DNA of 64,000 bases from Variovorax sp. UMC13 (GTDB taxonomy: Bacteria; Pseudomonadota; Gammaproteobacteria; Burkholderiales; Burkholderiaceae_C), in assembly GCF_014170375.1 (NCBI RefSeq), contig NZ_LZZW01000011.1, forward strand, positions 124,001 through 188,000, given 5' to 3'. The position numbers were made by a program, and so were the translations under genes. Position 1 is the first letter of the stretch. Every line of letters begins with the position of its first letter. The notes under the pieces are model-generated. The model ran no database searches, was not told the DNA's origin, and saw only the letters and a program-made list of their open reading frames with translations. Shown in pieces: positions 1-64,000 of this stretch.

Positions 1-1
1 G

Positions 2-628
2 AGCTACATCATGTGCAAGGCCATGAACCGCAGCTTCTTCAACGTGATCCTGGGCGGCTTCGGCGGCGAGGCGGTCACGGCCGGCGGCGGGGCCAAGGAG
101 CAGCGCCCGGTCAAGAGCGGCAGCGCGGACGATGCGGCCTTCGTGCTCAGCAACGCCGAGACGGTGGTGATCGTGCCGGGCTACGGCCTGGCGGTGGCGC
201 GAGCGCAGCATGCGGTGAAGGAACTCGCGCAGAAGCTCACCGACAAGGGCATCACGGTGAAGTACGCGATCCACCCGGTGGCCGGGCGCATGCCGGGGCA
301 CATGAACGTGCTCTTGGCCGAGGCCGAGGTGCCCTACGACCAGGTGTTCGAGATGGAGGACATCAACGGCGAGTTCGGCCAGGCCGACGTGGCGATCATC
401 CTGGGTGCGAACGACGTGGTGAACCCTGCGGCGCACACCAAGGGCAGCGCGATCTACGGCATGCCGATCCTGGAGGCCTACAAGGCCAAGACGGTGATCG
501 TGAACAAGCGCTCCATGGCCGCGGGCTACGCGGGCCTGGACAACGAACTCTTCTACATGGACAAGACCATGATGGTCTTCGGCGACGCCAAGAAGGTCGT
601 GGAAGACATGGGCAAGGCGATCGAGTAG
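2..628 (+). CDS. pntB: NAD(P) transhydrogenase subunit beta, 3' part only
   Basis: The window opens inside this gene; 208 residues remain before the TAG. It is the C-terminal NADP(H)-binding domain III of the proton-translocating transhydrogenase, which in the inner membrane couples hydride transfer from NADH to NADP+ to proton flow. Visible family signatures are [28 protein letters not shown], the NADP-binding [19 protein letters not shown] and [13 protein letters not shown] near the end. The membrane domain II lies upstream, outside the window, and the alpha subunit genes are presumably there too. A strong hairpin terminator follows at once. Identity is clear; only the start is unknown. Confidence 0.95.
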
Positions 629-677
629 GCCCGGGCCGGCCGCATGGGCCGGCCAGGCCTTCGCCTGAAGAGCGCAG

Positions 678-706
678 GCGCCGCGTCGCGGCGCTTTCTT
701 TTTTTC
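678..706 (+). terminator. Rho-independent terminator after pntB
   Basis: A perfect 8-bp inverted repeat (gcgccgcg / cgcggcgc) with a one-base centre is followed by a T-rich run (tttcttttttt). It separates pntB from fadD, so fadD probably has its own promoter or relies on readthrough. Confidence 0.8.
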
Positions 707-724
707 TCAAGTGGAGACAAGAAC

Positions 725-2404
725 ATGACGGACCGTCCCTGGCTCGCGAGCTATCCCCCCGGCGTCCCCGCCGACATCGACCCCTCGAGCTATGCCTCGC
801 TGGTCGGCTTGATGGAGGAGAGCTTCTCGAAGTACGCCGACCGCGTGGCCTACAGCTTCATGGGCAAGGACATGCGCTATGCCGAGGTCGACCGGCAGAG
901 CCGCGACTTCGCGGCCTACCTGCAAGGCCTGGGCCTGGTCAAGGGCGACCGCGTGGCGGTGATGATGCCCAACTGCCTGCAGTACCCGATCGCGGTGGCC
1001 GGCATCCTGCGCGCCGGCCTGATCCTGGTCAACGTCAACCCGCTCTACACCGCGCGCGAACTCGAGCACCAGCTGCAGGACAGCGGCGCGACGACCATCG
1101 TGATCATGGAGAACTTCGCGGCGACGCTGCAGCATTGCCTCGCATCCACGCCGGTCCGCCACATCGTGCTGGGCGCCATGGGCGACCGGCTGGGCCTGCT
1201 CAAGGGCGCGCTCGTCAACTACGTGGTGCGCAAGGTCAAGAAGCTGGTCCCGGCCTACGAACTGCCGGGCGCGGTGCGCTTCAACAAGGCGCTGGGCGAC
1301 GGCGGGCGGCATCCGCTCAAGGCCCCGGTGGTCGGTCCCGACGACATCGCGGTGCTGCAGTACACCGGCGGCACCACCGGTGTGGCCAAGGGCGCGGTGC
1401 TGCTGCATCGCAACGTGATCGCCAACGTGCTGCAGTCCGAAGCCTGGAATTCGCCCGCGATGCAGAAGGTGCCGGCCGGCGAGCAGCCGACCAGCGTCTG
1501 CGCGCTGCCGCTCTATCACATCTTCGCCTTCACGGTGAACATGATGCTGGGCCTGCGCACCGGCGGCAAGGTGCTGCTGATCCCGAACCCGCGCGACCTC
1601 GCGGCCACGCTCAAGGAGCTGTCGAAGCACAACTTCCACAGCTTTCCCGCGGTCAACACGCTGTTCAACGGCCTTGCCAACCACCCCGACTTCGGCACCG
1701 TGAACTGGAAGCACCTGCAGGTCTCGGTCGGCGGCGGCATGGCGGTGCAGGGCGCCGTGGCCAAGCTCTGGCTCGAGAAGACCGGCTGCCCGATCTGCGA
1801 GGGCTACGGCCTGTCCGAGACCTCGCCCACGGTCAGCTGCAACCCGATCACCAGCACTGCCTACACCGGCACCATCGGCGTGCCGCTGCCGAGCACGCGC
1901 ATGACCTTGCTCGACGACGCCGGCCACGAGGTGGCGCCCGGCGAGCGCGGCGAGATCGCGATCAAGGGCCCGCAGGTGATGGCCGGCTACTGGCAGCGCC
2001 CCGACGAGACCGCCAAGGTCATGACGGACGACGGCTGGTTCAAGTCGGGCGACATCGGCGTGGTCGACGAGCGCGGCTTCTTCAAGATCGTCGATCGCAA
2101 GAAGGACATGATCCTGGTGTCGGGCTTCAACGTGTACCCGAACGAGATCGAGGACGTGGCGGCGCTGATCCCGGGCGTGCTCGAATGCGCGGCCGTCGGC
2201 GTGCCCGACGAGAAGACCGGCGAGGCGGTCAAGCTGGTGATCGTGCGCAAGGACCCGTCGCTGACCGAAGAGCAGGTGCGTGCCTTCTGCCGCGAGAACC
2301 TCACGGGCTACAAGCGCCCCAAGGTCATCGAGTTCCGCACCGACATGCCCAAGACGCCGGTGGGCAAGATCCTGCGCCGCGAACTGCGCGACGCAAAGCA
2401 GTAG
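725..2404 (+). CDS. fadD: Long-chain fatty-acid--CoA ligase (AMP-forming)
   Basis: A 559-residue acyl-CoA synthetase of the ANL adenylating superfamily. It activates long-chain fatty acids with ATP and CoA at the start of beta-oxidation, probably at the inner membrane. Visible motifs are the phosphate-binding loop YTGGTTGVAKGAVL (about residue 212), GYGLSETSPTV (about 359), DGWFKSGDIG, the hinge and fatty-acyl signature DRKKDMILVSGFNVYPNEIE (about 458), and the C-terminal PKTPVGKILRREL with the catalytic lysine. The ATG at 725 was chosen because gtggagac lies just upstream and the protein then begins as FadD proteins do. An open frame extends 81 bases further 5', but it runs into the terminator. 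Length is typical. Confidence 0.93.
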   Translation: MTDRPWLASYPPGVPADIDPSSYASLVGLMEESFSKYADRVAYSFMGKDMRYAEVDRQSRDFAAYLQGLGLVKGDRVAVMMPNCLQYPIAVAGILRAGLILVNVNPLYTARELEHQLQDSGATTIVIMENFAATLQHCLASTPVRHIVLGAMGDRLGLLKGALVNYVVRKVKKLVPAYELPGAVRFNKALGDGGRHPLKAPVVGPDDIAVLQYTGGTTGVAKGAVLLHRNVIANVLQSEAWNSPAMQKVPAGEQPTSVCALPLYHIFAFTVNMMLGLRTGGKVLLIPNPRDLAATLKELSKHNFHSFPAVNTLFNGLANHPDFGTVNWKHLQVSVGGGMAVQGAVAKLWLEKTGCPICEGYGLSETSPTVSCNPITSTAYTGTIGVPLPSTRMTLLDDAGHEVAPGERGEIAIKGPQVMAGYWQRPDETAKVMTDDGWFKSGDIGVVDERGFFKIVDRKKDMILVSGFNVYPNEIEDVAALIPGVLECAAVGVPDEKTGEAVKLVIVRKDPSLTEEQVRAFCRENLTGYKRPKVIEFRTDMPKTPVGKILRRELRDAKQ

Positions 2405-2417
2405 GAAGGGCCGCAGG

Positions 2418-3143
2418 ATGCACGCTGCGGCGCCGATCGCCATCGTCGCGGCGATGCACGAAGAGCTGGCCGCGCTGCTCGAGTGCATGCCTGACGAGCG
2501 CCGGGTCACGGTCGCGGGCCGCGACTTCTGGCAGGGCCATCTGCAGGGCCACGAGGTGATCGCGGTGCTCGCGCGCATCGGCAAGGTGGCGGCCGCCACC
2601 ACGGCCACGGTGCTGGCCGAGCGCTTCCGCGTCGGCCGCGTGGTCTTCACCGGCGTCGCGGGTGGCCTCGGGCCCGGCGTGCGGGTGGGCGACGTGGTGG
2701 TCGCCGAGGCCTTCCTGCAGCACGACATGGACGCCTCGCCGATCTTCCCGCGCCACGAGGTGCCGCTCTACGCGAGGAGCCGTTTCCCGGCCGATGCCGA
2801 ACTCGCCGCCGCGCTGCGCGAAGCCGCCCGCACGGCCCTGCCGCAGGCCCGCGTGCACCACGGGCTGGTGATCAGCGGTGACCGCTTCGTGTCCACCACG
2901 GCCGAAGCGCGCGCGCTGCAGGCCGAATTGCCCGATGCCCTCGCCGTGGAAATGGAAGGCGCCGCCTTCGCCCAGGTCTGCCACGACTTCGACCTGCCCT
3001 TCGCGGCAGTGCGCACCATCTCCGACCGCGCCGACGACGCAGCGCACGGCGATTTCCTCGAATTCATCCGCACCGTCGCCAGCCCGTATTCGGCTGCAAT
3101 CGTGGATGCGCTGCTGAGCGCGTTGCCCAAACCCCAACGCTAG
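2418..3143 (+). CDS. mtnN: 5'-methylthioadenosine/S-adenosylhomocysteine nucleosidase
   Basis: A 241-residue nucleosidase that removes adenine from 5'-methylthioadenosine and S-adenosylhomocysteine, clearing methyl-transfer and polyamine by-products. Family marks are the N-terminal IVAAMHEEL with the catalytic glutamate, FTGVAGGL, the ribose-binding SGDRFVST, the adenine/ribose site VEMEGAAFAQV, and RTISDRADD whose first Asp (about D203) is the general acid. The ATG at 2418 lies 13 bases after the fadD stop and is preceded by the purine-rich ggaagggccgcagg, so it is probably co-transcribed with fadD although the functions are unrelated. The gene converges on corA across a repeat-filled gap. 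Confidence 0.92.
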   Translation: MHAAAPIAIVAAMHEELAALLECMPDERRVTVAGRDFWQGHLQGHEVIAVLARIGKVAAATTATVLAERFRVGRVVFTGVAGGLGPGVRVGDVVVAEAFLQHDMDASPIFPRHEVPLYARSRFPADAELAAALREAARTALPQARVHHGLVISGDRFVSTTAEARALQAELPDALAVEMEGAAFAQVCHDFDLPFAAVRTISDRADDAAHGDFLEFIRTVASPYSAAIVDALLSALPKPQR

Positions 3144-3150
3144 CAGCGGC

Positions 3151-3390
3151 CTTCGCCAGCGACACCCTGGAACCGGCTTTGCCGGGCCAGCGGGCGTGGT
3201 CCGCGTCTTCACCAGAGACACCCTGGAACCGGCTCCGCCGGGCCAGCGGTGTCGCCCCCTTGAGGGGGAGGGCGTCAACCCTCGGGGGTGATCCCGTCTT
3301 CACGTGTCTTCACCAGAGACACCCTGGAACCGGCTTAGCCGGGCCAGCGGTGTCGCCCCCTTGAGGGGGAGGGCGAAGCCCTCGGGGGTG
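3151..3390. repeat. Three-copy dispersed-type repeat with nested hairpins
   Basis: A 19-base core, gacaccctggaaccggctt or a near match, occurs three times. One copy is short (3151-3193) and two are long units of about 85 bases (3205-3290 and 3306-3390) that are almost identical. The long units carry cccccttgaggggg (hairpin with TTGA loop) and, in the second unit, gagggcgaagccctc (hairpin with GAA loop), which is degenerate in the first. No open reading frame here looks real. The array fills the space between the convergent genes mtnN and corA, where the hairpins could stop transcription from both sides. Confidence 0.75.
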
Positions 3391-3392
3391 GT

Positions 3393-4379
3393 CTATTTCA
3401 ACCAGCCCCGGCGCCGGAAGTACCACATCGGCACCAGCGCACTCGCCACCATCAGCGCGATCGCATAGGCATAGCCGTAGGCCCAGTCGATCTCGGGCAT
3501 GACGCGGAAGTTCATGCCGTAGACGCTGGCGATCAGCGTGGGCGGCAGCAGCGCGACGCTGGCCACCGAGAAGATCTTGATGGTCTTGTTCTGGTTGATG
3601 TTGATGAAACCGACGGTCGCATCCATCAAAAAGTTGATCTTGTCGAACAGGAAGGCCGTGTGGTTGTCCAGCGATTCGATGTCGCGCAGGATCTGCCGCG
3701 CCTCCTCGAACTGCTCGGCGTTGAGCATCTTGCTGCGCATCATGAAGCTCACCGCGCGGCGCGTGTCCATCACGTTGCGGCGGATGCGCCCGTTCAAGTC
3801 TTCCTGGCGCGCGATGGCGCCCAGCACCTCGCCGGCCAGTTCGTCGCTGACGTTGCCCTCGAGCACCTTCTTGCCCGCCACCTCGAGCTCGTCGTAGATG
3901 TTTTCCAGCGTGTCGGCCGAGTATTCGGCGTCGGCGTCGAACAGCTTCAGCAGCACTTCCTTGGCGTCTTCGATCAGGCCCGGCGCACGGCGCGCGCGCA
4001 TGCGCAAGAGGCGGAACACCGGAATGTCCTGATCGTGGATCGAGAACAGCACGCCGCGGCTGCGCAGTTCGGCGTTGTGCTGGTTGAGGATGAAGGCCAC
4101 GCGCACCGAACGCGCGTTCTCTTCCTCGTCGATCAGGAAGTCGCTGCGGATGTGCAGTTCGCCGTTGTCTTCCTCGTAGAAGCGCGCCGATTCCTCGATG
4201 TCCTCGTCCATCGCGTCTTCGGGGATGGACAGGCCGTAGTACTGCTTGATCCAGCGCTTCTCCTCGACCGTGGGCGATTCGAGGTCGACCCAGATGGGCT
4301 GGAACTGTGACAGCTCTTCGAGGGCCTCGATTTCTTCCTGAACGAGGCGCCCGTTGGCAAGCGTGAAGATGTTGAGCAT
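3393..4379 (-). CDS. corA: Magnesium/cobalt transporter CorA
   Basis: A 328-residue divalent-cation channel of the inner membrane, the main route for magnesium uptake. A long acidic and helical cytoplasmic N-terminal domain is followed by two C-terminal membrane segments. The CorA hallmark YGMNF sits at about residues 287-291, after the first of these (SVASVALLPPTLIASV), and the protein ends with the usual basic tail RRRGWLK. Length is in the normal range. The ATG at 4379 has a good ribosome-binding site (gggag) just upstream. A possible short leader peptide lies in the 5' region. Confidence 0.95.
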   Translation of the reverse strand: MLNIFTLANGRLVQEEIEALEELSQFQPIWVDLESPTVEEKRWIKQYYGLSIPEDAMDEDIEESARFYEEDNGELHIRSDFLIDEEENARSVRVAFILNQHNAELRSRGVLFSIHDQDIPVFRLLRMRARRAPGLIEDAKEVLLKLFDADAEYSADTLENIYDELEVAGKKVLEGNVSDELAGEVLGAIARQEDLNGRIRRNVMDTRRAVSFMMRSKMLNAEQFEEARQILRDIESLDNHTAFLFDKINFLMDATVGFININQNKTIKIFSVASVALLPPTLIASVYGMNFRVMPEIDWAYGYAYAIALMVASALVPMWYFRRRGWLK

Positions 4380-4450
4380 GGCTCACTCCCGTGAAAAGGT
4401 CTTGCGGTTGGCGGCGGGAAGGGCGCTTTCAAGACCCTCGCCAACGACGC

Positions 4451-4492
4451 TCAGGAGGGAGTTGAAAGCTGCCGAGACGGATAGCTTTCCAT
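4451..4492 (-). CDS. Possible 13-residue leader peptide upstream of corA
   Basis: On the corA strand, an ATG preceded by a purine-rich cggaga opens a 13-codon frame (MESYPSRQLSTPS) ending in TGA about 70 bases before corA. A 7-bp inverted repeat (gaaagct at 4464-4470, agctttc at 4483-4489) lies inside it. In Salmonella, corA and mgtA have short translated leaders that govern magnesium-dependent readthrough. The analogy is by position only; no sequence similarity is claimed. Confidence 0.25.
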   Translation of the reverse strand: MESYPSRQLSTPS

Positions 4493-4522
4493 GCGGGTCT
4501 CCGGGGTTGCAGCGAGGCGCGA

Positions 4523-4528
4523 TTATGG
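4523..4528 (-). promoter_or_regulatory. Candidate -10 element for corA
   Basis: CATAAT on the minus strand (attatg on +), about 145 bases upstream of the corA start and just before the putative leader frame. No convincing -35 hexamer was found at the expected spacing. Confidence 0.3.
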
Positions 4529-4562
4529 CACTGCAGCATGAGGCGCCGAAGTCGATGGCTGG

Positions 4563-6698
4563 ATGAACATCCAGTACAGTAGCGCCTCGATGCAGCCTGC
4601 CGCCCATCCTGTTTCCGCCGTCCCCGCCACCCAGGCCGAGCGCCTGGCGGCCGCGCTCGCGACGCTCAACGAGGCGCAGCGCGCGGCGGTCGAGCACGGC
4701 GTGGGCGCGGCCCTCGCCGATGCGCGGCCCCTGCTGGTGATCGCCGGCGCGGGCTCGGGCAAGACCAGCACGCTGGCGCACCGCGTGGCGCACCTGGTGG
4801 CGCAGGGCGTCGATCCGCAGCGCATCTTGCTGCTGACCTTCTCGCGTCGGGCCGCGCAGGAGATGTCGCGCCGCGCCGGCCAGGTCGCGGCGCAAGTGCT
4901 GGGGCTGCGTTCCGATGCGGCGCCTTCGCTGCCCTGGGCCGGCACCTTCCACGGCATCGGCGCGCGCCTGCTGCGCGAGTACGCGACCCATATCGGGCTG
5001 GCCGAGAATTTCAGCATCCACGACCGCGGCGACGCCGAGGACCTGATGGGCCTGGTGCGCCACGAACTGGGCTTCTCGACCACCGCGAAGCGCTTTCCGC
5101 AGAAGAGCACCTGCCTGTCGATCTATTCGCGCACGGTCAACACCTGCGGGTCGCTGGCCGAGGTGCTCGCGCATGCCTTCCCCTGGTGCGCCGAATGGGA
5201 GAGCGAACTCAAGCGCCTGTTCGCGGCCTATGTCGAGGCCAAGCAGCAGCAGCACGCGCTCGACTACGACGACCTGCTGCTCTACTGGGCCGGCATGGTG
5301 GCCGAGCCCGCGCTGGCGGCGCTGATCGGTGAGCGCTTCGACCATGTGCTGGTCGACGAGTACCAGGACACCAACCGGCTGCAGGCCGCGATCCTGTGCG
5401 GCCTCAAGCCCGACGGACGCGGCGTCACGGTGGTCGGCGACGACGCGCAGTCGATCTATTCCTTCCGCGGCGCCACGGTGCGCAACATCCTCGACTTCCC
5501 GGGCCAGTTCTCGCAGGCCGCGCGCATCGTCACGCTGGAGCGCAACTACCGCTCCACGCAGCCCATCCTCGACGTCTCGAACGCGGTGATCGCCGCGGCC
5601 GCCGAGCGCCACGCCAAGACGCTCTGGACCGACAAGCCCTCGGCCGGCCGGCCGCAGCTGGTGCTGGTGCCCGACGAGGCGCAGCAGGCCCAGTGGGTGG
5701 CCGACCGCGTGCTCGCGCACCGCGAGGGCGGGCTGGCGCTCAAGTCGCAGGCGGTGCTGTTCCGCACCTCGTACCACAGCGCCGCGCTCGAGCTCGAGCT
5801 GGCGCGGCGCAACATCCCCTTCGTCAAGTACGGCGGGCTCAAGTTCCTCGAGGCCGCGCACGTCAAGGACCTGCTCTCGGTGCTGCGTTTCGCGCAGAAC
5901 CCGCGCAGCCGGATCGCGGGCTTCCGCGTCACCCAGCTGATCCCGGGCATCGGCCCGGTCACGGCCGCGCGGCTGCTCGACGCGATGGACGTGGCGGCCG
6001 ATCCGGCGGCGGCAGTGCAGGCCTTCGTGCCGCCCGCCTCGGCGCTGGTCGAATGGGCGCGCTTCGCCGAGATCTATGCCGCGCTGCGCGCGCCCACGCT
6101 GGCCTGGCCGGCCGACATGGAGCTCGCGCTGCGCTGGTACCTGCCGCACCTCGAACGCCTGCACGATGACGCCGGGCTGCGCCGCGGCGACGTCGAGCAG
6201 CTGGCCCGCCTCGCGGCCGGCTACGGCTCGCGCGAGCGCTTCCTGACCGAGCTCACGCTTGACCCGCCCGAGGCCACCAGCGACCGCCCCGGGCCGCCGC
6301 TGCTCGACGAGGACTACCTGATCCTCTCGACCATCCATTCGGCCAAGGGCCAGGAGTGGACTTCGGTGCATGTGCTCAACGTGGTCGACGGCTGCCTGCC
6401 GGCCGACGTGGCCCAGGGCGCGCAGGAACTCGAGGAGGAGCGGCGCCTGCTCTACGTCGCGATGACGCGCGCCAAGGACCACCTGCACCTGCTGGTGCCG
6501 CAGCGCTTCTACGTGACGCAGCAGTCGGCCCGCGGCGACCGCCATCTCTATGCCGGGCGCAGCCGCTTCGTCACCGAGGCCGATGCGGCCCGTTTCGAGC
6601 AACTCACCTGGCCGCCCCCGCCGCCGCGCGCGCCCCACACGCCGCCACCGGCCGCGACCATCGACCTGCTGGCCCGCATGCGTGCCAGCTGGCGCTGA
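4563..6698 (+). CDS. UvrD/Rep-family ATP-dependent DNA helicase
   Basis: A 711-residue superfamily 1A helicase that unwinds DNA 3' to 5' in repair or replication restart. All core motifs are seen: Walker A AGAGSGKT (61-68), [10 protein letters not shown] (Ia), the Walker B/DEAD-like [10 protein letters not shown] (about 262-271), [15 protein letters not shown] (III), LERNYRST (IV), [16 protein letters not shown] (V) and [13 protein letters not shown] (VI). It lacks the long C-terminal extension of E. coli UvrD and ends soon after motif VI in a proline-rich tail, as do many UvrD-like helicases that are not UvrD, Rep or PcrA. The ATG at 4563 is taken. An in-frame ATG at 4590 lies 9 bases after a TACAGT hexamer and is an alternative start. 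Confidence 0.9.
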
Positions 6699-7012
6699 AA
6701 CGCCGCGCCCACCCTGCCCGCAGAAGGGTCGTAAGCCCCTGCATCGCAGCGTTACCTTTGGTCCTCCTCGCGCTGGCAAGCGTTGCCGGCACGGCGTCTG
6801 GTGCTATGAATTCGGAAGCGGTCCGGGTGCCGCTCGGCGGGCCGGCCCGCGGAGGGATTGCAATCGCTTCGCGCCTTGGGCATAGTGAATCGACCCCTTC
6901 CTCTCTTTGCTCATTTCTCTTCCCCTTCCCCCCGTTTTCCTTCCCCCCGGTCGATGCGCCAATCCCGGTGCAGAGGCTATTTTTCCCAACCGTCAATTCC
7001 AGGAGGTCATTC
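6699..7012. other. Non-coding gap upstream of hpf with a pyrimidine-rich tract
   Basis: These 314 bases hold no convincing gene. From about 6894 to 6950 the + strand is almost all C and T (cctctctttgctcatttctc and following), unlike the rest of the window. A candidate promoter lies just before it. The tract would form the untranslated leader of hpf, so post-transcriptional control is possible but unproven. Confidence 0.5.
6858..6886 (+). promoter_or_regulatory. Candidate sigma70 promoter for hpf
   Basis: TTGCAA (6858-6863) and CATAGT (6881-6886) are separated by 17 bases, each matching four of six consensus positions. The ATG of hpf is about 127 bases downstream, leaving a long pyrimidine-rich leader. 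Confidence 0.4.
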
Positions 7013-7342
7013 ATGAATCTGACGATCAGCGGTCATCACCTCGACGTCACCCCTGCACTGCGCAGCTACGTCACCACCAAGTTGGACCGGATCACCCGGC
7101 ACTTCGATCAGGTGGTCGATGTCAAGGTGCTCCTCACGGTGGAAAAGCAGAAGGAGAAGGACAGCCGCCAGAAGGCGGAATGCAACATCCACGTCAAGGG
7201 CAACGACATGTTCGCGGAGTCGAGCCACGCTGATCTCTATGCCGCCGTCGACGAGCTGGTCGACAAGCTCGACCGCCAAGTCGTGCGCCACAAGGACAAG
7301 CTCCAGGACCATCATCACGCAGCACCCAAGCGTCTGATGTAA
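7013..7342 (+). CDS. hpf: Ribosome hibernation-promoting factor, short form
   Basis: A 109-residue member of the HPF/RaiA (YfiA) family. These proteins bind the decoding region of the 30S subunit in stationary phase and promote 100S dimers or idle 70S ribosomes. The start [20 protein letters not shown], the central [16 protein letters not shown] and the pattern [16 protein letters not shown] are typical. The histidine-rich end ([13 protein letters not shown]) replaces the dimerisation domain of long HPF. The start is fixed by an excellent Shine-Dalgarno, aggaggtcattc ATG. It precedes ptsN and hprK, a common betaproteobacterial order, but rpoN, often just upstream, is not here. A strong terminator follows. 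Confidence 0.93.
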
Positions 7343-7380
7343 GGTTCGGCTTCGACCTGTTCGGGCAAATACTCTTGCGG

Positions 7381-7408
7381 GCCACCTTCGGGTGGCTCTT
7401 TGCTTTTT
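7381..7408 (+). terminator. Rho-independent terminator after hpf
   Basis: A 6-bp stem, gccacc / ggtggc, with a stable TTCG tetraloop is followed by tctttgcttttt. It separates hpf from ptsN. Confidence 0.85.
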
Positions 7409-7420
7409 ACGGCAGGGGTG

Positions 7421-7426
7421 CATAAT
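7421..7426 (+). promoter_or_regulatory. Candidate -10 element for ptsN
   Basis: CATAAT lies 22 bases before the ptsN ATG and directly after the hpf terminator. The best upstream hexamer (TTGCTT at 7400-7405) is only 15 bases away, so the -35 is uncertain. Confidence 0.35.
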
Positions 7427-7448
7427 CGCCCCCGCTCCGACCCCACCC

Positions 7449-7916
7449 ATGAATCGCCTAGCGTCCATCCTGCCGCCCGCTCAAGTCCTCGTGAGCGTTG
7501 ACGCCACCAGCAAGAAACGTGCTTTCGAGGAAGCCGGCTTGCTGTTCGAAAACCTCCATGGCCTGGGGCGTGCCCTGATCACCGACAGCCTGTTCGCCCG
7601 CGAACGGCTCGGCTCGACCGGGCTCGGCCACGGCGTGGCGATCCCGCACGGGCGCATCAAGGGCCTCAAATCGCCCATGGCGGCCGTGTTCCAGCTGGCC
7701 GACCCCATCGGCTTCGATGCGCCCGACGAGCAGCCTGTGGTGCTGCTGATCTTCCTGCTGGTGCCCGAGGCGGCGACCCAGAAGCACCTGGAGATCCTGT
7801 CCGAGATCGCCGAGCTGCTGAGCGACGCCGGCCTGCGCGAGCAGATCAAGTCCAGCACCGACGCGGCCGCGCTGCATGCGCTGATCGCGGGCTGGCAGTC
7901 GGCGCAGGTCGCCTGA
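7449..7916 (+). CDS. ptsN: PTS IIA-like nitrogen regulatory protein PtsN (EIIA-Ntr)
   Basis: A 155-residue EIIA-Ntr domain protein, the end acceptor of the nitrogen phosphotransferase chain (EI-Ntr, NPr, EIIA-Ntr). It transports no sugar but regulates potassium transport and stress or nitrogen functions by its phosphorylation state. The phosphorylated histidine is H67 in HGVAIPHGRI, and the C-terminal LLIFLLVPEAATQKHLEIL block is typical of the family. The ATG at 7449 follows a -10-like CATAAT. hprK begins 82 bases downstream, a pairing widely conserved in betaproteobacteria. Both a K+ transporter (kup) and PtsN occur in the window, though not linked. Confidence 0.93.
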   Translation: MNRLASILPPAQVLVSVDATSKKRAFEEAGLLFENLHGLGRALITDSLFARERLGSTGLGHGVAIPHGRIKGLKSPMAAVFQLADPIGFDAPDEQPVVLLIFLLVPEAATQKHLEILSEIAELLSDAGLREQIKSSTDAAALHALIAGWQSAQVA

Positions 7917-7998
7917 CCCCGGGGCGCCAGCCCCGGCCTGCGGCGGCCGTTGCCGCCGCGCGGCGTGACACCCCGTTTCTGCGCTTATTCTCTAGGGC

Positions 7999-8952
7999 AT
8001 GAAACCCACCGTCATCAGCGCCGACGCGATGTTCGAGGAATTCCGCGGGCCGCTGCGCTGGGAGTGGCTGGCCGGGCTGGGCGCGTCCGAGCGCCAGTTC
8101 GACGCGGAAGTCATCAGCCGGGCGCAATCGGCGGCCGACCTGGTCGGCTACCTCAACTACATCCACCCCTACCGGGTCCAGATCCTGGGCGCGCGCGAGA
8201 TCGCCTACCTGACCCGCGGCACGCCCGAGGACTGCGAGCGCCGCATCGCGCGCATCGTCACCCTGGAGCCGCCGGTGCTGGTGCTGGCCGACGGCCAGGC
8301 CGCGCCCGACGAGCTGCTGGCCATCTGCGAGCGCGCGCAGCTGCCGCTGTTCGCCACGCGCGACGGCTCGGCCTACGTGATCGACCTGCTGCGCGCCTAC
8401 CTGTCCAAGCACTTCGCCGAGCGCACCTCGATGCACGGCGTGTTCATGGACATCCTGGGGCTGGGCGTGATGATCACGGGCGAGTCGGGCCTGGGCAAGA
8501 GCGAGCTCGGCCTGGAGCTGATCTCGCGCGGCAACGGCCTGGTGGCCGACGACGCGGTCGACCTGTTCCGCATCAACCAGAACACCATCGAGGGCCGCTG
8601 CCCCGAGCTGCTGCAGAACCTGCTGGAGGTGCGCGGCATCGGCCTGCTCGACATTCGCGCGATCTTCGGCGAGACCGCGGTGCGCCGGAAGATGCGGCTC
8701 AAGCTGATCGTGCACCTGGTGCGGCGCGACAGCTTCGAGCGCGACTACGAGCGCATGCCCGCGGCGCCGCTGACCCAGGACGTGCTGGGCATCGCGGTGC
8801 GCAAGGTGATCATCCAGGTGGTGGCCGGGCGCAACATCGCGGTGCTGGTCGAGGCGGCGGTGCGTAATTCGATCCTGCAGCTGCGCGGCATCGACACCTA
8901 TGCCGACTTCGTGGCGCGCCACCACAAGGCGATGGAATCGGCCCAGGACTGA
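7999..8952 (+). CDS. hprK: HPr kinase/phosphorylase
   Basis: A 317-residue bifunctional enzyme that phosphorylates HPr on serine and removes that phosphate. In proteobacteria it is linked with the nitrogen-type PTS rather than with classical carbon control. It shows an N-terminal regulatory domain, the kinase P-loop [18 protein letters not shown] (about 160), the preceding [18 protein letters not shown] with the general-base histidine, and the C-terminal family signature [17 protein letters not shown]. Length fits the family. It lies downstream of ptsN in the same direction and converges on fur. Confidence 0.93.
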
Positions 8953-8967
8953 GCGGCAGGGCCTTGG

Positions 8968-8984
8968 CACGCGCAAAGCGCGTG
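8968..8984. terminator. Hairpin between hprK and fur
   Basis: cacgcgc aaa gcgcgtg forms a 7-bp stem with a three-base loop between two convergent genes. There is no T-run on either side, so termination activity is only suggested. Confidence 0.35.
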
Positions 8985-9003
8985 TAAAGACCGGAAGCTT
9001 CTG

Positions 9004-9423
9004 TTACCTGCGGCTGGCGCAGTCGCCGCACAGGCCGTACAGGGACATCGCGTGGTCCTGCAGGATCCAGCCCTTGTCCTTGGCGATGAGCTGTTGGCGG
9101 CGCTCGATCTCGGCGTCGTAGAACTCCTCGACCTTGCCGCAGGAGGTGCAGATCAGGTGGTCGTGGTGCGTGCCTTCGTTGAGCTCGTAGACCGCCTTGC
9201 CGCTCTCGAAGTGGCTGCGCTCCAGGATGCCGGCCTGCTCGAACTGCGTGAGCACGCGGTAGACGGTGGCCAGGCCGATGTCCGAGCGTTCGTTGAGCAG
9301 CACGCGGAACACGTCTTCGGCCGTCATGTGGCGCTGGCCACCGGTCTGGAAGATCTCGAGGATCTTCAGACGCGGCAGCGTGGCCTTGAGGCCGGTGTTC
9401 TTGAGTTCGTCGATATTGCCCAT
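9004..9423 (-). CDS. fur: Ferric uptake regulator Fur
   Basis: A 139-residue metal-dependent repressor. With Fe(II) bound it covers operators near iron-uptake genes. Visible are the winged-helix domain (about residues 1-85, with [20 protein letters not shown] as the recognition region), the metal-binding [16 protein letters not shown], and a second cysteine pair, CGDC, close to the end. It is divergent from bamE, the usual arrangement in betaproteobacteria. A likely target in this window is the siderophore receptor at 40300-42504, which has a Fur-box-like sequence upstream. Confidence 0.95.
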
Positions 9424-9475
9424 GGTCGTTCCTCAGCCAGCCGTGCATGCGGCCATCCGCAAAAAGGCCAGCCGC

Positions 9476-9481
9476 TACAAT
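9476..9481 (+). promoter_or_regulatory. Candidate -10 element for bamE
   Basis: TACAAT 30 bases upstream of the bamE ATG in the 88-base fur-bamE divergent region. No clear -35 partner. Confidence 0.4.
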
Positions 9482-9511
9482 GGGTCGATCATATCGCTCC
9501 CCCTTTTTCCC

Positions 9512-10063
9512 ATGCTTGCCAATTCCCAAAGCCGCCTGTGCCTACTGGCTGCCGCCGTCGTGGCGAGCGTGTCGCTCGGCGCCTGCAGCAGCGTGACCGA
9601 CCGCACGCGCGGCATGCTCTACGCCGTGACGCCCTACAAGGTCGAGGTGGTGCAGGGCAACTTCGTGTCCAAGGAACAGGTCGAGGCGCTCAAGCCCGGC
9701 ATGTCGCGCCAGCAGGTGCGCGAGATCCTCGGCACCTCGCTGCTCACCGACGTCTTCCATTCCGACCGCTGGGACTACGTGTTCACCATCCGTCGCCAGG
9801 GCGTGGAGCCGCAGCAGCGCCGCTTGACCCTGTTCTTCAAGGGTGAATTGCTCGAGCGATACCAGGGCGACCCGATGCCCAGCGAGGAAGAATTCGTGGC
9901 CGGCCTCGACGTGCGCAAGTTCAGCGGCAAGATCCCGCCGCTCGAAGCGACCGAGGAACAGCTCAACAAGGCGGCCCCGGCCAAGACCGACGCCGCGCCG
10001 GCGGCGCCCGCGCCCCTGGCCCCGCTGCCGCCGAGCTACCCGCCGCTCGAATCCACGCGCTGA
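9512..10063 (+). CDS. bamE: Outer membrane protein assembly factor BamE
   Basis: A 183-residue lipoprotein of the BAM complex, which inserts beta-barrel proteins into the outer membrane. A signal peptide (LCLLAAAVVASVSLGAC) ends in the lipobox LGAC, whose Cys becomes the lipidated N-terminus. The SmpA/OmlA core follows: PYKVEVVQGNFVSKEQV, LKPGMSRQQVREILGT, WDYVF and LTLFFKGELL. The last 40 residues are an alanine/proline-rich tail that E. coli BamE lacks. Start chosen at 9512 because the signal peptide begins there; upstream codons belong to the divergent fur region. Confidence 0.92.
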   Translation: MLANSQSRLCLLAAAVVASVSLGACSSVTDRTRGMLYAVTPYKVEVVQGNFVSKEQVEALKPGMSRQQVREILGTSLLTDVFHSDRWDYVFTIRRQGVEPQQRRLTLFFKGELLERYQGDPMPSEEEFVAGLDVRKFSGKIPPLEATEEQLNKAAPAKTDAAPAAPAPLAPLPPSYPPLESTR

Positions 10064-10172
10064 CGAGGCGCCAGGCCGGCCTGGGTGCCGGCCGTGCGCT
10101 GGCCTGCGCCCCCGGGGACGCACCGCCGCGTTTGACCCGAACCCTCCCGAATCTGCTGAAGGCTGAATCCGC

Positions 10173-11003
10173 GTGACCGAACTCTCCGCCCCGTCCTCCT
10201 CCACGCGCCGCATCGCGATCGCCGGCGCCTCCGGCCGCATGGGCCACATGCTGATCGAGGCCGTGCGCAACGCCGACGACCTGGCCCTGGCCGGCGCGCT
10301 CGACCGTGCCGACAGCGAAGCGCTGGGCACCGATGCCGCGGCCTTCCTGGGCTTCACCAGCGGCGTGCCGATCGTGTCCGACCTGCGGGCCGGCCTCCAG
10401 GGCGCGCAGGTGCTGATCGACTTCACCCGTCCCGAAGGCACGCTGGCGCACCTGGCCGTCTGTCGCGAACTGGGCGTGCAGGCCGTGATCGGCACCACCG
10501 GCTTCAGCGAGGCCCAGAAGGCCGAGATCGCCGAGATCGCCAAGGACATCGCCATCATGATGGCGCCCAACATGAGCGTGGGCGTCAACGTGACCTTCAA
10601 GCTGCTGGAGATGGCGGCCAAGGCGCTGTCGACCGGCTACGACATCGAGATCATCGAGGCCCACCATCGCCACAAGGTCGACGCGCCCTCGGGCACCGCG
10701 CTCAAGATGGGCGAGGTCATCGCCGACGCGCTGGGCCGCGACCTCAAGGAATGCGCGGTGTACGCCCGCGAAGGCATCACGGGCGAACGCGACCCCTCGA
10801 CCATCGGCTTCTCGGCCATCCGCGGCGGCGACATCGTGGGCGACCACACCGTGCTGTTTGCCGGCACCGGCGAGCGCATCGAGATCACGCACAAGTCGTC
10901 CAGCCGCACCACCTACGCGCAGGGCAGCCTGCGCGCCGCGCGCTTCCTGGCCACCCAGAAGGCCGGGTTGTTCGACATGTTCGACGTGCTGGGCTTGAAG
11001 TAG
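10173..11003 (+). CDS. dapB: 4-hydroxy-tetrahydrodipicolinate reductase
   Basis: A 276-residue NAD(P)H-dependent reductase in the diaminopimelate/lysine pathway, needed for peptidoglycan and lysine. The dinucleotide-binding GASGRMG is at residues 18-24, followed by GTTGFSEAQ and [11 protein letters not shown]. The substrate-binding and catalytic [15 protein letters not shown] is at about 162, and the end shows [17 protein letters not shown]. Translation starts with GTG at 10173, preceded by a weak gaaggctgaa. It is followed 11 bases later by the exbB-like gene, so the two may be co-transcribed. bamE lies upstream in the same direction. Confidence 0.94.
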
Positions 11004-11014
11004 GCTCTGGCGCC

Positions 11015-11709
11015 ATGAGCGTGCTGCAGTTGCTGACCCAGGGCGACGGCGTCAGCCGCGCGGTGGCGGCGCTGCTGGTGGCGATGTCGGTGGCCAGCTG
11101 GATCGCGATCCTGCTCAAGGCCTGGCTGCTGCGCGGCGGCACGCGCGCGGTGCTGCGCAGCATCGCGGCCTTCTGGCAGTCGCCCACCCTGGCCGAGGCC
11201 GAACGCAGCGTGGCGGGCTTCGACGGCCCGCGGCTGGTGCTGCCGGCGGTCTCTGCGCTCCAATCCCTGGCCGGCAAGGCCCAAGGCGCCACGCTGGGCC
11301 ATGGCGGCGACCGCAACCAGCGCCTCACGCGCGCGCTGCGCGACGCGCTGCATGCGGCCTTGCGCCGCCTGCAATCGGGCCAGATCCTGCTCGCCACCGT
11401 GGGCGCCACCGCGCCCTTCGTCGGGCTGCTGGGCACGGTCTGGGGCATCCACGGCGCGCTCGCGGGCATCGCGGGGCAGACGGGGGGCTTCACCATCGAC
11501 AAGGTGGCCGGCCCGGTGGGCGAGGCGCTGATCATGACGGCCTTCGGCCTGGCGGTCGCGATTCCCGCCGTGCTGGCCTACAACGTGTTCGGCCGCGTGA
11601 TCGGCCGCATCGAGGCCGAGCTCGAAGGCTTCGCGCACGACCTGCTGGGCTTGTTCGGCGAGCCCGGGCATGGGCCCCGCCGCCGCCCGCGCGGCCCATG
11701 CCCGTCTAG
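11015..11709 (+). CDS. exbB: MotA/TolQ/ExbB proton channel protein; 3' end abnormal
   Basis: The first about 215 codons are a clear ExbB/TolQ inner-membrane proton channel subunit. It works with ExbD and TonB, or as the TolQR pair, to energise outer-membrane processes. Hydrophobic segments lie at about 15-40, 125-150 and 172-200. The signature GATAPFVGLLGTVWGIHGAL marks the second, and MTAFGLAVAIPAVLAYN the third. Family similarity ends near EGFAHDLLGLFGEPG at about 11668. No stop occurs in this frame until 12307, so formally the frame runs on through exbD with an arginine-rich, nonsense-looking tail. The end given, 11709, is the stop reached if a single-base frameshift near 11665 is assumed. 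Confidence 0.75.
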
Positions 11710-11720
11710 CGCGTCGCACC

Positions 11721-12188
11721 ATGGCCTTCGGTCGCAGCTCCCTGGGTTCCGCCGCCGGCGGCGGCGGGCGCGCGATGGGCGCGGGCGGCCAGCGCCCGAT
11801 GTCGGACATCAACGTGACGCCGCTGGTCGACGTGATGCTGGTGCTGCTGGTGATCTTCATCATCACCGCGCCGCTGATGGCCAGTTCGATCCGCCTCGAC
11901 CTGCCGCGCACCGGCGCCGGCACCGCCAACGAGACGCCCAGGTTCGTCGGTTTGTCGGTCGATGCCAGGGGCCAGACCTTCCTCAACGACCAGCCGGTGA
12001 CCGACGAGGAACTCGCGACCCGCCTGGCCCAGGCCGCCGCCGCCGACCGCACTACCGAAGTCCAGTTGCGCGCCGACCAGACCGTGCCCTACGGCCGCGT
12101 GGTGGTGCTCATGGGCATCGCGAACAAGGCGGGGCTGAACCGCATCGGCTTCGTGACCGAGGCGCCACCGGCCGACAAGCCGCGCTGA
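11721..12188 (+). CDS. exbD: ExbD/TolR biopolymer transport protein
   Basis: A 155-residue partner of the proton channel subunit just upstream. It has a short glycine-rich cytoplasmic start and one membrane segment, VMLVLLVIFIITAPLMASSI. The segment is preceded by MSDINVTPLVDVML, where Asp37 is the conserved protonatable residue. A periplasmic ExbD/TolR domain follows, ending VPYGRVVVLMGIANKAGLNRIGFVTE. The ATG at 11721 gives the canonical length; the frame is open further upstream but overlaps exbB. Together with fur and the siderophore receptor, the pair suggests TonB-type energising of iron uptake, but no tonB gene is in the window. Confidence 0.92.
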   Translation: MAFGRSSLGSAAGGGGRAMGAGGQRPMSDINVTPLVDVMLVLLVIFIITAPLMASSIRLDLPRTGAGTANETPRFVGLSVDARGQTFLNDQPVTDEELATRLAQAAAADRTTEVQLRADQTVPYGRVVVLMGIANKAGLNRIGFVTEAPPADKPR

Positions 12189-12202
12189 GTCTCGGTATGG
12201 CT

Positions 12203-12223
12203 CCTTCCCCCTCCGGGGGAAGG
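12203..12223. terminator. Bidirectional hairpin between exbD and glgP
   Basis: ccttccccc tcc gggggaagg is a perfect 9-bp stem with a three-base loop, followed at once by a second G/C inverted repeat (gggggctccccc at 12234-12245). No T-run. Its position between convergent genes suggests transcription separation; it also resembles a dispersed repeat. Confidence 0.55.
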
Positions 12224-12270
12224 CAGGGATGGGGGCTCCCCCTTCCCCCGGCGAGGAAGGAAGAAGAACC

Positions 12271-14742
<2,472 letters not shown>

Positions 14743-14773
14743 GGGTGGGTCGTCGTGTGTGTGGATCGGAAGG

Positions 14774-16216
14774 TCAGGCGAGCGCTTGCTCGCAGACGGC
14801 GATGTAGTGCGCGGCGGCGGTCTGCCAGTCGGCCGGCTGCCGCATCGCGTGCGCGCGGACACGGCGCCAGTCGGCCGGCCGGTGGTACAGCGCGAAGGCG
14901 CGGCGCAGCGCGCGGTCGAAGCCGGCGGCGTCGAAGTCGTCGAAGACGAAGCCGCTGGCGCTGCCGTCGGCCATGTTCTCGAGCGTGCAGTCGACCACCG
15001 TGTCGGCCAGGCCGCCCACGCGGTGCACCAGGGGCAGACTACCGTACTTGAGGCCGTACATCTGCGTGAGACCACAGGGCTCGAACATCGAAGGCACCAG
15101 CGTCACGTCGCCGGCGCCGAACAGCCGGTGCGCGAAGCCCTCGTCGTAGCCCAAGGTGGCATGCACCGATTGCGGCGCGGCGGCCGCGCGTGCGCGAAAG
15201 GCTTCCTCGAGCCAGCGCTCGCCGGTGCCCAGCAACGCGAGCTGGCCGCCGTGCGCCAGCAGCGTGTCGATCGCGCCCAGCACCAGGTGCTGGCCCTTCT
15301 GCTCGGTGAGCCGGCTGACCATCACGAACAGCGGCGCGTCGGGCGCGACGGCCAGGCCCAGCGCCTGCTGCAGCGCGGCCTTGCACACCGCCTTGCCGCC
15401 CGGATGGCGCGCGTCGAAGGGCGTGGGCAGCAGCGCGTCGTGGGCCGGGTTCCAGACCGCGTCGTCCACGGCGTTGAGGATGCCGCTCAGCACGCCGCTG
15501 CGCCCGCGCAGCAGGCCGTCGAGGCCGCAGCCCTGGGCAGGGGTCTGGATCTCGCGTGCATACGTCGGGCTGACGGTCGTGAGCCGGTCGGAGAAGTAGA
15601 GCCCGGCCTTCATGAACGACAGCTGGCCGTGGTATTCCAGCCCGTTCATGTGGAAGGCGGCCGGCGGCAGGCCCAGGCCGGCGAACTCCCAGGGCGGGAA
15701 CAGGCCCTGGTAGGCCAGGTTGTGGACCGTGAAGACGCTGCCCACGCGCGGGCCCGGTGTCGGGTCGAACGCCAGGTAGGCGGGCGCGAGCGCCGCATGC
15801 CAGTCGTGCGCATGCACCACTTCGGGTCGCCAGCCCGGATCGAGGCCGCGCGCCAGCCGGGCCGCGGCCCAGCCCAGCAGAGCGAAGCGGCGCGCGTTGT
15901 CTTCGTAGGGTTGGCGCGATGCGTCCTCGTAGGGGTTGCCCGGGCGGTCGTAGCGCGCGGGCGCGTCGATCACATAGGCGTGCACGCTGCCGATGCGGCC
16001 GGCGCGCAGCACCGCGCGCTCGCCCCAGGGTGCGTCGAAGGCGGCCACCTCGGCCAGCCCGGTCACACCCGCCAGGATCGCCGGGAAGCCCGGCAGCAGC
16101 ACGCGCACGTCCTGCCCGGCCTGGGCCAGCGCCGCCGGCAGCGCGCCGGCGACATCCGCCAGCCCGCCGGTCTTGAGAAGGGGAAAGAACTCGGCGCTGA
16201 CCTGGAGGATGCGCAT
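14774..16216 (-). CDS. glgA: Glycogen synthase (ADP-glucose)
   Basis: A 480-residue GT5 glucosyltransferase that extends alpha-1,4-glucan from ADP-glucose. The N-terminal nucleotide-sugar motif KTGGLADV is at residues 15-22. [29 protein letters not shown] and [19 protein letters not shown] follow, and the C-terminal half has [10 protein letters not shown] and [18 protein letters not shown] with the retaining-GT EX7E region. The ATG overlaps the glgC stop codon by one base (TGATG), indicating translational coupling. Confidence 0.95.
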
Positions 16217-17523
16217 CAGTGCGGTGCCTCGGCCAGCCGCTGCAGCATCTCGCGCGTGATCAGCACCACGCCGGTCTCGGTGCGCTCGAAGCGGGCCGCG
16301 TCCGCGACCGGGTCCTCGCCCACCACCATGCCCTCGGGGATCACGCAGGCGCGGTCGATCACCACCTTCGACAGCCGCGCATGGCGACCGACCTCGACGT
16401 CGGGCAGCAGCACGGCCTCGCGCACCTCGCAGAAGGAGTGGATGCGCACGCCCGAGAACAGCACCGAGCTGCTCACCTTCGACCCCGACACGATGCAGCC
16501 GCCCGACACGATGGTGTTGACCGTGATGCCTGGCTGGCCGTTCTGGTCGAGCACGAACTTGGCCGGCGGCAGCTGCCGCTGGTAGGTCCAGATGGGCCAG
16601 TCGGTGTCATAGATGTCGAGCTCCGGGGTGATCGAGGCCAGATCGAGGTTCGCCGCCCAGAATGCATCAATCGTGCCGACGTCGCGCCAGTAGACCGGCG
16701 CGTGCGGCCCGCGGGCGCCGCGCGTCACGCACGACAGGCTGAACGGATGCGCCAGCGCGCGGCCCTGGGCCACCGCGCGCGGGATGATGTCCTTGCCGAA
16801 GTCGTGGCTCGAGTCGGGGTTGATGGCGTCTTCCTCGAGCAGCTGGTAGAGGTACTCGGAATCGAACACGTAGATGCCCATGCTCGCGAGCGCCAGGTCG
16901 GGATGGCCGGGCATGGCGGGCGGGTCGGCCGGCTTCTCGAGGAACTCGGTGACGTTGCGGTCGGCATCGATGGCCATCACGCCGAAGGCCGAGGCCTCGT
17001 GGCGCGGCACCTCGATGCAGCCGACGGTGCAGCCCAGGCCGCGCTCGGCATGGTCCTTGACCATGATCGAGTAGTCCATCTTGTAGATGTGGTCGCCCGC
17101 CAGCACCACCACGTAGTCGTGCCGGGTGGAGCGGGTCTGGATGATGTCGAGGTTCTGGAACACCGCATCGGCCGTGCCGCGGTACCAGTGCTCGTCGCCC
17201 ACGCGCTGCTGGGCCGGCAGCACGTCGACCATCTCGTTGAGTTCGGCGCGCAGGAAGCTCCAGCCGCGCTGCAGGTGGCGCATCAGCGAATGCGACTTGT
17301 ACTGCGTGACCACCGCCATCCGGCGGATGCCGGAGTTCAGGCAGTTCGACAGCGCGAAGTCGATGATGCGGAACTTGCCGCCGAAGTAGACGGCCGGCTT
17401 GGCGCGCCGGTCGGTCAGCTGCTTGAGTCGCGAGCCCCGGCCGCCGGCCAGCACCAGGGCGATGGTGCGGCGTACCAGTTGATGGGCCTGCAAGGGTTGG
17501 ATCCTGGCGTTATCGGTGGTCAT
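16216..17523 (-). CDS. glgC: Glucose-1-phosphate adenylyltransferase
   Basis: A 435-residue ADP-glucose pyrophosphorylase, the committed and usually allosterically controlled step of bacterial glycogen synthesis. The nucleotide-binding [20 protein letters not shown] is at about 25-44. [26 protein letters not shown] and the substrate-site FLEKPADPP follow, with a C-terminal left-handed beta-helix ([23 protein letters not shown]). The final ATG/TGA overlap couples it to glgA. It starts 25 bases after glgX. Confidence 0.95.
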
Positions 17524-17548
17524 GCGGCTTGTCTCCCGGTGGTGTGGG

Positions 17549-19633
<2,085 letters not shown>

Positions 19634-19701
19634 TGTGCATGCGAAAAGCGCGCCAGACCCGCCACAAGCCCCGCGTTACAGGACTGGCGCCTGACAGCCG
19701 C

Positions 19702-19707
19702 GATAAT
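19702..19707 (+). promoter_or_regulatory. Candidate -10 element for leuS
   Basis: GATAAT lies 46 bases upstream of the leuS ATG in the 120-base glgX-leuS divergent region. The nearest -35-like hexamer (TTACAG at 19676) is 20 bases away, so the assignment is tentative. Confidence 0.35.
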
Positions 19708-19753
19708 CCGCGTTCCCCCGGCCGACCGAGCGCCGGGCTGTTGCCAAAGCCTC

Positions 19754-22411
19754 ATGAACCCCAGCTACCAACCCGCCGACGTCGAATCCGCTGCCCAGTC
19801 CCACTGGACCGCGGCCGACGCCTACCGTGTCGTCGAGAACCTGCGCGATGCGCGCGGTGAACTCAAGAAGAAGTACTACGCCTGCTCGATGCTGCCGTAC
19901 CCGAGCGGCAAGCTGCACATGGGCCACGTGCGCAACTACACGATCAACGACATGCTGGTGCGCTACCTGCGCATGTCTGGCTACAACGTGCTGATGCCCA
20001 TGGGCTGGGACGCCTTCGGCCTGCCGGCCGAGAACGCGGCGCTCAAGAACGGCGTGCCGCCGGCCCAATGGACCTACGAGAACATCGCCTACATGAAGGG
20101 CCAGCTGCAGGCCATGGGCCTGGCGATCGACTGGAGCCGCGAGATCGCCACCTGCGACCCGAGCTACTACAAGTGGAACCAGTGGCTGTTCCTGAAGATG
20201 CTCGAGAAGGGCATCGCCTACCGCAAGACCCAGGTGGTGAACTGGGACCCGGTCGACATGACCGTGCTGGCCAACGAGCAGGTGATCGACGGCAAGGGCT
20301 GGCGCACCGGCGCCACGGTCGAGCGGCGCGAGATCCCGGGCTACTACCTGAAGATCAGCGACTACGCGCCCGAACTGCTCGAGCACACCCAGCACAAGCT
20401 GCCGGGCTGGCCCGAGCGCGTCAAGCTGATGCAGGAGAACTGGATCGGCAAGAGCGAAGGCGTGCGCTTCGCCTTCACGCACGACATCCGGGGGGCCGAC
20501 GGCAAGCCGATCCAGGACGGCCGCATGTACGTCTTCACGACGCGTGCCGACACCATCATGGGCGTGACCTTCTGCGCGGTCGCGCCCGAGCATCCGCTGG
20601 CCGCGCACGCCGCCAAGGCCGACCCCAAGGTCGCGGCCTTCATCGAAGAGTGCAAGAACGGCGGCACCACCGAGGCCGAGCTCGCCACGCAGGAAAAGAA
20701 GGGCGTGCCCACGGGCCTGAGCGTCACGCACCCGATCACCGACGAGCAGGTGCCGGTGTGGGTCGGCAACTACGTGCTGATGAGCTACGGCGACGGCGCC
20801 GTGATGGGCGTGCCCGCGCACGACGAGCGCGACTTCGCGTTCGCCAACAAGTACGACATCGAGATCATCCAGGTCGTGCTGGTGGATGACGAGCCGCACT
20901 TTGACTATCACAAGTGGCAGGACTGGTACGGCGACAAGCAGCGCGGCGTGACCATCAACTCCGACAACTTCAGTGGCATGGGCTTCAAGGAAGCCGTGGC
21001 CGCGGTGGCGCATGCGCTGGGCCAGAAGGGCCTGGGCGAGCTGCAGACCACCTGGCGTCTGCGCGACTGGGGCGTGAGCCGCCAGCGCTACTGGGGCACG
21101 CCGATCCCGATCATCCATTGCGAAGAGCACGGCGCGGTGCCGGTGCCCGAGAAGGACCTGCCGGTGGTGCTGCCCACCGACTGCGTGCCCGACGGCTCGG
21201 GCAACCCGCTGCACAAGCACGAAGGCTTCCATGCCGGCGTGGTGTGCCCGGTGTGCGGCAAGCCCGCGCGGCGCGAGACCGACACCATGGACACCTTCGT
21301 GGATTCGTCCTGGTACTTCATGCGCTACTGCGACCCGAAGAACGACCAGGCGATGGTCGGCGAGGGCGCGGCCTACTGGATGCCGATGGACCAGTACATC
21401 GGCGGCATCGAGCACGCGATCCTGCACCTGCTGTACGCGCGCTTCTGGACCAAGGTCATGCGCGACCTGGGCCTGGTGACGGTCGACGAGCCCTTCGCCA
21501 AGCTGCTCACGCAGGGCATGGTGCTCAACCACATCTACTTCCGCCGCGGCCCGTCGGGCGGCAAGGACTACTTCCCGCCGCTCGAGGTCACGCCGGTGCT
21601 CGACGCGCAGGGCCGCATCGTCGGCGGCACGCTGGCCGACGGTTCGTCGGTCGAGTACGGCGGCGTGGGCAAGATGGGCAAGAGCGAGCGCAACGGCGTC
21701 GACCCGCAGGACCTGATCGAGCGCTACGGCGCCGACACCGCGCGGCTCTACACCATGTTCACCGCGCCGCCCGAGGCCACGCTGGAATGGAACGACGCGG
21801 CGGTCGAGGGCAGCTCGCGCTTCCTGCGCCGGGTCTGGAACTTCGGTGCCGCCCAGCATGCCTTCGATGCCGGCGCGGGCCGGCCCGGCGCCACGGCCGA
21901 CTTCGGCAAGGAAGCCAAGGCGCTGCGCCGCGAGGTCCACAGCGTGCTGCGCCAGGTCGACTACGACTACCAGCGCATGCAATACAACACGGTGGTGTCG
22001 GGCGCGATGAAGCTGCTCAACGCCCTCGAAGGCTTCAAGCCCGGCGGCGATGCGGGCGACCGCGTCGCGCTGCGCGAAGGCTTCGGCATCCTGCTGCGCG
22101 TGCTCTACCCGGCCACGCCGCACATCGCGCACCAGCTGTGGCAGCAACTCGGCTACGACCGGGACTTCGGCGAGCTGCTCGACGCGCCCTGGCCGGTGGT
22201 CGACGTCGCCGCGCTGGTGCAGGACGAGATCGAGCTCATGCTGCAGATCAACGGCAAGCTGCGCGGCAAGGTGGTGGTGCCCGCGGGCGCCTCCAAGGAC
22301 GAGATCGAGGCGCTGGCGCTGGCCAGCGACGATTTCGTGCTGCACGCGGCGGGCGCGCCGGCCAAGCGCGTGATCGTGGTGCCGGGCCGGCTCGTCAACG
22401 TGGTGCTCTGA
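19754..22411 (+). CDS. leuS: Leucyl-tRNA synthetase
   Basis: An 885-residue class I aminoacyl-tRNA synthetase charging tRNA-Leu. The HIGH motif appears as HMGH (55-58) in [19 protein letters not shown]. The CP1 editing domain carries [21 protein letters not shown] and [14 protein letters not shown]. The KMSKS loop reads KMGKS (640-644). The C-terminal anticodon and tail domains end with [15 protein letters not shown]. The ATG at 19754 starts [18 protein letters not shown], the normal N-terminus; the much longer open frame 5' of it is antisense to glgX. lptE and holA follow closely, a conserved betaproteobacterial order. Confidence 0.96.
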
Positions 22412-22415
22412 TCGC

Positions 22416-22916
22416 ATGAAACAACTCCAGCCCTCGCGTCGTCTCTTCCTGGCTTCCTCCGTCGCGGCCCTGCTCGCGGGCTGCGGCTTTGAACTGCGCA
22501 AGGCGCCGACCTTCGCGTTCAAGACCATTGCGGTGCCGGGAAACTCGGCCTTCGTGAACTACCTGCGCCGCAACCTCGCGGCCGCCGGCACGGTCACGCT
22601 GATCCCGGCGGCGCGTGCCTCCGAGGCCGAGGCGGTGCTCGACATCCTGGGCGAGAACCGCGACCGTGTGGTGCTCGCGACCAACTCGGCCGGCGAGGTG
22701 CGCGAACTCGAGCTGCGGCTCACCATTCGTTTCCGCCTGCGCACGCCGGCCGGCAAGGAACTGCTGCTGACCGAGATCTCGCAGAAGCGCGACCTGACCT
22801 ACAACGAATCCAGCGCGCTGGCCAAGGACGCCGAGGCCGAACTGCTGTTCCGCGACATGCAGAACGACGTGGCGCAGCAGATGCTGCGCCGCATCGCCGC
22901 GGTCAAGGAAATCTAG
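22416..22916 (+). CDS. lptE: LPS-assembly lipoprotein LptE
   Basis: A 166-residue outer-membrane lipoprotein that plugs the LptD barrel and helps deliver lipopolysaccharide to the cell surface. The signal peptide RRLFLASSVAALLAGC ends in a lipobox with Cys23, followed by GFELRKAPTFAFKTIAV, typical of LptE (formerly RlpB). The ATG is 4 bases after the leuS stop and the gene is 5 bases before holA, so all three are one transcription unit. Length is normal. Confidence 0.92.
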   Translation: MKQLQPSRRLFLASSVAALLAGCGFELRKAPTFAFKTIAVPGNSAFVNYLRRNLAAAGTVTLIPAARASEAEAVLDILGENRDRVVLATNSAGEVRELELRLTIRFRLRTPAGKELLLTEISQKRDLTYNESSALAKDAEAELLFRDMQNDVAQQMLRRIAAVKEI

Positions 22917-22921
22917 CCCGC

Positions 22922-23992
22922 ATGCAGCTGGCGGCCGCCCAACTCCAGGCGCACCTCGCGAAGGGGCTGCGCTCGCTCTACACGATCCACGGCGACGAGC
23001 CGCTGCTCGCGCAGGAGGCGGCCGACGCCATCCGCGCGGCGGCGCGCACCCAGGGCTACACCGAGCGCAGTTCGTACACCGTGGCCGGCGCGCATTTCGA
23101 CTGGAGTGCGGTGCTGGCCGCGGGCGGTTCGCTCTCGCTGTTCGCCGACAAGCAGATCGTCGAGATCCGCATCCCCTCGGGCAAGCCGGGCAAGGACGGC
23201 AGCGTGGCGCTGCAGCAGATCGCCGAGGCCGCGACCGGCAACGACAGCACGCTCACGCTGGTGCTGCTGCCCAAGCTCGACCGCGCGACCCGCACCGGCG
23301 CCTGGTTCTCGGCGCTGGAGAACCACGGCGCCAGCCTGCAGGTCGACCCGGTCGAACGCGCGGCGCTGCCGCAATGGATCGCGCAGCGCCTGGCGCTGCA
23401 GGGCCAGCGCGTGAAGGCCGGCGAGGAAGGCCAGCGCACGCTGCAGTTCTTCGCCGACCGCGTCGAGGGCAACCTGCTGGCCGCGCACCAGGAAATCCAG
23501 AAGCTCGCGCTGCTGCATCCGGCCGGCGAGCTCGGCTGGGAACAGGTCGAGGGCGCGGTCAACAACGTGGCGCGCTACGACGTGTTCAAGCTGTCCGAGG
23601 CGGTGCTGGCCGGCAACCCGGTGCGCGTGGCGCGCATGCTCGACGGCCTGCGCGCCGAGGGCGAGGCCGAGGTGCTGGTGCACTACACGCTGGCCGAGGA
23701 CATCCGCGCGCTCAAGCGCGTCAAGGACGCGATGGGCGCGGGCCGCCCGCTGCCCATGGCGCTGCGCGAGAACCGCATCTGGGGCGCGCGCGAACAGGCT
23801 TTCGAGCGCGCATTGCCGCGGCTCGACGACCGCGCGCTGGCGCGGCTGCTCAAGGCTGCGCACACGGTCGACGGCATCGTCAAGGGCCTGCGCCAGCCCG
23901 ACTGGCCGGCCAGCGGCTGGCAGGCGCTGCAGCGGCTCGCGCTGATGCTGTGCCGGGCCTGCATGGCGCCGCCGGCCAAGGCCGCGCGCTAG
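22922..23992 (+). CDS. holA: DNA polymerase III subunit delta
   Basis: A 356-residue clamp-loader subunit that opens the beta clamp for loading on primed DNA. The N-terminal TIHGDEPLLAQEAADAIR and ILFADKQIVEIRIP-type region (here SLFADKQIVEIRIPSG), followed by LVLLPKLDRATRTGAWF and the central NLLAAHQEIQKLALL, mark HolA. The C-terminal collar-domain helices end in an alanine-rich stretch. Third gene of the leuS-lptE-holA unit. A GC-rich palindrome (24003-24018) lies between its stop and that of the convergent phnE gene. Confidence 0.93.
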   Translation: MQLAAAQLQAHLAKGLRSLYTIHGDEPLLAQEAADAIRAAARTQGYTERSSYTVAGAHFDWSAVLAAGGSLSLFADKQIVEIRIPSGKPGKDGSVALQQIAEAATGNDSTLTLVLLPKLDRATRTGAWFSALENHGASLQVDPVERAALPQWIAQRLALQGQRVKAGEEGQRTLQFFADRVEGNLLAAHQEIQKLALLHPAGELGWEQVEGAVNNVARYDVFKLSEAVLAGNPVRVARMLDGLRAEGEAEVLVHYTLAEDIRALKRVKDAMGAGRPLPMALRENRIWGAREQAFERALPRLDDRALARLLKAAHTVDGIVKGLRQPDWPASGWQALQRLALMLCRACMAPPAKAAR

Positions 23993-24002
23993 GTCCTGCT
24001 GC

Positions 24003-24018
24003 GCGCGCCGCGGCGCGC
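24003..24018. terminator. GC palindrome between holA and phnE
   Basis: gcgcgccgcggcgcgc is a perfect 16-base palindrome in the 25-base gap between convergent genes. There is no T-tract, so its role in termination is a guess from position. Confidence 0.35.
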
Positions 24019-24839
24019 TACAGCACCCGCTTGCGCACCTGGGTCACGACCACTTCGGCCAGCACCACGATCGCGAACACCGCGATCAGGATCACCGCCA
24101 CCTGCGTCCACTGGAACAGGTTGAGCGCGGTGTCCAGCGCCACGCCGATGCCGCCCGCGCCCACCAGGCCCAGCACGCCCGACTCGCGCACGTTGATGTC
24201 CCAGCGCAGCAGCACCACCGACCAGAAGGCCGGCTTGATGTGCGGCCAGTAGCCGTACCAGACCTGCGCCGCGGTCGAGGCGCCCGCGGCCTGCAGCGCC
24301 TCGATCGGGCCGCGCGGCGTCTGCTCGATGGCCTCGCCCAGCAGCTTGCCGACGAAGCCCACCGAGCGGAAGGCGATCGCGAACATGCCGGCCAGCGGGC
24401 CGGGCCCGAAGATGGCGACGAACAGCAGCGCCCAGACCAGCGAATTGACCGAGCGGCTCGCGACCAGCACCACGCGCGCGGCGAGGTTCAGCGCGCGGTT
24501 GTGCGTGATGTTGCCGGCCACCAGCAGCGCCAGCGGCACCGCCAGCACCAGCGCGAGCACCGTGCCCAGCGTGGCCATGTGCAGCGTCTCCATCAGCGCC
24601 GCGTGCACCACCGCCGGGTAGTGCGACCAGTCGACCGGCCACATGCGCGTGAGCATGTCGCCCATCTGCTCGGGCGCGTCGTAGAGGAATTCGGGGATCA
24701 CCTCGATCGTGCGCACCGACTGGACCACGGCCCAGACGATCAGCAGCCAGACGCCGTAGCGCAGCAGCCGCTGCGTGAGCGTGAAGCGCTGCCAGCGGCG
24801 CGGCGCGGCGGCGGAAGCGAGCGCGAGCGACTCAGACAT
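24018..24839 (-). CDS. phnE: PhnE-type ABC transporter permease (second copy)
   Basis: A 273-residue inner-membrane permease of the phosphonate/phosphite/phosphate uptake family. About six hydrophobic segments are visible. The cytoplasmic EAA loop, which contacts the ATPase, reads PIEALQAAGASTAAQVWYG, and is followed by the signature GVLGLVGAGGIGVALDTAL. It overlaps the first permease gene by 8 bases. Two different PhnE proteins suggest a heterodimeric channel, as in many PhnCDE1E2 systems. The exact substrate cannot be read from the sequence. Confidence 0.88.
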   Translation of the reverse strand: MSESLALASAAAPRRWQRFTLTQRLLRYGVWLLIVWAVVQSVRTIEVIPEFLYDAPEQMGDMLTRMWPVDWSHYPAVVHAALMETLHMATLGTVLALVLAVPLALLVAGNITHNRALNLAARVVLVASRSVNSLVWALLFVAIFGPGPLAGMFAIAFRSVGFVGKLLGEAIEQTPRGPIEALQAAGASTAAQVWYGYWPHIKPAFWSVVLLRWDINVRESGVLGLVGAGGIGVALDTALNLFQWTQVAVILIAVFAIVVLAEVVVTQVRKRVL

Positions 24840-25632
24840 CGAGCGCCTTCCGCGTGGCGTTCACCACCAGTTCGCCGACCACGATGATCGCGATCACGGT
24901 CGCGAGGATGGTGCAGACGAAGCTGTACTCGAAGCGCAGGAAGGCCGAGAACAGCGCGCCGCCGATGCCGCCCGCCCCCACGATGCCCACCATGGTGGAG
25001 TTGCGCAGGTTGGAGTCCAGCTGGTAGGTCGCGAAGCCGACGAAGCGGCTCATCACCTGCGGCAGCACGCCGAACAGCACCACGTTGGCGAAGGACGCGC
25101 CGGTGGCGCGCACGGCCTCGATCTGCTTGTGCGAGATCTCCTCGATCGCATCGGCGAACAGCTTGCCCACGAAGCCCACCGTGGCCACCGTGAGCGCCAG
25201 GATGCCGGCCAGCGGACCGAAGCCCACGGCCTTGACGAACATGATCGCGGTGATCACCGGATGCACCGCGCGGCACACCGCGATCAGGCCGCGTGCCCCC
25301 GCGCAGAGCCAGTGCGGCACCATGTTGCGGGCCGCCATCAGGCCCACCGGCAGGCTCAGCGCAACGCCGCCCACGGTGGCCAGCACCGCGATCTGCAGGG
25401 TCTCGCGGATGCCTTCCCACAGCACGTCCATCTTGCCCACGTCGGGCGGGAACATGCGCGAGAGAAAGCGCGCGCCCTGGTGCAGCCCGCTGAGCAGGCG
25501 CGCGGGCGAGAGGTCGATCTGCGCGATCACGTAGACCGTGTAGGCCAGCAGCGCGAGCAGCGCCAGCTTCTGCTTGCCGCTCCAGGCGAAGGCGGTGGAC
25601 GCGGGGCGCGGGTCGGCGTTCACTGCATCCAT
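24832..25632 (-). CDS. phnE: PhnE-type ABC transporter permease (first copy)
   Basis: A 266-residue permease paired with the gene that follows. It has about six membrane segments, the coupling loop [20 protein letters not shown], and [20 protein letters not shown] near the end, as in PhnE. It overlaps phnC by 13 bases and the second permease by 8, so translation of phnC-phnE-phnE is coupled. It shares segments such as GFVGKL and LAGI/LAGM with the second copy, pointing to an old duplication. Confidence 0.88.
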
Positions 25633-26405
25633 GCCTGGCCGCCGTAGATGGTCTGCAGGTGGTCGTCGGTCAGGCCCGCGGGCGGGCCGTCGTAGACCAC
25701 GTGGCCGCCGGTCATGCCGACGATGCGGTCGGAATGGCGCCGCGCGAGTTCGACGTCGTGGATGTTGACGATCACCGGGATGCCGCGCTCGCGCCCCTGG
25801 TCGCCCAGCAGCTGGATGATCTCGACCGAGGTCTTGGGGTCGAGCGAGGAGGTGGGCTCGTCGGCCAGCAGCAGCGCGGGCTGCTGCATCAGCGCGCGTG
25901 CGATGCCCACCCGCTGGCGCTGGCCGCCGCTGAGCGCATCGGCGCGCTGGTTGGCGAAGCTGCCCAGGCCGACCACGTCGAGCAGCCGGTAGGCGCGCTC
26001 GAAGTCCTCGGGCGCGAACTTCCTTCGCCAGGCCTTCCAGGCCGACAGGTAGCCGAGCCGGCCGGTCAGCAGGTTCTCCATCACCGTGAGCCGCTCGACC
26101 AGGTTGTATTCCTGGAACACCATGCCGATGTGGCGCCGGCTGTGGCGCAGCGCCGCGCCCTGCAGCCGGGCCATGTCGAGCCGCTGGCCGCCCACGTCGA
26201 GCCAGATCGCGCCGGCGGTCGGGTCGACCAGCCGGTTGATGCAGCGGATCAGCGTGGACTTGCCGGTGCCGGACGGCCCGATGATGCTGGTCAGGCCGGT
26301 GCCGTCGATCTTGAGGTCGATGGACTTGAGCACGGGCACGCCGGGGCGGTATTCCTTGACCAGCCCCTGGATGTGCAGCGAGCCTGCGGACGCGGTGGTG
26401 TTCAT
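25620..26405 (-). CDS. phnC: PhnC-type phosphonate/phosphite ABC transporter ATPase
   Basis: A 261-residue ATPase that powers the importer. Walker A is GPSGTGKST, the Q-loop is [24 protein letters not shown], the ABC signature is [15 protein letters not shown], Walker B is [13 protein letters not shown] and the H-loop is [18 protein letters not shown]. The NLLTGRLGY stretch is characteristic of PhnC. The ATG at 26405 (MNTTASAG) lies 10 bases after phnD; an upstream extension would overlap phnD and is basic and low in complexity. The order phnD-phnC-phnE-phnE is that of phosphorus-compound importers, but no C-P lyase, phosphonatase or phosphite dehydrogenase gene is nearby. Confidence 0.9.
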
Positions 26406-26415
26406 CGGGCGGGGC

Positions 26416-27405
26416 TTACTTCTTGGCCGCGGCTTTGTCGTAGGCGTCGCGGGTGAAGGTCTCACCGGCCGAGGCCGCCACCTTGCGCACCAGCTCCCAG
26501 TCCTTCTGGTAGCTGATCGGCAGGAAACGGTCGCCGCCCAGGCCCTTGGCCATCTCGGCCGGCACCTTGTAGTCGTAGAAGCACTGCTTGATCTTCTCCT
26601 GCAGCGCCGGCTCGAGGTTGTGCGCGTAGGCGTAGGCGTCGGTGGGGAACTTGTCGCTGGTGTAGAGCACCCGGAAGTCGTCGGCCTTGACCACGCCGCG
26701 ATCCGTCATGTGCTGCAGCACGTCGCTGGCCACTGGGGCCGCGTCGTAGTCGCCGGACTTCACGCCCAGGATCGACTGGTCGTGCTTGCCCGAGTACACG
26801 ACCTTGTAGTCGGTGTCGGGCGTGAGGCCGATGGCCGGGAACAGCGCGCGCGGCGCCAGGTTGCCCGAGTTGGAGGAAGGCGAGGTGTGGGCGATCTTCT
26901 TGCCCTTGAGGTCGGCGATCTTCTGGAACGGGCTGTCCTTGCGCACGATCATCTTGAGGTTCATGCCCACCGAGCCTTCGCTGTTGCCGCGGATCGCGAA
27001 GGGCACGGCGCCGGCCAGGTTGACCGCGAAGTTCACCGGTCCGGGCGAGAAGGCCGCCATGTGCAGGCGGCCCGAGCGCATGGCCTCGATCTGCGCCGCG
27101 TTGGACTGCACCGAGAAGAACACGACCTTCTTGTCCAGGCACTGCGAGAGGTGGCCCATGAAGGGGCGGAACAGCTTCTCGTAGATGGCCGGGTCTTCGA
27201 CCGGCGTGAAGGCGAACACCAGCGTGCCGGGGTTGCGCAGCTTCTTCGGGTCGGTCGGGGTGTCGGCCACCAGGTCGCGGTTGGCGTCGCAGTAGCCCGC
27301 GTCGAGGTCGCCGCGGAAGGCGCAGGCCTCCTGCGCGGAAGCGCCGCATGCGGCGGCGAGCAGGGCCGCGGCGGCGGCGATCTGGAAAGCGGTGGTCTTC
27401 TTCAT
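26416..27405 (-). CDS. phnD: PhnD-type periplasmic phosphonate/phosphite-binding protein
   Basis: A 329-residue solute-binding protein with a clear signal peptide ([25 protein letters not shown] by position 25). The mature part shows [20 protein letters not shown], the ligand-contact region [14 protein letters not shown], and [21 protein letters not shown], where the run SPSSNSG matches the phosphate-oxyanion loop of this family. The ATG at 27405 begins the signal peptide; a TTG two codons upstream is less likely. First gene of the importer operon, with a -10-like TATAGT upstream, divergent from a two-component system that could control it. Confidence 0.9.
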
Positions 27406-27446
27406 GGCCAATCCTTGGGTGGTGCTGGGGTGGTGGATCGGTGCGG

Positions 27447-27452
27447 ACTATA
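27447..27452 (-). promoter_or_regulatory. Candidate -10 element for phnD
   Basis: TATAGT on the minus strand, about 42 bases upstream of the phnD start, matching five of six consensus positions. No strong -35. Confidence 0.4.
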
Positions 27453-27627
27453 GGCAGGCGCGATGCGCAGAAGCCGGCCGCCTTTCGCTTCCCCTTCAGC
27501 CGGCTTTCAAACGGCTTGCAGAATGCCTCGGGACTTGCCCGGGGGGCGGGCGGGCCCTCGCGCGCGCGAACCTACACTCGGGCGCCTTGAACCCTCCCCA
27601 TTCCCCCTTTCTTTTCCGCGCCCGACG

Positions 27628-28299
27628 ATGAAGCTGCTGCTCGTGGAAGACGACTTCGACCTCAGCGGCGCCCTGGTGCGCGTGCTGAGCCGGCGCGGCT
27701 TCGAGGTCGACCATTGCAGCGACGGCGGCGCGGCGCTGGAGCGCCTGCAGGCCGGGCATTTCGACGTCGTGATGCTGGACCTCGGCATCCCGGGCATCGA
27801 CGGCCTGCAGGTGCTGCAGCGCCTGCGCGGCCGCGGCGCGACCGTGCCGGTGCTGATCCTCACCGCGCGCGGCGCGGTGGGCGACCGCATCGCCGGCCTC
27901 AACGCGGGCGCCGACGACTACCTGGCCAAGCCCTTCGACCTCGACGAGCTGGACGCGCGGCTGCGCGCGTTGGTGCGCCGCTCGGGCGGCATGGAGGCGC
28001 CGCGCTGCGGCGAGCTGCGCTACGAGCGCAGCAGCGGCGCCTTCTACTTCCGCGAGGAGCCGCTGGAACTCACGCCGCGCGAGAGCGCGCTGCTGGCCGC
28101 GCTGATGGAGCGGCCGGGCCAGGCCATGACCAAGGAGCGGCTGACCGTGCTGGCCTTCGGCCAGGCGCTGCCCACGCAGCCCGACGCGATCGAGGTGGTG
28201 GTGCACCGGCTGCGCAAGAAGCTGGCGGCCACCGGCGTGCAGATCACCACCCTGCGCGGCGTCGGCTACCTGGTGCAGGAGGCGCGCGGCCATGCCTGA
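27628..28299 (+). CDS. OmpR-family response regulator
   Basis: A 223-residue two-component regulator. The receiver domain (1-115) has the acidic pair VEDDFD, the phospho-acceptor D51 in VVMLDLGIPG, T79 in LILTA and K101 in YLAKPF. The winged-helix DNA-binding domain (about 125-220) ends EVVVHRLRKKLAATGVQITTLRGVGYLVQ. The next gene is its kinase, overlapping by 8 bases. The pair resembles the TctD/TctE and QseB/PmrA types. Being divergent from phnD, it may regulate that importer, but this is positional inference. Start chosen at the ATG giving a full receiver domain. Confidence 0.9.
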   Translation: MKLLLVEDDFDLSGALVRVLSRRGFEVDHCSDGGAALERLQAGHFDVVMLDLGIPGIDGLQVLQRLRGRGATVPVLILTARGAVGDRIAGLNAGADDYLAKPFDLDELDARLRALVRRSGGMEAPRCGELRYERSSGAFYFREEPLELTPRESALLAALMERPGQAMTKERLTVLAFGQALPTQPDAIEVVVHRLRKKLAATGVQITTLRGVGYLVQEARGHA

Positions 28300-29764
28300 G
28301 GCGGCGGCGCCGGCGGCGTCGCGCACCCGCTCGCTGCGCTCGCGCCTGCTGCTCTGGCTGATCGGCCCGCTGGTGGCCTTCCTGGCGGTCAACGCCTACT
28401 TCACCTACACCTCGGCGCTGCAGACCGCGCAGCTGGCCTTCGACCGCCTGCTCGTGACCTCGGCCCATGCGCTGGCCGACCTGATCCGGCTGGAGCGCGG
28501 CGAGCTGCAGATCACGCTGCCCCATGCGGCGCTTGAGATCTACGACGGGACCGGCACCGGCGCGGGCGACGACGGCCCGGGCCGCAGCCGCATGGTCTAC
28601 CGCGTGAGCTTCCTCGACGGCGAGTACCTGGCGGGCGACGAGGAACTCGCGCCCTACCGCGAGCGGCCGCCGCAGCACCCGCTCTACCAGTCGATGATCG
28701 CGCTCTACGACACCACGGCGCGCGATGTCGGGCCGATGCGCATGGCGGCCCTGCTGCAGCCGGTCGAGTCTTTCGAGGGCATGCGGCTGGTGGTGGTGCA
28801 GGTGGGCGAATCCTCCGCCTACCGCACGCGGCTCGCGGCCCAGATCCTGCGCGGCACGCTGCTGCGCCAGGGCGCGCTGCTGGCGATCCTGCTGCTGCTG
28901 ATCTGGGCCGTGGCCACCCTCGCGCTCAAGCCGGCGCGCGCGCTGGCGCGGCAGCTCGACCTGCGGCCCGCGCGCGACCTCACGCCGGTCGCGATCGAGC
29001 ATCCGCCGCAGGAGCTGCAGCCGGTGGTGGCCGGCTTCAACGGCCTGCTGTCGCGGCTGGCGGCGGCGCAGGAGCAGCAGCGGCGCTTCGTGGCCGATGC
29101 CTCGCACCAGCTGCGCACGCCGCTCACCGTGCTGCAGCTGCAGGCCGACGCGGGCCTGCGCGGCGACCTGCCGCCCGAGGAGGCGCTGGCCAGCATCGCG
29201 GCCACCACGCGGCGCGCCAATCGGCTGGTCGAGCAGCTGCTGTCCTCGGCGCGCGCGCAGCAGGCCGCGGCGCAGGAGCCGGCCGAGCGCTTCGACCTGC
29301 GCGCGCTGGCCGAGGACGTGGCGGTGGAGCTGTCGCCCCTGCTCGCGCAGCGCCACCACGCCTTCCAGCTCGACGGCGCGGCCTGCGAACTGAGCGGCTA
29401 CCGCTGGATGGTGCGCGAGATCCTGGGCAACCTGCTGAAGAACGCGATCGAGTTCACGCCCGAAGGCGGCGCGCTGGGCATCCGCATCGTGCCCGAGCAC
29501 GGCACCGATGGCGTGGCGCTGACCGTCTGGGATTCGGGCCCGGGCCTGTCCGACGCGATGCGCGAACAGGTCTTCACGCCCTTCGTGACCGACCGCTCCT
29601 CGCGCGGCGCCGGGCTGGGGCTGGCCATCTGCCTGGACCTGGCGCGTACGCTGGGCGCCACGCTCACGCTGGTCAACGGGCCGACCGGCCCCGAGGGCGC
29701 CGGCGGCCTGCAGGCAACCCTTCGGCTGCCCGGCCGGGTGGGGCATGAGAAAATGCCCCGATGA
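28292..29764 (+). CDS. Sensor histidine kinase, TctE-like
   Basis: A 490-residue membrane kinase partner of the preceding regulator. Two membrane segments (about 19-38 and 193-212) bracket a periplasmic sensor of about 150 residues of the 2CSK_N type. The phospho-acceptor is H272 in [19 protein letters not shown], with the N-box [15 protein letters not shown] and the G-boxes VWDSGPGLS and [10 protein letters not shown]. The regulator and kinase genes overlap by 8 bases. The kinase stop overlaps the proA start (ATGA), so the unrelated proline gene may be read on the same transcript. Confidence 0.9.
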
Positions 29765-31056
29765 ACGCGTTCAACGTCAGAGAACACATGCAGGCCCTGG
29801 GCCTGCAAGCCAAAACCGCCTCCGCGCTGATGGCGCGCGCCGATGCGGCGGTCAAGAACAAGGCCCTCAAGGCGCTGGCCCGCCTGCTGCGCGAAGGCGC
29901 CGAAGACCTCGCGCCGGCCAATGCCCGCGATGTCGAGCGGGCCACCGCGGCCGGCCTGTCGGCCCCGATGGTCGACCGGCTCAAGCTCACGCCCAAGGTG
30001 ATCGAGACCGTGGCCCTGGGCTGCGAGCAGCTGGCGGCCATGCCCGACGTGATCGGCGAGATCATCGGCATGAAGCAGCAGCCCAGCGGCATCCGCGTAG
30101 GCCAGATGCGGGTGCCGATCGGCGTCTTCGGCATGATCTACGAGAGCCGGCCCAACGTGACCATCGAGGCCGCGAGCCTGGCGATCAAGAGCGGCAACGC
30201 GGCCATCCTGCGCGGCGGCTCGGAAGCCATCGAGTCGAACAAGGCGCTGGCCGCGCTGGTGTCGGCCGCGCTGGCCGAGGCCGGCCTGCCGGTCGAGGCG
30301 GTGCAGCTGGTGCAGACCACCGACCGCGAGGCCGTGGGCCAGCTGATCGCCATGCCCGAGTTCGTCGACGTGATCATCCCGCGCGGCGGCAAGGGCCTGA
30401 TCGAGCGCATCAGCCGCGACGCCAAGGTGCCGGTCATTAAGCACCTCGACGGCAACTGCCATGTGTATGTCGACGACAGCGCCTCGCTCGACATGGCGGT
30501 CAAGGTGGTGGACAACGCCAAGACCCAGAAATACAGCCCCTGCAACGCGGCCGAGGGCCTGCTGGTGGCGGCCTCGGTGGCCGACGTGTTCCTGCCCGAG
30601 ATCGGCGCGGTGTTCGCGGCCAAGGGCGTGGAGATGCGCTGCGACCCGGTCGCGGCGCGCATCCTGCGGGCCGACGACGCGCTGCACGGCGGCCACGCGA
30701 CCATCGTCGACGCGGTCGAGTCCGACTGGTCGGAGGAGTACCTCGCGGCCGTGATCAGCATCAAGGTGGTCGAGGGCGTGGACGAGGCCATCGCCCACAT
30801 CAACCGCTACTCGAGCCACCACACCGACGCGATCCTCACGCGCGACCACATCAACGCCCAGCGCTTTCTGCGCGAGGTCGATTCGGCCAGCGTGATGGTG
30901 AATGCGAGCACCCGCTTCGCCGACGGCTTCGAGTTCGGGCTGGGCGCCGAAATCGGCATCAGCACCGACAAGTTCCATGCGCGCGGCCCCGTGGGCATCG
31001 AAGGGCTCACCTCGCTGAAATACGTGGTGCTGGGTCAGGGCGAAGTCAGGAGCTGA
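29761..31056 (+). CDS. proA: Gamma-glutamyl phosphate reductase
   Basis: A 431-residue NADPH-dependent reductase that turns gamma-glutamyl phosphate into glutamate semialdehyde in proline synthesis. Typical motifs are [48 protein letters not shown], and the catalytic Cys261 in [13 protein letters not shown]. The end reads [18 protein letters not shown] and [14 protein letters not shown]. The ATG overlaps the stop of the sensor kinase. No proB is adjacent. A strong terminator follows. Confidence 0.95.
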
Positions 31057-31085
31057 GCCGCACGCTCGGTTGGCCGCATCGCATC

Positions 31086-31113
31086 GCCCCCTTGCCCAGG
31101 GGGCTTTTCGTTT
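31086..31113 (+). terminator. Rho-independent terminator after proA
   Basis: gccccct tgccc agggggc (7-bp stem, 5-base loop) followed by ttttcgttt, 30 bases after the proA stop. Confidence 0.8.
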
Positions 31114-31162
31114 CTGGCAGCGCTTTTTTTGGCTTGTCATCTGGCCCGGTGGCCCCAAATCC

Positions 31163-31168
31163 TACAAT
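31163..31168 (+). promoter_or_regulatory. Candidate -10 element for gshA
   Basis: TACAAT 40 bases upstream of the gshA ATG. The best -35-like hexamer, TTGTCA (31134-31139), is 23 bases away, too far for a standard sigma70 promoter. Confidence 0.4.
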
Positions 31169-31208
31169 TCCACTCCACCTTTACGCTGAACGCACACAAG
31201 GCCGCCGC

Positions 31209-32504
31209 ATGGTCCCCCACCTCGTCACCGCCCTGACCGGCCCCATCAACGAACTCGAACAGCGCGTTCTCGACTCCACTCCCGCCATCGAGCGCTGGTT
31301 CCGGCTGGAATGGATGGAGCACACGCCGCCCTTCTACAGCTCGGTCGACATCCGCAACGCGGGCTTCAAGCTGGCCCCGGTCGACACCAACCTGTTCCCC
31401 GGCGGCTGGAACAACCTGACGCAGCAGATGCTGCCGCTGGCGGTGCAGGCGGCCCAGGCGGCGATCGAGAAGATCTGTCCGGAAGCGCGCAACCTGCTGG
31501 TGATCCCGGAAAACCACTCGCGCAACACCTTCTACCTGGCCAACATCGCCCAGCTGGTGCGCATCTTCCACATGGCCGGGCTCAACGTGCGCGTGGGCTC
31601 GATCGACCCGGCGATCAAGTCGCCCAAGACCATCGAGCTGCCCAACGGCGACACGGTCACGCTCGAGCCGGTGGTGCGCACCAAGCGGCGCCTGGGCATC
31701 AAGAACTTCGACCCCTGCACCATCCTGCTGAACAACGACCTGTCGGCCGGCACCCCGGGCATCCTGGAAGACCTGCACGAGCAGTACCTGCTGCCGCCGG
31801 TGCATGCGGGCTGGTCGGTGCGGCGCAAGAGCAACCACTTCCGCAGCTATGAAGAGGTGTCCAAGCGCTTCGGCAAGCTGTTGGGCATCGACCCCTGGCT
31901 GATCAACCCGATGTCCAGCCGCGCCGCGGGCGTGAACCTGGGCGAGGGCGTGGGAGTCGACGTGATCACCAGCCACGTCGACGCGATGCTGACCAAGGTG
32001 CGGCGCAAGTACAAGGAATACGGCATCAACGAGAAGCCCTTCGTGGTCGTCAAGGCCGACAGCGGCCCGGGCGGCACCAGCGTGATGACGGTGCGCGACG
32101 CCAAGGAAGTGCTGGGCCTGAGCCAGCAGGCCCACAGCCGGACCAGCCCGGGGCGCGCCGGCCAGGAGCTCGAGGACCTGATCATCCAGGAAGGCGTGCT
32201 GACCAACGAGCGCGTCCATGAGGGCGTGGCCGAACCGGTCGTCTACATGATGGACCGCTACGTGGTGGGCGGTTTCTACCGCGTGCACGCCGACCGCGGC
32301 AGCGACGAAAGCCTCAAGTCGCCGGGCGCCAGCTTCGTTCCGTTGGCTTTTTCCGACAGTGCGCACCTGCCGCAGCCGGGCGCCAAGCCCGGCGCCAGCG
32401 CCCCCAACCGCTTCTACATGTACGGCGTGATCGGCCGGCTGGCCATGGTGGCGGCCAGCTACGAGCTCGAGGCGACCGACCCGGATGCCGAGGTCTACGA
32501 GTAG
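31209..32504 (+). CDS. gshA: Glutamate--cysteine ligase (betaproteobacterial family)
   Basis: A 431-residue enzyme for the first step of glutathione synthesis, joining glutamate and cysteine with ATP. It belongs to the separate family found in betaproteobacteria and some other groups (Pfam GshA, PF08886), not to the E. coli type. Recognisable stretches are WFRLEWMEHTPPFYSSVDIR, NLFPGGWNNLTQQMLPLAV, FDPCTILLNNDLSAGTP, the nucleotide-site PFVVVKADSGPGGTSVMTVR and VVYMMDRYVVGGFYRVH. The ATG at 31209 gives the family length; the frame is open upstream into the proA terminator. The second-step enzyme gshB is 7 kb downstream, beyond kup, the chimeric region and benE. Confidence 0.93.
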   Translation: MVPHLVTALTGPINELEQRVLDSTPAIERWFRLEWMEHTPPFYSSVDIRNAGFKLAPVDTNLFPGGWNNLTQQMLPLAVQAAQAAIEKICPEARNLLVIPENHSRNTFYLANIAQLVRIFHMAGLNVRVGSIDPAIKSPKTIELPNGDTVTLEPVVRTKRRLGIKNFDPCTILLNNDLSAGTPGILEDLHEQYLLPPVHAGWSVRRKSNHFRSYEEVSKRFGKLLGIDPWLINPMSSRAAGVNLGEGVGVDVITSHVDAMLTKVRRKYKEYGINEKPFVVVKADSGPGGTSVMTVRDAKEVLGLSQQAHSRTSPGRAGQELEDLIIQEGVLTNERVHEGVAEPVVYMMDRYVVGGFYRVHADRGSDESLKSPGASFVPLAFSDSAHLPQPGAKPGASAPNRFYMYGVIGRLAMVAASYELEATDPDAEVYE

Positions 32505-32670
32505 CGACATTGCCGGCGTGTCTTTGCGGCGACCGGCGGCAACGGCAGAATAGCGGTCCCACAGCAACGGAATTACCAGGTCGGCGTTGAGCGGCGCGTG
32601 TCGAAGCGATGCGCGCCGTCGTCCCCAGGAGGGGTGTGATCCACACCGCTTCGCCTGTTCCATCGACCTC

Positions 32671-34539
32671 GTGTCCGCTCCCAAATCGTCTTCCGCCGCG
32701 CTCGTGCTCGGTGCCATCGGCATCGTCTACGGCGACATCGGCACCAGCGTCCTTTACGCGATCAAGGAAATCTTCGGGCACGGCCACGTGCCGTTCACGA
32801 TCGAGAACGTGTACGGCATGCTCTCGATGATCTTCTGGACCATGACGGTCATCGTCTCCATCAAGTACGTGGTGCTGGTCCTGCGGGCCGACAACGAAGG
32901 CGAGGGCGGCCTGGTCGCGATGCTGGCGCTGGCTTCGCGCGCGGTGGTCGACCGGCCCAAGCTGCGCAACGGCCTGCTGGCCGTGGGCATCTTCGGCACC
33001 GCGCTGTTCTACGGCGACGGCGTGATCACGCCGGCGATCTCGGTGCTGTCGGCGGTCGAGGGCCTGGAGGTGATCTCGCCGCACTTCAAGGGCTATGTGA
33101 TCCCGATCACGCTGGTCGTGCTGTTCTGCCTGTTCGCGGTGCAGAAGCGCGGCACCTCGGGCATCGGCAAGTTCTTCGGGCCGATCACGCTGGCCTGGTT
33201 CGGGGTGCTGGCGCTGCTGGGCATCTCGCAGATCCTCACCCACCCCGAGATCCTCGCGGCCGTGAGCCCGCACTACATGGTGCGCTTCGTCTGGGACAAC
33301 CCCGGCATCAGCTTCATCGTGCTGGGCGCCGTGGTGCTGTGCGTGACCGGCGCCGAGGCGCTCTATGCGGACATGGGCCACTTCGGCAAGCGGCCGATCC
33401 GCATCGCCTGGTTCTCGGTGGTGATGCCCTGCCTGGTGCTCAACTACTTCGGCCAGGGCGCGCTGCTGCTGGGCGACCCGAGCGCGGTCACCAATCCCTT
33501 CTTCCGCATGGCGCCCGAATGGGCGCTGGTGCCGCTGGTGGTGATGGCCACCGCCGCCACCGTGATCGCGTCGCAGGCCATGCTGACCGGCGCCTTCAGC
33601 GTCACGCGCCAGGTGATCCAGCTGGGCTACCTGCCGCGCCTGCGCATCGAGCACACCAGCGCGCGCGCGGCCGGGCAGATCTACATCCCCTTCGTCAACT
33701 GGTCGCTGTTCGTCGCCATCGTGCTGGCCGTCGTGATGTTCCGCAATTCCAGCAACCTGGCTGCGGCCTACGGCATCGCGGTCACGACCGACATGCTGAT
33801 CACCACGGTGCTGACCTTCTTCGTGATCCGCTTCGCCTGGAAGCTGCCGCTGCTGCTGTGCATCGGCGCCACCGCGATCTTCTTCGTGATCGACTTCGCC
33901 TTCTTCGCGTCGAACCTGCTCAAGCTGCCGCAGGGCGGCTGGTTCACCGTGATGATCGGCCTGGCCGTCTTCACGCTGATGATCACCTGGAAGGAAGGCC
34001 GCCGGCTGATGGGCGAGACCCAGCGCGCCGACGCGATCGACCTGCGCAGCTTCCTCGGCGCGGTCTTCGTGAGCCCGCCCGCGCGGGTCGAGGGCACGGC
34101 CGTGTTCCTCAACGCCGAGCCCGGCAGCGTGCCCAATGCGCTGCTGCACAACCTCAAGCACAACAAGGTGCTGCACGAGCAGAACCTGTTCGTCACCGTG
34201 CGCAACCACGAGGTGCCCTGGATCCCGATGGACAAGCGCATCGAGATGGAGCCGCTGGGCCACCACTGCTGGCAGGTGATCGTGCACTACGGCTTCAAGA
34301 ACGACATCGACCTGCCGCGCGCGCTGGAGAACGCGCGCCTGCGCGGCTGCCAGCTCGAGCCCATGACCACCAGCTACTTCCTCTCGCGCGACGTCGTGAT
34401 CCCCACGCTGGGCAGCGGCATGGCGCCCTGGCGCGAGAAGCTGTTCGCGCAGATGCACCACAGCGCGAGCGGGGCGGCGAATTTCCTCAACCTGCCGAAC
34501 AATGCGGTGGTGGAGCTGGGGTCGAAGATAGAGATTTAG
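32671..34539 (+). CDS. kup: Low-affinity potassium transporter Kup
   Basis: A 622-residue K+ uptake permease of the KUP/HAK/KT family, probably a proton symporter in the inner membrane. The start [23 protein letters not shown] is diagnostic. [43 protein letters not shown] and [15 protein letters not shown] follow, within about 12 membrane segments. A hydrophilic C-terminal domain of about 200 residues ends with [13 protein letters not shown]. The GTG at 32671 is the most likely start, giving the family length; the frame is open for 84 bases further 5'. The next gene downstream is a truncated exporter. Confidence 0.93.
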
Positions 34540-34808
34540 CGCGCCCTGTCTCGCGAACTTCATTTCGCTTCGCTGTGTTCTCTTGCAGGGAAACATTGGC
34601 AGTCTGAGCGACCGTCAAGATCGCGAAAGGGATACTTTTTCTTTTCTGGCCGCCTGAAGACTATTCTTGACGTTCATTGCCGGCAAAAGACATTGCGTTG
34701 TAAACAGTTCATCGATCGGATATTTTTGAGTTTTTGACCCCCCGACCGCGCGGGGGGCGGTTATCTTTCGCCCACTTGAAACGAAGAGTTCAAGGTGGGA
34801 GGGGAAGA
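34540..34808. other. AT-richer gap upstream of the truncated exporter
   Basis: These 269 bases have clearly more A and T than their surroundings and hold no gene. They contain a possible promoter and a hairpin ccccccg / cgggggg at 34738-34757 just before the exporter start. The base composition suggests a boundary of acquired DNA starting right after kup. Confidence 0.5.
34698..34726 (+). promoter_or_regulatory. Candidate promoter of the truncated type I exporter gene
   Basis: TTGTAA (34698-34703) and TATTTT (34721-34726) are 17 bases apart, each four of six to consensus, in the AT-richer segment 83 bases before the ATG at 34809. Confidence 0.3.
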
Positions 34809-35648
34809 ATGAAGGTCGAGAAGACTGGCTTGCTGGAGGCAACGGCGTTTTTGGACGCCGGTGGCGGGGCGAGTGATCCGCGAGATCCGTGTGTGCCGCC
34901 TGGTTCAGCGGCATGGATGTCGCTGTGCACTATCGCCCGCTTCCACCAGATCGCCGCCGATCCCGCCACCCTGTCCCACCAACTGGGCCTGTCACCCTCC
35001 GACGCCGTCGACACGCCCGTCCTTTTGCGCGCCGCAAGGGAATTGGGCCTCAAGGCCAAGCATTCCCGCACCTCGGTCGAACGCCTGGCGCTGACACCGC
35101 TGCCCGCGCTTGCGTTGCTTCGCAATCCCGACGGCACCCTACATGTGGTCGTGCTGGCCCAGTGCGACGCCCAACGCGTCCTGCTTCAAGACCCGGCCTC
35201 CGACAATGGCCGCCCGGTGATCGAGCCGCTGGCGGCCTTCGCCGCGCGCTGGACCGGTGAACTCATCCTCATCACCAGCCGTGCCAGTTGGGCCGGTGAA
35301 CTCGCCAAGTTCGACTTCTCCTGGTTCATCCCCAGCCTGGTCAAGTACCGCCGCCTGCTGGGCGAGGTGCTGCTCATCAGCTTCACGCTGCAGCTCTTCG
35401 CACTGGTCAGCCCGCTGTTCTTCCAGGTTGTGATGGACAAGGTGCTGGTGCACCGCGGCGTCACCACGCTGGACGTGCTGGTCATCGGTCTGGTCGTGGT
35501 GGTCGTTTTCGAGAGCGTGCTCAACGGCCTGCGCACCTATGTCTTCAGCCACACCCGTCGCGATCGGCAAGGGCTTGCCACTGCGCAACCCTGCGATCAG
35601 GCTCTGCACGCTGGTGAGCGCATCACCGAAGCGCTGCGCGTTGGCTGA
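34809..35648 (+). pseudogene. Truncated type I secretion ABC exporter (HlyB/LapB-like)
   Basis: The frame encodes 279 residues, where exporters of this kind have about 700. Residues about 25-150 form a C39-peptidase-like domain without the catalytic Cys (AWMSLCTIARFHQIAADP replaces the DCG signature), as in HlyB-type exporters of RTX proteins. A first membrane region follows: FIPSLVKYRRLLGEVLLISF, LVSPLFFQVVMDKVLVHRG, and VLNGLRTYVFSHT ending at 35555. There similarity stops. The last 31 codons read antisense through an unrelated RTX fragment and end at TGA 35648. The rest of the membrane domain and the whole ATPase (Walker A/B) are missing, so it cannot export anything. The start has a purine-rich ggtgggaggggaag upstream. 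Confidence 0.8.
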
Positions 35649-36077
35649 GGTGTACCAATCTGCCCCGCCGACCTCGCTGCCAGGCACTGCGGCGAATCCG
35701 TCAGCGTCGCCGGCATCGGCGGCCACGATCAACTGGTTCACGGCGCCCGCGCCTTCGCCGCGCCAGTAGCCGGCGAGGTCGACATCGAGTTCGGCGAAGG
35801 CCGCGTTTACCGTCTCGGCGTCGAGCGGTGGCTGTCCATCGATCGACACAATGCCTTTGAGCGTGAATCCGCCATCGGGATCGAAGTCAGCGTCGAAGAC
35901 GACCGTTCGGCCGTTGCGGGTTTCGGTGACGGTGCCGGTGGTGCCATCGCGCGCGAAGCTTCCATCGTGAATCGATGTGCCCGTCGCATCGGTGGCGTGC
36001 AGCGTGCCGCTGCCATCGGGCCGCGTCGTAGTCGTGAGCGTCGACCCATCGTCGTAACGCTGGACAACGGCCGTCAG
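35556..36077 (-). pseudogene. Inverted internal fragment of a large RTX-like repeat protein
   Basis: On the minus strand, a frame open from 36077 (after TGA 36078-36080) to about 35556 reads as a piece of a large secreted repeat protein: YDDGSTLTTTTRPDGSGTLH, DGTTGTVTETRNGRTVVFD, DFDPDGGFTLKGIVSIDGQ, then a more globular part ANAQRFGDALTSVQSLIAGL and RSGKPLPIATG. The Thr/Gly/Asp-rich style fits the RTX-type adhesins or toxins exported by systems like the neighbouring one. Neither end is natural: no start codon context, and the frame runs into antisense of the exporter gene at 35555. Assignment is by style of sequence, not by a matched domain. Confidence 0.6.
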
Positions 36078-36566
36078 TCAGCGCAATACCCGACCAAGTC
36101 GGCGCCCGTCATCGTTGATGACGGCGTGCTCGTCGCAGACGATCGCAGCCAGCTCTGGCGTCATGACTTGAAGACGGGGGAAATCGAGTGGATGACGCCG
36201 AGCCTGGAGCGTCCGACCAAGGGCATCGTGCAACTGCCGCAGGTTGTGGACCGCACCGTGGTCTTCGGCTGCTACGACGGGACCGTCACGCGGCTCGATG
36301 TCGCAACGGGTGAGGTGATCTGGCGCCGCAAGATCGATTCGAGCATCCATGCCACGCCGTCGATCGATGCCGTGCGTCGGGCGGTGACGGTCAACACCGA
36401 GCAGTGGAATCGAGGCCAACCCAAAGGCCATCTCCAATGCCTGGATCTGGACACGGGGCGACTCTTGTGGCGGCATGCCCATGCCTGGTGGCCTCCCGGC
36501 AGCACGCTGCTCTGCGCAGAAGAGAGGTTGATCGTTGCGCCGTGCAACGATCAGACGCTCGTGCGG
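36077..36566 (+). pseudogene. Fragment of a PQQ-type beta-propeller repeat protein
   Basis: About 160 codons on the plus strand show three blades of a PQQ-binding-like propeller: LWRHDLKTGEIEWM, GTVTRLDVATGEVIWRRKI and GHLQCLDLDTGRLLWRHAHAW, with the recurring pattern D-x-x-TG-x-x-x-W. Before it lies antisense of the inverted RTX fragment; after about 36566 the DNA becomes RTX coding sequence in another frame. There is no own start or stop. In native form this would be one part of a propeller of six to eight blades; the original protein cannot be identified here. The G+C content appears lower than in flanking genes. Confidence 0.65.
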
Positions 36567-36577
36567 GCGTGGGCTAT

Positions 36578-36859
36578 GGCGACGACAGGATCATCGACCG
36601 GGCCACCGGCCAGGCGATCACGCTCGACCTGGGTCTGACGCCAGTGCCGTGGGGCAGTCCGGGCTACGGCGTGGAACAGGTGAAGTTCGCTGACGGCACG
36701 GTGTGGGGCACGGCGCAGCTTAAGGCGGCAGCCAATGCGGACGAGACGCTGGTTGGCACAGCCGGAGCCGACACGCTGGAAGGTTTCGGCGGCAACGATG
36801 TGCTGGACGGCGGTGCTGGCGATGACCTACTCCTTGGGGGTGAGGGCGACGACACGTAC
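36578..36859 (+). repeat. RTX duplication, copy 1
   Basis: A 282-base (94-codon) unit starting at GDDRIIDRATGQAITLDLG and ending in the RTX nonapeptides. It is repeated in frame at 37373-37654, exactly 795 bases later, with no insertion or deletion between the copies by eye. Confidence 0.8.
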
Positions 36860-37372
36860 CGCTACCGCAGCGCCGATGGCAACGACAGAATCCTCGACGC
36901 CGAGGGCAACGACACGCTCGAACTCCTGGACCTCACCGCTGACGATGTCACGTTGAGCAAGACCCCGTTGGGAAATCTGGCGTTGCTGATCAAGGCGACG
37001 GGCCAGCGCATCATCGTCGACAAGGGTCTGGACATCCATGCGCCGGTGCAACAGCTCGAGCGTGTGGTCTTCGCCGATGGAACCTGCTGGACGCAGGCGG
37101 CAATGCAGGCGGCCACCGCGGATGTCACGCCCGACCAGACGCTCATCGGCACGGTGGGCCGCGACTTTCTGGAGGGCGACATCGGCAATGACATCCTCGA
37201 TGGAGGCCAGGGCGATGACATTCTGTCCGGCGCTGACGGCAACGACACCTACCGCTACCGTTCCGGTGATGGCAGCGACCGCATCATGGAGATGGGCTCC
37301 GACGACTACGACATGCTAGAACTCCTGGACCTGAACGCGAGCGACATTCGCGTGGCGGCAGGCACGGGTCGT

Positions 37373-37654
37373 GGGGACGACAGGATCATCGATCGAAGCA
37401 CCGGTCAGGCGATCACGCTCGACCTGGGTCTGACGCCGGTGCCATGGAAAAATCCTGGCGCCGGCGTTGAGCAGGTGAGGTTCGCCGACGGCACGGTGTG
37501 GGGCACGGCGCAGCTCAAGGCGGCGGCCAATGCGGACGAGACGCTGGTTGGCACGGCCGGTGCGGACACGGTGGAAGGTTTCGGAGGCAACGACGTGCTG
37601 GACGGTGGCGCTGGCGATGATTTGCTCGTTGGGGGCGTGGGCGGCGATACGTAC
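37373..37654 (+). repeat. RTX duplication, copy 2
   Basis: Second copy of the 282-base unit. It differs from copy 1 by scattered, often synonymous substitutions and by a short divergent stretch (GSPGY against KNPGA). The nonapeptide pair is conserved. Confidence 0.8.
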
Positions 37655-38062
37655 ATGCTTGCGCTGGGTGGGGGCGCGGATCGCTTGGTGGAAGACGATG
37701 CAACGCCGGATGTGGTCGATACCGTGCAGTTGGGGGCCGGCATTGCGATGGACCAACTGTGGATGCGACAAGTCGGCAACGACCTGCAACTCTCGGTCAT
37801 CGGGACTCGTGACAGCATGACCGTCGCCGATTGGTATCTCGGAAACCAACACCACGTGGAGCGGATCGTGACTGCGGACGGTGCGTCCATTCTCGACAGC
37901 CGAATTCAAGCACTGGTCGACGCGATGGCAGGGTTTGCTCCGCCCGCGGCAGGGCAGACCACGCTGCCGCCAGACTATCGAGAAAGCCTGGGTCAGGTGA
38001 TCGCTGCGAACTGGCAATAGAGGGGCGCAAGCGGGTGGCCTGCCTGACGGCACAATCCCCGC

Positions 38063-39313
38063 ATGCGATTCTTCAAAGACCTGAGCCTGTCGGCCTTCAC
38101 CGCGGGCTTCGTCGCGGTGCTCGTGGGCTTCACCAGCTCGGTGGCGATCGTGTTCCAGGCCGCGCAGGCCTTCGGCGCGACGCCGGAGATGATCGCCTCG
38201 TGGATGTGGGCGTTGGGCCTGGGCATGGGGCTGGCCAGCATGCTGCCCTCGCTGTGGCTGCGCAAGCCGGTGATGATCGCCTGGAGCACGCCGGGCGCGG
38301 CGGTGCTGGCCACGGCCGGCGCGGGCTATGGCATGGGGGAGGCGGTCGGTGCCTTCATCGTCTGTGCGCTGCTGATCACGCTGTCGGGGGCCACCGGGCT
38401 GTTCGAGCGCGTGATGAACAAGATCCCGATGGCCATCGCCTCGGCGCTGCTGGCCGGCGTGCTGGCGCGCTTCGGGCTCTCGGCCTTCACCGCGGCCCAG
38501 ACCGCGCTGCCGCTGGTGCTGTTGATGCTCGCTACCTACCTGCTCGGCAAGCGGCTCGTGCCCCGCTACGCGGTGCCGCTGACCTTGCTGGTGGCCATCG
38601 TCTATGTGGCGCTGCGCGGGCAACTGGCGTGGTCGTCGGTGCACTTCAGCCTGGCGATGCCGGTGTTCGTGATGCCGGTCTTCACCTGGCAGGCGGCCGT
38701 GAGTCTGGCGCTGCCGCTGTTCGTCGTGACCATGGCCTCGCAGAACCTGCCGGGCGTGGCGGCGATCCGCGCGGCCGGCTACGACATGCCGATCTCCAAA
38801 CTCATCACCATGAGCGGCCTGGTCACGCTGGTGTTCGCGCCTTTCGGCGGCTACGCCTTCAACCTGAGCGCGATCACCGCCGCCATCTGCATGGGCCGGG
38901 AAGCGCACGAAGACCCGGCACGGCGCTACACCGCGGCCGTGAGCTGCGGCGCGATCTACGTGGTGATCGGCCTGTTCGGCGCCGCGGTCACGGGCCTGCT
39001 CACGGCGTTCCCGAAGGAACTGGTCGCGGCCATCGCCGGGCTCGCGCTGCTGGGCACCATCGGCGGCGGCCTGGCCGCGGCGGTGCGCGACGAATCGCAC
39101 CGCGAGGCGGCGCTGATCACCTTCCTGGTCACGCTCTCGGGCGTGACGATTGCGGGCATCGGCTCGGCCTTCTGGGGCGTGGTGGCCGGCGCGCTGGCGC
39201 TGGCGATCCAGCAGTTCGGCAAAAAGGCCGTGGCGAGCAAGGACATCGCGCCTGCCTGCAAGATCAAGCAAGACACCAGGGCGGCCGAACGGGCCGCCGG
39301 AAAGACCTCATGA
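38063..39313 (+). CDS. benE: BenE-family benzoate/H+ symporter
   Basis: A 416-residue inner-membrane protein of the benzoate:proton symporter family. It has about 12 hydrophobic segments, with the family stretches LVGFTSSVAIVFQAAQAFG near the start, SLWLRKPVMIAWSTPGAAVL, VVTMASQNLPGVAAIRAAGY and PFGGYAFNLSAITAAICMG. No benzoate-degradation genes are near, so the real substrate may be another aromatic acid or something else. A CACAAT hexamer 6 bases before the ATG hints at a leaderless transcript. The stop codon overlaps the gshB start (ATGA). Confidence 0.9.
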   Translation: MRFFKDLSLSAFTAGFVAVLVGFTSSVAIVFQAAQAFGATPEMIASWMWALGLGMGLASMLPSLWLRKPVMIAWSTPGAAVLATAGAGYGMGEAVGAFIVCALLITLSGATGLFERVMNKIPMAIASALLAGVLARFGLSAFTAAQTALPLVLLMLATYLLGKRLVPRYAVPLTLLVAIVYVALRGQLAWSSVHFSLAMPVFVMPVFTWQAAVSLALPLFVVTMASQNLPGVAAIRAAGYDMPISKLITMSGLVTLVFAPFGGYAFNLSAITAAICMGREAHEDPARRYTAAVSCGAIYVVIGLFGAAVTGLLTAFPKELVAAIAGLALLGTIGGGLAAAVRDESHREAALITFLVTLSGVTIAGIGSAFWGVVAGALALAIQQFGKKAVASKDIAPACKIKQDTRAAERAAGKTS

Positions 39314-40263
39314 ACCTCCTCTTCGTCGCCGATCCGCTCGATCAATTCAAGATCTACAAGGACACCACCTTCTCGATGATGCGCGAGGCCCAGCGGCGCG
39401 GCCATCGCATCGCGGCCTGCCTGCCGGAGGACCTGCAGTGGGTCTCGGGCGGCCAGGTCACGGCCACCGTGCGCCAGATCACGCTGACCGGCGACCCGGT
39501 CGACTGGTTCACGGTCGACCTCACCGAGACCCGCGCGCTCAAGGACTTCGACGGCGTGCTGATGCGCAAGGACCCGCCCTTCGACGCCGAGTACATCTAC
39601 GCCACCCACCTGCTTGAGCAGGCCGAGCGCGAAGGCGCGAAGGTGGTGAACAAGCCGCGCGCGCTGCGCGACCACCCCGAGAAGCTCGCGATCATGGAGT
39701 TTCCGCAGTTCACCACGCCCACGCTGGTCACGCGCAGCGCCGAGTCGGTGAAAGACTTCCACACCGAGCACGGCGACATCATCCTCAAGCCGCTCGACGG
39801 CATGGGCGGCATGGGCATCTTCCGCGTGCGGCAGGACGCGCTCAACCTGGGCTCGATCGTCGAGACGCTCAACAAGGGCGGTGCCGAGACCATCATGGTG
39901 CAGCGCTTCGTGCCGCAGATCGTCGAGGGCGACAAGCGCATCCTGATCATCGGCGGCGAGCCCGCGCCCTTCGTGCTGGCGCGCATCCCGCAGGGCACCG
40001 AGGTGCGCGGCAACCTGGCGGCCGGCGGCAAGGGCGTGGCCCAGCCGCTGACCGCGCGCAACCGCGAGATCGCCGAGACCGTGGGCCGCGCGCTCGCGCC
40101 GCGCGGGCTGCTGCTGATCGGGCTCGACGTGATCGGCGACTCGGTCACCGAGATCAACGTGACCAGCCCGACCTGCTTCCAGGAGATCACCGACCAGACC
40201 GGCTTCGACGTGCCGGCGATGTTCCTCGATGCGCTCGAGTCGGAACTGAAAAAGGGACCCTGA
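39310..40263 (+). CDS. gshB: Glutathione synthetase
   Basis: A 317-residue ATP-grasp ligase adding glycine to gamma-glutamylcysteine. Visible are the N-terminal FVADPLDQFKIYKDTTFSMM, the substrate region LMRKDPPFDAEYIYATHLLE, ATP-binding ILKPLDGMGGMGIFRV, and the metal/ATP site GLLLIGLDVIGDSVTEINVT followed by SPTCFQEI. The ATG overlaps the benE stop by four bases, so the two are translated together. gshA lies 7 kb upstream on the same strand. The much longer frame open upstream is an out-of-phase reading of benE. Confidence 0.95.
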   Translation: MNLLFVADPLDQFKIYKDTTFSMMREAQRRGHRIAACLPEDLQWVSGGQVTATVRQITLTGDPVDWFTVDLTETRALKDFDGVLMRKDPPFDAEYIYATHLLEQAEREGAKVVNKPRALRDHPEKLAIMEFPQFTTPTLVTRSAESVKDFHTEHGDIILKPLDGMGGMGIFRVRQDALNLGSIVETLNKGGAETIMVQRFVPQIVEGDKRILIIGGEPAPFVLARIPQGTEVRGNLAAGGKGVAQPLTARNREIAETVGRALAPRGLLLIGLDVIGDSVTEINVTSPTCFQEITDQTGFDVPAMFLDALESELKKGP

Positions 40264-40299
40264 GGTCCCTCTCGATGCGGGCGCGGCGGCCTTCGACGC

Positions 40300-42504
40300 T
40301 CAGAAGTCGAAGGAGGCGCTGACGCTGAAGGTGCGCGGGTTGCCCAGCACCAGGTAGCCGTTCTCGGGGTAGCCGCCGACCGAGGACCAGTAGTTGCGGT
40401 CGGCCACGTTGTCCACGCGGGCGCGCAGCGTCACCAGCTTGCCGGCCATCTCGGTCACGTAGCGCGCGCCGAGGTCCAGCCGGCCCCAGCCGGGCACGCG
40501 CAACGTGTTGGCGCTGTCGGCATGGCTGTGACCGGTGGCGACCACGCGCGCGTCGAAGGACAGGCCGCGCACGCCGGGAACATCCCAATCCACGCCGAGG
40601 CTGCCCTGCACCTTGGGGATGCCGATCACCGTCCGGCCGTCGGTGGCGGCGGCGCCGGTGGACTTCTGCTTGGCGTCGAGCAAGGTCAGGCCGCCCAGCA
40701 GCCGCAGGCCCTTGTAGACCTCGCCGAAGGTGGTGAGCTCGAGGCCCTGGTGGCGGTCCTTGCCCGCCTCGACGAAGAACTGCTGGCTGTTGACGAAGGC
40801 GCGCGGCTTGTCGGTGGAGAAGAAGGCGATGCCGCCGCCGATCGTGCCGCCGTCGTACTTGACGCCGATCTCCTTCTGCTTCGACACATAGGGCGTGAGC
40901 TGCGCGCCCGCGTTGAGCACCGCGCCGGTGGTCGAGGTGGTCGGCGCGGTGTCGCCCTTGCTCAGGCCTTCGACGTAGTTGGCGTACAGCGAGACCTGCG
41001 GCTGCAGCTTGTAGACGAAGCTGGCCATCGGGCTGGTGCGGCTCTTGTCGTAGGGCGAGGGCACGCCGGTGTAGTAGGCGTAGCCGGTGCTCGACAGCGT
41101 CTGATGGCGCACGCCCAGCGTGAGCAGCGCGCGGTCGTCGAGGAAGGACAGCGTGTCGCCCACCGCCAGGCTGCTCAGCCGCACCTTGGTCAGCAGCGCC
41201 GGGTTGGCCAGGTCGTTGCCGCGGAAGGCGCCGGCCGTGAAGCCCGGCAGCGCGATGCCCACCGGGGTGTAGATGCTGCTGACGGTGTTGTTGAAGAAGT
41301 CCCAGGCATAGGCGTTCTTCTCCTCGAGCTCGTAGAAGGAGTACGAGGCCACGAGCGAATGCTTGACCGGCCCGGTGTTGAGCTTGGCGCGCACGCCGAA
41401 CTCGGCGGTGCGGGTGTCGTCCTGGCGCTCGTTGTCGAAGCGGGACATGTTGCCCGCGCCATTGGCGTTGGTCACGGTGATGCCGGCCAGCCGGTTGCCT
41501 TCGAAGCTGCGGCGTGCGCCGGCCGCGCCCCAGACCGTCACGTCGGCATTGATGTCGTATTCGCCTCGCACCGAGCCGAAGGTGTCGCGCTCGTTCGAGT
41601 AGGTCCAGGGCTGGGCGTAGTTGACGGTGTTGTCGGCCGCCGACGGCACCGAGGTCAGGCCGGCGCCCAGCGTGACGTTCGGGCGCGGGCGCGTCAGGCG
41701 GTGTTCCTGGTGGCCGAAGTCGGCCGAGATGCGCGCGTCGCGGCTGCGCCAGTCGAGGCCCAGCGAGAACAGGTCGAGCTTGACCTTCTCCTCGTCCACG
41801 CCGGTGCCGCCTTCGCGGTGCAGGGCATTGAGCCGGATGCCGGTGCTCTGGTCGGGGCCGAAGCGGCGCGAGATGTCGGTCGACAGGTAGCCCTGCGAAC
41901 CACTGCTCACGCCGGTGCTGACCTGTGTCAGCGGCTCGCTGCCGGCGCGCTTGGGCAGCAGGTTGATGTTGCCGCCGATGCCGCCGCCGCTGGGCGTGGC
42001 GCCGTTGAGGAAGGCGCTCGCGCCGCGCAGCACCTCGACGCGTTCGAAGAGTTCGGCCGCGATGTACTGGCGCGGCAGCAGGCCGTAGAGGCCGTTGTAG
42101 GCGATGTCGTCGGAGTTCACGATGAAGCCGCGGATGAAGTACGACTCCTGGAAGTTGCCGAAGCCGCGCGCGACCCGCACCGAGGGATCGTTCTGCAGCA
42201 CGTCGGCCACGCTGCGCGCCTGCTGGTTCTGGATCAACGCGTTGGTGTAGCTGGTGGTCGAGAAGGCCGAGCTCATGATGTCCTGCGTGCCCAGGATCCC
42301 CACCCGCCCGCCGCGTGCCACCTGACCGCCTGCGAAGGGCTTGGTCAGCCCCTCGGCCGAGGCGTCGGCGCTGGCTTCCACCGTCACGGTCGAGAGGGTG
42401 CCCGCGGGTTCGGCCGGCGCGGTCTGTGCAAGCGCGGCCAGTGAATGCAGCGCCAGCGCGGCGGCAAGGGTCACGGGACGCACGAGGAAGGGGGTGGAGG
42501 ACAT
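40300..42504 (-). CDS. TonB-dependent siderophore receptor
   Basis: A 734-residue outer-membrane receptor. A signal peptide ending about residue 26 (LAALAQ) is followed by a TonB-box region (TLSTVTVEA). The plug domain has SVADVLQNDPSVRVARGFG, YFIRGFIVNSDDIAYNGLYG and FERVEVLRGASAFLNG, with GGGIGGNINLLPKRA before the barrel. The protein ends in the beta-barrel signal VSASFDF. The family imports ferric siderophores (FhuE/FpvA-like); the ligand cannot be told. No siderophore synthesis or esterase genes are near. A Fur-box-like sequence lies 22 bases before the start, so iron repression is likely. Confidence 0.92.
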   Translation of the reverse strand: MSSTPFLVRPVTLAAALALHSLAALAQTAPAEPAGTLSTVTVEASADASAEGLTKPFAGGQVARGGRVGILGTQDIMSSAFSTTSYTNALIQNQQARSVADVLQNDPSVRVARGFGNFQESYFIRGFIVNSDDIAYNGLYGLLPRQYIAAELFERVEVLRGASAFLNGATPSGGGIGGNINLLPKRAGSEPLTQVSTGVSSGSQGYLSTDISRRFGPDQSTGIRLNALHREGGTGVDEEKVKLDLFSLGLDWRSRDARISADFGHQEHRLTRPRPNVTLGAGLTSVPSAADNTVNYAQPWTYSNERDTFGSVRGEYDINADVTVWGAAGARRSFEGNRLAGITVTNANGAGNMSRFDNERQDDTRTAEFGVRAKLNTGPVKHSLVASYSFYELEEKNAYAWDFFNNTVSSIYTPVGIALPGFTAGAFRGNDLANPALLTKVRLSSLAVGDTLSFLDDRALLTLGVRHQTLSSTGYAYYTGVPSPYDKSRTSPMASFVYKLQPQVSLYANYVEGLSKGDTAPTTSTTGAVLNAGAQLTPYVSKQKEIGVKYDGGTIGGGIAFFSTDKPRAFVNSQQFFVEAGKDRHQGLELTTFGEVYKGLRLLGGLTLLDAKQKSTGAAATDGRTVIGIPKVQGSLGVDWDVPGVRGLSFDARVVATGHSHADSANTLRVPGWGRLDLGARYVTEMAGKLVTLRARVDNVADRNYWSSVGGYPENGYLVLGNPRTFSVSASFDF

Positions 42505-42525
42505 GGTGGATCGAAATGAGTTTGC

Positions 42526-42545
42526 AAATGCGAACCATTATTATT
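42526..42545 (-). promoter_or_regulatory. Putative Fur box upstream of the siderophore receptor
   Basis: On the receptor strand, AATAATAATGGTTCGCATTT keeps the direct and inverted AAT/ATT hexamers of Fur operators. It sits in the short promoter region, and fur itself is in this window. Confidence 0.6.
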
Positions 42546-42611
42546 AAATGCCGCGGCGTGCAGGCGCACGCAATCCGCGCCCCAGAGGCGCTCGCGCGTT
42601 GTTTTTTTGGC

Positions 42612-42633
42612 GTGCCGGCCGGCCGGCCGGCAC
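42612..42633. repeat. Perfect 22-base GC palindrome
   Basis: gtgccggccgg / ccggccggcac is self-complementary over 22 bases and lies just 3' of the class II amidotransferase gene. On the + strand a run of seven T lies 5' to it (42602-42608), not 3', so it does not form a standard terminator for the minus-strand gene. Confidence 0.6.
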
Positions 42634-42638
42634 CGGGC

Positions 42639-43403
42639 TCAGCCGGCCCGTCGGCCGTCCACGAAGACCGCCAGTTCGCCGGGCGCGAAGGCGGTCCAGG
42701 TCTCGTCGGTGGTGAGCGGTGCGGTCACGATCACGGCCACGCGGTCGTCGGGCGTGGTGTGCTGCGCGAAGTCGATCGCCACGTCCTCGTCGGCCAGGTG
42801 CGCCAGCATGAAGGGGTGCTGGCGCTCGATGTACCAGAGGTTCGTCGAGGCATGGGCCCACAGCGCCTGGCCGTTGGACAGCATGAAGTTGAAGGTTCCG
42901 TGCTTCGCGATGCGCGGCGCGAGTTCGCGCAGCGTCAGCGTGAGCTCCTCCACGCTGGGCACGTCGGCGTGCGACTTGGCAAGCTCCTGCATCAGCCAGC
43001 AGAAGGCGTGCTCGCTGTCGGTGTCGCCCACCGGGTGGAAGTTGCCGTGCAGCCGCGGCCGGAAGTCCTTGAGGTCGCCGTTGTGGGCGAACACCCAGTA
43101 GCGGCCCCAGAGCTCGCGCACGAAGGGGTGGCAGTTCTGCAGGTTGACCCGGCCCTGGGTCGCCTTGCGGATGTGGGCGATCACGTGGCTGCTCTGGATC
43201 GGGTAGCGCCGGATCAGCTCGGCCACCGGCGAGGTGCAGGCCGGCAGGTGGTCGACGAAGTGCCGCAGGCCGCGGTCCTCGAAGAAGGCGATGCCCCAGC
43301 CGTCGGCATGGTGGTCGGTGCGGCCGCCGCGCTGCGCGAAGCCGGTGAAGCTGAAGGTCACGTCGGTCGGCGTGTTGCTGTTCATTCCCAGCAGTTGGCA
43401 CAT
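42639..43403 (-). CDS. Class II glutamine amidotransferase, YafJ-like
   Basis: A 254-residue protein beginning MCQLLGMNSNTP, where Cys2 becomes the N-terminal nucleophile of class II (Ntn) glutaminases after Met removal. Other active-site features are TDHHADGWGIAFFE, VIAHIRKATQG, FAHNGDLKDF and the conserved DTDSEHAF. Proteins of this stand-alone family (GATase_4 in Pfam) have no synthetase partner, and the substrate is unknown. It starts 2 bases after the MFS transporter gene, so it is probably the second gene of a two-gene operon. Confidence 0.88.
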   Translation of the reverse strand: MCQLLGMNSNTPTDVTFSFTGFAQRGGRTDHHADGWGIAFFEDRGLRHFVDHLPACTSPVAELIRRYPIQSSHVIAHIRKATQGRVNLQNCHPFVRELWGRYWVFAHNGDLKDFRPRLHGNFHPVGDTDSEHAFCWLMQELAKSHADVPSVEELTLTLRELAPRIAKHGTFNFMLSNGQALWAHASTNLWYIERQHPFMLAHLADEDVAIDFAQHTTPDDRVAVIVTAPLTTDETWTAFAPGELAVFVDGRRAG

Positions 43404-43405
43404 GC

Positions 43406-44881
43406 TCAGGTTTCCTCGGACGTGGTCTTGGGGGGGAAGGGCGCGCGGACGCGCAATTGCCAGGCCGCGCAGATGGCGAGCGCGCACAGCGCGGCCAGCA
43501 TCAGGAAGACCTCGTTGAAGGCGGCCAGCCGCGCCGGGCTGCTCAGCGGGTTGGCGAGCGAATCTCCGTGCGCCGCCAGCCGCCATTCGAGCGCGATCGC
43601 GCACAGGCTCACGCCGGCCGCGCCGCCCAGCATGCGCAGGAAGCTGATGGTGCTGGCGCCCTGCGGGATCAGCGGCTTGGCCAGCGGTCGCATCGAGCCC
43701 AGGTTGAGCGAGGGCAGGATGAAGCCCAGCCCGATGCGCCCGATGACCGCGAAGACCACCAGCAGCCACAGCGCGCTGCCCAGCGAGAGCGCGAGCATCA
43801 GCGTGAACGAGACCGCCAGCAGCGCGAGGCCGATGCTCACCAGCAGCCAGGTCGGCTGGCGGTCGGCCAGCCGGCCCACGCCGGCGATGGTGAAGGCCAG
43901 CACGATGCCGGCCGGCAGCATGATCGTGCCCACGTGCGAGGCCGACAGGTGCAGCGCCACCTGCATGTAGACCGGCAGCAGGTAGGTCGAGCCGAACAGC
44001 GCCGCGCCGTAGATGAAGGCCACCACCGTGCCCATGGAGAACTGCCGGTAGCCGAACAGCGCCATGTTCATCAGCGGCGCACCTTCGGCGGCCATCAGGC
44101 GCCGCTGCCACCAGATGAACAGCACCAGCGAGGCGGCCGCGCCGGCCAGCAGGGCCGCGGCCTCCAGCGGGGCGTCGCCGCGCAGCGTGACCAGGCCGTT
44201 GAGCAGGCACAGCGTGCCCACGGTGCCGATCAGCAGGCCGCGCCAGTCGAGCCCGCTGGTGCGCTGCGCGCTCGCGCCGCCGGGTGCGGTGGTGGGCACG
44301 AACTTGTAGGCCAGCCAGATCGAGGCCAGGCAGAAGGGCACCACCATGAAGAAGATCGAGCGCCAGCCGAACAGGTCGACCAGCACGCCGCCGATGCTGG
44401 GCCCGATGGCCGGCGCCAGCACCACGCCCATGCCGAAGATGCCGCTGGCGCGGCCCTGCTCGTGCGGCTCGAAGGCGCGCAGGATGATGATGGCCGGGAT
44501 CGGCTGCACCACGCCCGCGGCCAGTCCCTCGGCCACGCGCGCGATCAGCACCAGCGAGAAGTCGTTGGCCAGCCCGCCCGCGATGCCGCCGGCCAGCAGC
44601 AGCACCATGGTGCCGACATAGGTGCGCCGATAACCGTAACGGCCCAGCAGCCAGGGCGTGGTCAGCATCGACACCGTCATCGCCACCATGAAGCCCGAAC
44701 TCACCCACTGGGCGCGTTCCTGGCCCAGCGCGAAGTAATGGCTCATGCCGGGGATCGCCACGTTGACGATGGTCGACGACATGATCGAGGCCATGGTGCC
44801 GACCATCACCGACAGCAGCAGCAGCCAGCGGTAGCGTTCGCCATAGCGTTGGCTGAGGGAGGGGAGGGGCGAGGCGGTCAT
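43406..44881 (-). CDS. MFS transporter, DHA2 (EmrB/QacA) family
   Basis: A 491-residue proton-driven drug-efflux type permease with about 14 membrane segments. Motif A-like GRYGYRRTYVG and motif C-like LAPAIGPSIGGVLVDLFGW are visible. FFMVVPFCLASIWLAY follows, as in DHA2 proteins. The ATG at 44881 (MTASPLPSLSQRYGERYRW) gives the normal cytoplasmic start. It has no adaptor (HlyD) gene of its own, unlike the EmrAB set at 58-62 kb. The substrate is unknown. Confidence 0.88.
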   Translation of the reverse strand: MTASPLPSLSQRYGERYRWLLLLSVMVGTMASIMSSTIVNVAIPGMSHYFALGQERAQWVSSGFMVAMTVSMLTTPWLLGRYGYRRTYVGTMVLLLAGGIAGGLANDFSLVLIARVAEGLAAGVVQPIPAIIILRAFEPHEQGRASGIFGMGVVLAPAIGPSIGGVLVDLFGWRSIFFMVVPFCLASIWLAYKFVPTTAPGGASAQRTSGLDWRGLLIGTVGTLCLLNGLVTLRGDAPLEAAALLAGAAASLVLFIWWQRRLMAAEGAPLMNMALFGYRQFSMGTVVAFIYGAALFGSTYLLPVYMQVALHLSASHVGTIMLPAGIVLAFTIAGVGRLADRQPTWLLVSIGLALLAVSFTLMLALSLGSALWLLVVFAVIGRIGLGFILPSLNLGSMRPLAKPLIPQGASTISFLRMLGGAAGVSLCAIALEWRLAAHGDSLANPLSSPARLAAFNEVFLMLAALCALAICAAWQLRVRAPFPPKTTSEET

Positions 44882-45009
44882 GGGGCGGGGCGGCGGCCGT
44901 TTGGGGTCGGCCTGTCCTACAAGGATATCGGTCTTTGCGCTTCGCGGCGCCCGGAAGCGGGGGAGACAATGCCTGCGCTGTCCCACACCCACCCAGAAGA
45001 ACATACACC

Positions 45010-46434
45010 ATGGACTCTCTCTCCGATGACGGCAGCCAGGCCGTCGATCCGCAGGGGCTGCCCGACGGCAATGCCTCCTCGCTGGCCGCCGACCTGCGCG
45101 CGCCCACCATCAGCCGCGCCTACCAGTGCCAGTGCGGCCGGCCGGTCTTCCTCGGCAACAGCCAGTGCCTGGCCTGCCGCACGCCGCTGGGCTTCGTGCC
45201 CGAGCGGCTGGGCGTGGTGCCGCTCTCGCCCGGCCCCGAAACCGACACCTTCACCGTCTTCGGCGATGCCGGCGGACCGGTGCTGCGGCGCTGCGCCAAC
45301 TTCCTGACCGCGGCCGGCTGCAACTGGATGGTGCCCATGCCGGCGCCGGGCGGCGACGCCGTGCCCTCGCCGCAGGGCCTGGCGCCCGGCTACTGCCTGT
45401 CGTGCAGCGCGACCCGGACCATTCCCGACCTCTCGATCGAGACCAACGGCACGCTGTGGCGCAAGCTCGAGCAGGCCAAGCGCCGGCTGCTCTCGCAACT
45501 GCTTGCGCTGGGCCTGCCGGTGGTCACGCGCCATGCCGATCCGGTGCATGGCCTGGCCTTCGATTTCCTGAGCAACGTGCCGGGCGGCCCCCATGTGCTG
45601 ACCGGCCACGAGATGGGCGTGATCACGCTCAACGCCGAAGAGGCCGAAGATGCGGTGCGCGAACGCATCCGCGCCGAGATGCGCGAGCCCTACCGCACGC
45701 TGGTGGGCCACTTCCGCCACGAGATCGGCCACTACTACTGGGACCTGCTGGTGGCGCCCACGCCCTGGGTCGAAGGCTTCCGCGGCCTGTTCGGCGACGA
45801 GCGCGCCGACTACGCGACCGCATTGCGCACGCACTACGAGAACGGCCCCCCACCCGACTGGGCGGTGCGCTTCGTCACCAGCTACGCCAGCTCGCATCCC
45901 TGGGAGGACTGGGCCGAGACCTGGGCCCACTACCTGCACATGGCCGACACGGCCGACACCGCGATGAGCTTCGGCGTCGACGCGCAGAACGTCGAACTGG
46001 CGAGCGACCTGTTCACCGTCGAGGACCTCTGGCAACCCGAGCACCCGGGCGCGCTGAAATTCCTCGACTTCCTCAATGGCTGGGTGCGGCTGACCAACGT
46101 GCTCAACGAGTTGTCGCGCAGCATGGGCCAGCCCGACTACTACCCCTTCGTGCTGCCGCGTGCCACCGTGGGCAAGCTGCAGTTCATCCACCAGGTGATC
46201 ACCGAGCAGCGCCAGCGCGACCACGCGGGCGCGCCGCAGGACGAGGCCACCGGCACCGACGTGCCGCTCGACGCCGCCCCCGCGCCGCTGCCGCCGCCGG
46301 TCGATGCGCCGATGGAGAACAGCCAGGGACAGAGCCAGGGCCAGGTGCAGGCGCAGCAGCCTTTCTGCCAGACCGGGCTGCAGCAGAACCAGGGGATGTT
46401 TCAGGACGAGGGCGAAGGCACGCCGCCGCGCTGA
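45010..46434 (+). CDS. Putative zinc-binding metallopeptidase with zinc ribbon
   Basis: A 474-residue protein. Near the N-terminus is a zinc-ribbon-like CQCGRPVFLGNSQCLAC, then further Cys (CLSCSATRT). At about 237-241 the metallopeptidase motif HEIGH occurs in HFRHEIGHYYWDLL, with downstream acidic residues (DWAETWAHYLHMADT) likely to complete the site. This matches the bacterial family of putative zinc-binding peptidases (Pfam Peptidase_Mx). The last about 70 residues are proline- and glutamine-rich (SQGQSQGQVQAQQ), probably disordered. There is no signal peptide, so it is presumed cytoplasmic. Its 3' end overlaps that of the convergent CWC gene by 34 bases. Confidence 0.85.
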   Translation: MDSLSDDGSQAVDPQGLPDGNASSLAADLRAPTISRAYQCQCGRPVFLGNSQCLACRTPLGFVPERLGVVPLSPGPETDTFTVFGDAGGPVLRRCANFLTAAGCNWMVPMPAPGGDAVPSPQGLAPGYCLSCSATRTIPDLSIETNGTLWRKLEQAKRRLLSQLLALGLPVVTRHADPVHGLAFDFLSNVPGGPHVLTGHEMGVITLNAEEAEDAVRERIRAEMREPYRTLVGHFRHEIGHYYWDLLVAPTPWVEGFRGLFGDERADYATALRTHYENGPPPDWAVRFVTSYASSHPWEDWAETWAHYLHMADTADTAMSFGVDAQNVELASDLFTVEDLWQPEHPGALKFLDFLNGWVRLTNVLNELSRSMGQPDYYPFVLPRATVGKLQFIHQVITEQRQRDHAGAPQDEATGTDVPLDAAPAPLPPPVDAPMENSQGQSQGQVQAQQPFCQTGLQQNQGMFQDEGEGTPPR

Positions 46435-46661
46435 GCGCCGTCGTCGGCGGCCGCCGCTGCGCAGCGCGCGCAGATGCAGGCCTGTCCACGCGCCTGGGCC
46501 GGGATGCGCGCCAGCAGCGCCTCGCCGAAGCTGAAATCCGCCGCCATGCACCAGCAGGGCGGCTGCGCCTCGTCGGTCGCGCGTTCGATCTCCATTGCGC
46601 AGGCGTTCGACGCGCCGCACAGCGGGCAGCGCGTGGGATCGGTCGGCACAGGCGTGGGCAT
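46401..46661 (-). CDS. Cysteine-rich CWC family protein
   Basis: An 86-residue small protein with regularly placed cysteines: CPLCGASNACAME near the start, the CWC signature PPCWCMAADFSFGEALLARI, and CICARCA near the end. This is the pattern of the Cys_rich_CWC family, probably a structural zinc or metal site; function unknown. It starts 25 bases after the L,D-transpeptidase gene and could be co-transcribed. Its 3' end overlaps the convergent peptidase gene. The ATG at 46661 was preferred because earlier codons lie inside the upstream gene. Confidence 0.8.
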   Translation of the reverse strand: MPTPVPTDPTRCPLCGASNACAMEIERATDEAQPPCWCMAADFSFGEALLARIPAQARGQACICARCAAAAADDGAQRGGVPSPSS

Positions 46662-46686
46662 GGACCGATTGTCGGCCCTGCGCGAC

Positions 46687-47313
46687 TCAGCCGCCGGCCA
46701 GGAAAGGGAAGTGCTCGCGCAGGCTGCTGGCTTCCGGCAGCACATAGACCACGCCATGCGCCGTGCCCAGTGCCGGCTTCACGTAGCTGTCGTAGAAACT
46801 CGCCGGTATGTTGATGCAGCCGTAGGAGATGCGGTTGTCGGCCACGGTCGGCGTGGCCAGCCGTTCGAGGCGGCGATCGGCCTTGTTGCTTGCGCGCACG
46901 CGGTGCATCGAGACGGCCGCGTCGTAGTCGACCCAGACGATGTCCTCGCCGCCGGTGTTGCGGCCGGGCTCCGACACGAAGCGCCCAGCCGGCGTGGTGC
47001 GCTCGTGCGGCTGGATCTGCGCCATCGGCCGCTCGCCGATGCCGGGCACCGAACGGTCGCCGCGCGCCAGCCCCAGCAGCACCGGCGACGAGGCCTGCAG
47101 CCGGCCCTCGCCGTCGTAGACGTAGAGGCGCGCGTTCTTCTTGTCGATCACCGCGAAGGGCTGGCGCTGGTGGTCGTTCGAGGCGAGCACGCCCTGCACC
47201 ACGGTGCGCACATCGGTCGACAACGTGGGCGCAGGCGGCGCCGCCTGCGCGAAGCCCGCGGCGCCCAGCAGGGCGATCGCGGCGATGCGGGTACAGAAGG
47301 AGGAACGCGTCAT
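46687..47313 (-). CDS. L,D-transpeptidase family protein (YkuD domain)
   Basis: A 208-residue exported protein. The signal peptide (IAAIALLGAAGFAQA) ends at about residue 24. The YkuD-like domain has FAVIDKKNARLYVYDGEGRL, the conserved His137 in AVSMHRV and the catalytic Cys166 in RISYGCINIPASF. Such enzymes form 3-3 cross-links in peptidoglycan or attach lipoproteins to it, in the periplasm. The motif SYGCIN is close to the usual S-x-GC-[IV]-R, with N replacing R, a common variation in short bacterial homologues. Upstream of the CWC gene. Confidence 0.85.
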   Translation of the reverse strand: MTRSSFCTRIAAIALLGAAGFAQAAPPAPTLSTDVRTVVQGVLASNDHQRQPFAVIDKKNARLYVYDGEGRLQASSPVLLGLARGDRSVPGIGERPMAQIQPHERTTPAGRFVSEPGRNTGGEDIVWVDYDAAVSMHRVRASNKADRRLERLATPTVADNRISYGCINIPASFYDSYVKPALGTAHGVVYVLPEASSLREHFPFLAGG

Positions 47314-47426
47314 GTCGGCCCTTCGGAATTTGGTGACGACGCAGTGTCGCCCGGAAGCTGTTTTTCCAACGCACGAGGCCGGCAGCGCATGGCGATGCCG
47401 GCCTCGCGTGGCGGCGTGGGCCGCCC

Positions 47427-47702
47427 TCAGTTGCGGTCGGCGCGTGCGGGACGCATCGCCGGCGCGGGCATCGGTGCCGGTGCAGGCGCCGCGGCCGGGG
47501 CGGCGGTGTTGTTCATGGGGGCGCCCGCGGCCGGGCCGGTCGGGGTGCCGGTGGTGCCCATCGGCGTGCCCATCTGGGTCTGCTGGCCCGCGGCCGTCGC
47601 CGGGTTGGGCGAGGCGTTGGTCGGCGGGTTGCCCTGGGCGAAAGCCATGCCGGCGGTGCCGAGCAGAAGGGCGGCGAGAAGGGGGGCAGTGCGTTGGATC
47701 AT
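47427..47702 (-). CDS. Small exported proline/alanine-rich protein
   Basis: A 91-residue protein of unknown function. A clear signal peptide (MIQRTAPLLAALLLGTAGMAFA) is followed by a low-complexity tail rich in Pro, Ala, Thr, Gly and Met (MGTPMGTTGTPTGPAAGAPM), ending RPARADRN. The ribosome-binding site is good (CTAGGAGATACAAC before ATG), which supports real translation. It is probably periplasmic and disordered. No domain recognised. Confidence 0.7.
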   Translation of the reverse strand: MIQRTAPLLAALLLGTAGMAFAQGNPPTNASPNPATAAGQQTQMGTPMGTTGTPTGPAAGAPMNNTAAPAAAPAPAPMPAPAMRPARADRN

Positions 47703-47924
47703 GTTGTATCTCCTAGGGTGGTGGAACGAACAGGGTGTCGACCGAACCGGCGGGGCCGGCATCGCTGCTGGCCCTTGGGGACAGCTGCGTTCACCTTAGG
47801 GGGCGGGGCATGGCGCACCGGGTCGGCATGCCGCGCGGTGCCGTGTAGGCGCAACGTGCCCTTGCGTGTGGACATCGGGGCTGCCGGCTTGCGCGCCTGC
47901 GCTGTCGTGGGGTGCGCGTGGGCC
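47703..47924. other. Non-coding gap, nothing recognised
   Basis: The 222 bases between the small exported protein and the glcB terminator hold no convincing gene, repeat or promoter. Confidence 0.5.
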
Positions 47925-47951
47925 AAAAAAAACGGCACCCGAAGGTGCCGT
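47925..47951 (-). terminator. Rho-independent terminator after glcB
   Basis: On the minus strand, acggcacc TTCG ggtgccgt forms an 8-bp stem with a TTCG loop followed by a run of T (aaaaaaaa on +). It lies 26 bases after the malate synthase stop. Confidence 0.9.
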
Positions 47952-47977
47952 TCATGCTGCCGCGAGGGGCCGCTGGA

Positions 47978-50152
47978 TCAGGCCTCGCCCTTGACCTTCA
48001 ACCGCCACGCATGCAACAGCGGCTCGGTGTAGCCGCTGGGCTGCTCGAGGCCCTTGAACACCAGGTCCTGCGCGGCCTGGTAGGCGGCCGAGGTCTTGAA
48101 GTGGCCGGCCATCGGCTGGTAGAGGCTGTCGCCCTCGTTCTGGCCGTCGACCACCGCGGCCATGCGTTCGAAGGTGGCATTGACCTGCTCCTTCGTCACG
48201 ATGCCGTGCAGCAGCCAGTTGGCGATGTGCTGGCTCGAGATGCGCAGCGTGGCGCGGTCTTCCATCAGGCCCACGTTGTGGATGTCGGGCACCTTCGAGC
48301 AGCCCACGCCCTGGTCGATCCAGCGCACCACGTAGCCCAGGATGCCCTGCACGTTGTTGTCCAGCTCCTGCTGCTTGTCGGCATCGCTCCAGACCGGCTT
48401 CGGCGCGACCGGGATCTGCAGCAGGTCGTTGAGGATGTTGTCGCGCTCGGCGTTGGCGTCGATCTTCTCGAGTTCCTTCTGCACTTCGGCCACGTTGACC
48501 TGGTGGTAGTGCAGCGCATGCAGCGTGGCGGCCGTGGGCGAGGGCACCCAGGCGGTGTTGGCGCCGGCCTTGGGGTGGCCGATCTTCTGCTTGAGCATGT
48601 CGGCCATCAGGTCGGGCATGGCCCACATGCCCTTGCCGATCTGCGCCTTGCCGCGCAGGCCGCACGAGAGGCCGACCAGCACGTTGTTCTTCTCGTAGGC
48701 CGCGATCCACTTGGTGCCCTTGATGTCGCCCTTGCGCAGCATCGCGCCGGCGTGCATCGCGGTGTGCATCTCGTCGCCGGTGCGGTCGAGGAAGCCGGTG
48801 TTGATGAAGGCCACGCGCGCGCCGGCTTCGGCGATGCAGGCCTTGAGGTTGACGCTGGTGCGGCGCTCCTCGTCCATGATGCCCAGCTTCACCGTGTTGG
48901 CGGGCAGGCCCAGCAGCTGCTCGACGCGGCCGAACAGCTCGCTGGCGAAAGCCACTTCGGCCGGGCCGTGCATCTTCGGCTTCACGATGTAGACGCTGCC
49001 GGTGCGCGAGTTGCCCTTGCGCTTCAGGTCGATGGTGGCGATGGTGGTGGTCACCACGGCGTCGAGGATGCCTTCGGGGATCTCCTGGCCGTCGCCGTAG
49101 AGGATGGCCGGGTTGGTCATCAGGTGGCCCACGTTGCGCAGGAACATGAGCGAGCGGCCGTGCAGCTTCAGCGGCTTTCCGTCGGCACCGGTGTATTCGC
49201 GGTCGGGGTTCAGGCCGCGGGTGAAGGTCTTGCCGCCCTTGGCGACTTCCTCGGTCAGCGTACCTTGCTGGATGCCCAGCCAGTTCGAATACGCCAGCAC
49301 CTTGTCGGCCGCGTCGACCACGGCCACCGAATCCTCGAGGTCGAGGATGGTCGAGAGCGCGGCTTCGAGCACCAGGTCGCTCACGCCGGCGGCGTCGGTC
49401 TTGCCGATGGCGGTCGTGCGGTCGATCTGCAGGTCGAGGTGGATGCCGTTGTGCTTGAGCAGCACCGACGACGGCGCGGCCGCGTCGCCCTGGTAGCCGA
49501 CGAAGGCGGCCGGGTCCTTGAGCGCGGTGCTGCTGCTGTGCAGCGCGACGACCAGCTGGCCGTCCTTCACGCTGTAGCCGGTCGCGTCCTTGTGCGAGCC
49601 GTTGACCAGCGGCACGGCTTGGTCGAGCACCTCCCGCGCGAAGGCGATGACCTTGGCGCCGCGCACCGGGTTGTAGCCCTTGCCCTTTTCGGCGCCGTCG
49701 GTCTCGGGGATCGCGTCGGTGCCGTAGAGCGCGTCGTACAGCGAGCCCCAGCGCGCGTTGGCGGCGTTGAGCGCGTAGCGCGCGTTCAGGATCGGCACCA
49801 CCAGCTGCGGGCCGGCCTGCAGCGCGAGTTCGGCATCGACGTTGGCGGTGGTGGCCGTCACGTCCTGGGGCTGCGGCAGCAGGTAGCCGATCTTCTCGAG
49901 GAAGGCGCGGTAGGCGGGCATGTCGGCGATCGGGCCGGGATTCGCCTTGTGCCAGGCGTCGAGCTCGGCCTGCAGCCGGTCGCGTTCGGCCAGCAGCGCG
50001 ATGTTCTTGGGCGCCAGGTCGGCCACGATGGCGTCGAAGCCCTGCCAGAAGCGCGCGCTGTCCACGCCGGTGGCGGGCAGCACCTTGTCTTCGATGAAGC
50101 GGTGGAGTTCGTTGGCGACCTGGAGGCCGTGGACGGTGGTGCGATCGGTCAT
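47978..50152 (-). CDS. glcB: Malate synthase G
   Basis: A 724-residue single-chain malate synthase that condenses glyoxylate with acetyl-CoA to malate, allowing growth on glycolate, acetate or fatty acids. Typical stretches are [21 protein letters not shown] near residue 125, [15 protein letters not shown]-like [55 protein letters not shown] and [18 protein letters not shown]. The length marks isoform G rather than A. Single gene with its own terminator, divergent from mvaB. Together with fadD it fits growth on fatty acids; isocitrate lyase is not in the window. Confidence 0.95.
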
Positions 50153-50325
50153 GGGAACCTCGTCTGGTGGATGGGGGGCAAAGAAAGCGCGCCGGGGCGC
50201 GCGACGCTGCCTGGCCCTCTACTTTATTGCATCCCCGACTGCCAATTAATCGCCGGGAAATCCTTTGATTGATGACAAAAATGAAGGTAATGATGGAGCG
50301 GTCGCGCCGGCAACGGCCGCATGGC

Positions 50326-50331
50326 GACAAT
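50326..50331 (+). promoter_or_regulatory. Candidate -10 element for mvaB
   Basis: GACAAT 35 bases upstream of the mvaB ATG in the glcB-mvaB divergent region. No clear -35. Confidence 0.3.
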
Positions 50332-50366
50332 GCGATCCTCTTCCTTCGAACGCCACGGATGTCCCC

Positions 50367-51284
50367 ATGCCCCAGCCCGATGTGCTGATCAGCGAGGTCG
50401 GCCCTCGCGACGGACTGCAGTCCGTCCACGCCACGATGCCCACGGCGGACAAGCTGCGCTGGATCGACGCGCTCTACGCCGCGGGCGTGCGCGAGATCGA
50501 GGTCGCCTCCTTCGTGCCCGCGCGGCTGCTGCCGCAGATGGCCGATGCCGCCGAGGTGGTGCGCCATGCGGTCTCGCTGCCCGGCCTCACGGTGATGGCG
50601 CTGGTGCCCAACCGGCGCGGCGCCGAGGCCGCGCTGGCCGCGGGCGTGCACAAGCTCACCGTGCCGGTGTCGGCCAGCGAGGCGCATTCGCTGGCCAACG
50701 TGCGCAAGACGCGCGCGCAGATGGTCGAGGAGGTGCGCGCCATCGCCGAGCTGCGCCGCAGCCTCGCACCGCAGGTCGGCTTCGAGGCCGGCCTGTCGAC
50801 GGCCTTCGGCTGCACGCTGCAGGGCGAGGTGCCGGAGGACGAGGTGATCCGCCTCGCGGTGCAATGCATCGAGGCCGGCGCCGACGAAGCCGGGCTGTCC
50901 GACACCGTGGGCTACGCCAACCCGGCCCAGGTGCGGCGGCTGTTCCGCCGGCTGCGCGCCGAGCTGGGCGACAAGGCCGGCGCCGCCCACATGCACAACA
51001 CGCGCGGCCTGGGCCTGGCCAACTGCCTGGCGGCCCATGACGAGGGTGTGCGCACCTTCGATGCCTCGCTGGGCGGCCTGGGCGGCTGCCCCTATGCGCC
51101 GGGCGCCTCGGGCAATGTGGTGACCGAGGACCTGGTCTTCATGTTCGAGGCCATGGGCGTGCGCACCGGCATCGACCTGCCGCAGCTGATCGCGGCGCGC
51201 GCGCCGCTCATGGCCGGCCTGCCCGGCGAACCGGTGTACGGCATGACGCCCGAGGCCGGCCTGCCCAAGGGCTTCCGGCCCTGA
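50367..51284 (+). CDS. mvaB: Hydroxymethylglutaryl-CoA lyase
   Basis: A 305-residue HMGL-type lyase, cleaving 3-hydroxy-3-methylglutaryl-CoA to acetyl-CoA and acetoacetate at the end of leucine breakdown. Signatures are EVGPRDGLQ at residues 10-18, EVASFVPARLLPQMAD, the metal-site AHMHNTRGLGLAN, and the loop GLGGCPYAPGASGNVVTED with the active-site Cys. Related acyl-CoA lyases act on other 3-hydroxy acids, so the substrate is likely but not certain. It is not beside other leucine genes; a CoA-transferase gene that often partners such lyases lies 5.8 kb downstream, beyond the sulfur locus. Confidence 0.9.
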   Translation: MPQPDVLISEVGPRDGLQSVHATMPTADKLRWIDALYAAGVREIEVASFVPARLLPQMADAAEVVRHAVSLPGLTVMALVPNRRGAEAALAAGVHKLTVPVSASEAHSLANVRKTRAQMVEEVRAIAELRRSLAPQVGFEAGLSTAFGCTLQGEVPEDEVIRLAVQCIEAGADEAGLSDTVGYANPAQVRRLFRRLRAELGDKAGAAHMHNTRGLGLANCLAAHDEGVRTFDASLGGLGGCPYAPGASGNVVTEDLVFMFEAMGVRTGIDLPQLIAARAPLMAGLPGEPVYGMTPEAGLPKGFRP

Positions 51285-51304
51285 GGCGGCGGTCGGCATC
51301 GAGG

Positions 51305-52534
51305 CTACGGCCCAGGAACAGCGGCACCCGCGGCGGCGCCCTGCATCGCGGCGAAGCCCGCGTCCAGGTCGGCCAGCAGGTCGGCCGGGTCTTCCAGCCC
51401 CACGTGCAGGCGGACCACCGGTCCGCGCCCCTGCCAGTCCGCGCGGCTGCGGGCGCGCGCCATGTCGACCAGGACGGCGAGGCTCTCGAAGCCACCCCAG
51501 GAGGCACCGATGCCGAACAGCGACAGGCTGTCCACCAGCCGCTCGGCCGCCAGCGCCGAGATCTGCGGCTGCAGTTCGAAGGACAGCAGGCCGTTGGTGC
51601 CGGCGGCATCGCGCAGCCACAGGTCGTGGCCCGGATGCGTCGGCAGCGCGGGGCAGAACACGGTCGCGACTTCCGGCCGCGACTGCAGCCAGGCGGCCAC
51701 CTGCAGCGCGTGGCGCTCGTGCATCTGCAGCCGCGCCGAGAGGGTGCGCATGCCGCGCAGCACCAGCCAGGCGTCGTCCGGGCTGACCGTCATGCCGAAG
51801 GTGTCGCTGCGCCGCGCCAGCGGTTCCCAGGCCTCGCGCGTGGTGCACACGGTGCCCATCATCACGTCCGAGTGCCCTGACAGGTACTTGGTCGCGGCCA
51901 TGATGGAGATGTCGGCACCGAGGGCGAGCGGGCGGTACTGGCAGCCCGAGCCCCAGGTGTTGTCGGCCGCGAGCCAGGCGCCGTGCGCGTGGGCCAGCGC
52001 GGCCAGGCGGGGCAGGTCGCACAGCTCGTAGACCAGCGACCCCGGGCATTCGGCGTAGACCATGCGCGTCGCGGGCGTGAGCAGTTCCGCCACGTCGCTG
52101 CCGTCGGCGCGGAAGAAGGTGCAGCCGATGCCGTAGGACGCGAGGAAGTCCTCCGCCAGCTTGCGCACGGGCTCGTAGACGCTGTCGGACATCAGCACGT
52201 GGTCGCCGGGCTTCAGGTAGGCCAGCAGCGTCATGCCGACGGCCGCTAGGCCGGTCGGGAACAGCCGGGTGCGGAAGCCGCCTTCGAGCTCGGTGACCGC
52301 GTCCTCGAGCGCGAAGGTGGTGGGCGTGCCGCGCGCGCCGTAGGTGAACAGGCGCTCGTCGCCGCGGCGCGCCCGCATCTCGCGCTGCGCCGCGACGCTG
52401 TCGAACAGCACGGTGCTGGCGCGCACCAGCGGCGGGTTGACCGCGCTGCCGCCGGCATAGGCGGGCGCCTGGCCCGCGTGCAGCAGGCGGGTCTGCAGGC
52501 CCAGGCCGGGCGCAGGGGGGGATGGGGCACGCAT
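51305..52534 (-). CDS. metC: Cystathionine beta-lyase-like PLP enzyme
   Basis: A 409-residue fold type I PLP enzyme of the Cys/Met metabolism family. RLLHAGQAPAYAGGSAVNPP is at the N-terminus, TYGARGTPTTFALEDAVTEL and LFPTGLAAVGMTLLAYLKPGD follow, and the PLP lysine (about 213) is in IMAATKYLSGHSDVMMGTV. SWGGFESLAVLVD and VVRLHVGLEDPADLLADL complete the fold. MetC cleaves cystathionine, and often cystine, to pyruvate, ammonia and a thiol or persulfide. Last gene of a four-gene minus-strand cluster with a thiol dioxygenase and a rhodanese, so a role in breaking C-S bonds of an imported sulfur compound is plausible. The precise reaction is unproven. Confidence 0.85.
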   Translation of the reverse strand: MRAPSPPAPGLGLQTRLLHAGQAPAYAGGSAVNPPLVRASTVLFDSVAAQREMRARRGDERLFTYGARGTPTTFALEDAVTELEGGFRTRLFPTGLAAVGMTLLAYLKPGDHVLMSDSVYEPVRKLAEDFLASYGIGCTFFRADGSDVAELLTPATRMVYAECPGSLVYELCDLPRLAALAHAHGAWLAADNTWGSGCQYRPLALGADISIMAATKYLSGHSDVMMGTVCTTREAWEPLARRSDTFGMTVSPDDAWLVLRGMRTLSARLQMHERHALQVAAWLQSRPEVATVFCPALPTHPGHDLWLRDAAGTNGLLSFELQPQISALAAERLVDSLSLFGIGASWGGFESLAVLVDMARARSRADWQGRGPVVRLHVGLEDPADLLADLDAGFAAMQGAAAGAAVPGP

Positions 52535-52550
52535 GGTCGCTCGCGCCGGG

Positions 52551-53570
52551 TCAGTCGATCTTCGCGCCGGACAGCTTCACCACGCGCGCCCAGCGGACGA
52601 TGTCCTGCTGCAGCTGGGCGGCAAAGGCGTCGGCCGTGCCGGCGACCACCTCGCTGCCGCCGTCGGTGATCAGCCGGCTGACCTCGGGCATGCGCAGCGT
52701 GCGCACCAGCGCTTCATTGAGGTAGGCCACGCGTTCCGGCGGCGTGCCGGCGGGCGCGAAGAAGCCGTACCAGTCCTCGAAGCGGGTGTTCGGGTAGCCC
52801 AGTTCTTCCAGCGTCGGCACCTTGGCGAACACGCCGATGCGGCGTGGGCTGGTGACGGCGAGGGCACGCATCTTGCCGCTCTGCAGCATGCCGGCCACCG
52901 AGGCGGTGGAGCTCACGAGCACGTCCACCTGGTGGCCCAGCAGGTCCGTGATGGCCGGCCCCGCGCCCTTGTAGGGCACGTGCGTCATCTCGATGCCGCT
53001 GTCCTTGCCGAGCACCACGCCGAACAGGTGCGACAGGGTGCCGTTGCCGGGCGTCGCATAGGTCACCGTGCCCGGGTGGCTCTTGGTGCGCGCGGCCAGG
53101 TCGGCGAAGGTCTTGTAGGGCGATTCGGCCGCCACGACCAGCGCCAGCGGCGCCGCGTTGATCTGGGTGATCGGCACGAAGTTCTTCAGCGGGTCGAAGC
53201 CGGCCGAGGCATAGAGACTGGGGTTGACCGCCATCAGCGAGACCTGGGCCGTGAGCACGGTGTAGCCATCGGCCTTGGCGTCGGCCACGGCCTTGGCGCC
53301 GATGTTGCCGCCCGCGCCGCCGCGGTTCTCAACCACCGCCGACTGGCCCGTCAGCTCCGGCAGCCGGGTGGTGACGAAGCGGGTGGTGCCGTCGTTGCCG
53401 CCGCCGGGTGGGAAGGGCGAGATGAAGCGGATCGGTTGCGACGGGAAGCCGTTGCGCTGCGGCAGCGGCTCGGCGGAGGCGACCGGCAGCATGAAGGAGG
53501 CGGCGCAGCCGACGATGGCGGCCCATGGCAGCAGGGACGGGAGACGAAGCACACGAAGCACGGAAGGCAT
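52551..53570 (-). CDS. Bug/TctC-type tripartite tricarboxylate transporter binding protein
   Basis: A 339-residue periplasmic solute-binding protein. The long signal region ends about ASFMLPVASAEP. The family start PIRFISPFPPGGGNDGTTRF follows, then VVENRGGAGGNIGAKAVADAK, TYATPGNGTLSHLFGV, HVPYKGAGPAITDLLGHQVD and FFAPAGTPPERVAYLNEAL. Bug proteins are greatly expanded in Burkholderiales and usually bind carboxylates, with or without a linked TctAB channel. No channel gene is adjacent. Within the sulfur cluster it probably captures the substrate, perhaps a sulfur-containing carboxylate. Confidence 0.88.
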   Translation of the reverse strand: MPSVLRVLRLPSLLPWAAIVGCAASFMLPVASAEPLPQRNGFPSQPIRFISPFPPGGGNDGTTRFVTTRLPELTGQSAVVENRGGAGGNIGAKAVADAKADGYTVLTAQVSLMAVNPSLYASAGFDPLKNFVPITQINAAPLALVVAAESPYKTFADLAARTKSHPGTVTYATPGNGTLSHLFGVVLGKDSGIEMTHVPYKGAGPAITDLLGHQVDVLVSSTASVAGMLQSGKMRALAVTSPRRIGVFAKVPTLEELGYPNTRFEDWYGFFAPAGTPPERVAYLNEALVRTLRMPEVSRLITDGGSEVVAGTADAFAAQLQQDIVRWARVVKLSGAKID

Positions 53571-53624
53571 GGCGAAACTCCTGAAAGTGGAAGAGGCGGA
53601 AAACGGGAAAGGCGCTAGCGAGAT

Positions 53625-55205
53625 CTAGGCCGATGCGGCCGGCAGCCGGAAGCCGGCGAGTTCGTCGGCGTCGAGCTGCGCGACCAGGCCGGTCTCCCAG
53701 GCCAGGTAGCGGCGCGCGGCCTCCTTGTTGCCGTCGTGCCGGTCGTGCACGAAGAACAGGTAGTCGATGCACTGCGCGTCAGGCGGCGTGTCCGGGCTCG
53801 CGGCCACGGGCTGTCCGGCTTCGCGCCAGGCCGCCATGCCGCCGTCGAGCAGCAGCGGCGCGGGGCGCCCGCCGGGCCATTCGGTGGCGGCCCACGCGGC
53901 GAGCGCGGGCGTGTCGGCGACCAGCACGACCGGCCGCGTCTCGTGCTGCAGCAGCGAGGCCAGCGCGGGCCGGATCGACCAGCGCGCCTGCGGGATGTGC
54001 GCCGCGCGGAAGGCCATGCCGGGGCGCAGGTCGACCAGCGCCACCTCGTCGCGGCGCAGGCGCGCGGCCAGCGTCGCCGCATCGATGCCGGCCAGCGCCG
54101 GGGGCTGCGGCGCATCGGCCGGCGGGAGCGCCAGGCCGCTGGCCAGCCCGCCTTCGAGCACGCTGGCATCGTGGCCCATCTGGCGCAGCCAGCTCGCCAC
54201 CGTGGGCGCGCGCACACCGTCGTCGTCGATCAGCACCAGGCGCGCGCCGCGCACGCCGACGTACTGGTCACCGGCCTGCATCAGCTGCCCGCCCGGCGTG
54301 TGCTGTGCCGTCGGCAGGCTGCCCGCGGCGAACTCCTCGGGCGTGCGCACGTCGCACAGGAACAGCGTGCGCTGCGGGTCGGCGGCCCAGCCGCGGACCG
54401 TGGCCGCATCCACCTGCGGCACCTCGAAGCGCTGCGCGAGCGCCTCGGCGGCCGGCTTCAGCGCGGGGCTGCCCGAGTCCTCGGCGTAGCCGCGGGTGCC
54501 GCCGTGCGCCAGCCGGTGGTCGGCGAGGTACCAGCCCTGCGTGCCGTTCTCCAGCGCGTACACCGGGTTGGGTACGCCCAGGTTGATGAGCGTCTGCGCG
54601 CCGATGATGCTGCGCGTGCGTCCGGCGCAGTTGACCACGATGGGCATGGTCGCATCGGGCACCAGCGTCGACACCCGCCAGGCCAGTTCGCCGTTGGGGC
54701 AGCAGGTGGCACCGGGGATGTTCATCTTGTGGAACTCGGACAGCGGACGGCCGTCGAGCACCGCCACGGGTTCGCCCTGCGCCAGCATCCGCGCCAGGCG
54801 GTCGGCCCCGATGCGGGGCGTGTGGTAGGTCTGCTCGGCGAGCTCGCCGAAGGTCTTGGACGGCAGGTTCACGCCCGCGAACAGGACGAAGCCCGCCGCC
54901 TTCCATGCGCGCGTGCCGCCTTCGAGCACCCGGACCTGGGTGTAGCCCAGGGCCTCCAGCCGCGCGGCGGCCCGCTCGGCCACCTGGGGCGTGCTGTCGT
55001 CGCCCGCGTCGCAGACCACCAGGCGCACGCTGCGGCGCGGCACCAGCCGGGGCGCGTCGATCTCGAGCCGGCTGTAGGGCAGCGGCACCGCATAGAACAG
55101 GTGCGCTTCGCCGTACTGGCCATGCTCGCGCACGTCGAGCAACGCGACCTCCTGTCCGTCGTGCAGCCAGGATTTCAGTGTGGAGGGAGACAGGTAGGTC
55201 GTCAT
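53625..55205 (-). CDS. Four-domain rhodanese (sulfurtransferase)
   Basis: A 526-residue protein made of four rhodanese-like units: about 5-110, 130-235, 265-360 and 370-480. Unit 2 has the canonical catalytic loop with Cys193 in VNCAGRTRSI. Unit 1 has Cys65 in VVCDAGDDS. Units 3 and 4 have lost the cysteine (VLIDDDGVRAP and LVADTPALAA) and may be structural or substrate-binding. Rhodaneses move sulfane sulfur from persulfides or thiosulfate to acceptors. Lying between a thiol dioxygenase and a lyase, it would handle persulfide sulfur in this pathway. There is no signal peptide, so it is cytoplasmic. Confidence 0.88.
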   Translation of the reverse strand: MTTYLSPSTLKSWLHDGQEVALLDVREHGQYGEAHLFYAVPLPYSRLEIDAPRLVPRRSVRLVVCDAGDDSTPQVAERAAARLEALGYTQVRVLEGGTRAWKAAGFVLFAGVNLPSKTFGELAEQTYHTPRIGADRLARMLAQGEPVAVLDGRPLSEFHKMNIPGATCCPNGELAWRVSTLVPDATMPIVVNCAGRTRSIIGAQTLINLGVPNPVYALENGTQGWYLADHRLAHGGTRGYAEDSGSPALKPAAEALAQRFEVPQVDAATVRGWAADPQRTLFLCDVRTPEEFAAGSLPTAQHTPGGQLMQAGDQYVGVRGARLVLIDDDGVRAPTVASWLRQMGHDASVLEGGLASGLALPPADAPQPPALAGIDAATLAARLRRDEVALVDLRPGMAFRAAHIPQARWSIRPALASLLQHETRPVVLVADTPALAAWAATEWPGGRPAPLLLDGGMAAWREAGQPVAASPDTPPDAQCIDYLFFVHDRHDGNKEAARRYLAWETGLVAQLDADELAGFRLPAASA

Positions 55206-55328
55206 GCGCGGAAGGGCTGGGTGGAGGGAGGGGACGACCGGCGTGCGCGGTCGCTGCCGCGGCGGCGCGGGGGCCGTCGCAGCGGGGTGTGTGTGGAGGT
55301 CGGGACAGGCGGCTGCCGCCGCGGCGCA

Positions 55329-55931
55329 CTAGCGGCGCGTCTGCACGCCGATGCCCATGGTCTGGCAGGTGCCGGCGTCCAGGTCGTAGCCGGTGCGCGC
55401 GTTCAGCGTCTCCAGCGCCCGGCCGTACATGTGGAGATGGCGGATCACCTGCTCGCCCTGGATCTCCACCGAATGGATGTCCTCGGGCATCAGCGCGATG
55501 CCGGTGCCGGGCGCGACGACCACGCACTCGGTCTCCCGCAGCCGGCCCACGCCGGGCACCGTGCCGTCGTCCAGCCGCTCGTAGACGCGGTTGTGCTCGG
55601 TGCCCTCGACCGCCGCGATGCAGGCCCAAGTCGTGTGGTTGTGCGGCACGATGCGCTTGCCCGGCCGCATCACGTTGAGGTAGAGCGCGAAGCTCTGGTC
55701 GGCGTCCTCGGCGATCAGGTAGCGCGCCTGGTGCTCGCCGGCGGCGGGCGCCTGGAAGCTGTCCTCCTGCCAGAGCGGCTTCTGGTCGGCGAGCTGCAGC
55801 AGCGCGTCCAGCACCGGAACCAGCGTCTCGCGGGTCGCCTCGCCGCCCCGCAGCGTTTCCTTCATGTGCGCGATGGCGGACTGCACCGCCTGCTGGCGTT
55901 CGTCGGCAAGGGAAGCATGGGTCGCGGTCAT
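55329..55931 (-). CDS. Cupin thiol dioxygenase (cysteine dioxygenase family)
   Basis: A 200-residue cupin. The iron-binding three-histidine set is seen as H97 and H99 in [16 protein letters not shown] and H153 in [10 protein letters not shown], as in bacterial cysteine dioxygenase relatives. Members oxidise the thiol of cysteine, 3-mercaptopropionate or mercaptosuccinate to a sulfinate with O2; the last two are known from Variovorax paradoxus. The sequence alone does not tell which. First gene of the cluster, directly behind a promoter region with palindromes and facing a LysR regulator. It could also be an uncharacterised specificity. Confidence 0.8.
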
Positions 55932-55977
55932 GGAAATGGTTCCTTCGGAATTCGTGGTCGGTGGGATTCGCCGGACT

Positions 55978-55989
55978 TCACTTTAGTGA
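55978..55989. promoter_or_regulatory. Palindrome in the dioxygenase/LysR divergent promoter
   Basis: tcactttagtga is a perfect 12-base palindrome overlapping a candidate -10 for the dioxygenase gene. A related half (catcagtaaagt, 56029-56040) lies 40 bases away in inverted orientation, next to the LysR start, suggesting a regulator-binding region. Confidence 0.5.
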
Positions 55990-56008
55990 CGACCGTCCGT
56001 TCGAACAA
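55980..56008 (-). promoter_or_regulatory. Candidate promoter of the sulfur operon
   Basis: On the minus strand TTGTTC (56003-56008) and TAAAGT (55980-55985) are exactly 17 bases apart, about 50 bases before the dioxygenase start. The -10 overlaps the palindrome tcactttagtga. Confidence 0.45.
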
Positions 56009-56046
56009 TCCAGCTGCGGCACTGAAAACATCAGTAAAGTTAATCA

Positions 56047-56925
56047 ATGGGCACACTGGATCTCGAACTGCTGCGCGCGCTGGCTGCGATCGTGGCGCAC
56101 GACGGCTTCGCCGCCGCGGCGGTGCACCTGGGCAAGACGCAGTCGGCCGTGACGCAGCAGATGCAGCGGCTGGAGGAGCAGATCGGCCATCCGCTGTTCG
56201 AGAAGCACGGCCGCAACAAGCGCCTCACCGACCATGGGCAGCGGCTGCTCGTCTACGCCCGCCACCTCTTGGCGATCAACGACGAAGCCCTGCGCAGCCT
56301 GCAGCAGGGCCAGCTCGAAGGCGTGCTGCGCATCGGCGCGCCGCACGACGTGGCCGACACCATGCTGCCGCTGCTGCTGACCGAGATCGCGCGCAACTCG
56401 CCCCTGCTGCAACTCGACATCCACATCGGCCGCAGCCCCTTCCTCATGAAATCGATCCAGAGCGGCGAGCTCGACATGATCATCTCCAATCGCAGCGATC
56501 CGCAGCTCGAAGGCGTGGTGCTGCGGACTTCGCCGACCGTGTGGCTGTGCGGCGCGGGCTACCTGCACGATCCGGCCAAGCCGGTGCCGCTGATCATGGC
56601 GGACGGGCCCAGCATTTTCCGCCGCATCGGCCACGAGGCGCTGGATGCCGCCGGCGTCGCCTGGACGCCGCGCTACACCTCGTCGAGCCTGATCGGCATC
56701 AAGGCCGCCCTGCGCGCGGGCCTGGGCGTGACGGCGCGCGGCGTCGAGCAGCTCGATGCCGGCCTGCGCGTGCTCGGGCCGGGCGACGGCATGCCGCGCC
56801 TGCCCGACCTCGTCTATTACCTCTACGTGCGCAGCCACGTCGTCAACCCGGTCACGCGCCAGGTCTTCGACACCCTGAAGAAGCACCTGGGGCTGCTGCG
56901 CTCCGACGGCCTGGAGCGGTCGTGA
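56047..56925 (+). CDS. LysR-family transcriptional regulator of the sulfur locus
   Basis: A 292-residue LysR regulator. The N-terminal winged helix (1-60) reads LDLELLRALAAIVAHDGFAA and GKTQSAVTQQMQRLEEQIG; the rest is a periplasmic-binding-protein-like effector domain (about 88-285). It is divergent from the dioxygenase gene across 115 bases that hold palindromes, the usual arrangement of a LysR activator and its target operon. The inducer is unknown, presumably the sulfur substrate. Start at 56047 gives the normal N-terminus. Confidence 0.88.
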   Translation: MGTLDLELLRALAAIVAHDGFAAAAVHLGKTQSAVTQQMQRLEEQIGHPLFEKHGRNKRLTDHGQRLLVYARHLLAINDEALRSLQQGQLEGVLRIGAPHDVADTMLPLLLTEIARNSPLLQLDIHIGRSPFLMKSIQSGELDMIISNRSDPQLEGVVLRTSPTVWLCGAGYLHDPAKPVPLIMADGPSIFRRIGHEALDAAGVAWTPRYTSSSLIGIKAALRAGLGVTARGVEQLDAGLRVLGPGDGMPRLPDLVYYLYVRSHVVNPVTRQVFDTLKKHLGLLRSDGLERS

Positions 56926-57047
56926 CGCACGGGCGTCCACGCATCAGCGTCCCTTATGGTTCCAAGCCCTGCCCTCGGCGATGCCGCATGCCGCGCCGGC
57001 CGCCGATCCGCTGAAAATAGCGCTTTTCCAGTGTCCCAGGCTCACCC

Positions 57048-58232
57048 ATGTCCCATGCTCCACCCCTGCCCTATGCGGGCATCCGCGTCGTCGAATTCAC
57101 CCACATGGTCATGGGTCCGACCTGCGGCATGCTGCTGGGCGACCTGGGCGCCGAAGTCATCAAGGTCGAGCCGATCGCGGGTGACGACACGCGCCGGTTG
57201 CTGGGGTCGGGCGCGGGCTTCTTTCCCACCTTCAACCGAAACAAGAAGAGCATCGCGCTCGACCTGAAGAAGCCCGAAGGCGTGGCGGCCGCGCTCAAGC
57301 TGATCGCCAGCGCCGACATCGTGAGCGAGAACTTCAAGCCGGGCACGATGAAGAAACTGGGCCTCGACTATGACGCCCTGCGCCAGCGCGACCCGCGCCT
57401 GATCTACGTGAGCCACAAGGGCTTCCTGCCCGGCCCCTACGACCACCGCACCGCGCTCGACGAGGTGGTGCAGATGATGGGCGGCCTGGCCTACATGACC
57501 GGCCGCGCCGGCGACCCGCTGCGCGCGGGCACCAGCGTGAACGACATCATGGGCGGCATGTTCGGCGCCATCGGCGCCATGGCCGCGCTGCGCCAGCGCG
57601 AACAGACGGGCGAAGGCTGCGAGGTGCAGTCGGCGCTGTTCGAGAACAACATCTTCCTGGTGGCGCAGCACATGATGCAGTTCGCCGCCACCGGCAAGGC
57701 CGCCGACCCGATGCCCAGCCGCATCTCGGCCTGGGGCATCTACGACGTGTTCACGGTGCAGGGCGGCGAGCAGATCTTCCTGGCCGTGGTGAGCGACAAG
57801 CAGTGGGCCATCTTCTGCCAGGCCTTCGGGCTGGCCGAGATGCAGGCCGACCCGCGGCTTGCGACCAACAACGACCGCGTGCGGGCGCGCGACTGGATGA
57901 TGCCGATCCTGCGCGCGCACCTGGCCTCGCGCAGCGCGGCCGAACTCAGCGCGGTGTTCGAGCGCAACGAGCTGCCCTTCGCGCCGATCGTCAAGCCGCA
58001 GGAGCTGTTCGACGACCCGCACCTCAACGCCACCGGCGGCCTGGCGCCCGTGCGCATGAACGACGGCAGCGAATCCAAGGTGCCGCTGATGCCCTTCACG
58101 CTGGGCGGCCAGCGTCCGGGCCTGCGGCTGCAGCCCCCGCTGCTGGGCGAGCACACCGATGCGCTGATGAAGGAAGTCGGCTACAGCGACGCGGAGATCG
58201 CCGCACTGAAGGCGGGCGGCGCGGCGGCCTAG
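57048..58232 (+). CDS. CaiB/BaiF family III CoA-transferase
   Basis: A 394-residue CoA-transferase. The N-terminal YAGIRVVEFTHMVMGPTCGM and GDLGAEVIKVEP are typical, with FNRNKKSIALDLKKPEG and the catalytic Asp (about 165) in GTSVNDIMGGMFGAIGA. Family III enzymes transfer CoA between carboxylic acids, often with succinyl-CoA as donor. In Variovorax one member (Act) activates 3-sulfinopropionate, the product of 3-mercaptopropionate dioxygenase, which makes a link with the preceding locus attractive. A role with mvaB-type lyases is the alternative. The TAG stop shares bases (CTAG) with the stop of the convergent efflux gene. Confidence 0.85.
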   Translation: MSHAPPLPYAGIRVVEFTHMVMGPTCGMLLGDLGAEVIKVEPIAGDDTRRLLGSGAGFFPTFNRNKKSIALDLKKPEGVAAALKLIASADIVSENFKPGTMKKLGLDYDALRQRDPRLIYVSHKGFLPGPYDHRTALDEVVQMMGGLAYMTGRAGDPLRAGTSVNDIMGGMFGAIGAMAALRQREQTGEGCEVQSALFENNIFLVAQHMMQFAATGKAADPMPSRISAWGIYDVFTVQGGEQIFLAVVSDKQWAIFCQAFGLAEMQADPRLATNNDRVRARDWMMPILRAHLASRSAAELSAVFERNELPFAPIVKPQELFDDPHLNATGGLAPVRMNDGSESKVPLMPFTLGGQRPGLRLQPPLLGEHTDALMKEVGYSDAEIAALKAGGAAA

Positions 58233-59626
58233 CGCTTCGCGTCCGCCGCCTGCCACCCACCGCCCAGCGCGCGGTCGAGCGCGATGCGGGCCGAGAGCTG
58301 GTCCGCCCGCAGCTGCAGCGCCGTCTGCTGCGCGCTGAACAGGTTGCGCTGCGCGTCCAGTTCGTCGAGGTGCGAGGCATAGCCCTCGCGGTAGCGGTTG
58401 CTCGCGACGCGCAGGGTCTCCTGCAGCGCCACGCGCTGGGCTTCCACCTCGACCGCCTGGCGCGCCAGCTCGTCGATCGCGGCCAGCTGGTCTTCCACTT
58501 CGCCGAAGGCGGTCAGCACGCTCTTCTCGTAGGCAGCCAGCGCCTGGTCGCGCCGCGCGTCGGCGGCGCGCACGCCCGCGCGCAGCCTGCCCCCCTCGAA
58601 CAACGGCGCCAGCACGCTGCCGCCCAGGCTCCAGAGCTGGAACGGGTCGCCGGTGAGCGCGCTCGAGCTGATGCTGCCCAGCGTGGCCGACAGGCGGATC
58701 GCGGGCAGCAGCTGCGCGCGTGCCGCGGCGATCTGCGCATCGGTCGCGGCCAGTTGCGCTTCGGCGCTCGCGATGTCGGGGCGGCGGCGCAGCAGCTCCG
58801 AAGGCAGGCCGATCGAAGGCAGCGCGGCCATGCGCAGGTCGGTCAGCGGCAGGCCGCGTTCGACGGCGCCGGGCGCGTCGCCGGTCAAGAGGCGCAGCGC
58901 ATGTTCCTGACGGCGGATCGCCAGCGCGAGCTGCGGCACCACGGCCGCGGTCGCGCGGTATTCGGCTTCGCTCTGCTGCGTTTCCAGCGCCGAGCTGTAG
59001 CCGCGCTGCTGGCGCGAGCGCGCGAGGTCCAGGGCCGATGCGCGCGCCGCCAAGGTCTGGCGCGCGACCTCGACCCGGGCATCCAGCGCCCGCAGGTTGA
59101 CGTAGCCCGAGACCAGGGTCGCAGCCACGCTCAGCGCGGCGCTGTCGCGCGCGGATTCGCTGGCCTGCAGCTGCGCGTCGGCGGCCTGGCCCAGCGCATC
59201 GATGCGGCCCCACAGGTCGACCTCGTAGGCGGCCTGGAACTGCGGCTGCAGCACGGTCGACAGGTAGGGCTTGCCGGTGGCGGCGCTGATGCTGCGGCTG
59301 CGGTTGGCACCCACGCCGAAGTCCAGCGTGGGCAGCGCGGAAGCCTGCTGCACGTCGCTGAGCGCGCGCGCTTCGGCCACGCGGGCGGCGGCGCTGCGCA
59401 GGTCGGTGTTGCGCGCCAGTGCGCGTTCGACCAGGCCGTCGAGCACCGGGTCGCCGAGATCGCGCCACCAGCCGGCCTGCACGCGGGTGGCCGAGGTCTG
59501 CAGGGTCGAGGGCTGCCATGCGGCGGGCACCTCGGCCGGGAGCGCATGCGCGGCCGGCACGCTGCCGCAGGCCTGCAGCAGCAGCGCCGCACCCAGGGCC
59601 GTGGCGATCAGGGCGAGGCGTTTCAC
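58229..59626 (-). CDS. Efflux outer membrane lipoprotein, NodT family
   Basis: A 465-residue TolC-like channel. The signal peptide RLALIATALGAALLLQAC ends with lipobox Cys20. Two outer-membrane efflux domains follow, with WWRDLGDPVLDGLVERALARN, the repeated NTDLRSAAARVAEARA helices and GLPSELLRRRPDIASAEAQLAA, all diagnostic of NodT/OprM types. Translation begins at GTG 59626, which overlaps the stop of the HlyD gene (GTGA). Last gene of a TetR-EmrB-HlyD-NodT operon forming a complete tripartite pump. Confidence 0.9.
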   Translation of the reverse strand: MKRLALIATALGAALLLQACGSVPAAHALPAEVPAAWQPSTLQTSATRVQAGWWRDLGDPVLDGLVERALARNTDLRSAAARVAEARALSDVQQASALPTLDFGVGANRSRSISAATGKPYLSTVLQPQFQAAYEVDLWGRIDALGQAADAQLQASESARDSAALSVAATLVSGYVNLRALDARVEVARQTLAARASALDLARSRQQRGYSSALETQQSEAEYRATAAVVPQLALAIRRQEHALRLLTGDAPGAVERGLPLTDLRMAALPSIGLPSELLRRRPDIASAEAQLAATDAQIAAARAQLLPAIRLSATLGSISSSALTGDPFQLWSLGGSVLAPLFEGGRLRAGVRAADARRDQALAAYEKSVLTAFGEVEDQLAAIDELARQAVEVEAQRVALQETLRVASNRYREGYASHLDELDAQRNLFSAQQTALQLRADQLSARIALDRALGGGWQAADAKR

Positions 59627-60738
59627 GGCGTGCTCCTTGTCGTGTCCTGCGCCGAGTGCGTGTCCACGCTCACCACCACCGACATGCCCGGGCGCAGGCG
59701 CGCGCTCTGGGCCTGGTCGGGATCGACCGCGATGCGCACCGACAGCCGCTGCGGGATCTTGGTGAAGTTGCCGGTCGCGTTGTCCTGCTTGATCACGCTG
59801 AATTCCGAGCCGGTGGCCGGCGACAGGCGCTCGACGCGACCGGTCAGCGCCGCATCCGACAACGCATCGACATGGAAGCGCGCCACCTGGCCCGGCGCCA
59901 TGCGCGCGGTCTGCGCTTCCTTGAAGTTCGCCACCACCCACACTTGTGACGGCACCACCGCCACCAGCTGCGTGCCCGGCGTGACGTACTGGCCCAGCTT
60001 CACGCCGACTTCGCCCACATGGCCGTCGCGCGGTGCGCGAATCTGCGTGTTGTCGAGATCGATCTCGGCCAGCTTGACCGCGGCGCGCGCCGACTCGACC
60101 GCCGCTTCCACCGCGCCGCGGTTGACCACCACGGTCTGCAGGTCCTGCGTGGCGACCGCCTGGCCGGCCTGGGCCTGCGCCGCGCCGGCCTCGGCCTGCT
60201 TGAGCGTGGCCTCGGCCTGGTGCAGCGCGGCCTCGGTCTGGTCGCGTTCGCGCTGCGACAGCGAGCCGTCCTGCGCCAGCGGCGTGGCGCGCCGCATGTC
60301 GGCCTGGGCGCGCGCGAGCTGGGCGCGGGCATTGGCCTGCTGGGCCTTGGCGCTGGCGATCTGCGCCTGCGTGTTGCCGATCGCGGCCTCGCGCGCGCGG
60401 CGCGCCTGCACGGTGTTGGCCAGGTTGGCTTCCTGCGCGGCGAGCGCGCTGCGTGCCTGCTCGAGCTTCTGGCGGTAGATGCGATCGTCCAGCTTCACCA
60501 GCACTTGGCCCGCCTGCACCGCCATGTAGTCCTGCACCAGCACCTCGGCCACGTAGCCGTCGACCTTGGGCGCGACCAGGGTCACCATGCCGCGCACGTA
60601 GGCGTTCTCGGTGGTCTCGGTGCCGGTGCGGAAGGGCGGCAGGCGCCAGGCGTAGAGCACCAGGCCCAGGCAGAGCAGGGTGGCGGCGAGCACGATCCAG
60701 GTGCTGCGCGAACGGAGGGTCTTGGAAGCGAAGGACAT
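59623..60738 (-). CDS. HlyD/EmrA-family periplasmic adaptor
   Basis: A 371-residue membrane fusion protein linking the MFS pump with the outer-membrane channel. It has one N-terminal membrane segment (about 13-32, STWIVLAATLLCLGLVLYAW) and the first half of the lipoyl domain (VAPKVDGYVAEVLVQDYMAVQAGQ). A long alanine/glutamine-rich coiled coil spans about 75-200, and the second lipoyl half is IRAPRDGHVGEVGVKLGQYV. A beta-barrel domain follows (VWVVANFKEAQTARMAPGQ). It starts 10 bases after the EmrB gene and overlaps NodT. Confidence 0.9.
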   Translation of the reverse strand: MSFASKTLRSRSTWIVLAATLLCLGLVLYAWRLPPFRTGTETTENAYVRGMVTLVAPKVDGYVAEVLVQDYMAVQAGQVLVKLDDRIYRQKLEQARSALAAQEANLANTVQARRAREAAIGNTQAQIASAKAQQANARAQLARAQADMRRATPLAQDGSLSQRERDQTEAALHQAEATLKQAEAGAAQAQAGQAVATQDLQTVVVNRGAVEAAVESARAAVKLAEIDLDNTQIRAPRDGHVGEVGVKLGQYVTPGTQLVAVVPSQVWVVANFKEAQTARMAPGQVARFHVDALSDAALTGRVERLSPATGSEFSVIKQDNATGNFTKIPQRLSVRIAVDPDQAQSARLRPGMSVVVSVDTHSAQDTTRSTP

Positions 60739-60748
60739 GATGAGGCGA

Positions 60749-62377
60749 TCAGGAAGAAGCGGGTGCGAGCGGCGCGGCCGGGGCCGCGTTGCGGGCACGG
60801 TGCCAGCGGTGCGTCTTGACGCCCGCGAAGACGAGGAAGCCCAGCGTGGAGACCAGCGCCACCGCGTGGAACAGGTCGTTGTAGGCCATGACGAAGGACT
60901 GCTGCGTGACCTGCTGGCCCAGCAGCGTGAGCGCCTGGTTGGCGCGCGCGGCGCTGTCGTTGAGCGTCGAGGCGTAGGCGCCGCCGAGCTGCGTGAGCCG
61001 CTGCACCACCTGCGGGTCGCCCAGCGTCAGGTGTTCGACCAGCTGGCCGTAGTGCAGCCGCTGGCGTTCGGCCAGCAGGGTCGAGAGCCAGGCCTGGCCG
61101 ACCAGGCCGGCCAGGGCCTGGCCGCCGCTGAAGATGGCGATGAAGCTCACCAGGTTCTTCATGCCGCCCGCGATCACGTGCAGGAAGCCCTGCAGCATGG
61201 CCGAGGCCAGGAACATCGAGCTGGCCGCGGCCAGAAGCGTCTGCGAGAGGTACAGGTCGTGCGGGCGGGTGAGCACGGTCGAGCGGCCGTCCATCACGGC
61301 CGCCACCATGATCAGCACCAGCGCGATGTCGCCCAGCACCCCGAAGCGCTTCGACGGGATCGCCAGCGCGGCCGCGAGGAAGCCGACCACCGTGCCCACC
61401 GTGACCCAGGCGAACAGCACATGCATCTGGTCGTTGGTGAAACCCAGCGTGTTCATCAGGCCGACCGCGCCCACGGTCTGCTCCGACAGCACGATGCGGA
61501 ACAGCAGGATCGCGCCCATGAAGCGCAGCATGAAGGGCGTGCCCAGCCAGTGCAGGTCGATCAGCGGCTTCTCGCGCTGCAGCTCGATCGCCAGGTAGAG
61601 CCCGAAGCACACCACCGCGCCGGCCAGGCACAGGCCCAGCCAGGGCGTGTCGCTCCACCAGTGCAGCCGGCCCTGCGTGAGCACCACGCACAGCAGCGCC
61701 AGCGCCACCGCGTAGAGCGTGAACACGATGCCGTCGCCCTTGGCGAACATCTGCTGCGTGGGCATGGGCTTGAGCCGCACCACGTTGATCGCGGCGAAGC
61801 ACAGGATGGCCAGGCCGGCGTCGATGAAGTGCAGGCCGTGCCACTGGCCGATCTGCAGCAGGTCCTCGGAAATGATGCGTGACAGCGGCGCCCCGATCTG
61901 CAGGCCGGCGAAGCCGAGCAGCAGCCCGATCACGGCCTTGGGCGCGGGAAAGGCCTGCGCCATGTAGAGCACGGCCAGGCTGCTGATCGGCGCGGCCGCC
62001 AGCCCCAGCGCGGCGCGCACCAGGATGGCCGAGCCCAGGTGCTGCGCGAACAGGTGCGACACCGCCAGCAGCAGGTACAGCGGGATCACGATGTCGACGA
62101 AGCGGCGCAGCCCGTACTGGTAGCGCACCTTGGTCAGCAGCAGCGAGGCCGTGATGTTGGTGGCGAAGTAGGCGGTGGTGAGCCAGCTCGCCTCGGTGGC
62201 GGTGGCGCCGAGCGCGCCCTGGATGCCGCTCAGGTTCGAGTTGACCAGGTTCACGCCCAGCCCCTGCGTGAGCGCGAGCAGCAGCGACACCGCGCCGAAG
62301 GCCACGCCTTCGCGCACGCTGTAGGGCGCGGCCTCGGGCACGGCCGGTGCTGCGGTGTCGACGGCCTGCTCGCTCAT
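60749..62377 (-). CDS. MFS efflux transporter, DHA2/EmrB family
   Basis: A 542-residue permease with about 14 membrane segments, the inner-membrane engine of the pump. Early VNSNLSGIQGALGATATEASW and the YFATNITASLLLTKVRYQYGLRR region are typical of DHA2 members with adaptors. The C-terminus carries a periplasmic loop (LLAERQRLHYGQLVEHLTLG) before the last segment, as in EmrB/FarB relatives. The start overlaps the TetR stop codon by three bases. Substrate unknown; fatty acids, aromatic acids or antibiotics are possible for this family. Confidence 0.88.
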   Translation of the reverse strand: MSEQAVDTAAPAVPEAAPYSVREGVAFGAVSLLLALTQGLGVNLVNSNLSGIQGALGATATEASWLTTAYFATNITASLLLTKVRYQYGLRRFVDIVIPLYLLLAVSHLFAQHLGSAILVRAALGLAAAPISSLAVLYMAQAFPAPKAVIGLLLGFAGLQIGAPLSRIISEDLLQIGQWHGLHFIDAGLAILCFAAINVVRLKPMPTQQMFAKGDGIVFTLYAVALALLCVVLTQGRLHWWSDTPWLGLCLAGAVVCFGLYLAIELQREKPLIDLHWLGTPFMLRFMGAILLFRIVLSEQTVGAVGLMNTLGFTNDQMHVLFAWVTVGTVVGFLAAALAIPSKRFGVLGDIALVLIMVAAVMDGRSTVLTRPHDLYLSQTLLAAASSMFLASAMLQGFLHVIAGGMKNLVSFIAIFSGGQALAGLVGQAWLSTLLAERQRLHYGQLVEHLTLGDPQVVQRLTQLGGAYASTLNDSAARANQALTLLGQQVTQQSFVMAYNDLFHAVALVSTLGFLVFAGVKTHRWHRARNAAPAAPLAPASS

Positions 62378-62985
62378 CTCGCCGTGTCCTTGCCGGGCGC
62401 GCGCGTGAGCGGCAGCACCAGGCCGTCGATGAAGCGCGCGATCGAGGCGCGGCTGACCTTCTGGTTGCGCGTGTTGTAGCGGTACAGGATCATGGCCGGC
62501 ACCAGGTCGAGCAGCATGTCCATGTCCTCCGGCGCCGCGATCTCGCCGCGCGCGACCGCGCGCTCGACCAGCGCGCGCACCTTGGCGCGGCGCGCCGTGA
62601 GCCGCTCGGGCGTGACCTTCTCGGTCCAGGCCATGTGCTGGCGCACGTTGCCCAGCATCTCCTGCACCGCCGCCTGCATCACGTGGTTGCCCAAGCCGTA
62701 GTAGTGCTCGTAGACCTTGGCCAGGTCGCCGCGCAGCGAGCCGGTGTCGACCTCCACGTCGATGGGCGAATGCAGCGTGAGCGCATCGGCCAGCAGTTCG
62801 TCCTTGGACTTCCAGCGCCGGTAGAGCGAGGCCTTGCCCGCGCCCGCGCGCTGCGCCACCGCGTCCATGGTCACGGCATGGATGCCGGACTCGCCCAGGA
62901 TCTCCATCGCGGCGCGCAGGATGCTGGCGTCGAGCGCGGCATCGCGCGGGCGGCCGGGGGTGGGCAGGGGCGTGTCGGTGGTCAT
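62374..62985 (-). CDS. TetR/AcrR-family repressor of the efflux operon
   Basis: A 203-residue regulator. The DNA-binding domain (about 20-65) reads ASILRAAMEILGESGIHAVTMDAVAQRAG, with AGKASLYRRWKSKDELLADA as the recognition helix. The C-terminal ligand domain has LVPAMILYRYNTRNQKVS. It is the first gene of its own operon, overlapping the MFS gene (ATGA), so autoregulation with the pump is expected. Direct repeats in front of the gene are a likely operator. The divergent LysR gene shares the promoter region. Confidence 0.88.
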   Translation of the reverse strand: MTTDTPLPTPGRPRDAALDASILRAAMEILGESGIHAVTMDAVAQRAGAGKASLYRRWKSKDELLADALTLHSPIDVEVDTGSLRGDLAKVYEHYYGLGNHVMQAAVQEMLGNVRQHMAWTEKVTPERLTARRAKVRALVERAVARGEIAAPEDMDMLLDLVPAMILYRYNTRNQKVSRASIARFIDGLVLPLTRAPGKDTAR

Positions 62986-63005
62986 GGAGATAACGGAACG
63001 ATGTA

Positions 63006-63031
63006 GTTTCGAAACTCTATTGTATCGAAAC
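63006..63031. promoter_or_regulatory. Likely TetR operator: direct repeats around a -10 element
   Basis: gtttcgaaac (63006-63015) and gtatcgaaac (63022-63031) are direct repeats with a 16-base period; the first is itself a palindrome. Between them, on the tetR strand, lies the -10-like TACAAT (63019-63024), so binding would block the promoter. Confidence 0.55.
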
Positions 63032-63064
63032 ATCGGATTTCCCGCTGGCGCCGGCCGTGCTCCC

Positions 63065-63070
63065 CATAAT
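63065..63070 (+). promoter_or_regulatory. Candidate -10 element for the LysR gene
   Basis: CATAAT ends 8 bases before the ATG at 63079, a spacing expected if the transcript starts at or next to the initiation codon (leaderless mRNA). Confidence 0.35.
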
Positions 63071-63078
63071 CGCCCCCG

Positions 63079-64000
63079 ATGGACCGCCTCACCCAACTCG
63101 AATCCTTCGTCTCGGTCGCGACCCGCGGCAGCCTCACGGCGGCCGCCAAGGCCGAGGGGGTGGCGCCGGCCATCATCGGCCGGCGCATCGACGCGCTGGA
63201 GGAACGGCTGGGCGTCAAGCTGCTGCTGCGCACCACGCGGCGCCTCACGCTGACCCACGAGGGCAGCGCCTACCTCGAGGACTGCCAGCGCCTGCTGGCG
63301 GAGTTCGCCAACGCCGAGGCCAGCGTCAGCGCCGGCGGGGTCAAGGCCAGCGGCCACCTGCGGGTCACGGCGCCGGCCGGCTTCGGGCGCCGCCACGTGG
63401 CGCCGCTGGTGCCGCGTTTCCACGCGCTGCATCCGGAGGTCACGATCTCGCTCAACCTGAGCGACCGGGTGGTCGACGTGGCGGGCGAGAGCTTCGACTG
63501 CGCGGTGCGCGTGGGCGACCTGCCCGACTCCTCGCTGGTGAGCCTGCGCCTGGCCGACAACCGCCGGCGCTGCGTGGCCACGCCCGAGTTCCTGCGCCGC
63601 CATGGCATGCCGCGCCATCCTTCGGAGCTGGCGCGCTTCGCCTGCCTCACGCTGTCGAGCGATGCCTCGCAGACTCGCGGCTGGGCATTTCGCGTGGCCT
63701 CGGCCCAGGGCGAGGCCGAGATCGTCCACATGAAACCGACCGGCCCGCTCGACTGCTCCGACGGCCAGGTGCTGCACGACTGGTGCCTGGCCGGCCACGG
63801 CATTGCCTGGCGCAGCAGCTGGGAGATCGAGGCCGAGGTCGAGGCCGGGCTGCTGGTGCCGCTGCTCGACGACTACGCGGCGCCGCCCAACGGCATCTAC
63901 GCGGTGTTCCCCCAGCGCAAGCATCTGGCGCTGCGGGTGCGGCTGTGGCTGGATTTCCTCAAGGCCGAGTACGGCCGGCCGGAGTTCTGGACGACCGGAT
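63079..64000 (+). CDS. LysR-family transcriptional regulator, 3' end outside the window
   Basis: An open frame of 307 codons without stop at the window edge. The N-terminus MDRLTQLESFVSVATRGSL, with the helix-turn-helix through RRIDALEERLGVKLLLRTTR, is of the CrgA/DmlR subgroup. The effector domain shows VSAGGVKASGHLRVTAPAGFG and HPEVTISLNLSDRVVDVAGE, typical of that group. The usual length is about 300-320, so only a few codons are missing. It is divergent from the TetR-efflux operon and could influence it, but its targets are unknown. Confidence 0.88.
   Translation, partial: MDRLTQLESFVSVATRGSLTAAAKAEGVAPAIIGRRIDALEERLGVKLLLRTTRRLTLTHEGSAYLEDCQRLLAEFANAEASVSAGGVKASGHLRVTAPAGFGRRHVAPLVPRFHALHPEVTISLNLSDRVVDVAGESFDCAVRVGDLPDSSLVSLRLADNRRRCVATPEFLRRHGMPRHPSELARFACLTLSSDASQTRGWAFRVASAQGEAEIVHMKPTGPLDCSDGQVLHDWCLAGHGIAWRSSWEIEAEVEAGLLVPLLDDYAAPPNGIYAVFPQRKHLALRVRLWLDFLKAEYGRPEFWTTG

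Follow-up and report, generated by a model that had tools for sequence, protein, structure and literature searches.

Described Loci and the Locus of Variovorax sp. UMC13

In Variovorax paradoxus B4 and Advenella mimigardefordensis DPN7, msdo, encoding mercaptosuccinate dioxygenase, is described as clustered with genes for a rhodanese and a "cystathionine beta-lyase" (PMC5373536). According to the same source, mercaptosuccinate was studied as a polythioester precursor, growth of Advenella on it requires msdo and the adjacent lysR, deletion of either one stopping it, and sulfinosuccinate decays spontaneously to succinate and sulfite, as shown for orthologs. Sulfite is the toxic end product of the published pathway. 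In the literature consulted, we found no explanation for the frequent place of the lyase gene beside msdo, nor for the natural source of mercaptosuccinate in bacteria.

Two other kinds of systems are related. PA2602/PA2603 and the P. protegens CHA0 unit combine, as here, a thiol dioxygenase with a sulfurtransferase, in their case a 3-mercaptopropionate dioxygenase and a thiosulfate sulfurtransferase, but the dioxygenase of that kind (3uss) is only about 30% identical to the present one, and the parts of PMC12947264 that deal with the CHA0 unit mention no lyase, unlike the present locus. The scm/yxe clusters, with ScmK or 2SL (PMC12757645, PMC9706529), have in common with our proposal the substrate S-(2-succino)cysteine, from which they recover cysteine by N-acetylation, cleavage, and deacetylation.

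In the window, i.e., the whole stretch of 64,000 nucleotides that was analyzed, positions 51305-56925 very probably form an msdo locus, a LysR-controlled catabolic cassette in which Msdo would catalyze the same reaction as its orthologs. The features are as follows:

50265-51284, plus strand: HMG-CoA-lyase-like gene, a flank outside the system (family assignment and pairing in congeners)
51285-57047, strand not applicable: msdo cassette as an insert between the halves of a core gene pair (5763 bases)
51305-52534, minus strand: MetC-like PLP C-S lyase (TIGR01324, 414.7 against a cut-off of 365.9 bits)
52551-53570, minus strand: Bug/TctC extracytoplasmic solute-binding protein (PF03401, 1.1e-68)
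53625-55205, minus strand: tetra-rhodanese, 526 aa, relative of PDB 1yt8 (four PF00581 stretches)
55329-55931, minus strand: msdo, predicted mercaptosuccinate dioxygenase, cupin thiol dioxygenase, 200 aa (PDB 8vni, 2.5e-96)
55980-56008, minus strand: probable sigma-70-type promoter of msdo, TTGTTC-N17-TAAAGT (intergenic alignment)
56030-56044, minus strand: probable LysR box ATTAACTTTACTGAT, T-N11-A, with dyad, between lysR and msdo (intergenic alignment)
56047-56925, plus strand: divergent LysR regulator (family assignment by profile search)
57048-58232, plus strand: family III CoA-transferase (CaiB), a flank outside the system (PF02515, 3.4e-113)

The six genes named in an earlier note on this DNA were all found in their places and in the families given there. 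That note had considered the combination with a tetra-rhodanese and a lyase to be unmatched by described mercapto-acid pathways, but Msdo, rhodanese, and a cystathionine-beta-lyase gene already stand together in the B4 and DPN7 loci (PMC5373536). The arrangement differs: in Advenella, lysR-msdo-metC-rhodanese is accompanied by an amino-acid ABC transporter (PMC5373536), whereas here the order is rhodanese-Bug-metC and the genes lie inside an HMGL-CaiB pair. We regard this as a mercaptosuccinate-degradation locus of an already described type, the new element being a candidate lyase that would supply mercaptosuccinate from succinated cysteine.

Identity of the Dioxygenase

The cupin protein encoded at 55329-55931 had no Pfam or NCBIfam match at E ≤ 0.001. 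It was identical to PDB 8vni at 149 of 194 residues (77%), compared with 38/121 for Cdo 4qma and 37/122 for Mdo 3uss, the 3-mercaptopropionate dioxygenase (30-31%). In the tree, it was set apart from Cdo and Mdo with a support of 100/100. These results exclude a grouping with plain Cdo or Mdo, and, judged by identity and tree, the protein is an ortholog of mercaptosuccinate dioxygenase. The substrate, left unassigned in the earlier note, is thus not open, and the earlier proposal of a thiol dioxygenase that would make a sulfinate is supported.

An HxHxY motif (His165, His167, Tyr169) was present in all 17 rows aligned, at a place where the Mdo and Cdo chains shown have SxHxY; the Ser-His-Tyr triad is named in PMC10966181. 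Only 40% of the bootstrap trees separated the Msdo rows from all others by a single branch. Within the Msdo tree, Aminobacter and L161 were loosely placed; L161 sat on a zero branch and its place was not used.

Conservation of the Gene Unit

A scan with the window dioxygenase as the query retained 80 loci. Presence was counted by tblastn, as the simple gene caller overlooked genes, for example in L057 and L126. The rhodanese was matched in 79 of the 80 loci, LysR in 78, the MetC relative in 76, and a Bug protein of at least 50% identity in 69. In all 76 cases, the MetC gene was on the dioxygenase strand and started within 3.2 kb of the dioxygenase end. Beyond the cassette itself, with its five genes, every gene cluster was confined to at most 21 of the loci that were clustered. 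LysR, Msdo, the tetra-rhodanese, and MetC make up the conserved unit, in most cases together with Bug. The co-inherited organosulfur unit proposed earlier therefore stands for the lyase, the rhodanese, the binding protein, and LysR, but not for the CoA-transferase, for which the 80 loci gave just three matches, of 25-32% identity.

The evolutionary distances of the Msdo-type and MetC proteins were correlated (r = 0.89 for pairs among 40 loci, and 0.82 for those among 25 Msdo-only loci). MetC was missing, with Msdo and rhodanese present, from Thauera L090 and Acidovorax L102, the surroundings of which were intact, and from Marinobacter L126 and L161, the annotated gene in L126 spanning just part of the Msdo match. 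These four loci suggest that Msdo can function without MetC.

The MetC-like Lyase and a Possible Source of Mercaptosuccinate

To our knowledge, no activity has been reported for any MetC of the Msdo-linked clade, nor for this strain. In the tree, 25 linked betaproteobacterial MetC proteins formed one clade (96/94), separate from E. coli MetC and from the other copies of the host genome, whose three additional MetC-type paralogs (41-47% identity) lie elsewhere. This clade joined the lyases beside a sister dioxygenase group with 83/97, a support that does not reach the starred level. Of the 18 sister loci fetched, 15 have the dioxygenase and its own lyase next to an amino-acid ABC transporter.

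Tyr56, Tyr111, Lys210, Trp340, and Arg372 of E. coli MetC were retained in all 78 linked rows aligned; Lys210 is the PLP lysine and Arg372 the alpha-carboxylate arginine of MetC. In contrast, Arg58 was replaced by Ala in 78/78 rows, with Arg59 present in 78/78; the window lyase, a member of this clade, has the motif YGARGT. In E. coli MetC, Arg58' is described as contacting the distal carboxylate of cystathionine (PMC5025676). Loss of Arg58 was also observed in the host paralogs L132 and L133 (Leu), and the Msdo-linked MetC of Aminobacter (L127, in no group) kept Arg58 and joined a paralog outside the clade. Arg115 was fixed in the clade but is common to sister lyases and paralogs, and is thus not distinguishing.

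S-(2-succino)cysteine is fumarate-damaged cysteine, a common damaged form. The simplest reading of these sequence data, which we hold tentatively and somewhat short of an even chance, is that S-(2-succino)cysteine is the substrate from which the MetC relative would release mercaptosuccinate, by an acetylation-free route. The loci without MetC and the Aminobacter protein count against this reading. The conjugate, of which S-(2-succino)cysteine is our best guess, would be imported with Bug or, in other lineages, with an amino-acid ABC transporter; the MetC relative, acting upstream, would carry out beta-elimination of the cysteine S-conjugate to mercaptosuccinate, pyruvate, and ammonia; and Msdo would oxidize mercaptosuccinate with O2 to sulfinosuccinate, yielding succinate and sulfite. 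The rhodanese, in which a single active-site cysteine is conserved, would most likely act on sulfite or sulfane sulfur. Unlike in scm/yxe, a PLP lyase would here act on the free amino acid. Neither an N-acetyltransferase nor ScmK/2SL nor a deacetylase is among the five cassette genes, a statement that covers the cassette, the wider neighborhood being partly annotated; a gene for a GNAT acetyltransferase occurs about 3 kb away, among other genes, in loci of the Achromobacter type (L104).

By extension, and with a similar degree of doubt, the msdo operon may serve the catabolism of S-(2-succino)cysteine, with its MetC relative as a new C-S lyase. It would then be one of two or more modules in which a lyase and a thiol dioxygenase have diverged together, each module acting on a different S-substituted cysteine and the sister one working with an amino-acid ABC importer. 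Among the open-licence PMC papers examined, we found none that links mercaptosuccinate to succinated cysteine. If this proposal is true, it would give a puzzling enzyme a natural role and succinated cysteine a breakdown route that needs no acetylation and also provides carbon; further cysteine S-conjugate pathways could then be sought in the sister loci.

With respect to import, the closest solved structure to the Bug protein was Bug27, followed by 2dvz, a "putative exported protein" that we take to be BugE, and then BugD. In Bordetella genomosp. 1, an SBP_bac_3 ABC transporter follows the Msdo-MetC-rhodanese genes; transporters of this kind can carry cystine. The Advenella msdo locus contains a PAAT amino-acid ABC transporter, and a four-gene deletion in this organism gave a wild-type phenotype (PMC5373536).

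The Rhodanese and Alternative Roles of the Lyase

The rhodanese is related to PDB 1yt8, a tetra-rhodanese that is presumably PA2603. We aligned 83 rows, less two cut rows, and matched the loop positions by eye. Cys193 in domain 2 (CAGRTRS) was present in 81/81 rows. The domain 1 loop had Tyr in 71/81 rows, with Cys65 in the window protein and one other row (2/81), the domain 3 loop had Asp, and that of domain 4 mostly Ala. The four-domain rhodanese of the earlier note is present as four PF00581 stretches, but only domain 2 keeps its catalytic-loop cysteine across relatives.

A thioether substrate of the lyase leaves the rhodanese unexplained, which counts against the reading given above. The MetC relative might instead produce a persulfide by cleaving cystine or the disulfide of cysteine and mercaptosuccinate, and the rhodanese would join the sulfane sulfur to the sulfite from Msdo, giving thiosulfate. 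In two of 17 loci checked (Achromobacter L114 and L123), MetC and the rhodanese form a single in-frame fusion, an open frame of 926 aa, which rather suggests a sulfane-sulfur link. The conserved rhodanese cysteine, the toxicity of sulfite, and the ability of SBP_bac_3 transporters to carry cystine agree with it. However, cystine too has a distal carboxylate, yet the Arg58 contact is lost, and no rhodanese was matched in Ottowia L057, where both Msdo and MetC are present. In addition, the P. protegens unit pairs a sulfurtransferase, presumably of the 1yt8 type, with a 3-mercaptopropionate dioxygenase, and because PMC12947264, where it describes this unit, mentions no lyase, such a sulfurtransferase would need none. 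Deletion of that sulfurtransferase did not significantly change the level of 3-mercaptopropionate (PMC12947264). On balance, we consider cleavage of a disulfide unlikely, although it deserves serious attention.

The lyase could also be an ordinary cystathionine beta-lyase of methionine synthesis placed there by chance, in line with its score above the TIGR01324 cut-off. This is highly improbable given the linkage in 76 of the 80 loci, the separate clade, the disappearance of Arg58 from all 78 linked rows, and the three other MetC-type paralogs in the host genome.

The Flanking Gene Pair

Among the 29 congeners fetched, 27 have the CaiB gene immediately after the HMG-CoA-lyase-like gene, with overlapping stop and start codons in 25 of these 27. 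Here they are 5763 bases apart, with the msdo cassette (5.76 kb) between them. Both belong to a core gene pair, unrelated to the msdo system, which the cassette splits in two. The two cassette ends had no common word of at least nine bases, direct or inverted, that would mark a target-site repeat, and no insertion mechanism is therefore evident.

In the earlier note, the CoA-transferase was proposed to feed the sulfinate into acyl-CoA metabolism as part of a new sulfur-carboxylate route, and it does adjoin lysR in this genome. Its pairing in the congeners and its near-absence from the 80 msdo loci rule it out as a pathway member, and sulfinosuccinate, which decays spontaneously (PMC5373536), needs no activation by CoA; such a route has next to no likelihood. 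A role of the cupin as an ordinary dioxygenase of cysteine or 3-mercaptopropionate is equally implausible: the families are related and the 3-mercaptopropionate enzyme likewise occurs in a unit with a sulfurtransferase, but the identities and the tree split given above speak against it.

Probable Regulatory Sequences Upstream of msdo

The putative LysR box and promoter were read from an alignment of 22 of the 80 intergenic regions. With up to three substitutions, the box was found in 52/80 regions, a count uncorrected for chance; it was the sole match in the window, with 0.00 expected, for a pattern taken from the same alignment. TTGTTC-N17-TAAAGT is presumably a sigma-70-type promoter, judged by the consensus, and a loose pattern of this type fits 78/80 intergenic regions, likewise as a raw count uncorrected for chance.

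Identity of the Dioxygenase and Published msdo Loci

Gene calls and family searches placed the six genes of 51305-58232 at the positions, and in the families, that the earlier note had named. Together with the HMG-CoA-lyase-like gene beside them, the region reads:

50265-51284, plus strand: HMG-CoA-lyase-like gene
51305-56925: msdo cassette, with genes for mercaptosuccinate dioxygenase (Msdo), tetra-rhodanese, Bug binding protein and MetC-like lyase on the minus strand, and a divergent lysR gene on the plus strand
57048-58232, plus strand: family III CoA-transferase (CaiB) gene

From the coordinates, the minus-strand genes (dioxygenase, rhodanese, Bug, MetC relative, in this order) are separated by 123, 54 and 16 bases, and 115 bases lie between the lysR and dioxygenase genes. 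A PDB search returned 8vni, "Mercaptosuccinate dioxygenase", as the closest solved relative of the dioxygenase (2.5e-96), followed by cysteine (Cdo) and 3-mercaptopropionate (Mdo) dioxygenase chains at 8.3e-07 and weaker. Identities were 149/194 with 8vni, 38/121 with 4qma and 37/122 with 3uss, the last two being counted over the aligned stretches of the search output only. The phylogeny against Mdo, Msdo and Cdo suggested in the earlier note (55 rows) grouped the window dioxygenase with Msdo rows and separated the two Cdo/Mdo rows at 100/100, the Msdo rows as a set being recovered as one clade, not a firm one, in 40% of bootstrap trees. HxHxY replaced SxHxY in all 17 dioxygenase rows aligned.

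The combination of lyase, rhodanese and dioxygenase had been regarded as undescribed. This does not hold, because the text of PMC5373536 on this locus already places an Advenella msdo, "similar to msdoB4", in one cluster with genes for a rhodanese-domain protein and a cystathionine beta-lyase, the Advenella Msdo being 60% identical to that of V. paradoxus B4. In the same account, deletion of msdo or lysR abolished growth of Advenella on mercaptosuccinate, a strain deleted for the adjoining four-gene PAAT amino-acid transporter was listed with a wild-type phenotype, succinate and sulfite arise from sulfinosuccinate by spontaneous decay, and the B4 rhodanese is connected with synthesis of a cofactor for the oxidation of sulfite; that part of the paper gives the lyase no role. 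The earlier note thus recognized the locus correctly and over-read it: the region is a typical instance of the msdo locus already known, and the remaining point of interest is the lyase.

Conservation of the msdo Neighbourhood

A scan of genome contigs gave 266 dioxygenase relatives, the best 80 of which were used for locus counts by tblastn. A rhodanese was found in 79 of these 80 loci, LysR in 78, a MetC relative in 76, and Bug, at an identity of at least 50%, in 69 (on the dioxygenase strand in 65, past LysR on the opposite strand in 4). Of the four loci lacking MetC, L059 and L078 end too early to include a whole rhodanese gene; in Thauera L090 and Acidovorax L102, tblastn found no MetC within 9 kb around msdo. 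The order msdo-rhodanese-bug-metC predominates in Comamonadaceae. Achromobacter has msdo-metC-rhodanese-bug, in Aminobacter a branched-chain-type ABC transporter comes after metC-msdo-rhodanese, and in Bordetella genomosp. 1 the rhodanese is followed by a family-3 binding protein, two permeases and an ATPase.

Several loci showed further particularities. Genes for a CoA ester lyase (HpcH/HpaI), CaiB and MmgE/PrpD lie near Msdo and rhodanese in two loci without MetC, L102 and Marinobacter L126, the Msdo match of the latter being only partly covered by an annotated gene. In Achromobacter-type loci, a GNAT acetyltransferase gene (L104, 5156-5971) lies a few kb from msdo, surrounded, as judged by eye, by mnmG-, rsmG-, parA- and parB-like genes. 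A record titled Pantoea sp. 18069 (L086) carries a Comamonadaceae-type msdo locus, by transfer, contamination or misnaming.

Alignment of 22 of the 80 lysR-msdo intergenic regions revealed a recurrent candidate box, ATTAAyNTTAyTGAwG, and a putative promoter, TTGnnn-N16-18-TAnA(G/T)T. With up to three substitutions, the box occurred in 52 of the 80 regions, and the promoter pattern in 78, both counts being without a chance control. The box, a pattern derived from that same alignment, matched once in the 64-kb window.

Insertion of the Cassette into a Conserved Gene Pair

The HMG-CoA-lyase-like gene had no match in the 80 msdo loci (tblastn, best 80 of 266), and the CoA-transferase had only three, at 25-32%. 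Of 100 Variovorax genomes, the window genome among them, 99 had a close CoA-transferase at E<=1e-140, 92 had the HMG-CoA-lyase-like gene at E<=1e-100, and 51 had Msdo at E<=1e-60. The CoA-transferase directly follows the HMG-CoA-lyase-like gene in 27 of the 29 best-scoring other genomes of the genus; the stop codon of the first gene overlaps the start of the second in 25 of the 27 pairs. In the window genome, 5763 bases split the two genes and the msdo cassette occupies the gap; the cassette is an insert within this pair. In 14 other genomes, chosen by eye among those with both genes on one contig, the distance between Msdo and the CoA-transferase exceeds 200 kb. The cassette junctions showed no repeats. 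Among the tree rows, Msdo and MetC of the window have their closest neighbours in Acidovorax sp. CCYZU-2555 and V. paradoxus ISL-79, which is compatible with transfer of the cassette, without proving it.

The Linked Lyases and Their Possible Substrate

In a 46-row tree, 25 MetC relatives from msdo loci (linked MetCs) fell on one side of a branch (96/94). Fifteen sister lyases, encoded beside dioxygenases about 43% identical to Msdo, formed their own branch (98/99). A deeper branch, with support of 83/97 (below the starred level), united the two sets to the exclusion of E. coli MetC and of four window-genome paralogs; the placing of some outer rows is unsure because their branches are very long. 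All 78 linked MetC rows carry Ala and Arg at E. coli positions 58 and 59, and the sister lyases have Arg58 in 14/15 and His59 in 15/15. In the relevant part of PMC5025676, Arg58' is described as bonded to the PLP phosphate and to Tyr111, and as a contact for cystathionine's distal carboxylate. Absence of this residue is therefore evidence against cystathionine as substrate, and does not name the replacement. An Aminobacter lyase, assigned to no group, retains Arg58 and falls outside the linked clade, which counts against a strict rule of Arg58 loss.

The sister dioxygenase was found in 18 fetched loci, 15 of which (L143-L149, L151-L153, L155, L156, L128, L162 and L163) also encode a MetC relative and the permease and ATPase of a polar-amino-acid-type ABC transporter; L142, L150 and L154 are without the lyase. 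Several sister loci contain a tetra-rhodanese, two (L128 and L151) a 5-oxoprolinase-like set and one a TauE/SafE exporter gene. Pairwise distances among the Msdo-type dioxygenases correlated with those among the lyases at r = 0.89 (40 loci) and 0.82 (25 Msdo-only loci), values that common ancestry by itself also produces.

Should a lyase encoded next to an amino-acid importer supply a thiol dioxygenase, the importer would bring in an S-substituted cysteine. If the thiol is mercaptosuccinate, the matching thioether would be S-(2-succino)cysteine, which fumarate forms with cysteine and which is the candidate substrate of the msdo-linked lyase. Breakdown routes for this compound in PMC12757645 and PMC9706529 proceed via N-acetylation, with a minor activity of 2SL on the free compound (PMC9706529), and mercaptosuccinate is mentioned in neither paper. 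A search of open-licence literature found nothing joining the two compounds.

Alternatively, the lyase may act on a disulfide and pass sulfane sulfur to the rhodanese. This is supported by the fusion of MetC and rhodanese into one 926-aa open frame (9588-12368) in L114 and L123, from Achromobacter aegrifaciens and A. xylosoxidans; the two are separate in the remaining 15 of the loci compared. A sulfurtransferase gene also forms one unit with a 3-mercaptopropionate dioxygenase gene in P. protegens, where loss of the sulfurtransferase gene did not alter 3-mercaptopropionate significantly, according to the portion of PMC12947264 concerned.

Further dioxygenase relatives with a rhodanese occur in L157, L158 and L159, where the lyase was not found. 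The second Msdo-like gene of the window genome (42-46%) represents a third kind of context (L140, G000:C3, 7184-10081): it is flanked by an SBP_bac_3 binding-protein gene on one side and two BPD_transp_1 permease genes on the other, and a search of 16 kb found no MetC relative. The same genome has two more tetra-rhodanese paralogs, L138 (G000:C10, 42%) and L139 (G000:C3, 37%), the latter gene directly following a TctC/Bug gene.
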